Shown piece by piece: positions 1 to 35,925 of a stretch of 35,925 nt of DNA. The stretch is taken from positions 1-35,925 of the IMG/VR virus record IMGVR_UViG_3300037264_002509; one strand, given 5' to 3'. The translations under genes and the position numbers were made by a program. The DNA comes from a virus. The notes under the pieces were generated by a model, which made no database searches, was not told the DNA's origin, and saw only the letters and a list, made by a program, of their open reading frames with translations. Position 1 is the first letter of the stretch. Every line of letters starts with the position of its first letter.

Positions 1-1302
1 GGCTTTGCCACTCTCAGGGCAGCCATCTCTTCGGATGACGAGCTTCAGGATTTCTATCGCGAGGACTATCTCCAGGACTGGTGGCAGCCGAAGACCGGGG
101 ACACGATCGAGGAGGCGCTGGCTTTTCCTCCAGGGACCATCCGTAACTGGAGTGACGGCTACGATCACCAGAAGATGCCGAATGGGGAGTGGCTGAGACT
201 CGGTCGAACCCTGCGTCGTCTGGGGGACGACGAAGACGACGAAGAGGAAGACGACGAAGAGGACGCCGTCGAACCGTTCAAGCTCGTTCACACGGTGGCT
301 CAAGGTCCGTGGAAAGAGGAGGCAGAGAATCTCCCTGCGAGCACGGCCCGCGCCTACTTCGAGGAGGATCCCAATCTAGCCCATCTACCGGACGAGTACC
401 GGCGTCGTCCGAACGCGCAGCGCCAGCGGCTCCACAACTCCATCATGCGGAAGATGCGGCAGGACAAGATCAAGGGACGCAAGCGTGTAGCGGATGATCA
501 GCGTCCGGTAGCCGTCTTGACGATGGGGGTTCCAGCGAGTGGCAAGAGTACGGCCGTAGGGGGCGTCGTCGCGGGAGGTGAGTTCGTCCACATCGATCCG
601 GACAGTATTATGGAGTACCTTCCGGAGTTCCAGAATGCGGTGGCCCAGCGTGCGAAGAACGGAGCGGCTATCGTCTACGAGGAGGCGGGCTACCTCGGAG
701 AACAGCTTCGAGACGAGACCGTCGCTCGGCGGATGAATCTCGTCTTCGAGGGAGTCGGTCGCGATCTCGAATACTACAAGGACGTGATCGAGCAGCTAAA
801 GCGGAACGGCTACAAGATTCAACTTGTCATGACGCACGTCGAGGATGCCGACTTGGCGGTGGAGCGCTCCAATGAGCGAGGGGAGAAGACAGGTCGGTGG
901 GTTCCGGAAGACCGCGTTCGGTCGGCGGTGCCGATCATTCCGAAGAACTTCGTAGAGCTTAGCGCTCTCGTGGACGACTTCGCGGTCTTCGACTCTGGGT
1001 CGTTTCCCCTCAAGCTGGCCTGGGGTCGGCAGGAGGGGAAGGAGTACGTGGTAGACGAGGATCTGCGTTCGCGCGTGAAGCGTGCTGCGGGTGTCGAGGA
1101 GGCCAAGGCGGAATCGCCTCCCGATCAGCCGAAGGCCAAACCGCCTGCTGTCGGGCACAACGAGATCGTCAAACGCTTCATCCGGGCTTGGGAAGCCGAC
1201 CACGCGGCGATCTCTCTTTTGTCGCGCAGCTACACCAAAGACCAGGGGCTTGTGTACCCGGTGGATGATCCGCGGATGCGGAGAACACGGTACCGGCTGT
1301 GA
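1..1302 (+). CDS. Zeta-toxin-type P-loop kinase, C-terminal part (5' end outside window)
   Basis: The frame is open from the first base, so this gene starts upstream; the ATG at 175 is internal and reading on from 1 adds 58 residues. Counting from that ATG there is an acidic Asp/Glu run (residues 18-30), then a Walker A loop GVPASGKST (118-126), followed by HIDPDSI and LPEF, the pattern around the catalytic Asp of zeta toxins, and later an EGVGR segment and a GRWVPED segment also typical of that family. Zeta toxins phosphorylate UDP-N-acetylglucosamine; some relatives only act as generic nucleotide kinases. The residues before the acidic run, including DGYDHQKMPNGEW, look like the end of another domain, possibly of ADP-ribosyltransferase type, but this is weak. 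No epsilon-type antitoxin is evident next to it; the following 93-residue gene is a possible but unsupported partner. Family assignment is fairly firm, function in the phage is inferred. Confidence 0.8.
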   Translation, partial: GFATLRAAISSDDELQDFYREDYLQDWWQPKTGDTIEEALAFPPGTIRNWSDGYDHQKMPNGEWLRLGRTLRRLGDDEDDEEEDDEEDAVEPFKLVHTVAQGPWKEEAENLPASTARAYFEEDPNLAHLPDEYRRRPNAQRQRLHNSIMRKMRQDKIKGRKRVADDQRPVAVLTMGVPASGKSTAVGGVVAGGEFVHIDPDSIMEYLPEFQNAVAQRAKNGAAIVYEEAGYLGEQLRDETVARRMNLVFEGVGRDLEYYKDVIEQLKRNGYKIQLVMTHVEDADLAVERSNERGEKTGRWVPEDRVRSAVPIIPKNFVELSALVDDFAVFDSGSFPLKLAWGRQEGKEYVVDEDLRSRVKRAAGVEEAKAESPPDQPKAKPPAVGHNEIVKRFIRAWEADHAAISLLSRSYTKDQGLVYPVDDPRMRRTRYRL

Positions 1303-1580
1303 GAGCGCTGAACGCCTTGCAAGTCGAGAAGCGTCCCGATGAACGGTTGATGGCGATCGTTCCGTCGCGTCGCGTCTCGGTCGAGGACTTCTTCGCACTG
1401 CTCAAGCAAAACGGGCTGTCGCCGCGGGCGGTTGGCTCGGGGAGCGGACAAGTAGTGGATGCGGACGGCAACAAAATCCGGGTGGGTGGTATCCTCGTGA
1501 TCGCTATCCCGCTTGCGGAATCGGAGAGGACTCTCACGCTCGCGCGCCTCTGCGGGATCACAGCAGCCTCGGAGAACTGA
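1299..1580 (+). CDS. Hypothetical protein, 93 aa
   Basis: A GTG start overlaps the stop of the preceding kinase gene by four bases (GTGA), which indicates translational coupling. The product is a small soluble protein with no membrane segment. It contains a stretch resembling a beta-hairpin (SGQVVDADGNKIRVGGILVIAIP). I do not recognise the family. Its stop overlaps the next start by one base. Its position directly behind a zeta-type kinase makes an antitoxin or partner role conceivable, but nothing in the sequence shows this. Confidence 0.7.
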   Translation: MRALNALQVEKRPDERLMAIVPSRRVSVEDFFALLKQNGLSPRAVGSGSGQVVDADGNKIRVGGILVIAIPLAESERTLTLARLCGITAASEN

Positions 1581-2917
1581 TGCGCGTCCTTGTCGTCGAT
1601 ACCTACCTCTGCCACGGTCTTCCGATAGCGCAGCGGCTTCGCCGGGATGGGCACGAGGTCATGTACGCCTCCATCTGGGGACCGGAATCGGAGAGCCCGT
1701 ACATGAGCACCCTCGGGCTCGGGATGGGTTTCGAGCTGGCTCCGGACAACTGGATGAAGGGCATCGGTTGGGCGGACGTGGCGACGGTGACCGGCTCCTC
1801 GCACCGCGGTAAGATCGTGGAGTATCTACGGAAGAATGGTGTTCCGGTGGCCGGGCCGGGTCCGTGGGGCACGCGGCTCGAACTGGACCGAGCGTACGGT
1901 CGCGAGATCTTCCGGGAGATCGGTCTGAAGCCTCCGGAGGTTCAGCGCTTCTTCGATCCAGACAAGCTTGTCGCGTATGTGAAGAAGAACCCGAACAGGT
2001 ACGTTCTCAAGATCGACCAGACCGCGCGAGCGTTCTTGGAGACCTTTGTTGGGTCCGATCCTGAAGGAGAGGACGTGGCTGAGAAGGTGCGGATGTTGGC
2101 TCCCAAGCTGGCTGCGTTCCCGAAGGACGGGATCGCGCTTCACCTGGAGGAGTTCATCCCCGGCACCGAAGTAGCGGTCGAGGGGTGGTTCAACGGCAAG
2201 GAGCTGGTGGGGCCGCTCATGGTGACGTACGACGGCGACGGGGGCTTTGCCTACGACCTGTCGGTGGATTCCTCGAAGCTGGTGGATCCGGAAGCCATCA
2301 CACGCGCCTACGCGAAGCGCAAGTTTCGCGGCCTGGTCAACATCAACGGCATGCTGACCGACGACGGGGAGTACCGTCCCGTTGAATGGACTCCTCGATG
2401 GGGGAACGGTCTGACCGAGTTCTTCTGTCACTCAGTCTCCGACCTCGGGGAGATGCTGCTGGGGGTCGCGACCGGCCGAAAGGTGGAGACCGTTCGGAGT
2501 GCGCTGAAGGACCGCATGGTCCTCATCGTGGACGCCAAGACCGAGGAGATTCCCGAACACGCTCTCGACATCGTGACGACCGAAGACCTTCCGGTGGTAC
2601 GCAAGAACAGCTCCTTCTGGGCCACTTACCCAGCCAAGATCAGAGACAAGTGGCTCTCGCTGCCGGTCGTAAATGACCGATTCGGTCGTCGCGTGGCCGC
2701 GTATGTGGCGGACGCTCCCACCCTCGACAAGGCGTTTCGCGAAGTGGATGCTCTTGCCGGAGACGTGTCGGTTTCGGGTGCCATGGTCCTGTCTGGGATG
2801 GCTCGTAAAGAGCTGACCAAGCGCGTAGATCGCATTCAGCGCTTCGCGGAGGGCACCGATTGGATCTCTCGTACAGCCTCGGAATTCAAGCACATTTTCG
2901 GGTCGCCGCTGCGCTGA
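1580..2917 (+). CDS. ATP-grasp ligase, PurD-like
   Basis: A 445-residue protein with the layout of phosphoribosylamine-glycine ligase (PurD). It has an N-terminal Rossmann-like segment beginning MRVLVVDTY, a linker with AGPGPWGTRLELDR, an ATP-grasp core with EEFIPGTEVAVEGWFNG and a metal-binding region PVEWTPRWGNGLTE, and a C-terminal PurD-like tail. ATP-grasp enzymes join a carboxylate to an amine or similar nucleophile through an acyl-phosphate. The PurD N-terminal GxGxREHA signature is absent, so I would not assign purine synthesis. The start ATG overlaps the preceding stop by one base. It lies two genes from the zeta-type kinase and directly before an S66-type protein. A second ATP-grasp ligase of a different subfamily lies at 6672. 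It could act on cell-wall or peptide substrates or on small metabolites; the substrate is unknown. Confidence 0.75.
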   Translation: MRVLVVDTYLCHGLPIAQRLRRDGHEVMYASIWGPESESPYMSTLGLGMGFELAPDNWMKGIGWADVATVTGSSHRGKIVEYLRKNGVPVAGPGPWGTRLELDRAYGREIFREIGLKPPEVQRFFDPDKLVAYVKKNPNRYVLKIDQTARAFLETFVGSDPEGEDVAEKVRMLAPKLAAFPKDGIALHLEEFIPGTEVAVEGWFNGKELVGPLMVTYDGDGGFAYDLSVDSSKLVDPEAITRAYAKRKFRGLVNINGMLTDDGEYRPVEWTPRWGNGLTEFFCHSVSDLGEMLLGVATGRKVETVRSALKDRMVLIVDAKTEEIPEHALDIVTTEDLPVVRKNSSFWATYPAKIRDKWLSLPVVNDRFGRRVAAYVADAPTLDKAFREVDALAGDVSVSGAMVLSGMARKELTKRVDRIQRFAEGTDWISRTASEFKHIFGSPLR

Positions 2918-2925
2918 AGAGATCC

Positions 2926-2954
2926 TTGACAATCGCCTGATCGATTGGTAGGGT
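2926..2954 (+). promoter_or_regulatory. Sigma70-type promoter, leaderless
   Basis: Consensus -35 TTGACA (2926-2931), a 17-base spacer, and -10 TAGGGT (2949-2954). The GTG start of the S66-type gene begins seven bases after the -10 box, about where transcription should start, so the mRNA is probably leaderless. The bases around the -35 box (GATCC then TTGACAATCG) recur at the promoter at 3927 and, less exactly, at 12867. Confidence 0.75.
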
Positions 2955-2960
2955 GGGATC

Positions 2961-3908
2961 GTGCTACATCATTGGAAGAGGATCGGAGTTCCGGCGCCGA
3001 GCTGGCGCAGCCGTGCTGATCACGTCTACCGCGGTGTGCGCGTCTTGCGGGATCTGGGGCTCACGGTGATTCTAGGCGACGAGGCTCGCGGGCTGCCGAG
3101 GTACCCGAATCCTTTTCTCAGGATCGAGCAGAGGGTCGTTGAGTTCGTGGGGATGCTGCGAGATCCGGATATCGACGCCATCTGGTGCTTGGACGGGGGC
3201 GCGGGAGCGAGCTATCTCCTGCCGCGTCTGGCATCGGAGTGGGCGATGAAGCCGTGGACACCCAAGCCGGTGATCGGGTTCTCGGACGTGAACTTCTTGT
3301 TGCTCTACTTGGTTAAGCTGGGGCACGTCTGTTTCTTGGGTGCGAACGTGTCGTGCGAGTTCGATCAGGACGAGAAGAGCCTGGTGGCGACCGTGCAGGC
3401 GTTCCGACGAGGTTTGCCCCCTGTGGATGTAGCTCTTGCTGACTTGCCTGTGGAACTGGTTCAGGAGGGCGACTGTCAGGGGCATCTGGTAGGAGGTACG
3501 TTCAGCGTGCTTCGAGAGATCACAGGTACGCCTTACTGTCCTAACTTGGAGGGCGCGATCCTCTTTTTCGAGGAGCACGGCACCGCCGCGCCCGGAGAAA
3601 ACGAGTACCTCCTCTGGGAGCGGCTCCAGGGTATCGAGTTGGGTAAGTTCTGGAGCGCGGTGAAGGGTTTTGTGGTTGGGGAAATTTCGTGCAGTGGTCC
3701 GTATGGGACGGACGCAGATCTGTTTCCGCAGGTCTGGGAGATCCTGGATCGATCTCTGCGTAGCGCTACTTCGGGACCGATTGTGCTTGGCTTCCCTTTT
3801 GGGGTGAGTACCATGGCAACACCGATCCCGATCGGAGTTCAGGCTGAGTTGTCGGCCCGCCGAGATCGCTTCCGACTTTCGTGGGAGCTGCCTGAGGGGA
3901 TGAGGTAG
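2961..3908 (+). CDS. S66 family protein (LD-carboxypeptidase/MccF-like), catalytic His missing
   Basis: A 315-residue protein of the usual S66 size. S66 enzymes cut the L,D bond of murein tetrapeptides (LdcA) or inactivate microcin C-type peptide-nucleotides (MccF) with a Ser-Glu-His triad. Visible are the CLDGGAGASYLLPRL segment, the nucleophile elbow VIGFSDVN with Ser108, the HLVGGTFSVL segment, and FFEEHGTAAPGE with the triad Glu at 204 or 205. Near the C-terminus the family normally has Gly-His before the lysine-free PIG loop; here the residues are GFPFGVSTMATPIPIG, with Val282 (codon GTG) where His is expected. It may be inactive, use another base, or bind without cutting. There is no signal peptide, so it acts in the cytoplasm. 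The GTG start directly follows a consensus promoter, with no ribosome binding site. Confidence 0.8.
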   Translation: MLHHWKRIGVPAPSWRSRADHVYRGVRVLRDLGLTVILGDEARGLPRYPNPFLRIEQRVVEFVGMLRDPDIDAIWCLDGGAGASYLLPRLASEWAMKPWTPKPVIGFSDVNFLLLYLVKLGHVCFLGANVSCEFDQDEKSLVATVQAFRRGLPPVDVALADLPVELVQEGDCQGHLVGGTFSVLREITGTPYCPNLEGAILFFEEHGTAAPGENEYLLWERLQGIELGKFWSAVKGFVVGEISCSGPYGTDADLFPQVWEILDRSLRSATSGPIVLGFPFGVSTMATPIPIGVQAELSARRDRFRLSWELPEGMR

Positions 3909-3926
3909 AAATCAAAAACGATCCCC

Positions 3927-3955
3927 TTGACAATCGATCTTCCACTAGCTACACT
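3927..3955 (+). promoter_or_regulatory. Strong sigma70-type promoter
   Basis: TTGACA (3927-3932), 17-base spacer, TACACT (3950-3955), with transcription expected near 3962. This gives a leader of about 70 bases before the winged-helix gene at 4032. The presence of the promoter argues against translation from the in-frame TTG at 3927, which lies inside the -35 box. Confidence 0.75.
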
Positions 3956-4031
3956 CTGGGATAAGAGATTCGGAAAACGGACACGGACAAAACGGACGAC
4001 GACGGACATGGACAAAAAAGGAGACGGCCAG

Positions 4032-4493
4032 ATGACGACGGAGAATGCGATGGCGACGACGGAGAAGACGGAGACGAGCGGAAAGCCCAAGGGTGCCAAG
4101 AAGGCCAAGACCAACGGGAAGGGTTCGGTCAAGGCGAAGGGTGCCAAGCCGAAGGGCGCCAAGCCGAAGGGCGCCACGCGGGCTCGCAAGGACAAGCCGA
4201 CGACCGGCCAGTCGGGTCCGGAGATCGACCTCAAGGTCGAGGAGTTGAACGCGAAGGAGACGAAGGTGCTCACTGCGCTCGACGGCAAGGGCGAGGGTCC
4301 GCGTGAGACGATCTCGATCACCGACCTCACCAAGATCTTCAAGTCCTCGGCGGCCTCCAAGGCGCAGGCCAACTCGTGGGTGCGCAACTCGCTGCGTCGT
4401 CTCAAGACGGGCGGTTTCATCGAGAAGGCCGAGCGCGGCGAGTACCGCATCACCGAGCGCGGTCGCAAGCGCCTCCAGCGCGCTGAGGCGTAA
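4032..4493 (+). CDS. Basic winged-helix DNA-binding protein, 153 aa
   Basis: I choose the ATG at 4032 because AAGGAG lies eight bases before it (4018-4023); the in-frame ATG at 4008 and TTG at 3927 have no such site. The N-terminal third is rich in Lys, Ala and Gly with repeated KGAKP units, like the tails of histone H1 or bacterial nucleoid proteins. The C-terminal part reads as a winged helix: a helix with ITDLTKIFK, a helix with KAQANSWVRNSLRRLKTGGFIEK, and a wing with GEYRITERGRKRLQ. It probably binds DNA, as a regulator or as a phage chromatin or replication factor. It is the only gene here with both a consensus promoter and a long leader, which suggests high expression. Its target is unknown. 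Confidence 0.8.
   Translation: MTTENAMATTEKTETSGKPKGAKKAKTNGKGSVKAKGAKPKGAKPKGATRARKDKPTTGQSGPEIDLKVEELNAKETKVLTALDGKGEGPRETISITDLTKIFKSSAASKAQANSWVRNSLRRLKTGGFIEKAERGEYRITERGRKRLQRAEA
4136..4175 (+). repeat. 15-bp tandem repeat inside the winged-helix gene
   Basis: Two and two-thirds copies of a 15-base unit (4136-4150, 4151-4165, partial 4166-4175), beginning gaagg and containing gccaagcc. It encodes repeated KPKGA-type peptides in the basic tail. The length of this tail could vary by slippage between related phages. Confidence 0.7.
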
Positions 4494-4502
4494 GCCTCGT
4501 CC

Positions 4503-4533
4503 CTGGCGCTCGGCCAGCGCTCCGAAGGGCTGG
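4503..4533 (+). other. Mutually exclusive short hairpins downstream of winged-helix gene
   Basis: CTGGC (4503-4507) can pair with GCCAG (4513-4517). Alternatively CCAGC (4514-4518) can pair with GCTGG (4529-4533). The two overlap, so only one can form. A further small stem GAGGC/GCCTC (4485-4489 with 4494-4498) spans the stop codon. There is no T-run, so this is not a typical terminator. Short stems like these also arise by chance in GC-rich DNA. Confidence 0.35.
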
Positions 4534-4540
4534 TGAGCAG

Positions 4541-4636
4541 GAAGGATTGTTGCAGCGGCAGTGCCTAAACGCCGAGAGAGTCCGGACTCTCTCACCGCAC
4601 CTGATGTGCGCACACCAGGAAACGCAGCGATCCTTC
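4541..4636 (+). ncRNA. Candidate structured RNA or origin-like element upstream of DNA polymerase
   Basis: The 250 bases between the winged-helix gene and the polymerase gene have no convincing coding frame but strong inverted repeats. The outer arms 4541-4553 and 4624-4636 pair over 13 consecutive positions, 11 Watson-Crick and 2 G-U. Enclosed are a perfect 20-base palindrome (4574-4593, half-site GAGAGAGTCC) and an imperfect 20-base palindrome (4600-4619, centred on TGTGCGCACA, one mismatched pair). Drawn as RNA this is a closed stem with at least two internal hairpins, a multibranch fold. As DNA, the palindromes could be protein-binding sites at a replication origin or operator. No known RNA family was recognised and no promoter specific to it is clear, although transcription from 3927 could read through. 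Strand is assumed from the genes around it. Confidence 0.5.
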
Positions 4637-4743
4637 GTGTTCATCAACCTTCGGGGGCTGGCCGAGTTGTCGCCCCCTATCCAAAAAACCAGACAGCGTA
4701 GACGGCTCCCCGGCTCTCGTGCCACAACATTGGTTGGGGCGCG

Positions 4744-6621
4744 ATGCCGGAACTCGTCTATGAGATCGTCCGTTCGCCGGAGCGGCTAGGCCACGTAGCG
4801 AACGAGATTCTGAGTGCGGAGGCGCTCGGTCTCGACATCGAGACGACGGGCTACAATCCGGCCAATCCCGACACCAGTCCTTCGCCGTTCAAGGACGAGA
4901 TACGACTGGTTGCGATCAACACCGGGAAAGGTGTCTACGTCATCGACCTCTTCGAGACGAAGACGCTCGGGCCGGTCGTACCAGCGCTCGCGGAATCGCG
5001 CGGCGTGAAGATCATCCAGAACGCGAAGTTCGAGCAGAAGTGGTTTCTTTACAAGTACGACCTTGAACTCTGGCCGGTCTTCGATCCGTTTCGGGCCTCT
5101 GTCCTGATCCACAACGGTAGGGACTTTTCCCACGATCTGTACTCGCTCTACGAGCGCGAGTTGAAGATGTCGCCTCCGACGCGCGACCTTGGCGCATCCG
5201 ATTGGTCGAAGGCTCTTACGAACGAGCACTACGCCTACTCCGCGAGTGACGTGGTGTACCTCCCCGCGCTGCGGGACGCGCTCAAGCCGAAGCTCGCGCA
5301 GAAGGGTTTGAACCGGATTGCGCTCATCGAGTTCGGCGCCATCCTTCCCGAGTCGGCGGTCGAGCTGAACGGCTTTCCTCTCGATCGAGAGATGTGGTCC
5401 GTTCTTGCTGACGAGAACGGACGCAAGGCGGAAGAGCTGCGTAAGCAACTCGTCTGGGAGCTACCCAATCCGAAGCAGCAACTCATGCTGCTGGGTATCG
5501 AGCCGGGCATCAACCTGGACTCGCCTCAGCAGATGCTCACCTCGCTGCGGAAGTTAGGAATCCAGCAGGCGTGTGAGGAGTGTCGGGGTCGAGGTCGGTT
5601 GCGCGGTGGCGATGCCTGCCATCCGTGTGCGGGGACCGGCTTGGTGGTTCTCCAGAACACGCGCGGGATGACGCTCGCGATGTTCGCGGCCGAGTACCCG
5701 GTCATCAAGAAGCTCCTCGCCTACCGAGATTTCTCGAAGAAGCACTCCTCCTTCGGTCCCGAGTACCTGCGACACATCAACGCCCTGACCGGCAGGATCC
5801 ACTCCGACTTCTATCCGTTCACTGGGGCAGGTCGGTACGCCAGCTCCAAGCCGAACCTCCAGCAGATCCCGCGGGACAAGGAGTTTCGCAAGTGCTTTAA
5901 GGCTCCCCAAGGCCGCCGATTCGTCTTGGCGGACTACTCGAACATTGAGATGCGCCTTGTCGCGGAGATCTCCGGTGATCGGGCTCTCATAGCCATCTTC
6001 AATTCAGAGGACGACGATGCCCATCGAGCCACGGCGGCGATTCTCGTCGGGCTGTCTAAGGAACAGGTAACGAAGGGCCAGCGTCAGCAGGCCAAGCCAG
6101 TCAACTTCGGCTTCATCTATGGGATGCAGGCGGCTAAGCTCGTGCTCTATGCACAGGCAAACTACGGTGTTTCGCTTACGCTCAAGCAGGCAGAGGACTT
6201 CCGGAACAAGTTCTTCCAAGCATATTCTCGGATCGCGGAGTGGCACGAGGAGGTGTTGCGCGAGGGCGCGCGGTCGCACATGGCGCGCACGTTGGCGGGT
6301 CGCTTACGCTATCTTGGGGAGGATGCTCACAACGAATTCTTCAACACGCCGGTCCAAGGGTCGGGAGCAGACGGGCTGAAGGCGGCTCTTCGGAACGTCT
6401 ACTTCCGCATGAAGAAGTACGGCAAGTGGAACGGCCCAGTGAAGATGGTCCACCACGTTCACGACGAGATCATCACAGAAACTCCAGACGAATCGGAGCT
6501 GGTCGATCTGGTCAAGAAAGATCTCTCGGAGGGTATGCACGATGGGGTCATCCAGTTCATGCGGAAGGTTCCGGTGAAGGTCGAGGCCGAGTCTGGTTTC
6601 TCCTGGGCCGACAAGGCGTAG
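4744..6621 (+). CDS. Family A DNA polymerase with 3'-5' exonuclease and zinc-ribbon insertion
   Basis: A 625-residue phage replicative-type DNA polymerase. The exonuclease domain shows LDIETTG (D31, E33), NAKFEQKW (N93, with E97 where Asp is usual) and YSASD (Y165, D169). The polymerase domain shows motif A LADYSNIEMR (D397), motif B from R447 with K451, F455 and Y459, and motif C HDE (573-575). Phe455 is at the position that, in E. coli Pol I Phe762, favours exclusion of dideoxynucleotides. There is no 5'-3' exonuclease domain. Between the two domains lies a CxxCxGxG...CxxCxGTG element (C277, C280, C292, C295), like half of the DnaJ zinc domain; this is unusual in the family. No clear ribosome binding site precedes the ATG; a G-rich stretch (4733-4739) is the only candidate. 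It copies phage DNA, presumably with helicase and primase outside the window. Confidence 0.95.
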   Translation: MPELVYEIVRSPERLGHVANEILSAEALGLDIETTGYNPANPDTSPSPFKDEIRLVAINTGKGVYVIDLFETKTLGPVVPALAESRGVKIIQNAKFEQKWFLYKYDLELWPVFDPFRASVLIHNGRDFSHDLYSLYERELKMSPPTRDLGASDWSKALTNEHYAYSASDVVYLPALRDALKPKLAQKGLNRIALIEFGAILPESAVELNGFPLDREMWSVLADENGRKAEELRKQLVWELPNPKQQLMLLGIEPGINLDSPQQMLTSLRKLGIQQACEECRGRGRLRGGDACHPCAGTGLVVLQNTRGMTLAMFAAEYPVIKKLLAYRDFSKKHSSFGPEYLRHINALTGRIHSDFYPFTGAGRYASSKPNLQQIPRDKEFRKCFKAPQGRRFVLADYSNIEMRLVAEISGDRALIAIFNSEDDDAHRATAAILVGLSKEQVTKGQRQQAKPVNFGFIYGMQAAKLVLYAQANYGVSLTLKQAEDFRNKFFQAYSRIAEWHEEVLREGARSHMARTLAGRLRYLGEDAHNEFFNTPVQGSGADGLKAALRNVYFRMKKYGKWNGPVKMVHHVHDEIITETPDESELVDLVKKDLSEGMHDGVIQFMRKVPVKVEAESGFSWADKA

Positions 6622-6650
6622 TTGCGCTCCCGATACCGATCCGCTAATGG
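6622..6650 (+). promoter_or_regulatory. Possible promoter for the Ddl-like gene
   Basis: TTGCGC (6622-6627), 17-base spacer, TAATGG (6645-6650), starting immediately after the polymerase stop codon. Transcription would begin near 6657, inside or just before the GGAAGGAG ribosome binding site (6653-6660), so the leader would be very short. Both boxes depart from consensus at two positions, so this is only a moderate candidate. Confidence 0.4.
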
Positions 6651-6671
6651 TGGGAAGGAGTAGGTGTCCTC

Positions 6672-7697
6672 TTGAAGATCGGCCTAACTTACAACGCGAA
6701 GTCGGAGATGGTGAGCGAACTGCGCGAGCGGGGGCTTGCGATTACCGACGACGCTCTCGAAGAGTACGACGCCCAAGAGACCATCGACGCCATCGCGGCA
6801 GCCATCCGGTCTCACGGGCACGACGTGGATCTGTTGGGTTGGGGTCGTCGGATGTTGGGTGCGCTCGACGCACATCGTCCGCACCTGGTTTTCAACATCG
6901 CGGAGGGGGTTGGCGGGCGAGCGCGCGAAGCTCAGGTGCCTGCCACGTTGGAGATGCTAGGCATCCCGTTCGTCGGTTCCGATGCCCTCGCCTTGGCGGT
7001 GTCGCTAGACAAGCAGGCGGCTAAGGATCTAGTGCGAGCTGCAAACGTGGCGGTTCCGAAGGGGTACCTTGCAGTCAACCTCGACCACGTGTTCAAGGAG
7101 CGGCACTTTCGTGGGTTGGACTATCCGCTCATTGTGAAGCCCAACCACGAAGGGTCCTCGAAGGGGATCTTCACTGACTCGGTGGTATGGGACGACGCGA
7201 GTCTCCAAGCACGAGCGAAGAAGATCTTGGATCTCTATCATCAGCCTGCTTTGGTGGAGGAGTACATCTGGGGGCGGGAGGTGACGGTCGGTATCGTTGG
7301 CGATCCTCCGCGCATTCTTGGAGTCATGGAGGTGCTGGCGAGCAGTCGGAAGGACAAAGACGAGGTCGCTTGGACCATCTACTCGCTGGAAGCCAAGCGC
7401 GACTGGAAGAACTCGGTGAACTTCTCGTGTCCTGCGGATCTGGATGCCCGTACCTCGGATCGCGTTCGTGAGTCAGCGCTCGCAGCTTTCCGCGCGCTGG
7501 GTTGTCGCGACGTGTCGCGGGTGGACTTCCGTCTTCGTACGGACGGCACTCCGGTCTTTCTGGAGATCAACCCGCTGCCTGGGTTGAGTGCTCCCCCGGA
7601 GAGTAGCGACCTAGTCTTGATCTCCACCGCGATGGGGATCTCTTACAACGATCTCATCGGAGAGATTCTTGGAGGAGCGATTCGACGCCTGCGTTGA
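6672..7697 (+). CDS. ATP-grasp ligase, D-Ala-D-Ala ligase-like
   Basis: A 341-residue protein. The TTG start is chosen because GGAAGGAG lies 11 bases before it and the protein then begins MKIGLTYN, which matches the fold start. The order of motifs is that of the Ddl family: VFNIAEG, QVPATLEMLGIPFVGSDALAL, DK at the central domain entry, VKPNHEGSSKGI (ATP-binding loop), VEEYIWGREVTV, and DFRLRTDG with FLEINPLPGLS (metal-binding Glu and Asn). The N-terminal serine-glutamate loop that binds the first D-Ala in true Ddl enzymes is absent, so the substrate is probably not simply two D-alanines. It may make a peptide or amide bond with another amino acid. It is the second ATP-grasp enzyme in 5 kb. 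Confidence 0.85.
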   Translation: MKIGLTYNAKSEMVSELRERGLAITDDALEEYDAQETIDAIAAAIRSHGHDVDLLGWGRRMLGALDAHRPHLVFNIAEGVGGRAREAQVPATLEMLGIPFVGSDALALAVSLDKQAAKDLVRAANVAVPKGYLAVNLDHVFKERHFRGLDYPLIVKPNHEGSSKGIFTDSVVWDDASLQARAKKILDLYHQPALVEEYIWGREVTVGIVGDPPRILGVMEVLASSRKDKDEVAWTIYSLEAKRDWKNSVNFSCPADLDARTSDRVRESALAAFRALGCRDVSRVDFRLRTDGTPVFLEINPLPGLSAPPESSDLVLISTAMGISYNDLIGEILGGAIRRLR

Positions 7698-7708
7698 TCC
7701 CGAGCGCC

Positions 7709-7717
7709 TGGTAAGAT
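7709..7717 (+). promoter_or_regulatory. Extended -10 promoter before the small terminase candidate
   Basis: TGG followed by TAAGAT (7712-7717) is an extended -10 motif. No -35 box is recognisable 16-18 bases upstream. Transcription would start near 7724, eight bases before the ATG at 7732, giving another very short leader. Confidence 0.45.
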
Positions 7718-7731
7718 GTACTTTGATCGGG

Positions 7732-8472
7732 ATGACCATGAAAAAGGGCGATCGAGTTCGACCTCTTAGCAGGGACGAGGGATTTCAAAAGCTTCGGAGC
7801 CTTCGGTGCTTCAACGAGGTCTATGAACGCATTCTGGCGGGTTGGTCGATGTCGGAGCTGGCTCGCTACATCCAAGAGGACCGCCAGGAGTACGCCCACG
7901 CGACGAAACAGGCTTTGATGCAGACGCTCCAGCGTTTCCGGGACTCGATTCCCCCGGCCCAGCTCGTTTCAAAAAGGATGCCCCCGGTGTTCCACAAGGC
8001 TACCGAAGAAGTCGAGGCAGGTATCGACGAACTGAAGGAGCTGGAGAACCTCTACAAGCTTCAGATGGATCGTATCGGCATCGATCTCGCTACGGAAAAG
8101 GGTATCAAGAAGCTCATGCCGACCATGACCCAGGAGGTTCGGGTGGCGCGCGAACTACTCAGCGCCATCGCCGACCTCAAGATGGACTTGGGGCTCAACA
8201 CCCGGCACATCGGTCAGGTAGATGTCGAGGCGCACCTGCACGCTGACTTGCAGGCGAAGTACGGCAAGGACTCGGTCAAGAAGGTCATGGCGGATCCCGA
8301 GGCGCGTCGCAAGGTGCTCAACATTGCGGAGCGCATCTTGGCGCTTCCTGCGCGCACCGAGAAGGCTACCCCTGCTCCTGATATGGCGCCGTTCGAGGAG
8401 AAAGAGGTGCTAGCGGCGATGGAATCGGAAGTCGAGCCGGAGGCGGAAGCCGACGACGCGGAGATCGAATGA
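7732..8472 (+). CDS. Putative terminase small subunit
   Basis: A 246-residue protein. The frame is open further upstream but the first plausible start is ATG at 7732 (or 7738), just after a candidate -10 box. An N-terminal segment RILAGWSMSELARYIQEDR fits a helix-turn-helix for recognising DNA; the middle is helical and charged; the C-terminus is acidic (EVEPEAEADDAEIE). It overlaps the large terminase gene by four bases (ATGA). Position and helix-turn-helix suggest the small subunit, which recognises phage DNA and regulates the motor, but I cannot identify the family by motif alone. In T4 the small subunit is shorter (164 residues). Confidence 0.6.
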   Translation: MTMKKGDRVRPLSRDEGFQKLRSLRCFNEVYERILAGWSMSELARYIQEDRQEYAHATKQALMQTLQRFRDSIPPAQLVSKRMPPVFHKATEEVEAGIDELKELENLYKLQMDRIGIDLATEKGIKKLMPTMTQEVRVARELLSAIADLKMDLGLNTRHIGQVDVEAHLHADLQAKYGKDSVKKVMADPEARRKVLNIAERILALPARTEKATPAPDMAPFEEKEVLAAMESEVEPEAEADDAEIE

Positions 8473-10550
8473 TCGTCAGCAAGGGCGGCCGAACCTTCAG
8501 CAGGCGCACCCCCGCCGAGGAGGAGAACCTTCTTCTGAAGGAGTTGAAGTCCCTCTCGCCGGAGGAGCGAGAGACTCTGGAGGTGCTTCTTCAGGAGTTG
8601 AAGGACGATCCTCCTACGCCGGAGGAAGGCCAGTCTAGCCGCCTGCTCGAATACATGGGCCAGGCGGAATACAAGCGCACGCCTGTGGACATGAAGACGT
8701 TCGTGACCGACCCCAACTTCCTCGGACACACGTGCGACAATATCTATCCGAAGCTACTCGATGACCTCGTGGAGTTGTTCGAGGGCGGCTACCACGAGTG
8801 CATCTGGACCGGCTCGATCGGTTACGGCAAGACCTTCACTGCGTCGATCGGGGTTTGTCGCGTCATCTACGAGCTGTCCTGCATGAAGGATCCGCATCGT
8901 AGCTTCGGTTTGGCGAAGGACTCGAACATCTCTGTCGTGGCGCTCTCAGTTTCCGAGATGCTGGCGACAAAGGTCGTGTTCGAGAACGTGGCGACGAAGA
9001 TCGACGCTAGTCCCTATTTTCGGGAACACTTCCCGTTCGAGCGAACGAAGAAGGAGCTGCGGTTCCCCGGAAATTTGTGGGTGGCGTCCCGAGCCTCGAC
9101 CGACACCTCGGCTCTCGGTTTGAACACCATCTCGGCGTTCATCGACGAGTCGAACTTCATGGCGAAAGCCCCGAAGGGTACTGATCCTCGGGTGGCGGGT
9201 CTCGACCGTGCGGAGGTCATCTACAACGCCATCAAGCGGCGAATGAAGTCCCGCTTCGAGAAGTACGGTCGTCTGCCGGGCATGCTGTTCATCGTCTCGT
9301 CGAAGAGCACGCAGGATGACTTCACCGCGCGTCGCATTCGTGAGTCGCGGGAGGATCCGACGATTTTCGTACGGGACTACGCCCTATGGGACGTGAAGCC
9401 CGAGGACTACTACAGCTCCAATAAGTTCTTTGTTCTGGGCGGCAACGAGCAGACTCCCTCCCGTATCTTGGCGGACAACGAAGCCGAGCAGATTCGAGAC
9501 ACCCTTCCCGAAGGCTGTGTTCTGGTAGAGGCTCCAGAAGACTTTCGTCCGGACTTCGAGCGTGACCTGGAAGGTGCTCTTAGGGACATCGCGGGTGTGG
9601 CGACGATCGCGATCAGCCCTTTCATCCAGAGACGAGAAAAGATCGTCGAAGCTATCGACAGAGCGCGGCGGCACCCCTTCAGTGTTCTCGTTTACGATGC
9701 GTCGAAGGGCGGGATGTTTCGTTGGGACGAGCTGGTGCAGATGACCAAGACCCGGCAGTACGGGCAGCGCGTCGAGAAGATGCTGCCCATCCTGCATCCA
9801 AACGCGATCCGTCACGTCCACATCGACCCGGCTCTTCGGAACGACGCCCTTGGCTTTTGCATGTCTCACATCGCGGGCTGGAAGGACGTGGTACGTCGCA
9901 GCGAAGAGGGTCGCCAGTTCATGGAGCGGGCGCCTGTCTATGTTGTGGACCTTATCCTCCGTGTCGTGCCTCCTACCGGAGACGAGATCGTCCTGGGCGA
10001 CATTCGTCGCATGGTCTACGATCTTTCCGCACACGGCTTTCTCATCACCTCGGTGTCGATGGACTCCTTCCAGTCCGCCGATTCGCTCCAGCAGCTAGGG
10101 CAGAAGGGCTATAGTGCCCAGCTTATCTCGGTGGATACGACTCCCGAGCCCTACGACAACCTCAAGATCGCTCTCTACGAGAATCGGGTCTTCTACTACG
10201 AGTATCCTCCTCTCATCGAGGAGCTAAGGACGTTGGAGCAGAAGTTCGATTCCCGGAGGAAGCGAAAGATCGACCACCCACCACGCGGTTCCAAGGACAC
10301 CTCGGATGCTTTGGCTGGCTGCTTGTGGTCCTTAGCGGCCAACGCTCCGAACGCTCTCCCGCTTCCGATGGTTCGAGGCTCGTCCAGTTTTGCTGGGACC
10401 GATGCGTGGCTGGAAGAACAACGGCAGGCGGCTGTACCCGGTGCCGCAACCAATCAGGATCTTCAGGACTACGGTCTCCTTCCTCCCTTTCTCACAGGTG
10501 GCGCTGGATCGGAGGAAGGGGACGGTGGTTGGGGTAAGGGGTCATTGTAA
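8469..10550 (+). CDS. Terminase large subunit
   Basis: A 693-residue packaging motor. The ATPase domain has a Walker A loop GSIGYGKT (115-122) and Walker B with following glutamate ISAFIDE (221-227). The C-terminal nuclease domain has HVHIDPALRNDALGF (first acidic site), SVSMDSFQSAD (second) and GSKDTSDALAG (third). It cuts concatemeric DNA and pumps it through the portal into the prohead. Length is typical of large myophage terminases. The first 70 residues are charged and not part of the ATPase core. Start ATG overlaps the preceding stop. No intein or insertion is seen. Confidence 0.92.
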   Translation: MIVSKGGRTFSRRTPAEEENLLLKELKSLSPEERETLEVLLQELKDDPPTPEEGQSSRLLEYMGQAEYKRTPVDMKTFVTDPNFLGHTCDNIYPKLLDDLVELFEGGYHECIWTGSIGYGKTFTASIGVCRVIYELSCMKDPHRSFGLAKDSNISVVALSVSEMLATKVVFENVATKIDASPYFREHFPFERTKKELRFPGNLWVASRASTDTSALGLNTISAFIDESNFMAKAPKGTDPRVAGLDRAEVIYNAIKRRMKSRFEKYGRLPGMLFIVSSKSTQDDFTARRIRESREDPTIFVRDYALWDVKPEDYYSSNKFFVLGGNEQTPSRILADNEAEQIRDTLPEGCVLVEAPEDFRPDFERDLEGALRDIAGVATIAISPFIQRREKIVEAIDRARRHPFSVLVYDASKGGMFRWDELVQMTKTRQYGQRVEKMLPILHPNAIRHVHIDPALRNDALGFCMSHIAGWKDVVRRSEEGRQFMERAPVYVVDLILRVVPPTGDEIVLGDIRRMVYDLSAHGFLITSVSMDSFQSADSLQQLGQKGYSAQLISVDTTPEPYDNLKIALYENRVFYYEYPPLIEELRTLEQKFDSRRKRKIDHPPRGSKDTSDALAGCLWSLAANAPNALPLPMVRGSSSFAGTDAWLEEQRQAAVPGAATNQDLQDYGLLPPFLTGGAGSEEGDGGWGKGSL

Positions 10551-10574
10551 GTGGACCACGTGGTCCGTTAGGAT
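10545..10574 (+). promoter_or_regulatory. Promoter with palindromic operator in its spacer
   Basis: TTGTAA (10545-10550), 18-base spacer, TAGGAT (10569-10574). The spacer contains the perfect 14-bp palindrome GGACCACGTGGTCC (10553-10566), one of three copies in the window. Transcription is expected near 10581, two bases before the ATG of the next gene, so the mRNA would be nearly leaderless. A protein bound between the boxes would block or reshape the promoter. The -35 box overlaps the terminase stop codon. Confidence 0.6.
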
Positions 10575-10582
10575 GGGGCCGG

Positions 10583-10924
10583 ATGTCGGAAAAGGCGACG
10601 ATTCAGGATCTTGAGGCTGTCTTCGGTGTCTCCGAGGTCAAGACGACCACGGCGCGGGTCATGACGTTGCCTTCGACGCTTACTCGTGAGCTGGTGACAA
10701 AAGTAGTTCAGGAGTTTCCTCTGGAGGCGATACTTCGGGATCTCGGTACTGTGACGGCCAGGGAGTTGGCGGACTACATCGAAACGCTGGCGCTGCGTCC
10801 GGCCGACTACGCAGGACTGCCGGACCTGGGATCTTTGGTATCGGAGCGGATCATGCGGGCGCTAGGGAAGGACTCCGAAGTCTTTCTCGAAGCGCTCACT
10901 ACCCACCTGCGGCTGCGCGGATGA
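10583..10924 (+). CDS. Hypothetical protein, 113 aa, between terminase and portal genes
   Basis: A small mostly helical, soluble protein without Cys. The ATG lies eight bases after the -10 box of a promoter containing the three-copy palindrome and has no Shine-Dalgarno sequence. I do not recognise the family. The placement between terminase and portal suggests a packaging or head role, and its separate promoter suggests different timing from the terminase. Confidence 0.7.
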   Translation: MSEKATIQDLEAVFGVSEVKTTTARVMTLPSTLTRELVTKVVQEFPLEAILRDLGTVTARELADYIETLALRPADYAGLPDLGSLVSERIMRALGKDSEVFLEALTTHLRLRG

Positions 10925-10956
10925 GCTACATTTCTCGAAAGATCGGGAGGGCCTAA

Positions 10957-12852
10957 GTGGGCTTCTTCGCGGACGTAGCCAACAAGATCCGAACTGCCTT
11001 CTCGAAAGACAAGGAACAGCTCGCTGTCCAGTTTGCGAAAGGTTCGACCGCGTCGGGTATGCCGACGACGGGGTACGACCTGCTTCAAGCCTACGGCTAC
11101 GATGTCATCTCCGATTACTTGCGTCTAGAGCACGACCTCCTCAGTCGCTACGTGGACTACGAGGAGATGGACGACTACCCGGAGATTGCCGCAGCCATCG
11201 ACATCTTCGCAGACGACGCTACGCAACTGGAGACCCAGCTCAACCGAACCCTCTGGGTGACCTCTCCGGACAAGGACATCGAGAAGAATCTCGACTACCT
11301 CTTCCAGAAGACTCTTCGCATCGACGAGGAGATCTGGGAGATCGCCCGCACGCTCGTGAAGTACGGTAACGACTTCGAGGAGCTGTTGGTCACGAATGAG
11401 GGGGTTCGGGGTTTCAACTTCCTGCCTCCTCCGACAGTTCGGCGCATCGAAGGCCCGCGTGGCGAGTTGTATGGCTTCGTTCAGGACTTCAAGGGCCGCT
11501 TCGGCTACTCGCCTGCGGAGTTCCAGCAGGTGCTCGCGACGCGCGCTGCGATGCGGCAAGGGGCGCCGGATTCGGGAAGCGGAGGTTTGGAGAAGGTAGC
11601 GGCTCTGGAGGACTGGGAGGTCGTCCACTTCCGTCTCCGTGGCAAGCACCGCCGGTCCATCTACGGCTACTCTGTTCTCGAATCAGCTCGGTGGATTTGG
11701 AAGCGCCTCATGCTTCTGGAGGATGCTGCGCTCATCTACCGGCTTCAGCGTGCCCCCGAGCGTTACGCCTTCTACGTGGATGTGGGTGATCTACCTCCGC
11801 AAGAAGCGCTCGCGTGGACCAACCGGGTTCGCCAGCAGTTCAAGAAGAAGAAGTACATCAACCCGACGACGGGCAAGCTGGATCTCAAGTTCGAGCCCCT
11901 GGCGCAGGACGAGGATTTCTTCATCCCGGTTCGCAAGGGAACCGAGGGTACACGTATCGAGGTGCTGGGCTCGCCGAGCTGGCAGCACATGGACGACATC
12001 GAATACTTCCGCGACAAGCTGTTCGCGGCGATGAAGATCCCGAAGGCGTATCTCGCCCAAGACGAGAGTACGGCGCGTTCGGTGCTCTCCTCCGAAGACG
12101 TACGGTTTGCCCGCACTGTGCTGCGCGTGCAACGTGAGATTCGGAACGGGCTCTCGAAGGTGTGTCGTGTCCACCTAGCGGCGCTCGGTATCGACCCAGC
12201 GACGGTCGAGTACGACCTCCACATGACGACTCCGTCGGCTATCTTTGAGCTGGCGCAGCTAGAAGTGCGGAATGCACGAGCCGACTTGGCGGGGCGCATG
12301 CGGGAGTTCGTTTCGCTTCAGTGGCTTCTCTCCAAGGTCTTCGGTCTCAACGACGACGAAATCTCGGTTCTCATCCAGCAGCGGGAGGAGGACAAAGTTC
12401 GAGACTTCGTGGGTGAGGCGCGAGCGCAGGCCGCTGCGACGGAGGAGTTCCCACAGTTTCAGCCGGGGGCGCCTCCTGGGGCTTTCGCTCCCCAACCGGG
12501 AGGGGGTTTTCCTGGTGAGCCGGGTATGCCTGGAGAGCCTGGAGAGCCTGGAGCGCCTGGAGCGCCTGGGGAGCCCGAACCGGACGCGGAGCCCGGCGAG
12601 GGGAAGGGGAGGACGAGTAACCTCTACTCTTCGCACTTCTCCCGATCTCGATCCCGCTTGATCAACCGGAACCGCGGTGGTATCTCTGAAAGAGAGCGGT
12701 TGCCAGCGAACCGCGATGCCGAGAAGCGAGCCGAGGAAAAATTGGATCGTCTTCTCAAAAATGATCGTTCGCTGGCGATGCGGTTGAGTGAGTTGGGGCA
12801 CCTGCTCAACGACATGCGTTCCATGAGTAAGCGGTCGTTCGGTGGAAAGTGA
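10957..12852 (+). CDS. Portal protein (T4 gp20-like) with collagen-like segment
   Basis: A 631-residue portal. The GTG start has GGGAGG upstream (10944-10949). T4-type portal features include EEMDDYPEIAAAIDIFADDAT, GYSVLESARWIWKRLMLLEDA, the QRAPERYAFYVDVG region, KKKKYINPTTGKLDLKFEPL, and EYFRDKLFAAMKIPKAYLAQDE. The portal forms the dodecameric ring at one capsid vertex for DNA entry and neck attachment. Unusually, residues about 504-552 are a Gly/Pro/Glu-rich stretch with consecutive G-x-P or G-E-P triplets (positions 12510-12580), resembling collagen repeats, before a helical C-terminus. At DNA level this is a run of related 9-base units beginning cctgg. This probably forms an exposed flexible arm rather than a true triple helix. 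Confidence 0.92.
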   Translation: MGFFADVANKIRTAFSKDKEQLAVQFAKGSTASGMPTTGYDLLQAYGYDVISDYLRLEHDLLSRYVDYEEMDDYPEIAAAIDIFADDATQLETQLNRTLWVTSPDKDIEKNLDYLFQKTLRIDEEIWEIARTLVKYGNDFEELLVTNEGVRGFNFLPPPTVRRIEGPRGELYGFVQDFKGRFGYSPAEFQQVLATRAAMRQGAPDSGSGGLEKVAALEDWEVVHFRLRGKHRRSIYGYSVLESARWIWKRLMLLEDAALIYRLQRAPERYAFYVDVGDLPPQEALAWTNRVRQQFKKKKYINPTTGKLDLKFEPLAQDEDFFIPVRKGTEGTRIEVLGSPSWQHMDDIEYFRDKLFAAMKIPKAYLAQDESTARSVLSSEDVRFARTVLRVQREIRNGLSKVCRVHLAALGIDPATVEYDLHMTTPSAIFELAQLEVRNARADLAGRMREFVSLQWLLSKVFGLNDDEISVLIQQREEDKVRDFVGEARAQAAATEEFPQFQPGAPPGAFAPQPGGGFPGEPGMPGEPGEPGAPGAPGEPEPDAEPGEGKGRTSNLYSSHFSRSRSRLINRNRGGISERERLPANRDAEKRAEEKLDRLLKNDRSLAMRLSELGHLLNDMRSMSKRSFGGK

Positions 12853-12866
12853 GATCCTGCGGGATC

Positions 12867-12895
12867 TTGACAGTCGTCTGAGAGGTAGGTAGCTT
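12867..12895 (+). promoter_or_regulatory. Sigma70-type promoter, leaderless or nearly so
   Basis: TTGACA (12867-12872), 17-base spacer, TAGCTT (12890-12895), starting just after the portal stop. The expected start of transcription is near 12902, four bases before ATG 12906 and just inside GTG 12900. The sequence around the -35 box (GGGATC then TTGACAGTCG) resembles those at 2926 and 3927. Confidence 0.7.
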
Positions 12896-12905
12896 CCCAG
12901 TGACG

Positions 12906-13832
12906 ATGCAACTGATCTCGAACCGCTACATTCCGACCGAAGAGGTTCGACGCCTCACGATCGGGAGCTACGAGCACTTGATTGCTCGTATCGACGAAGC
13001 GGTTCGGTCGGACGCAGCTCGGCTTTTTGGAGCGAAGATCGAAGCCCACGTGGTGGGGACGTTTTCGGGGTACGCGATCGTTCTTGCGGAAGACGGTCGC
13101 TTCCTACGCATCAAGTACGATGAGGTGAAGGGCTCTGTTCGGGTGGTCGGCCACGAGATGTTGAAGGTGGCCTCGTACAGTCCGGACGAGCTGGGCAGTT
13201 ACCTCAAGAGCGAGTCCCAGCGGGCGGTCGATAGCCTCCTTCGTGGCAATGTGGAAGAGGCTCTTTCCCGTTTGAAGGGCTTGACCCGCTTCGTCGAGCG
13301 GCGGCCGACCCACGATGAACCTCAGATCGTGGAGGCTATGGCGACGTTCTACCGATCCGACCGCCTCTGGAGGCGGGTCTTTCAGGAGAAGGCCGACCAC
13401 ATTCGGCGAATGGTGCTTGACGAGATCACCGCGATCCACGAGGATCGGTTGCAAGTCAAGTTCCGTTCGCTATATGATGGATCGGTAAGTGCGACGGATC
13501 TCGAAAGCTACCGTGAACTCGTGATCGAGAATCTGAATCAGATCGGAGAGCGTACCGACAACTTGCTTCGGCAGGTGACGGATGCTGCACGCGAAGCGAA
13601 AGGTAGGAAGGACGGCGAGGCTGTCGTCACTTCTCTCTTTGCTTTTGCTGACGATCTGGTAGAGGATCTCCGCTCAGTGAAGAAGACGGCCTCGGAGTCA
13701 ACTCGGCAACTGACGCGAGTGGACTGTCTTGGGAAGTTCCACGACACGCTGGCCGAAGGCTTTCGAGACCGTGAACTGGCTAGCCGTTTCGTGATCAAGA
13801 TGTCCAAGCGCCTCGGCGAGGCCAACCCCTAG
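12906..13832 (+). CDS. Hypothetical head-cluster protein, 308 aa
   Basis: I prefer ATG 12906 over the in-frame GTG 12900 because the expected transcription start lies between them. The protein is soluble and largely helical, with a short mixed segment near residues 45-75 (GTFSGYAIVLAEDGRFLRIKYDE). I do not recognise a family. It sits between portal and prohead core genes, where T4 has small core genes 67 and 68, so a head assembly role is likely. It begins with its own promoter and is followed directly by the next gene; its TAG overlaps an unused GTG. Confidence 0.75.
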   Translation: MQLISNRYIPTEEVRRLTIGSYEHLIARIDEAVRSDAARLFGAKIEAHVVGTFSGYAIVLAEDGRFLRIKYDEVKGSVRVVGHEMLKVASYSPDELGSYLKSESQRAVDSLLRGNVEEALSRLKGLTRFVERRPTHDEPQIVEAMATFYRSDRLWRRVFQEKADHIRRMVLDEITAIHEDRLQVKFRSLYDGSVSATDLESYRELVIENLNQIGERTDNLLRQVTDAAREAKGRKDGEAVVTSLFAFADDLVEDLRSVKKTASESTRQLTRVDCLGKFHDTLAEGFRDRELASRFVIKMSKRLGEANP

Positions 13833-13846
13833 TGGAGGATGCGGCA

Positions 13847-14719
13847 ATGCTGCGACACCCGGTTGTGTTGACGACCATCGAGGAAGACTTCAAGCGGATC
13901 GGTCTCCTCGACGAGGCGAACGACGAGAAGTCCCAGGACGAGATGGACGACAAGGAGAAGCACGCCAAGAAGGCGGCGGCTGCCAAGTCGGCTCCTGAAG
14001 AGAAGAAGGAGGGGGAGGAGGATCTCGACGAGGTCCGCTCTTCCCGCCTGAAGCGTCACACGTCGGGCGAGCGCCTGAAGTGGCGGCGCGCAAAGAAGAA
14101 GGGCAAGGCCAAGGCGGCGGGTCGCAAGTACCGGAAGAAGTCCACCGTCAAGAGGATGCTGAAGAGGCACCGCCTCCGTGCGAAGAAGCTGCGTCACGGC
14201 AAGGCGGCAGGTCGTCGGCGCCTGACGTTCGGGAACGACACGATCTCCAACATGCTCGAAGAGGTGCAGGAGATCGTCTCGGGCATCGATACGGAGCGCG
14301 TCGAGCACACCGTCAAGGCGTTCGCGAATGTCGCGATCATCGCTGAGATGCTCTCTCGCGCCTTCGCGAAGTTCGAGGCCGAGGCCGAAGGCGAGGACAA
14401 GGACACGCTCGCCGAAGCGGCCAAGTTCTTCTCGGAGATGGCCGAAGAGGCTTCCGAGATCGCCAAGGGGCTCAATGAGGGTCCGGGCGAGGACGAGGAG
14501 TTCGACCTCGAAGAGATCGGCGAGGTCTTCAAGGGCCACATGTCGGATCTCCTCAATGGGCTCGACATGTACGCCGACATCACCGAGGATGATGACCTCG
14601 GAGAGACCGTCAAGGGTGCGTCCGAAGACGGGCACGACGCCGAGGACGACGACGAGGACGAGGGGGACGACGAGAAGAAGTCCCCTTTCGGGAAGAGCAA
14701 GAAGGAGACGAAGAAGTAA
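13847..14719 (+). CDS. Highly charged prohead core-like protein, 290 aa
   Basis: ATG 13847 is chosen because GGAGG (13834-13838) lies eight bases upstream; the GTG at 13832 overlaps the previous stop. The N-terminal 45 residues are acidic/lysine-rich, residues about 65-125 are very basic (KKKGKAKAAGRKYRKK and more Arg/Lys), the middle is helical, and the C-terminal 40 residues are acidic (DDDEDEGDDE). This resembles internal or core proteins that are packaged with DNA or removed by the prohead protease; the family is not recognised. A perfect -1 slippery heptamer C-CCT-TTC lies in frame at 14683-14689, ten codons before the stop. Confidence 0.75.
   Translation: MLRHPVVLTTIEEDFKRIGLLDEANDEKSQDEMDDKEKHAKKAAAAKSAPEEKKEGEEDLDEVRSSRLKRHTSGERLKWRRAKKKGKAKAAGRKYRKKSTVKRMLKRHRLRAKKLRHGKAAGRRRLTFGNDTISNMLEEVQEIVSGIDTERVEHTVKAFANVAIIAEMLSRAFAKFEAEAEGEDKDTLAEAAKFFSEMAEEASEIAKGLNEGPGEDEEFDLEEIGEVFKGHMSDLLNGLDMYADITEDDDLGETVKGASEDGHDAEDDDEDEGDDEKKSPFGKSKKETKK
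14683..14689 (+). promoter_or_regulatory. Candidate -1 frameshift site
   Basis: CCCTTTC fits the X-XXY-YYZ pattern exactly in the frame of the upstream gene (codons TCC CCT TTC). A slip of one base back leads into the open frame ending at 14886. A hairpin with a ten-pair stem and one bulge lies at 14730-14754, but 40 bases downstream, further than the usual 5-9. Confidence 0.4.
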
Positions 14720-14886
14720 CGGAGGCGTGGCGGTATCGCCGGACGGCGTACCGCAGCGGTCGGCTGGAGCTGGTCGGGTTCGGCGGAAACCCGTTCAAGC
14801 GCAAGACGAGGAAGGTCAAGAAGGAATTCCAGTCGTCTACGAAGTACACGCCCTTCCGAGGGCAGTTCCGCTGGCGAAGATACTGA
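14689..14886 (+). CDS. Basic 3' reading frame without a start codon, probable frameshift extension
   Basis: This frame is open from TGA TGA near 14590 to TGA 14886 and contains no ATG, GTG or TTG at all. From about 14720 its third codon positions are overwhelmingly G or C, as in neighbouring genes, and the peptide is strongly basic and aromatic (contains NPFKRKTRKVKKEF and ends FRGQFRWRRY). The other two frames there do not look coding. It would be reached by a -1 slip at 14683-14689, giving a fusion of about 346 residues, or by non-standard initiation, for example CTG 14764 (40 residues). In T4-like phages a small gene 68 lies at the matching place before the protease; homology cannot be judged. 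Start coordinate given is the first -1-frame codon after the slip. Confidence 0.5.
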   Translation, partial: REEQEGDEEVTEAWRYRRTAYRSGRLELVGFGGNPFKRKTRKVKKEFQSSTKYTPFRGQFRWRRY

Positions 14887-14901
14887 GGATCAGGGAGAAC
14901 G

Positions 14902-16470
14902 ATGCAGACCACGGGCGCAAAGAAAGCGATGATGCTGGTCGATACCAGACTGATTCGCTTGGACCTCGTCGAGAAGAACGACGGCGGTAAGGTCTGCGTT
15001 CGCGGTGAATTCGCGCGGGCGGGCGAGGCGACTGAGAACAAGCGCGTCTACCCCAAGAAGGTGTGGGAGCGCGAGATCGGCCGTCTCGACAAGCCGATGA
15101 AGGAACGCCGGGTCTTCGGTGAGATCGACCACCCGCTCGATGGGCGCACCAGTCTCAGCCGCGTGTCTCACATCGTTACAGAGATGCGTCTGGAGGACGG
15201 AGTGCTCGTCGGCGAGGCCGAGATCCTTCCGACGGACAAGGGGAAGAACCTGATGGCGCTGCTGAAGTCCGGCTGCAAGGTCGGAGTCAGCTCGCGCGGG
15301 TACGGTTCGACCAAGGCCAACGACAAGGGCGAGGAGGTGGTCCAGGAGGATTACCGTCTCGTCACTTTCGACTTCGTGGCGGATCCGGCCGACCAGACCG
15401 CCTACCCCGAGGTCTTCTTCGAGGGAGTGGAGATCGCACCCATGCTCACCAAGGCACAGGAGAATCAGAAGGCGAAGGAGTGGGCGGACCGCATCCAGGC
15501 GGCGGCGAAGGCCGAGGAAGCGGCCCACGAAGCGGGTGAAGCAGGTGAAGCGGGCGAAGCGGACAAGAGCAAGCTCGCGGACGACCTGCTCACGCGCCTC
15601 GCGGAGCTGCGCGCCGAGGTTCGCGAGGAAGTTCGGGGCGAGCTGCTCTCCGATCCGTCGGTGGCAGGCGCTCGCACCGCTCTCGATCAGATCAAGGACA
15701 TCCTCCGTCCCTTCGTTCTTCCCGAGGACGCCGAGTCCGTCGTGAAGTCCAAGGAGACCGAGATCGCTCGTCTTCGGAAGGAGTGCGCCGAACGGGACCT
15801 CAAGATCAAGGATCTGGAGACCGAGAACGGCAAGCTCGCCGAGGCCGCCAAGGAGGCGGGCTACAAGCTCTACCTCGAACGGCAGCTCGCCGGAGATCCC
15901 GATGGGGACCTCATCAAGCGGGTCGTCGGGGACGTGACGAAGTTCGAGAACGCCACCGAGCTGAAGGCCAAGCTGGCAGGCGTTCGCGAGGAGCTGTCGA
16001 AGAAGCGCGAGACGGACAAGAAGGTCGAAGAGACCAAGGTCCGCGAGGTGTCGCGCGCTCGGACTCTGGCGCGCGAAGCGACGGAGAAGGCCGAGGAGAA
16101 GGTCGAGGCGCTGTCTGAGGCGGTCGAGAAGCTGACCGCCGTGAACAAGGCGATCTCCCTCCGGCTCTACGTGGAAAAGAAGTTGCAGAGCAATCCAAGA
16201 TCTGCGAAGATCCGTTCACTGATCGAATCCGCGAAACCGGACTCGAAGGAAGAGGTGGACGAGATCTTCGAGAACTTCTCTCCTGCGCCCCCGAAGGATG
16301 ACGACGAGGCTGCGCTGGTTCGCTCTCGGATCCGCTCGCTCACACGCGGTGGCTCTGAAGGGAACCCGATCGACGAAGAAACACCACGTCGGTCGAAGAT
16401 GGAAGAAGACTACAACGGTCTCGGTGTTGATCTCGGAGAGCTGAAGCGGCTCTCCGGCGTGAGAAAGTAA
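14902..16470 (+). CDS. Prohead protease (gp21-like) fused to scaffold-like coiled coil
   Basis: A 522-residue protein. Residues 1-175 are a T4 gp21-type (U9/S77) serine protease: GEIDHP (H77), VGVSSRGYGS (S130 or S131) and FDFVADPAD (Asp at 157 or 161). The rest is charged and predicted coiled coil, with an EAGEAGEAGEA repeat and heptad-rich stretches to about residue 430, like a scaffold protein (T4 gp22). T4 encodes these as two genes; here they are one. The scaffold would guide capsid assembly and then be cut up by the protease, which also processes the capsid protein. AGGGAG (14891-14896) lies before the ATG. Confidence 0.88.
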   Translation: MQTTGAKKAMMLVDTRLIRLDLVEKNDGGKVCVRGEFARAGEATENKRVYPKKVWEREIGRLDKPMKERRVFGEIDHPLDGRTSLSRVSHIVTEMRLEDGVLVGEAEILPTDKGKNLMALLKSGCKVGVSSRGYGSTKANDKGEEVVQEDYRLVTFDFVADPADQTAYPEVFFEGVEIAPMLTKAQENQKAKEWADRIQAAAKAEEAAHEAGEAGEAGEADKSKLADDLLTRLAELRAEVREEVRGELLSDPSVAGARTALDQIKDILRPFVLPEDAESVVKSKETEIARLRKECAERDLKIKDLETENGKLAEAAKEAGYKLYLERQLAGDPDGDLIKRVVGDVTKFENATELKAKLAGVREELSKKRETDKKVEETKVREVSRARTLAREATEKAEEKVEALSEAVEKLTAVNKAISLRLYVEKKLQSNPRSAKIRSLIESAKPDSKEEVDEIFENFSPAPPKDDDEAALVRSRIRSLTRGGSEGNPIDEETPRRSKMEEDYNGLGVDLGELKRLSGVRK

Positions 16471-16532
16471 CCCAACAAGGACCCGAGGCTTTCGCTATAC
16501 CCGAAGCCGGTTTCGCAGAGGAGGAAGATCGC

Positions 16533-18032
16533 ATGGGCGCCGAAGCTCGCCAGATGATCCAAGAAGCTCGCCGTGGTTCGATCGCTGATCAGAGCTACGT
16601 CGGTGGCCTGATTCGCAAGTGGCGTGACTTGCTCGAAGGGATGCCGGATCGGTCCGAACACGAGCGGTTCGTTCTGGGCGTCACTGCGATGCTCATGGAG
16701 AACCAGTCGCTCTACCTCCAGAACTTGAACGAGGAAACGAGGACGATCAACGTCGGCTCGTTCACCAAGTTCATCTTCCCGGTACTGCGGCGGGTCTTCC
16801 CGAACCTCATCGCGAACGAGATCGTCTCGGTCCAGCCGATGACAGCGCCAGTCGGCGCGGTCTTCTTCCTGGACTACATCTACGGGACGAGCAAGGGCGC
16901 GACGACCCAGGGCAACATCTTCCCGCGCGACTTCGACCGCGACTACTCCTCGGAGTATGTCAACGGCGAGCCGGTCGCGATCGGAGACGGCGCGCAGTAC
17001 GGCGGCGTCGGCACGGCTCTCACTGCGGTGATGAGCTTCCAGCCGGTTCGTCCGAAGGACACGACGCGGGGCTTCCAGCTCATCCTGCGCGAGATCAACG
17101 CGGCGACGGGCGCGACTGTCCAGGAAGCACTGGACGACGGAACCGGCGGCTTCACCGGGGCCGTGGCGGCGGGCTCCATCAACTACTCCAACGGCGCGCT
17201 GACGGCCTTCAAGTTCACGGTGATCCCGGTCGCGGGCAACCCCATCAAGGCGTACTACTACTACGATGGGGAGCTTTCCTCCAAGGTCCCGCAGGTCCAG
17301 CTCGACGTGAAGAAGGCTCCCGTCGAGGCCCAGCCGCGGCGCCTGAAGGCGCTCTGGTCGAGCGAGGCGGCGGAAGACCTCCGTGCGTTCCACGGGCTCG
17401 ATGCTGAGACGGAGATCGTCTCGATCGTCGCGCAGGAGATCGCGCTGGAGATCGATCGCGAGATCATCAACGACCTCTTCCTCGCTTCGACGGGGACCAC
17501 GGGCACGTTCGACCGCGTTCCTCCGGCGGGCATCGCCGAGGTGGACCACCTGCGGAGCATCATCACGACGCTCTCGACGGTGTCGAACCTGATCCACAAG
17601 AAGACCCTCCGCGCGCCCGCCAACTGGATCGTCACCTCGCCCGAGGTCTCGGCTCTGTTGGCGCAGCTCACGACCCACGGGGACTTCCGGCCGATCTACG
17701 TGTCGGGCGGCGAGAGCCCCTACGGCCCGGCGGACATGCCGCGCCCGATCACGCAGCATGGGCAGTTCGGCATCTACAAGGTCGGCACGCTCATGAACAA
17801 GTGGCTCGTGTACGAGGACCCGTTCTTCACCCGCGACAAGATGCTGATCGGCCTCAAGGGCGGCAGCTACCTGGACGCCGGGTACGTGTGGGCTCCGTAC
17901 ATCCCGCTCCAGGTCACGCCGACCTTCCTGGACCCGAACGACTTCTCGTTCCGCAAGGGCCTCCGTACCCGCTACGCGAAGAAGCTCCTCCGCAGCGAGT
18001 TCTACGGCCAGGTCACGGTCCAGAACCTCTAG
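16533..18032 (+). CDS. Major capsid protein (T4 gp23-like)
   Basis: A 499-residue capsid protein with gp23-type sequence: LRRVFPNLIANEIVSVQPM, APVGAVFFLDYIYG and NWIVTSPEVSALL. GGAGG precedes the ATG. The first 36 residues contain two matches to the gp21-type cleavage rule (hydrophobic-x-Glu before a small residue): IQE-A at 9-12 and LLE-G at 33-36, suggesting removal of the N-terminal peptide during maturation. Residues about 194-245 hold a beta-rich module (DDGTGGFTG, then SINYSNGALT, then KAYYYYD) that also appears in the tail sheath protein and probably decorates the capsid surface. It is followed by a strong terminator. Confidence 0.93.
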   Translation: MGAEARQMIQEARRGSIADQSYVGGLIRKWRDLLEGMPDRSEHERFVLGVTAMLMENQSLYLQNLNEETRTINVGSFTKFIFPVLRRVFPNLIANEIVSVQPMTAPVGAVFFLDYIYGTSKGATTQGNIFPRDFDRDYSSEYVNGEPVAIGDGAQYGGVGTALTAVMSFQPVRPKDTTRGFQLILREINAATGATVQEALDDGTGGFTGAVAAGSINYSNGALTAFKFTVIPVAGNPIKAYYYYDGELSSKVPQVQLDVKKAPVEAQPRRLKALWSSEAAEDLRAFHGLDAETEIVSIVAQEIALEIDREIINDLFLASTGTTGTFDRVPPAGIAEVDHLRSIITTLSTVSNLIHKKTLRAPANWIVTSPEVSALLAQLTTHGDFRPIYVSGGESPYGPADMPRPITQHGQFGIYKVGTLMNKWLVYEDPFFTRDKMLIGLKGGSYLDAGYVWAPYIPLQVTPTFLDPNDFSFRKGLRTRYAKKLLRSEFYGQVTVQNL

Positions 18033-18073
18033 TCCCTTCTTCTGGAGGGGCTGGTGCCCTGATACAGTACGAG

Positions 18074-18101
18074 AGCCCGCTCGATGTGAATCGGGCGGGC
18101 T
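18074..18101 (+). terminator. Intrinsic terminator after the capsid gene
   Basis: A 12-pair stem (18074-18085 with 18090-18101, one T-G wobble, loop GTGA) ending in the short tail TTTCG. It sits 42 bases after the capsid stop and would end or reduce transcription of the head genes. Confidence 0.85.
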
Positions 18102-18113
18102 TTCGCATTGAAA

Positions 18114-18129
18114 GGGACCACGTGGTCCC
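18114..18129. promoter_or_regulatory. Palindromic site GGACCACGTGGTCC, copy 2
   Basis: A 16-bp perfect palindrome (GGGACCACGTGGTCCC) between the terminator and the next gene. TTGAAA (18108-18113) lies directly upstream as a possible -35 box, paralleling copy 1, but no good -10 follows. Confidence 0.6.
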
Positions 18130-18147
18130 GAGAAGGGGAGACGGACG

Positions 18148-18501
18148 ATGGGACGAACTTCAGACGTACTTGGTGAACTGGAAGCGATCGGTGCTCTTGG
18201 GGATACGCCTCCTCCGGCTGCGCAGCGCGTCGAGGATGTCGTGTTGGAGGCAGGACCCCCCTCAACCGCACTTCGCGATTCGCGCGGACCTCTCATGGTG
18301 GAAGTCTGCGAACGCATGGCTGACAAGCTAGATCGTCTGACCGAGAACCTGGACGGCACCGCCAAGATGTTGCAGGATCTCAAGGTAGAGATTCTGGAGA
18401 TGAAGCGGATCTGGGAACCCCCTGCTGTCGAGGTCGAGGGGGGAGCGTCGGACGACAACACTCCGGAGGAGGACGATGGCGAAGTACACGAAACGCCCTG
18501 A
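18148..18501 (+). CDS. Hypothetical protein with coiled coil, 117 aa
   Basis: GGGGAG (18135-18140) lies seven bases before the ATG. Residues about 48-90 form a likely helix or coiled coil (CERMADKLDRLTENLDGTAKM); the C-terminus is acidic. It is the first gene after the capsid terminator and the palindrome. The last 26 bases overlap the next gene. Family not recognised; a head or neck accessory role is inferred only from position. Confidence 0.65.
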   Translation: MGRTSDVLGELEAIGALGDTPPPAAQRVEDVVLEAGPPSTALRDSRGPLMVEVCERMADKLDRLTENLDGTAKMLQDLKVEILEMKRIWEPPAVEVEGGASDDNTPEEDDGEVHETP

Positions 18502-18790
18502 TTTCAGCTCGGTCTACATTCCGGGCTTCGGTCAGCTCTCTGGCGCTCAGGTGCTCGAAGGCAACTTCGACCGCTTCGTTCCGGCGTTGCTGGTCAAGGT
18601 GGCCGACGAGGGGCCGAAGGCGGCTCCTCCTCCTCCTCCTCCTCCTGCGTCGCTGCCTCCTACTCCGGAGCCTCGTCGGGAAGATCCGACGACCAAGATG
18701 GAGTCCGAGGAGCTGGATGATCTGCTCGCATCGGAGAAGGCGGCTGCCGCAACGCAACGAAGCGGCGGCGGCAAGAAGCCCAAGAAGTAA
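18476..18790 (+). CDS. Hypothetical proline-rich small structural protein, 104 aa
   Basis: The ATG is preceded by GGAGGAGG in the overlapping upstream gene, supporting translation despite the 26-base overlap. The N-terminal half (PGFGQLSGAQVLEGNFDRFVP) looks folded and virion-like; the middle has a run of prolines (7 of 8 residues around 51-58) and the C-terminus is basic. Possibly a small capsid or neck accessory protein; no family recognised. Confidence 0.7.
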   Translation: MAKYTKRPDFSSVYIPGFGQLSGAQVLEGNFDRFVPALLVKVADEGPKAAPPPPPPPASLPPTPEPRREDPTTKMESEELDDLLASEKAAAATQRSGGGKKPKK

Positions 18791-18804
18791 GGAGCGGGTG
18801 AGCC

Positions 18805-19530
18805 GTGGCGCACCAGCTCATGGACGAGTCCGGGTTGAAGCAGTGGATTCTGCGACGACTCGGTGCGCCTTTTCTCAAGGTGGAGCTGACCGACGACCAT
18901 CTCAAGGACGCGGTAGAGGATGCGCGTCGGTGGTTCGCTGCGAAGAAGGGCGTCAAGCAGCGCGCCATGATGCTGATGAACTCCAGCCAGAGCGAGTACG
19001 ACCTTCCTGACGAGGTCGATGCCGTCACAGACGTAGTCTTTCCTGTTCCGGCGATGGACATCTCGTTGGTCTTCTCGCCGTTCACGCTTCTCGACGACAA
19101 GGTGCCCTACGACGTGTTCGCGGCGCCTCACTCGATCGGTCTTTACAGCTCGTTCACCCAGACGCTCCAGTACGTCGAGATGGCGAAGCGCATTCTCGGT
19201 GCTGAGCCGGATTGGCGGCAAGAAGGTCGGAAGTTGTACGTCTTTCCGATCCCTCGGGGCTCGGCCCAAATGCTCATCGAGTTCAAGAGTAACCACGTCA
19301 CGATCGATCAACTCAACGAGCGTGATCACGACCTCCTCAAGAGGTGGGCGCTGGCCCAGGCGAAGGAAGATCTCGGGCGGGTACGCTCGAAGTACGACTC
19401 CTTCCCGACGGCGCAAGGGAACGCGACGCTCGACGGAGAACGGCTCCTGGAGGAGGCGCGGGTCGCGAAGGAGCTTCTGGAAGAGGAGATCTCCCTGAGC
19501 GCTTACCCCATGGGATTCATGGTGGGCTGA
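18805..19530 (+). CDS. Neck / head completion protein
   Basis: A 241-residue protein with a GTG start (AAGGAG about ten bases upstream). It has an N-terminal helix typical of head-tail adaptors (LKQWILRRLGAP, then LKDAVEDARRWFAAKKG), a central beta region, and a C-terminal helical part KRWALAQAKEDLGRVRSKYDSFPTAQGNATLDGERLLEEA that resembles neck proteins of T4-like phages. It would join portal to tail after packaging. Exact equivalence to gp13 or gp14 cannot be decided here. Confidence 0.65.
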   Translation: MAHQLMDESGLKQWILRRLGAPFLKVELTDDHLKDAVEDARRWFAAKKGVKQRAMMLMNSSQSEYDLPDEVDAVTDVVFPVPAMDISLVFSPFTLLDDKVPYDVFAAPHSIGLYSSFTQTLQYVEMAKRILGAEPDWRQEGRKLYVFPIPRGSAQMLIEFKSNHVTIDQLNERDHDLLKRWALAQAKEDLGRVRSKYDSFPTAQGNATLDGERLLEEARVAKELLEEEISLSAYPMGFMVG

Positions 19531-19533
19531 CCT

Positions 19534-20100
19534 GTGACGCTCAAGAAGCCAGTCCGTCCAGCTCAGCCGCTTCCTGCGGCTCCGCTCGTCAACGACTTCA
19601 CGTTGTGCGACGGAGAACGCTTCCTGTTCGACTGCTGGGCGCAGGAACACAACCGCATCGGTGGAACCCAGATCGAATTCTGGTCGCTCGACGTTGAGGG
19701 CTCGACACGTGATCCCCTCTACGATGAGCCTATCGTGCGTGACTTCGCGGGTCCCTTCCGCATGGTCGGGTACCTAGAGTATCCGGACGGCTTCGCGGAG
19801 GCGCGCGAGGAGGGCTTCCGTTCAGTCTGGAACGGGTCCATCTGGATTGCGCGTAAAGAGTTCGAGGATGCGCATTCGCCTCCTCCCAGCGAGGGCGATG
19901 TGATTCGGGTGTGGAACACACCCTTCTTCCAGAAGTTTTCGGTTGACGAAGAAGATGTGCCGGGACGCGGCTTCTACTTCGACATCACCCAGGTCGGGGA
20001 TGACGGCCACCTGTTCGATACGCCGAGCTTCGTCGGGTTCAAGTGCGACATCTCGCGCCGTACCGAGTTCACGCCGGAGCGGAGGCTCACGAACAAATGA
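19534..20100 (+). CDS. Putative neck or virion protein, 188 aa
   Basis: GTG start three bases after the preceding stop. Beta-rich sequence with GTQIEFWSLDVEGSTRDPLYDEP and GDVIRVWNTPFF, a pattern I associate with head-tail connector proteins in large myophages, though I cannot name a family with certainty. The gene overlaps the next by four bases. It lies within the neck cluster between capsid and sheath. Confidence 0.6.
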   Translation: MTLKKPVRPAQPLPAAPLVNDFTLCDGERFLFDCWAQEHNRIGGTQIEFWSLDVEGSTRDPLYDEPIVRDFAGPFRMVGYLEYPDGFAEAREEGFRSVWNGSIWIARKEFEDAHSPPPSEGDVIRVWNTPFFQKFSVDEEDVPGRGFYFDITQVGDDGHLFDTPSFVGFKCDISRRTEFTPERRLTNK

Positions 20101-20372
20101 AGACAAAGATCATCGATGAACTGCACGAGCTGCTTGGTGAGAAGGCGGAAGAGGCGGCAGCGACGGGTCCGGAAGCCGCCATCGCACAGCACATCGCTCT
20201 GGCTGCCCAGGTGGCTGGCGTGGATCTGAGCGACGACGACGCTCTCGACGACTTCATGGCGCAGGTCAAGACGGTCGTCACGAAGGACAAGTCCTGGCTC
20301 AAGAGCCAGCTTCGTCGGTGGACGACCGGCAAGGCGCGGGCTGCGGTGAAGGCGACCAAGGGGGCGATGTAG
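20097..20372 (+). CDS. Small helical hypothetical protein, 91 aa
   Basis: ATG overlaps the previous stop by four bases (ATGA); the in-frame ATG at 20043 lies inside the upstream gene and is unlikely. The protein is helical, Ala-rich, acidic in the middle and basic at the end (SQLRRWTTGKARAAVKATK). No family recognised. It is placed in the neck gene string. Confidence 0.65.
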   Translation: MKTKIIDELHELLGEKAEEAAATGPEAAIAQHIALAAQVAGVDLSDDDALDDFMAQVKTVVTKDKSWLKSQLRRWTTGKARAAVKATKGAM

Positions 20373-20375
20373 CGC

Positions 20376-20828
20376 GTGCCGCTCAACCTCGCCAAGGTGG
20401 GGCTGGCCGTCCAGAGCGGACTTTCGTCCGTCTGTGCGACGTGTCGGCTCTACTGGGAAGCGAGGGACCGCGGTCTTCCCGAGCCGAAGTGTCTTGCCAA
20501 GGACGGCTGCGGCTCGCCCCTAAAAGGGGACGACTTTCACGAGTACGCCGGACCTATCACGAACTTCGAGCGGTGGTGCTTCGCGTGTGGACGTGACTCC
20601 AAGTTCGGTGTGCGGGTTCAAGGTCGGGAGCGTCTTGTCGGTGTCTGTGAAGAGCACGTGAAGTGGTTGGACGAGCTACGTCCTGTCGATTCTTTCGAGC
20701 TGCCGGGTCGCGAGGTACGTGGAGGGCCGGTGCCGACGGGTCGCCTGCTAGGGCGGAAGACGGTTGCGCAGGCCATTCTGGAAGTCGAGGAGTTCTACGC
20801 GAAGAAGGACGGGGTTGGGCCTGAGTGA
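20376..20828 (+). CDS. Putative zinc-binding protein with two Cys clusters, 150 aa
   Basis: GTG start three bases after the previous stop. The protein has two clear four-ligand sets: C20, C23, C39, C45, and C68, C71, C91, H94, each fitting a structural zinc site. The C-terminal third is helical. No nuclease or transcription-factor signature is seen. It lies among neck genes, so a virion or assembly role is possible, but zinc-rich proteins of this size may also be regulators. It overlaps the next gene by four bases. Confidence 0.65.
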   Translation: MPLNLAKVGLAVQSGLSSVCATCRLYWEARDRGLPEPKCLAKDGCGSPLKGDDFHEYAGPITNFERWCFACGRDSKFGVRVQGRERLVGVCEEHVKWLDELRPVDSFELPGREVRGGPVPTGRLLGRKTVAQAILEVEEFYAKKDGVGPE

Positions 20829-21667
20829 CGACGCGCGACTTCCTCATCGACATCCGACCAAACGCTAAAGCGGCGCGGATCTATCGCCTGGTGTCGCAGT
20901 GGCCGCGTCGAACGGAGCACCTGGAGCCTCTTCTACCGGCGTTGGCGGCTGCCTTCGTCCGTAGGGAGATCCTGGAAATGGTGCCCAAGACGGACGAGTG
21001 GGCGCCCTACCGTGCTTCGTTGGAGGTGGCCCGTGTTGCGGGAGCACCGTCTGGCATTTCCGCAGTAGTTCTCCGATCCAACATACGACATCGGAGGGTT
21101 CGCAAAGTTGACGTGCCTCGGACCGTTCTGTATATTCGATCTAGACGAAGGCTTCAGCGGGTCAAGCCGGAAATCCTCATTCTAGAGAGGTTCAGTCCTT
21201 GGACGTTGCAAACACTTCCGTTCATGCCGAAGCGGGGCGACGCACTCGTCATCTCGCGACGTGTGAACAAGCGCGAGGTCGAGCGGATCGAGAAGATTCG
21301 CATGAAGGACCGCCCGAAGTGGCGTCGGGAGCTGGATCGGGTGGGGGTTCGCGAAGTCAAGAAGGATCGTCGGCTGAAGATACCCAAGAAGGTACGGGTG
21401 CTGCCCGACGTGGCTTTCGAGGCGCTACGCCTGGAGTTCGGTCTGGGTGGGGTAAAGTCCAAGCCGCACTGGCGTCCCTCCATTCGGAGGTTGATCGCAA
21501 CGGGGATCAAATCTATGATCCGCCGCAACAACAAGCTCAAGCAAGTCTTCACGGACCTCGGTTTCCGGGGATGGAAGAAGTGGCCGCCGAAGACGAGGAA
21601 CAAAGTACGGATGGCTGAGGCAAGAAACTACTTGCCCTTCCAGAGGAAACTTGGCATCCGTATCTAG
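20825..21667 (+). CDS. Basic hypothetical virion protein, 280 aa
   Basis: GTG start overlapping the previous stop (GTGA). The first 90 residues look like a tail-completion or morphogenesis fold (LLPALAAAFVRREILEMVPKTDEW); the rest is very rich in Arg and Lys (for example KKDRRLKIPKKVRV). No catalytic motif is seen. The charge could serve DNA contact in the neck or head. Family not recognised. Confidence 0.65.
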   Translation: MTTRDFLIDIRPNAKAARIYRLVSQWPRRTEHLEPLLPALAAAFVRREILEMVPKTDEWAPYRASLEVARVAGAPSGISAVVLRSNIRHRRVRKVDVPRTVLYIRSRRRLQRVKPEILILERFSPWTLQTLPFMPKRGDALVISRRVNKREVERIEKIRMKDRPKWRRELDRVGVREVKKDRRLKIPKKVRVLPDVAFEALRLEFGLGGVKSKPHWRPSIRRLIATGIKSMIRRNNKLKQVFTDLGFRGWKKWPPKTRNKVRMAEARNYLPFQRKLGIRI

Positions 21668-21694
21668 GATCAGGATCTTTTGAGGAGGAACGGC

Positions 21695-22093
21695 ATGTAC
21701 CCGATCACCGAGCAGGCGGTTGATCTTCTCACGAAGATCCGCATCAAGATGGAGTCAGCGTGGGGACCGGAAGCGGTCGATCAGCCCGCCAACTCAACTG
21801 CGAAGAACGCGAGCGCAGGCGACGGCGGGGCGGACAACCCCACCGACGTGAACGACGCGATGAACATGTACCTCACGAACGTGGTCGATCGCCTCATGGC
21901 CGAGTTCGAGATGTCGGAGGACGATGCGATCGAGTTCGTCTTCTCGATGTCGGACGAGCTGGCCGAAGAGGGGGATCTGCCTCCGATGCCGGAAGACGAG
22001 GCGGCCGACCAGGAGGTCTCGATCTGGCTCGGGAAGGCCAACTCCCTCGGCTTCACTGGCTACGTCCTCGGTCGCGCTCGGAGCGAGGCGTAG
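21695..22093 (+). CDS. Acidic hypothetical protein, 132 aa
   Basis: ATG 21695 is chosen because GAGGAGGAA lies directly upstream; an in-frame TTG at 21680 lies before that site. The protein is acidic and helical with a short Ala/Gly/Asn linker near residues 33-50. It has no Cys and no membrane segment. No family recognised; small acidic genes in neck regions are often assembly factors. Confidence 0.65.
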   Translation: MYPITEQAVDLLTKIRIKMESAWGPEAVDQPANSTAKNASAGDGGADNPTDVNDAMNMYLTNVVDRLMAEFEMSEDDAIEFVFSMSDELAEEGDLPPMPEDEAADQEVSIWLGKANSLGFTGYVLGRARSEA

Positions 22094-22129
22094 GCCCCAG
22101 CTCCGGGTCTTGAGGACCGGCGTGACACG

Positions 22130-22906
22130 ATGGATGAAGCCCTGCGAGATCGCACCGAAGGCCGAGCCCGGACCGGGTTCGTCAACCTCCGTTCCTTTGA
22201 TGAGGGAGTGGTGGAGACCCTTGGTGCGCGCATCGACGAAGAGACGGAGAACTACTTCCTGAATCTGGAAGAAGTCGAAACCGTCGGCTTCGATCCACCT
22301 GTCTCGTCGCACTTCCATCGAGGTCCGGTGGATCCGCGTCCCGGTCTACCGGCGATTCCAGTCACGTTCGCGTACCCCGAGGACGTGTTCGAGAAGTACA
22401 GCATCCCTATGATTCTGGTTCGGCGGGACGACATCAGTCCTGCGCTGCAACGCTGGCATCCGGGGACGCTTCAGTACCGGGCTCCCGGCCGGGGGGCTCA
22501 TCCGAGCGAGTACAAGCAGTACCAAACCTCGGATCCGGTCAAGGGGTACGATCGCGTAGAACAGGTGGACCAGGCGGCCCCGTTCGACCTCAGCTACACG
22601 ATCAACATCGTCGCCAGGAATCGAGGCGCTCCGGGCGTCCGCAACCAGGCGAATCGCGTCCTCGACCACGTGTTGCGCATCTACCAACCGTACTGTCGTG
22701 TTCTGCTGAAGGACAGTGTCGGGGACGCCAGAAGCTACTCGGCTTTCATGGAGGGGATCTCTCATCTCGATGAAGTAGCCGATGTGACTGATCGTGTGAT
22801 AGGCTTTGCCGTCACCTTGCGGATCGAAGGCGAACTGGACCTAAACGATCCTGTGATCCGGAAGACCGTAACCAGAGCGTTGACGCTCCGTTCAGAGGGG
22901 TTGTAG
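22130..22906 (+). CDS. Putative tail terminator / completion protein, 258 aa
   Basis: The region PAIPVTFAYPEDVFEKYSIP and ILVRRDDISPALQRW, followed by a DLSYTINIVARNRG strand and helices around ANRVLDHVLRIYQP, fits the alpha/beta fold of tail terminators (T4 gp15 class), which cap the tube and sheath. It is placed two genes before the sheath, as expected. The ribosome binding site is weak. Assignment is from sequence pattern and order, not from an exact family signature. Confidence 0.55.
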   Translation: MDEALRDRTEGRARTGFVNLRSFDEGVVETLGARIDEETENYFLNLEEVETVGFDPPVSSHFHRGPVDPRPGLPAIPVTFAYPEDVFEKYSIPMILVRRDDISPALQRWHPGTLQYRAPGRGAHPSEYKQYQTSDPVKGYDRVEQVDQAAPFDLSYTINIVARNRGAPGVRNQANRVLDHVLRIYQPYCRVLLKDSVGDARSYSAFMEGISHLDEVADVTDRVIGFAVTLRIEGELDLNDPVIRKTVTRALTLRSEGL

Positions 22907-22909
22907 ATC

Positions 22910-23239
22910 ATGTCGCGCTACTACAACACGACTCGTGGTCCCATTGCCGTCTCGCTTTCCAGCGGGAAGGCGGTGTCTGTTCCCCCGAAATCTTGGATCG
23001 AGATCGATCCGGGTGACGAGGGTTCGCCGAACCTGGTGCCGATTGTTCGCAAGGGCTACCTGGTTCGCTCTGCGCTGGCTGCAACGGCTTCGGCCGAAGC
23101 GCCAACCGAAGCACCTCCTGCCTCGGTTCCTGTTTCGGCCGCGGCAGGGGAGTCTGCTTCGGCTGCGGCAGGGGAGCTTTCCGCTACCGCTCCCAAGGAG
23201 GCTCCGAAGGAGCCGGTGGGAACGAAGCTGAAGAAGTAG
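22910..23239 (+). CDS. Small beta-domain protein with Ala/Pro tail, 109 aa
   Basis: Residues 1-55 form a small beta domain (RGPIAVSLSSGKAVSVPP, then a segment ending VRKGYLVR); the remainder is a low-complexity Ala/Pro/Ser/Glu linker ending in lysines. The beta part resembles those of the two small genes after the sheath gene (25913 and 26273): each has an N-terminal strand, a polar turn, a short helix and a closing residue pattern. Function unknown; possibly a small head or tail decoration protein. Confidence 0.65.
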   Translation: MSRYYNTTRGPIAVSLSSGKAVSVPPKSWIEIDPGDEGSPNLVPIVRKGYLVRSALAATASAEAPTEAPPASVPVSAAAGESASAAAGELSATAPKEAPKEPVGTKLKK

Positions 23240-23295
23240 GGCGACCGGGAATGGGTCATCTCAAGCGAGACACGTACCGCGGAGGGAATTAGATC

Positions 23296-25857
23296 ATGGC
23301 CGAGATTCTGAGCCCTGGCGTATTCATCGAGGAAGTCCCTGCCCAGTTGCAGGTCATCCAGGCTGTCTCGACCTCGAACCTGGGGATCGTCGGTTTCACG
23401 CAGCGCGGACCGTCGAACACGGCCACTTTGGTGACCTCGTTCGACCAGTTCACGCGCGTGTTCGGCGACTTCACGCGAGAGTCGTTTCTTCCTCTGTCGG
23501 TCGCAGCCTTCTTCTCCAACGGAGGCCGTCGCGCGTACGTCGTGCGCGTGGTTCCTGCGGATGCGGTGGAGGCGGACGCGAAGATCCGGTCCAAGACGAC
23601 AGACCAGAAGATCGAGGAAGGGGATGGCGCGGCCGTCGCCTTCACCAAGACGGCGGCTACGTCGGAGCTGAAGGACAACGAAGGCGCGAGCCCGTTGGTC
23701 TCTTCTTCGGTTTCGATCCGCTATCGGGGCCTTGCCGCGGTCGTGCCTCTTCAGGATCTCCGCAACCGCGCGAACGGCGCGGACCTCGCGCAGGTCATCG
23801 CGCAAGCGAGCTACGAGGGTCGGGTCAATCCCGCCTCACTCGTGGGTGCGTACACCGCGGGTGTGCTGCTCGATTCGGCGCAGTTCGCGCTCGTCCCGGC
23901 CACGTTCACGCTCTCGTGGGATCCGGATGGCGGCGGCGCCCGTACGATCGTGGTACCGCTCGGCACGACGCCGTTCAAGCGGGTCACCACGGCCGCGAAC
24001 GGTCAGGGCTCGGTCATGACGCTCGATCTCATCACCGGCTTCCTGTCGATCAAGTTCGCGGGTACGGACATCCCTGTTGGCGCGTTCGTCGGGGACATCC
24101 AGGCGAGCTTCACGCCGACGGGTACGACCCGGACGGTCGTGGATGATGGCGCGGGCGCGCTCACGGGCGTGTCGCTGGCGGCTCCTGGGACGATCTCGTA
24201 CGCCGACGGTTCGTACTCGTTCACGACTCTCGGCACCATCGGCAACCTTGCCCACAACAAGGCGCCGTTCCTGGTGACCTACTCGATCAATGCGTGGAAC
24301 CTCGACCCCATCTCCAAGGGGGTCTGGGCGAACGAGATGAAGGTCGAGATCACGGGCGACCAGGACTTCCTCGACACGCCGAACGCGACCTTCTCGCGGT
24401 TCAACCTGAACGTCCTTCTCAGGAACTCCTCCTCGGGGCTGTTCGAGACCCTGGAGACCTACGAGGAGCTGGACTTCGCGACGGCCACCTCAGCGGACTT
24501 TTTCGCCGACGTGATCAACGAGCTGTCCGATCTCATCCGGGTCCAGGAACCGGGTGGTGACGAAGCACCTGGCGAGCTGCAAGGCATCGCGCGCACGCAG
24601 ATCTTCGCAGGCGGCAACGAGCTGGCCGCCAACCAGACCATCGCGGCCACGCTTCTGAACGGCCCGATCGCCCCGCGTTCCGTGAGCATCACCTACTACC
24701 GTGCGTCCGACAACACGCTTCGGACCATCACGGACAACGGCAGCGGTGTGCTCGTCGGACATGTGGACGGCACGTTCACGAACACGATCAACTACACGAC
24801 CGGAGCGGTGTCGTTCAAGACCCTGGAGACCATCCGGGGGGCCACGCTCGTGACGGCCTCCTACCGCTCGGCGGCTTCGGAGACCACGCACTCCGAGCAG
24901 TTCGGCGACACGACCAAGGGCTACACCGCGGGTACCGACGGTACCTTCGACTCGACGAACTTCGGGCGCAGCCAGTTCACGGCGCCCGGCACGCTCCAGA
25001 CGAACTACCAGGGCGTCTATGCTCTGGATCGCGTCGAGGAGATCATGCAGGTCGCCATCCCCGACTTCGCGGGGGACGAGATCATCACTGGCGATCTGCT
25101 CGACTACGCGGACTCGCGGGCGGGGCTTCCCTCAGGCGGGGACCGCTTCATCCTCCTGGCGGTTCCGCGGGGGTCGAGTGCGCAGGAGGCGGTGGACTGG
25201 TTCCGCTTCACGCTGGGGCGGTTCTCCAAGTTCGCGGCGCTCTACTGGCCGTGGGTCAAGGTGGCCGACCCTCTCGCGAACAACCGGCCGCTCACGATGC
25301 CGCCCCTCGGCCACATCGCGGGCATCTACGCGCGCACGGACGCGACCAAGAACGTCGGGAAGTCTCCCGGTGGCACGGTGGACGGCGCGCTCCGGTTCCT
25401 GACGGGGTTGGAACTCGACTCCACCCAGGGCGAGCGTGACGTGGTCTACCCGAACAAGATCAACCCGCTCATCTCGGGGCCGCAGACGGGCCTCGCGGTC
25501 TGGGGTGTCCGTACCATCGCGTCGGAGAGCGAGTGGCGCTACATCAACGCCCGGCGCCTCTTCATGTTCCTGGAGCGGTCCATCTACAACGCGACCGCGT
25601 GGATCGTGTTCGAGAACAATGGCCCGGCCCTGTGGGGCCGCATCAAGGCCCAGCTTAGCGGCTTCCTGACCGCTCTGCACGGCGAGGGCTACTTTGCCGG
25701 AACCACGCCTGCCGAGTCCTTCTTCGTCGTCGTGGATGACTCGAACAACTCTCCGGAGAGCATCGAGCTGGGGCAGGTCATCATCGACGTAGGCATCGCG
25801 CCGAACAAGCCTGCGGAGTTCGTGCGCTTCCGTTTCCAGCAGATCAGCCTGACCTAG
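23296..25857 (+). CDS. Tail sheath protein
   Basis: An 853-residue contractile sheath protein. The N-terminus EILSPGVFIEEVPA and SNLGIVGFTQRGPSNTATLVTSFDQF, and the C-terminus with WGVRTIASESEWRYINARRLFMFLERSIYNATAWIVFE and YFAGTTPAESFFVVVD, are characteristic. GGAGGG precedes the ATG. It polymerises around the tail tube and contracts on infection. It is longer than T4 gp18 (659) because of inserted beta modules at residues about 205-270, 275-332 and 467-526; the last two share a DxGxGxLxG ... I-x-Y-x-x-G-x-x-SF pattern with the capsid protein. Confidence 0.95.
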   Translation: MAEILSPGVFIEEVPAQLQVIQAVSTSNLGIVGFTQRGPSNTATLVTSFDQFTRVFGDFTRESFLPLSVAAFFSNGGRRAYVVRVVPADAVEADAKIRSKTTDQKIEEGDGAAVAFTKTAATSELKDNEGASPLVSSSVSIRYRGLAAVVPLQDLRNRANGADLAQVIAQASYEGRVNPASLVGAYTAGVLLDSAQFALVPATFTLSWDPDGGGARTIVVPLGTTPFKRVTTAANGQGSVMTLDLITGFLSIKFAGTDIPVGAFVGDIQASFTPTGTTRTVVDDGAGALTGVSLAAPGTISYADGSYSFTTLGTIGNLAHNKAPFLVTYSINAWNLDPISKGVWANEMKVEITGDQDFLDTPNATFSRFNLNVLLRNSSSGLFETLETYEELDFATATSADFFADVINELSDLIRVQEPGGDEAPGELQGIARTQIFAGGNELAANQTIAATLLNGPIAPRSVSITYYRASDNTLRTITDNGSGVLVGHVDGTFTNTINYTTGAVSFKTLETIRGATLVTASYRSAASETTHSEQFGDTTKGYTAGTDGTFDSTNFGRSQFTAPGTLQTNYQGVYALDRVEEIMQVAIPDFAGDEIITGDLLDYADSRAGLPSGGDRFILLAVPRGSSAQEAVDWFRFTLGRFSKFAALYWPWVKVADPLANNRPLTMPPLGHIAGIYARTDATKNVGKSPGGTVDGALRFLTGLELDSTQGERDVVYPNKINPLISGPQTGLAVWGVRTIASESEWRYINARRLFMFLERSIYNATAWIVFENNGPALWGRIKAQLSGFLTALHGEGYFAGTTPAESFFVVVDDSNNSPESIELGQVIIDVGIAPNKPAEFVRFRFQQISLT

Positions 25858-25912
25858 TGGAAGGTTGGAGCGTAACGAGGTAGGATCGTCGTAGAGGCAA
25901 AGGAGCGCCACC

Positions 25913-26266
25913 ATGAAGGTCACGTTCACGAACATCACAGCGGCAGAGAACCTCTTTCTCTCGCAGCTCTACCGCAATCTCGCTCCAGGCGAGGCGGTCC
26001 AGACGCGGAGGACGATGGCGGATCTCGAAGGAGATCAGCCGCTCAAGCAGCTTGTGACGGCTGGCAAGATCTCGCTCGCCTTCCTGGAGGAGACGGGTGA
26101 CGACGTGGCGCTGGGCTTCATGAGCGCGCTCAAGTCATACACCAACGCCACGCGCCCGGCCGCCACGGCTGTTCCGACCTTCTCGGCGATCTGGAACACT
26201 GATGACAACGCGCCCAACTGGAGCGATGGTGCTGCCTGGCGCGATTCGGCTGGAGTGGTCACCTAG
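25913..26266 (+). CDS. Small beta-domain tail-cluster protein, 117 aa
   Basis: AAAGGAG lies before the ATG. The first 65 residues (KVTFTNITAAENLFLSQLY, then a helix and AGKISLAFLEETGDDV) are similar in layout to the next gene. The second half is Ala/Thr/Asn-rich. A TAGGAT (25881-25886) with a poor -35 upstream is a possible weak promoter. It lies between sheath and tube genes; function unknown. Confidence 0.65.
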   Translation: MKVTFTNITAAENLFLSQLYRNLAPGEAVQTRRTMADLEGDQPLKQLVTAGKISLAFLEETGDDVALGFMSALKSYTNATRPAATAVPTFSAIWNTDDNAPNWSDGAAWRDSAGVVT

Positions 26267-26272
26267 ACGACG

Positions 26273-26533
26273 ATGGCGCAACTGACGATCCACAACTTGA
26301 CGGATCAGCCTGTGTACCTGGGCGACCTTTACACGAGCGTCCCGGTTCACGAGCCGCTGGTCGTCAACCGCCCGTCTCCTGGTATCAAGCATCTTGGTTC
26401 CCTCAAGCGGGCGTTGGATGCGGAGCAGGTGGCGTTGGGGATCAGCTACGGCGTCGGAGAGATCGCACCCGCCGACCCCTTTAGTGGGGCCGAAGAGAGC
26501 CTCGCGGCACGAAAGACCTGGGAGGTACGATAG
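26273..26533 (+). CDS. Small beta-domain tail-cluster protein, 86 aa
   Basis: The ATG follows the previous stop by six bases. The protein starts AQLTIHNLTDQPVYLGDLYTSVP and resembles the previous gene product in arrangement (strand, LxxLY segment, short helix, a final QVALGISYGV strand), so the two may be distant duplicates. Its stop is immediately followed by the tail tube start. Function unknown; possibly a tail completion or tube-sheath linker. Confidence 0.65.
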   Translation: MAQLTIHNLTDQPVYLGDLYTSVPVHEPLVVNRPSPGIKHLGSLKRALDAEQVALGISYGVGEIAPADPFSGAEESLAARKTWEVR

Positions 26534-27088
26534 ATGGCCCGCGCACAAAGAACCGACTTCATTCACTCGATGCGCTTCCACGTCGATGCCATTGGCGTCG
26601 GTGGAGTCGCTCGTCTGGTCGTTCCTGGCAGCCCACAGGCGGGCTTTTCGGCGGTGACGACGCCTGAGGCCACGGTCGAGGCGGTGGAGTACAAGGAAGG
26701 CAACACCGTCTACACCAAGAAGTACCCCGGCAACCCGACGATGTCGGACATCACGCTCTCGCGCGGTGTCACGCGCGGGGACAGCTCCTTCTGGGAGTGG
26801 TTGCGGGTGGTCCTGGAAGGTTCGGGCGAGTACCGAGCCGACCTCGACATCAAGCACTTCCACCGCGACGCGGCGCTCGTGCGCACGCAACCGGCCTCGG
26901 GAGATCAGCCCAACCTCACGAACATCGGTACCGACACGCCGGGACGCATCTACCACGTGCGCGAAGCGTTCCCCATCCGGCACAAGGTGGCGGCCGACAT
27001 GGACGCGACCGCGTCCGAGATCTCCATCATGGAGATGGACCTCGCCTACGAGCACTTCGAGGTCGAGGAGCGGCCCGTTCCGGCGTAA
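26534..27088 (+). CDS. Tail tube protein (gp19-like)
   Basis: A 184-residue protein with the contractile-tail tube pattern: FHVDAIGVGGVARLVV, GFSAVTTPEATVEAVEYKEG, the strand with KKYPGNPTMSDITLSRGVT, SSFWEWLRVV, and a C-terminal FPIRHKVAADMDATASEISIMEMDLAYEHFE. Tube proteins stack as hexameric rings inside the sheath and guide DNA. It starts directly after the preceding stop (TAGATG). A terminator follows at 27115. Confidence 0.88.
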   Translation: MARAQRTDFIHSMRFHVDAIGVGGVARLVVPGSPQAGFSAVTTPEATVEAVEYKEGNTVYTKKYPGNPTMSDITLSRGVTRGDSSFWEWLRVVLEGSGEYRADLDIKHFHRDAALVRTQPASGDQPNLTNIGTDTPGRIYHVREAFPIRHKVAADMDATASEISIMEMDLAYEHFEVEERPVPA

Positions 27089-27114
27089 CGGTAACATCCG
27101 AACTCAAGCAAGTA

Positions 27115-27154
27115 CGGGGTAGCATCTGGATCGGGTGCTACCCCGTTCGCTTTT
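27115..27154 (+). terminator. Intrinsic terminator after the tail tube gene
   Basis: A perfect ten-pair stem CGGGGTAGCA (27115-27124) with TGCTACCCCG (27136-27145), an 11-base loop, and a downstream TTCGCTTTT. The T-run starts only six bases after the stem, so it is slightly atypical. Confidence 0.75.
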
Positions 27155-27177
27155 CGGGGTACCCCTTATCCCGAAAA
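27151..27177 (+). other. Second hairpin and rest of the tube-to-tube intergenic region
   Basis: TTTTCGGG (27151-27158) and CCCGAAAA (27170-27177) form a perfect eight-pair stem directly after the first terminator, and share its T-run. The alternative GGGGTACCCC palindrome (27156-27165) competes with it. On the opposite strand the stem would also end in a T-run, so the pair could stop transcription both ways. The remaining bases to 27327 contain no convincing gene; a GTGACA at 27235 with TGCTAT at 27260 is a poor promoter match. Confidence 0.5.
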
Positions 27178-27327
27178 CCCGACAGTCTTGTAGGGGTGCG
27201 CGTGCTGTGTTCTGCTTCGGGTTCGGTGCGACTCGTGACAGATCACAGATCGCAAGAAGTGCTATCACAGGCGGTGCTGCGGAGGCGATTCATGTCAGGC
27301 CCTACTTTTAGGCTGGAAGGGTAGATC

Positions 27328-28029
27328 GTGGCGCGTCCTGTTCTCCAAGACTACCTCCAGGCGTACCCGTTCTGGCTCATGGACGTAGCGCCTGTTGAAG
27401 CCTTCGCGCTTCCGATTTTCACGCCGCTCTCCGGCTTCGCCTCTATCGTGGCCCCCGAGATCACAGTAGAGACGCAGGAGATCAAAGAAGGGAACTGGCA
27501 CTTCAAGCGTACGGCGATCAAGAGCGCCGACGTTTCTCCGATCACGCTCACGAGGGGCGTGACCTTCGCGAACTCCGACTTCTGGCGTTGGATCGTTGCA
27601 GGCATTGTGGGAAGTACGGAGTGGCAGCTCAAGCTACCGTACGTGCCTCCGTCTCGCATAGGCGGTCCTTCACCGAGACGGCAGCTTGTGCTCATCCACT
27701 ACTTCTCGCGCAGCCCCTTCGGTACGATCGGGCAAGCGGCGGCTTTCGTCTTCAATAGCTTGGTGGAGGCGGCGGTCGGCGGAAATACTTTCTCAGCGGT
27801 CGGCACCGTCGCTGGACAGACGGCGGGTGCTGCGTTGGCTGGAGGTTTGGTGGGAGGGGGGCCGATAGATGTTGTTGCCCGTATACCCGCACGAGCGTAC
27901 GTGCTTCATGGCTGCCTACCGACGCGCTACAAGGTAGGCAGCGACTTCGACGCGAGATCCGGTGAGGTTTCGATCGCCGAACTGGATATCAAACCCGAGC
28001 TTGTCGAAGAGATCAGCCTGACATCCTGA
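27328..28029 (+). CDS. Second gp19-type tail tube paralogue with glycine-rich insertion
   Basis: GTG start with GGAAGGG six bases before it. The 233-residue product shares the tube pattern with the previous gene (EITVETQEIKEGNWHFKR, then ITLTRGVTFANSDFWRWI, and a C-terminal TRYKVGSDFDARSGEVSIAELDI). A stretch of about 50 residues (130-180) rich in Gly, Ala and hydrophobic residues is inserted before the last strands. In T4, gp54 and gp19 are related proteins where one starts tube growth at the baseplate; this protein may be such an initiator or a minor tube protein. Separate expression from the main tube is likely because a terminator lies between them. Confidence 0.75.
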   Translation: MARPVLQDYLQAYPFWLMDVAPVEAFALPIFTPLSGFASIVAPEITVETQEIKEGNWHFKRTAIKSADVSPITLTRGVTFANSDFWRWIVAGIVGSTEWQLKLPYVPPSRIGGPSPRRQLVLIHYFSRSPFGTIGQAAAFVFNSLVEAAVGGNTFSAVGTVAGQTAGAALAGGLVGGGPIDVVARIPARAYVLHGCLPTRYKVGSDFDARSGEVSIAELDIKPELVEEISLTS

Positions 28030-28049
28030 ATCCTGAAGGGGGTCGAACG

Positions 28050-31000
28050 ATGGATATGTCGCTCGTTAATAGCAGCGCGTTGCCCGTAGTGTCCCGCAAG
28101 AAGGGGCTCACACCACTGGGCGACTTGATCTTTCTCGACCGCTACGCTCGCAAAGATCAGGATCGTTCGCATCTTCAACCAGGCCAGCGTTTGGTGGTCT
28201 GTGTGGATACGCAGACCAGGCAGCGCGAGCTGGCAACGGTCGAGGCCACGACGAGCGATGGTGTGCTGGTTCGTCTGGAGACCGACGGCAGAATCATAAC
28301 GGTCCCGTTGGACCAGACCGACCAGCCGATCGAGACCATCGAGCAGGCGCTCGATCGAATGGCGAAGGCGGTAGCACAGGCCGAGAAGCCGGAGCTACGC
28401 GAGAAGTGGACGCGGGAGTTTCGGGATCTCCTCGACGGCTTTGGTTTCGTTCCAGCAGGTCGTATCTGGGCAGGCGCAGGTGTAGAGGAGAGGCTGACTC
28501 CCTACAACTGCTTCCGGGCAGGCACGCCGGTTCAGACCCGAGAGGGTGTGTTCAACATCGAGAATCTGGTCGGTCGTACGGTCGCGGTTCTCTCGCAGGA
28601 CGGCATCTACCGTCCGGCCGAGTTTGCTTGCTACGGCAAGCAAGAGCTTCTGGCTATCGAGCTGGCGAACGGAGACGTTCTTTACGCCACGCCCGAGCAC
28701 GAGTGGCTCGGCTCGAAGAAGGGTGCTCGGCTCAAGGTCGTCAAGACGACTGAGTTGGAAGGGATGTCGATCCCATTCAATCCGGCGACCGAGTGTCGGG
28801 TCGATGGACCGGAGTGGTTGGACGGCGTGCGGCACGGCTTGGTTTTCGGGGATGGGACGAAGACCTCCACCTTCAAGGGTCGAGTAGATCTCTTTGGTGC
28901 CTGCATTCCGCTTGCGTCTCTGTTCGAGGGCGCCTTCGAGATCAAGAAGCGCAGTGACACGCATGTTGCTGTGACGGGGGTTCCCGCGGTTTGGAAGCAA
29001 CTACCGGACAGCTCCGAATCGGGAACCTACTGGCGCGGGTTCTTCGCGGGGCTCATTGCAGCCGATGGGTACGTGGACGAGAACGGTTCCGTCTACCTTA
29101 CGCAGGCTGATGAGGGCGTTCTTCGCGAGTTGGGGAGGAATGCTCCTCGGGCGGGGTTCGTGACCACGCTACCCCGCGTGATTCGAGACAAGAGCAACTT
29201 CGGAGACCAGTACGGGCCGTGCTACACGATCCACCTCAACCGCATCTTCGTTTCCGAGAAGGACATTCTGCGGGAAGACCACAAGGAGAACTTCCGCGCG
29301 GCCGGGGCGCCGGAGCGTGGGCGTACGGTGCAGGTCCAGAAGGTTCGCGCGACTGGCCTGGTCGAGGATGTCTACTGTTGCGTCGAGTCGGAAACCCACA
29401 CGATGACAGTGGGCAACGGGTACCTGACCAAGCAGTGTTACGTCTTGCCGACACCGCGGGATTCGCGTGGCGGCATCATCCAGACGCTCGATCGCATGAC
29501 CGAGATCATGAGTCGCGGAGGAGGCGTGGGGATTCCGCTCATGTCGCTGCGCCCGCGCTACGGGCTCGTGCGTGGCGTGAACGGGCGCTCTTCGGGCTCC
29601 GTGGCGTGGGGTGAGATCTACTCGTTCGGGACGGGTCTCATCGAGCAGGGCGGCTCGCGTCGCGGCGCCTTGATGCTCATCCAGTACGTCTGGCATCCGG
29701 ACATCCTCGAATTCATCACGGCCAAGAAAGACAACTCGCGCATCAAGAACGCGAACGTCTCGGTCGGTATCACAGATGCGTTCATGCGGGCCGTCCAGGA
29801 GGACGCGAGCTGGGATCTCGTCTTCCCGGATACGACCTACCCGGCCTACAACGACGAGTGGGACGGCGACCTGGAACTGTGGAAACAGAAGGGTTACCCG
29901 ATCAAGACCTACAAGACCGTGCAGGCGCGCGAGTTGTGGGATCTCATCGTCGAGAGCGCGTGGGCGAGCGCGGAGCCGGGTCTCTTCTTCGTCGATCGCT
30001 ACAACCAGATGTCCAACTCGAACTACTACAGCGAGGGTCGGATCTGGTGTACGAATCCTTGCGGCGAACAAGGAATTCCGGGCTGGGCGGTCTGCAACCT
30101 CGGGCACATCAACCTGCCTCAGTACCTCGTCGGCGAGGGCATGTTCGAGCCTGCGAAGGTGGACTGGGATCGCCTCAAGAAGGCGGTCCGCACGGCGGTT
30201 CGCTTCATGGACGACGTGGTGGATATCGCCTTCTCGCCGTTCCCGGAGAACGACAAGCAGCAAAAAGGCGAACGCCGCGTCGGTCTCGGGACGATGGGCT
30301 TGGGCGAGTTGCTTACGCGCTGCCACATCCGCTACGGGCGCAACCAGAAGTGCCTCGCCTTTCTCGACCAGCTCTACAGCACCATCTGCCGCGAAGCGTA
30401 TCTGGCGTCGGCGGATATCGCGACCGAGAAGGGTTCGTTTCCGTTCTTTGACGCAGAGAAGCTGCTCGCGTCCAGCGGTTTCGCGCGCAATCTACCCGAC
30501 GACGTGAAGCAGGTGATTCGGGTCAAGGGTCTGCGCGGGGTGACCAACTTGACTCAGGCCCCGACCGGCACCGTTGGGACGATGGTGGGAACCTCGACCG
30601 GCATCGAGGGCTTCTACACCTGGGAGTGGGAGCGGAAGGGTCGGCTCGGTTCACACCGGGAGCGCGCGTCGGTTTATGCCGAGTACCTACAGGCGCATCC
30701 CGACATCGCAGCCAAGCGCGTCGAGCTTCCGCCCGAAGAGCAATTCTCTTCGTCGAAGTACCTGCCGGAGTGGTTCGTCACCAGCATGGACATGACGCCG
30801 GAGGATCACGCACACACGCAGGCCGCCATTCAGCGTTGGGTGGACAGCTCGATCTCGAAGACCAGCAACCTTCCGACTGACTACACCCCGGCCCAGGTCG
30901 GGGACTACTACCGCCTACTCTTCGAGCTGGGTTGCAAGGGCGGTACGGTCTACCGCGACAAGAGTCGAGAGGAGCAGGTGCTCAGCGTCCCGGATGCGCC

Positions 31001-31601
31001 CCCGCCTGAGGTTCGGGAGGTGCGTTCGGTTCCGACCGATGTGTACGACTTGATCGGTGTGTCGGTCCAGACCCCGGCTGGGAAGCTCAGTGCCAAGCTG
31101 GGGCTCCACCCGGACGATGGAGAAGCCTTCGAGGCGTGGTTGGACGTGAGTCGCGCCGGTACAGCGATGAACGCGGATCGCGAGGCGCTGGCGCGCATGG
31201 TTTCTCTTGTATTGCGGATGGACTCCCCGCTGCCGCCTCTGCGCCGCCTTCAGCTCGTGATCGACCAGCTCGACGGCATCGGGGGAGGGGACTCAGCGGG
31301 CTTCGGACCGCACCGGGTCCTCTCGGTTCCGGACGGCATCGCCAAGGCATTCAAGATGCTCCTGGTTCGTCTCCAGGCACGTCGGGAGGCCGCCATCGAG
31401 GTTCAGGAGGCTCCGGCGGTTCAGGCGCCTCCCAAGGGCTCCAACGGCCACTCTGCGAAGCCTGGGAGCAACGGGTCCAACGGGCACGGGAACGGCCACC
31501 GGCCTCTTCAGTTGGATCTATGCCCGCAGTGCCACCAGGTGGGTCTCTATCGGGTCGAGGGCTGCGCCAAGTGCCAGATTTGCGACTTCTCGCGCTGTTG
31601 A
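28050..31601 (+). CDS. nrdJ: Class II (adenosylcobalamin-dependent) ribonucleotide reductase with intein
   Basis: The 1183-residue precursor would give an 874-residue enzyme after removal of the intein (residues 154-462). It makes deoxynucleotides for phage DNA synthesis. The N-terminal 150 residues are less familiar. Catalytic elements include the first redox cysteine C463 (at NCY after splicing), GGGVGIPLMSLRPR, QGGSRRGALM, NPCGEQ with the thiyl cysteine C671 and E673, the partner cysteine in GWAVCNLG (C682), and NLTQAPTGTVG for the phosphate. The C-terminus has a Ser/Asn/Gly/His linker and a cysteine tail C1158, C1161, C1172, C1175, C1178, C1183, as in NrdJ, used for re-reduction. No separate radical-generating subunit is seen, consistent with class II. 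The gene sits inside the tail gene cluster, which is unusual. Confidence 0.92.
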   Translation: MDMSLVNSSALPVVSRKKGLTPLGDLIFLDRYARKDQDRSHLQPGQRLVVCVDTQTRQRELATVEATTSDGVLVRLETDGRIITVPLDQTDQPIETIEQALDRMAKAVAQAEKPELREKWTREFRDLLDGFGFVPAGRIWAGAGVEERLTPYNCFRAGTPVQTREGVFNIENLVGRTVAVLSQDGIYRPAEFACYGKQELLAIELANGDVLYATPEHEWLGSKKGARLKVVKTTELEGMSIPFNPATECRVDGPEWLDGVRHGLVFGDGTKTSTFKGRVDLFGACIPLASLFEGAFEIKKRSDTHVAVTGVPAVWKQLPDSSESGTYWRGFFAGLIAADGYVDENGSVYLTQADEGVLRELGRNAPRAGFVTTLPRVIRDKSNFGDQYGPCYTIHLNRIFVSEKDILREDHKENFRAAGAPERGRTVQVQKVRATGLVEDVYCCVESETHTMTVGNGYLTKQCYVLPTPRDSRGGIIQTLDRMTEIMSRGGGVGIPLMSLRPRYGLVRGVNGRSSGSVAWGEIYSFGTGLIEQGGSRRGALMLIQYVWHPDILEFITAKKDNSRIKNANVSVGITDAFMRAVQEDASWDLVFPDTTYPAYNDEWDGDLELWKQKGYPIKTYKTVQARELWDLIVESAWASAEPGLFFVDRYNQMSNSNYYSEGRIWCTNPCGEQGIPGWAVCNLGHINLPQYLVGEGMFEPAKVDWDRLKKAVRTAVRFMDDVVDIAFSPFPENDKQQKGERRVGLGTMGLGELLTRCHIRYGRNQKCLAFLDQLYSTICREAYLASADIATEKGSFPFFDAEKLLASSGFARNLPDDVKQVIRVKGLRGVTNLTQAPTGTVGTMVGTSTGIEGFYTWEWERKGRLGSHRERASVYAEYLQAHPDIAAKRVELPPEEQFSSSKYLPEWFVTSMDMTPEDHAHTQAAIQRWVDSSISKTSNLPTDYTPAQVGDYYRLLFELGCKGGTVYRDKSREEQVLSVPDAPPPEVREVRSVPTDVYDLIGVSVQTPAGKLSAKLGLHPDDGEAFEAWLDVSRAGTAMNADREALARMVSLVLRMDSPLPPLRRLQLVIDQLDGIGGGDSAGFGPHRVLSVPDGIAKAFKMLLVRLQARREAAIEVQEAPAVQAPPKGSNGHSAKPGSNGSNGHGNGHRPLQLDLCPQCHQVGLYRVEGCAKCQICDFSRC
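28509..29435 (+). mobile_element. Intein with LAGLIDADG endonuclease motifs, inside nrdJ
   Basis: A 309-residue in-frame intervening sequence. It begins with Cys (CFRAGTPVQTREG, block A), has a TPEHEW block B-like segment, two LAGLIDADG-type motifs (HGLVFGDGT and FAGLIAADG, both keeping the metal-binding Asp), and ends with DVYCCVESETHTMTVGNGYLTKQ before extein Cys463. The insertion is exactly before the conserved redox-active cysteine of the reductase, which also serves as the +1 nucleophile. The last two residues are Lys-Gln, not the usual His-Asn; a final Gln is known in a few inteins, but the Lys is unusual. Splicing may therefore be slow or need conditions. The endonuclease probably allows homing into uninterrupted nrdJ alleles. 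Confidence 0.88.
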
Positions 31602-31619
31602 TCCCGTCCGATCCCTTTC

Positions 31620-31649
31620 TTGCTTTATACCCCAATAGTGCAGTAGGCT
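31620..31649 (+). promoter_or_regulatory. Promoter giving a leaderless transcript
   Basis: TTGCTT (31620-31625), 18-base spacer, TAGGCT (31644-31649), with the ATG of the next gene beginning after seven bases. No ribosome binding site exists before that ATG. Confidence 0.55.
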
Positions 31650-31656
31650 CTGGATC

Positions 31657-31896
31657 ATGAGCCGCGGGTGGGAGACGCTCGATCTCGCCGAGATGTTGGC
31701 GCGCAGGGAAGAGGCTACGGTCTCCGGGGCCACCACTTCCGCCAACGTCGGTGCCTACGAGCGTCCTCTCGGAGCGCCTTTGAGCCGGTATCCGGTAGGG
31801 GCGCAGGATCGTCACACACGTCGTCGCCAGGGCGCTGACGATCCTTACGGGGGCTACGAGAACTTCGACGACTGGATGATGCCGTCCAAGGTCTGA
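31657..31896 (+). CDS. Hypothetical protein, 79 aa
   Basis: ATG seven bases after a -10 box, with no Shine-Dalgarno sequence. The N-terminus has a short helix (LDLAEMLARREEA), the rest is polar and probably disordered, with aromatic residues at the end (GGYENFDDWMMPSKV). No family recognised. A weak CCCGC/GCGGG hairpin follows the stop at 31901-31912, without a T-run. Confidence 0.6.
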   Translation: MSRGWETLDLAEMLARREEATVSGATTSANVGAYERPLGAPLSRYPVGAQDRHTRRRQGADDPYGGYENFDDWMMPSKV

Positions 31897-31997
31897 CTTC
31901 CCCGCAAGCGGGACGCAGATCTTGGATCTTTGCTTGTGGACGGTTACTGCACTTTTGAGGTACAGAAGGGACGGATCGGGATATGGAGCTGGTCACC

Positions 31998-32540
31998 ATG
32001 AGCGACAAGATCGAGCAGATCGTCGGAAGCCCTCCCTCGTTCGAGCAGCAGATCTGGGAGAAGCACAAGAGTCAGTGCGCGAACTGCGGCGGACAGCACA
32101 AGCTGCGGGTCAAGATGATCGTCCCTGCCGAGGCAGGCGGGCAGGAGGTGGTTTCCAACGGGGTGCTCATCTGTCGCGCCTGTGAGATGGCAACCGATGC
32201 GGCAGCCCGTCCCGGATCGGAGGGACTGCGGCGTCCCATCAACTTCTGGGTGAGCCGCCGCCTCTACAACCGCATGCAGAACGGCATGCGCACGCATCAC
32301 GGCTTCAAGAGCATGGGCGCGCTCATCCGCTACCTCATGTCGATGTACGTCACCGACGCGAACCGATTCGACGACCTCGATCGGTATCAGGATGCTGCGA
32401 CCGGCGACGTGAAGATCAACGTCTGGGTTCCGACCGACCAGTACGAGACGTTCAAGCACCTAGTCAACGTCCGCGGTCTCACCGTGACGGGCGCGGTCAA
32501 GTCCCTGATCCAGGTGTACGACTCTGCGCTGAGTGGTTAG
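31998..32540 (+). CDS. Degenerate HNH zinc finger fused to two ribbon-helix-helix-like repeats
   Basis: I choose ATG 31998, nine bases after GGAG (31985-31988); the in-frame ATG 31983 would add five residues and is close to a weak promoter (TGGACG 31937, TACAGA 31961). Numbering from 31998, residues 27-62 form C-x2-C...C-x2-C around LRVKMIVPAEAGG and NGVLICRACE, the frame of an HNH endonuclease, but both catalytic histidine positions are non-His (K39 and E63). Residues 81-118 (INFWVSRRLYNRM, then a KSMGALIRYLMSMYV helix) and 140-175 (INVWVPTDQYETF, then a TVTGAVKSLIQVY helix) are two similar strand-helix-helix units. I infer a DNA-binding regulator, without nuclease activity. It could be the protein for the three-copy palindrome, but no direct evidence exists. 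Confidence 0.75.
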   Translation: MSDKIEQIVGSPPSFEQQIWEKHKSQCANCGGQHKLRVKMIVPAEAGGQEVVSNGVLICRACEMATDAAARPGSEGLRRPINFWVSRRLYNRMQNGMRTHHGFKSMGALIRYLMSMYVTDANRFDDLDRYQDAATGDVKINVWVPTDQYETFKHLVNVRGLTVTGAVKSLIQVYDSALSG

Positions 32541-32548
32541 AGGTTACC

Positions 32549-33418
32549 ATGGCGGAAACGAACGAGGAGAAGAAGATGGCGGACACGCAGACCGAACCGG
32601 CCCCGAAGACCGACATCCTGGCGCAGCAGACGGCGATGCTCTCGCAGAACCAGGTCACGACCCCCAAGTCTTCGCAGGGGGTGTACGACCTTCCTTGCGG
32701 GTACCTCGACGAGGCGGGCAATCTCTTCACCGACATCGCGGTTCGGGAGATCACGGGCGTGGAAGAGGACATGCTCGCCAACCCGAAGACGCTGCCGGTC
32801 AAGAAGATCAACGAACTGCTCTCTCGGTGCATCGAGCGCATCGGTCCCATCACCGACCGCGGGCGCATCTCGCAGATCGCTCTCGACCTCACCATCGGGG
32901 ACCGCGCGTTCCTGATGTTCGCCATCCGTCGCATCTCGCTGGGCGACGAGTACCCGTTCAAGGACAAGTGTCCGAAGTGCGAAGTGGAGAAGCTCTACAC
33001 GGTCGATCTCGGGGCGCTCGAACCGAAGAAGATGCCCGACGCGAAGAAGCGCATCTTCGACCTGACACTGCCGTCCGGTAAGCTCGCTCGGATCCACCCG
33101 ATGACTGGCAAGGACGAGGAGCGGCTGGCGAAGTTCGACAAGAACAAGAACGACACCCTCTCGCTGTCCATCCTGATGCGCATGGAGATGCTCGACGGCA
33201 AGCCGCCCACCCTGGCTGACGTGAAGAGCCTCGGCATTCGGGATCGCAACTTCCTCCGCGACCAGTTCGAGGAGTGCGAGGGCGGTCTCGACACCGAGAT
33301 CGACATGGAATGCTCGGAGTGCGGGCACGAGTTCAAGCGCGACGTGGACGTGGGCCAAGCCGGTTTTTTCTTCCCCTCTGCGATCCAGAAGAGCTTGAAG
33401 CCCAAATCTTCTACCTGA
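32549..33418 (+). CDS. Tail assembly chaperone, zero-frame product
   Basis: A 289-residue protein just before the tape measure gene, similar to T4 gp26-type baseplate/chaperone proteins. It has two zinc pairs, C141/C144 (KDKCPKC) and C255/C258 (MECSECGHEF), and a central helical region. The ATG 32549 has AGAGG five bases upstream; an alternative ATG 32576 has GAGGAG six bases upstream. The T-TTT-TTC heptamer at 33364-33370 lies 15 codons before the stop, so this is the shorter, unshifted form. Such chaperones bind the tape measure protein during tail assembly. Confidence 0.82.
   Translation: MAETNEEKKMADTQTEPAPKTDILAQQTAMLSQNQVTTPKSSQGVYDLPCGYLDEAGNLFTDIAVREITGVEEDMLANPKTLPVKKINELLSRCIERIGPITDRGRISQIALDLTIGDRAFLMFAIRRISLGDEYPFKDKCPKCEVEKLYTVDLGALEPKKMPDAKKRIFDLTLPSGKLARIHPMTGKDEERLAKFDKNKNDTLSLSILMRMEMLDGKPPTLADVKSLGIRDRNFLRDQFEECEGGLDTEIDMECSECGHEFKRDVDVGQAGFFFPSAIQKSLKPKSST
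33364..33370 (+). promoter_or_regulatory. Programmed -1 frameshift site of the tail chaperone
   Basis: TTTTTTC is read GGT TTT TTC in the zero frame and is a perfect slippery heptamer. A slip of one base back continues in an open frame to 33567. A weak six-pair stem (AGAAGA 33387 with TCTTCT 33407) begins 16 bases downstream. Confidence 0.8.
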
Positions 33419-33567
33419 TGGAATCGTGGAGGGGTACGCCTTACGACTCGATCATGGCGATGCCGTCCAGCCGACGCTTGCGCATGATTGAGCGCAAGAG
33501 CGAGCTGGAGAAGCGGCGGGAGGCGCAGCATAATGCAGATCTAGCGCGGGCGCGTTCCCGCAGGTAG
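33370..33567 (+). CDS. Tail assembly chaperone, -1 frameshift extension
   Basis: This frame is expressed only as the end of a 339-residue fusion (274 residues of the zero frame plus 65). It contains EELEAQIFYLMESWRGTPYD and SRRLRMIERKSELEKRREAQ, a pattern known from the extended forms of tail chaperones that bind the tape measure protein. An internal ATG (33418) could also start it, but lacks a ribosome binding site. In lambda (G/GT) and many myophages the ratio of the two forms is important for tail length assembly. Confidence 0.8.
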   Translation, partial: LPLCDPEELEAQIFYLMESWRGTPYDSIMAMPSSRRLRMIERKSELEKRREAQHNADLARARSRR

Positions 33568-33572
33568 CTTAG

Positions 33573-33586
33573 GGACCACGTGGTCC
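33573..33586. promoter_or_regulatory. Palindromic site GGACCACGTGGTCC, copy 3, and the tape measure leader
   Basis: A perfect 14-bp palindrome six bases after the chaperone stop, flanked by GCAGGT on the left (33560-33565) and ACCTGC on the right (33587-33592), which can extend the pairing. The bases 33593-33691 up to the tape measure start contain no gene and no convincing promoter; TAGAGAT at 33668 is the only -10-like stretch. Confidence 0.6.
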
Positions 33587-33691
33587 ACCTGCTTCCGGAG
33601 GCTTTCCCTTGGCGATGAACTTCCTACTTCGCTTTTCGACCTGGGGGTCGCCCACGAGGTCGGCTAGTAGAGATAGGTCCGCCCTGTGGGT

Positions 33692-35925
33692 ATGAATTTT
33701 ATGGGTTTGGGTTTCAGCTTCGGCGCCAAGGACGCCGGGCTGAAGTCCAAGCAGAAGGACGTTGCCCAGGGCTTCGCCAACATCGCGGCTGAGGTCGAGA
33801 AGATGGGCAAGCGGGCCGAAGGCGGCACCGCGCCCGTAGCCAAGATGACCGAGGAGATCTCGGGAGACAAGCTCGACAAGCTCACGGCCTCTATCGACCA
33901 GCTCGCGCGCTCCCTCGGGAAGGACTTGCCGACTTCCGCCAAGCGCGGTGCCGAGACGATGCACCGATCGGCAGGGAACATCGAGAGCGACGAACGAAGG
34001 ATCGGTGGAGGTTTCAACTTCATCCGCGACGCGATGGAGAAGCTGAACTCCATCCTGAGGATCAACCGTCTCTCTGCGTTCATCCAGTCGATCTCCCTCG
34101 CCCGTCTGAACGACATCGCGCACGGGATGGAGGCGCTCTCAGGCGAGGGTACCAACTTGACGACCTCGTTCGAGGCGACTCTCCAAGCCTCGAACAAGAC
34201 CGCCCGTGCGACGGGTGCGAACTACGGTCTCACCGGGAAGGCCCTGAAACGCTTTTCGAGCCAGGCGACCTCGATGAACCTCTCGACGGGGATCTCGACC
34301 GACAGCGCAGCGAAGGCTGTCTACAACTACTCGCTTGCGGTGGAGGAGCTGCGTGCCGTCGGGATCAAGTCGGCGACGGACCTGGCGAAGTTCTCGGAGG
34401 TGACCGGCGTTTCGGCCGACGTACTGGTGCAGTCGCTTCGGCAGGCGCGCAAGGAGTTCAATTTCTCGGACGCCGATCTCCAGGTGCTCACCGGCAGCTT
34501 CACGGCGGCGGGTCAGTCGATGGGCGACGTGGGCGGGATGCTCCAAGAGATGCCCAAGGTATTGGAGCTAGTGCGGCGCCGAGGTAAGGGCGTCTACCAC
34601 GACATGGATCCCGAGAGGATGGCTGCGTTTGCGGGACAGACGGCGGCCGTTGCTGAGGGGTTTCACAGCATGGGTATGGGCGCGGAGGAAGCGAGGTCCG
34701 CCTCGCTCGCGCTTGCTACCACGATGGTGGAGGGCGGCGAAGAGTTCTCGAACCTGTTTGCGGGTACCGGAGAGGACATCTCCGAGTTCCACAAGGCGCT
34801 CGCCATTTCCGGAGGAGACACGAAGGTCGCGTTCGACACGATGAGCCAGGGTCCCGGCGAGATGATGTCCACGATGGCTGAGATGGTCAAGAAGGCCAAG
34901 GCCGAAGGCAAAGACTACAAGGGCATGATCCAGCTCATGGGTGGTCAACTTCGGAAGGTCTTCGGACCGAATCAGGCGGCCATGATGATGACCTTCTTCG
35001 AGACTGCGTCGGACGCGCAGCTCGACCAGATGAAGGTGACCTCCAAAGCGCACAGGGATTTGGGAAAGATTGCTAGGGAAGGTTTCATCTCGGACAAGAC
35101 GCTGGCCGATCGTTTCGAGCAGTCGAAGGACATGTTCATCAAAGGCTTCCGGGATATCAGCCGGAAGGGGGCAAGAGTTTTCGTTGCGGAGACGAGTGAA
35201 GAATTTCGGGTGTGGAACAAGAAGATGGCGGGGTACGCGGCCAAGAAAGGTCCCCTCGGAGCCATCATTCGGAAGATGTCGGAGATGCACCAGCTCGGTG
35301 CTCTTTCTCTGGTTCCTAAGACGCTTCGTCCGATGGCGGCCGTCTTCGGGACGATGCTCAAGGAAGTGACGCCGATGGTCGGCGTTCTTGGTTCGCTCGG
35401 CTTTCGTCTGAACATGTTGGTGTCGCCGTTCGCGTTGATTCTTGCGGCTGCGGCTGTTCTAGGTGGTTGGTTCCTCAAGCTCACGAAGGAAGGTAAGACA
35501 ACGGGCCAAGCGATTCAGCATATGACGGCCCAGATAGGATCGGCGGCCAAGAAGCTCTGGAGTGTGGTGAAGAAGTGGGTGGGGATGCTCTTCGACTACC
35601 TCGCCTCGGTGGACTGGGGCGCGGTCTTCACTCGGGTGTTCAAGGCGCTCGCCGACGTGATGAAGGGGGCGGGAGCGCTTCTGCGCCAGATTCCGTGGGG
35701 CAAGATTTTCAAGGGTGTGCTTCGGGCCATCGGGAAGATCTTCCAGTTCATCGCGAGCGAGGAGTTTCGCGACGCGCTGGTTGGCGTCTTCCGCTGGTTG
35801 GGTCAGGCCATTGTGGGCCTGGCCGGGTTCCTGGTGGAGGGCTTCCAGAAGGCGTTCGAGGCTCTCAGCGAGGTCGATATCGGTGCTGTTGTCTCCAGCA
35901 TCGTCCTGACGTTGAAGCAGATCTT
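33692..35925 (+). CDS. Tape measure protein, N-terminal part (3' end outside window)
   Basis: At least 744 residues, open to the end of the window. Start is ATG 33692 or, in frame, 33701; neither has a good ribosome binding site. The protein is helical with many Met, Ala, Lys and Gly, as tape measure proteins are (for example KAVYNYSLAVEELRAVG, MLQEMPKVLELVRRRGKG). A hydrophobic segment around residues 575-595 (MLVSPFALILAAAAVLGGW) fits a membrane span used during DNA entry. Position directly after the frameshifted chaperone supports the role: it sets tail length and leaves through the tail on infection. No lysozyme or peptidase domain is seen in the visible part. Confidence 0.88.
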   Translation, partial: MNFMGLGFSFGAKDAGLKSKQKDVAQGFANIAAEVEKMGKRAEGGTAPVAKMTEEISGDKLDKLTASIDQLARSLGKDLPTSAKRGAETMHRSAGNIESDERRIGGGFNFIRDAMEKLNSILRINRLSAFIQSISLARLNDIAHGMEALSGEGTNLTTSFEATLQASNKTARATGANYGLTGKALKRFSSQATSMNLSTGISTDSAAKAVYNYSLAVEELRAVGIKSATDLAKFSEVTGVSADVLVQSLRQARKEFNFSDADLQVLTGSFTAAGQSMGDVGGMLQEMPKVLELVRRRGKGVYHDMDPERMAAFAGQTAAVAEGFHSMGMGAEEARSASLALATTMVEGGEEFSNLFAGTGEDISEFHKALAISGGDTKVAFDTMSQGPGEMMSTMAEMVKKAKAEGKDYKGMIQLMGGQLRKVFGPNQAAMMMTFFETASDAQLDQMKVTSKAHRDLGKIAREGFISDKTLADRFEQSKDMFIKGFRDISRKGARVFVAETSEEFRVWNKKMAGYAAKKGPLGAIIRKMSEMHQLGALSLVPKTLRPMAAVFGTMLKEVTPMVGVLGSLGFRLNMLVSPFALILAAAAVLGGWFLKLTKEGKTTGQAIQHMTAQIGSAAKKLWSVVKKWVGMLFDYLASVDWGAVFTRVFKALADVMKGAGALLRQIPWGKIFKGVLRAIGKIFQFIASEEFRDALVGVFRWLGQAIVGLAGFLVEGFQKAFEALSEVDIGAVVSSIVLTLKQI

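Follow-up and report, generated by a model that had tools for sequence, protein, structure and literature searches.

Probable programmed -1 frameshifting at the end of a putative prohead core gene in uncultured phages with T4-type heads

How could a phage translate a conserved reading frame that has no start codon? This question is raised by the head gene cluster of an IMG/VR virus record, all 35,925 bases of which (the window) were read 5' to 3'. The cluster is of the T4 type, in the order portal, a 310-aa gene, the gene of interest, protease and capsid. A frame in the -1 register overlaps the 3' end of the gene of interest (the upstream gene) and extends toward the protease gene. The features of this region are as follows.

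10957-12852, plus strand: T4-type portal protein (Portal_T4, gp20), from PHROG/Pfam matches
12900-13832: 310-aa gene between the portal gene and the gene of interest
13847-14719, plus strand: upstream zero-frame gene, putative prohead core protein of 290 aa, between the T4-type portal and the prohead protease
14683-14689, plus strand: slippery heptamer C CCT TTC, in frame with the upstream gene; the same heptamer occurs in relatives
14689-14886, plus strand: -1 frame extension, 65 aa and TGA, predicted to be read after a slip to give a 346-aa product
14717-14719, plus strand: zero-frame stop codon TAA of the upstream gene
14722-14883, plus strand: conserved extension peptide EAWRYRRTAYRSGRLELVGF...TPFRGQFRWRRY
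14730-14754, plus strand: ten-pair hairpin of doubtful role, 40 nt after the heptamer
14902-16470, plus strand: prohead protease (Peptidase_S77), from PHROG/Pfam matches, with a long C-terminal region that is possibly scaffold
16533-18032, plus strand: major capsid protein (Gp23), from PHROG/Pfam matches

The upstream gene starts at ATG 13847, with GGAGG eight bases 5' of the ATG; an alternative start at GTG 13832 would give 295 aa. Its product has a conserved N-terminus (VVLTTLEEDFxxIGL), basic helices, a helical bundle and an acidic disordered tail. The corresponding open reading frames of relatives are largely homologous, with the N-terminus TTLEEDFxxIGL and a helical middle in common, and most of them finish in an acidic stretch. 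AlphaFold2 predicts helices, with the highest confidence at residues ~150-250 and low confidence at the acidic end. T4 gp67 likewise has an acidic tail. Like the T4 genes for gp67 and gp68, the gene lies in the stretch from portal to protease, although the window has the extra gene at 12900-13832 in between. The earlier note's assignment to a prohead core protein fits this position but finds no sequence match: hhalign of the upstream protein against gp67 and gp68 gave no meaningful alignment, in what is a weak test with one T4 sequence each. No convincing relative was found among PHROGs and Pfam, a viral fold search returned no match at E 0.001 or better, and the matches among solved structures were designed coiled coils only. 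A DNA match to PaBG was set aside because it falls on acidic repeat codons. The label of prohead core protein, drawn from position and composition, is therefore putative. An [LIM]x[EQ] motif, a loose pattern taken here with no background rate, occurs within the first 20 residues in 61 of 71 upstream proteins, and would fit cleavage of the T4 type by a gp21-type protease. Separately, the TTLEEDFxxIGL start (window 13847-13910) loosely resembles the N-terminal capsid-targeting/cleavage peptides of T4 internal proteins.

The -1 frame contains no ATG, GTG or TTG, as the earlier note had said; its limits of 14590-14886 need a small correction, since 14590-14595 are two stop codons and the frame is open from 14596 to 14886. 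To collect relatives of the encoded peptide (the tail), we began with a tblastn pattern search of viral contigs, which gave 31, and the set was enlarged by loci found via the capsid protein and divergent tails. With a profile, the tail was recognised in 157 of 171 sequences, representing 79 distinct plus-strand forms, and the phages that carry it are uncultured and have T4-like head genes. The strongly basic coding peptide that had been proposed is indeed conserved across these forms: its consensus, EAWRxRRTAYRSGRLEL..KRKxRK..TPFRxxFRWR, is basic and aromatic, and its core has the fixed order EAWRxRRTAYRSGRLELxG, basic stretch, TPFRxxFRWR. Between the window and its relative L002, the tail has a dN of 0.10 and a dS of 1.14, and in a second clade differences are likewise concentrated at third positions of the tail frame. 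From these patterns, which reflect selection at the protein level, we conclude that the tail frame is translated by one means or another.

The tail resembles nothing we could identify elsewhere. AlphaFold2 predicts one short helix (residues 13-19) and otherwise coil, with a mean pLDDT of 72. PHROGs and Pfam held no convincing relative, and no solved structure matched. A PHROG match for the window tail (E 0.021) was rejected as weak and absent from the other 20 members. Searching 50,697 phage records by tblastn with tails and upstream proteins gave no matches, GTDB genomes gave 13 tail pattern matches of which none was confirmed, and the tail profile found nothing above noise in eight public phage regions (one uncultured huge phage, LIS04, SP-15, RAS14, immuto, P-SSM4, GXN1 and T4).

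We then asked how the two frames are related across the lineage, a comparison of heptamer and frame that the earlier note had itself recommended. Relative to a long upstream ORF, the tail is in the -1 frame in 73 of the 79 forms. Of the remaining six, L101 is +1, and the other five, L010 and L070 among these, are short or unclear. For counting, the tails were grouped at 80% identity into 51 clusters. No standard start is present in the tail frame in 34 of these, and 17 have neither a standard nor a near-cognate start. These counts bear on a different explanation, in which the tail is a separate small gene with a non-standard start, coupled to termination of the upstream gene. Some clusters do have an in-frame CTG, ATT, ATC or ATA; L010 and L070 carry the tail as a gene with its own ATG; and, among loci lacking a heptamer, L164 has an ATG and L031 has GTG/TTG codons. 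However, no codon at a fixed place is common to the relatives, the 17 clusters with no standard or near-cognate start speak against it, and the heptamers, the near-constant -1 register and the stems described below would be left unexplained. We consider a separate gene quite unlikely. The specific start that had been offered as an alternative for the window, CTG 14764, is very unlikely, since the conserved block begins upstream of it, at 14722.

The overlap itself holds the expected signal. In the window, C CCT TTC stands at 14683-14689, where the earlier note had placed it, in the frame of the upstream gene and nine sense codons before its stop, and it is the sole X XXY YYZ site in the overlap. 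Taken alone, the window gives a modest P when its codons are shuffled: such a heptamer arises with a probability of ~0.014 within the last 36 nt and ~0.044 anywhere in the overlap. Among relatives, heptamers were counted as X XXY YYZ with YYY being AAA or TTT, in register, inside the overlap and no more than 36 nt from the upstream stop, and the null was generated by shuffling the last 120 codons. Heptamers were found in 31 of the 51 clusters, against an expectation of 0.37 (sd 0.61). G GGA AAC predominates and typically lies 6 or 9 nt ahead of the stop, but G GGA AAA, C CCT TTC and A AAA AAN (A-runs) are also used. The window's C CCT TTC is shared with close relatives, standing in register in L002, L021, L106, L111, L117, L120, L133 and L134, and L061 carries CCCTTTG. 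A heptamer is still present in overlaps as short as 13-19 nt, and in nine clusters a heptamer coexists with a possible start. Slippage of the RNA polymerase rather than the ribosome could make the same fusion, and a few relatives (L004, L119, L107) do contain runs of seven A or T. Most sites, though, are GGGAAAC, GGGAAAA or CCCTTTC rather than homopolymer runs, and their two-codon register and stem spacing are typical of ribosomal sites, which makes transcriptional slippage the least probable of the alternatives, by our estimate very improbable.

Two relatives, of one lineage, provide a natural control. In L010 (4938-5174) and L070 (4098-4337), the tail is a separate gene that begins MSNELQ.LIDEAR. 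Here the upstream gene terminates in frame with the tail, and therefore a -1 shift could not join the two. Where L002 reads ATG CCC CCT TTC, these loci read ATG CCC GAC TTC or ATG CCT GCC TTC. Judging from these sequences, the heptamer is gone where it would not be needed. Thus normal start codons do occur in relatives, a finding that the earlier note had set against its own reading, but these loci have lost both the -1 register and an intact heptamer.

Eight of the 51 clusters (L003, L014, L019, L074, L082, L084, L091 and L110) lack a heptamer as well as a standard start. They count against frameshifting, though in five of the eight a C CCT motif survives, as C CCT A[CT]C in L014, L074 and L110 and as C CCT TCT in L084 and L091. 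At these C CCT sites, slippage might involve the P-site tRNA alone. The site in L082 is GGGGGGC, and the upstream gene of L019 ends GAA AAG TAG. Separately, C CCT A[CT]C at the ends of upstream genes is also conserved in L079 and L121, where the full heptamer is missing; L121 has C CCT ACC plus an ATG. L003 (4869-5177) carries a conserved -1 frame tail with no start codon and no in-register heptamer. In L101 (4105-4323), the tail is +1 to an upstream ORF that reads GCG CCC TTT CGG near its end, which could mean a +1 shift at CCC T or, alternatively, an indel in this contig.

RNA downstream of the heptamers was also examined. The 66 nt beginning 5 nt past the heptamer gave a mean fold z of -1.95 over 58 sites, which are not independent of one another, compared with -0.34, -0.46, -0.20, +0.10 and -0.73 at five control offsets. 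The first pair of the stem is mostly 5-9 nt past the heptamer, the spacing that has been commonly studied (PMC5009743). In the best-sampled clade, a 21-pair stem begins 8 nt past the heptamer and shows compensatory changes at 6 pairs; in two further clades the stems are nearly constant, and their few changes carry little information on covariation. The window departs from this pattern. Its nearest strong hairpin, at 14730-14754, is real and, as the earlier note had described, lies 40 nt downstream, outside the 5-9 nt range; a stem at the usual spacing is absent, and the 81-nt fold of the hairpin region has a z of -1.4. A conventional stimulatory role for this hairpin is improbable. Its position, starting ~10 nt past the stop codon but well away from the heptamer, could instead suggest that frameshifting is real in the lineage but that the window slips elsewhere, for example on AAG TAA by the hairpin, with C CCT TTC incidental. 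Given that C CCT TTC is the only candidate heptamer in the overlap, is common to L002, L021 and others, and is broken in L010 and L070, we regard a slip elsewhere as unlikely.

Overall, the near-constant -1 register, the scarcity of start codons, the protein-level selection on the tail, the excess of heptamers, the stems predicted at canonical spacing in many relatives and the loss of the heptamer where the tail has its own ATG make it highly likely, as far as comparison of sequences can tell, that programmed -1 frameshifting produces a long form of the upstream protein, which is the reading that the earlier note had put forward. Most ribosomes on 13847-14719 would terminate at TAA 14717 and release the 290-aa core protein. 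A fraction, we infer, would shift into the -1 frame at C CCT TTC, bypass the stop and add 65 residues, with SPF-REEQEGDEEVTEAWR as the peptide across the predicted junction. The computed fusion is 346 aa, matching the length that had been estimated, and would end in the basic, aromatic tail. Since the tail is short, basic and aromatic and is predicted to lack a fold of its own, it would suit a binding motif. We tentatively suggest that a minority of the core-protein copies are anchored by it inside the prohead, to the shell or portal, in which case the slip rate would determine how much of the core protein is anchored relative to the plain form.

Several known systems offer comparisons. Phage tail chaperones and some major capsid genes are familiar cases of frameshifting. 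In phage lambda, a -1 frameshift gives rise to the tail assembly chaperones gpG and gpGT (PMC5009743), and related chaperones are made likewise. As predicted here, a short and a long form result from slippage close to the 3' end of a morphogenesis gene, and several of the present relatives use the same heptamer class, G GGA AAN. The gene described here, in contrast, belongs to the head genes, between those for portal and protease, and no chaperone family was among the PHROG/Pfam matches of the upstream protein or tail. Capsid frameshifts are known for T7 gp10A/10B, T3, Lactobacillus phage A2 and Listeria phage PSA (PMC5009743). These too give a head gene a minor, C-terminally extended form, but the protein is the major capsid protein rather than a putative core protein with a short basic tail. 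In the alpha-carboxysome, frameshifting decides whether the scaffold CsoS2A/CsoS2B carries its C-terminal piece (PMC12918739, PMC5009743). The likeness, a scaffold made with and without a C-terminal piece, is one of working principle only: CsoS2 is an unrelated protein of an organelle, and its short form is about half of the product.

T4 has no frameshift annotated in its gp67/gp68 region, and our searches of the open-access literature found no report of frameshifting in phage core or scaffold genes, those of T4-type heads included. Within that literature, a frameshift in a T4-type prohead core gene is provisionally new. If it is confirmed, current annotations of this lineage omit a conserved protein segment. 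The organisation of the T4-type scaffold is described as unresolved in a review of the T4 head (PMC9958956), and a core protein in two forms would be a handle on it. The varied natural heptamers, stems and replacements by start codons would form a comparative set for the evolution of frameshift sites. Taken furthest, a view to which we give somewhat less than even weight, a large uncultured lineage with T4-type heads may control head assembly through a frameshift in its prohead core gene: the slip rate would fix the share of copies with a shell- or portal-binding tail, as a viral counterpart of CsoS2, using several heptamers and, in some branches, an ordinary start codon.

Two observations concern other parts of the window. 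A 1183-aa ORF at 28050-31601 matches the ribonucleotide reductase large subunit from residue 463 only, its first 460 residues having no PHROG match. The adjacent ORFs at 26534-27088 and 27328-28029 both match one tail tube family (phrog_4542).
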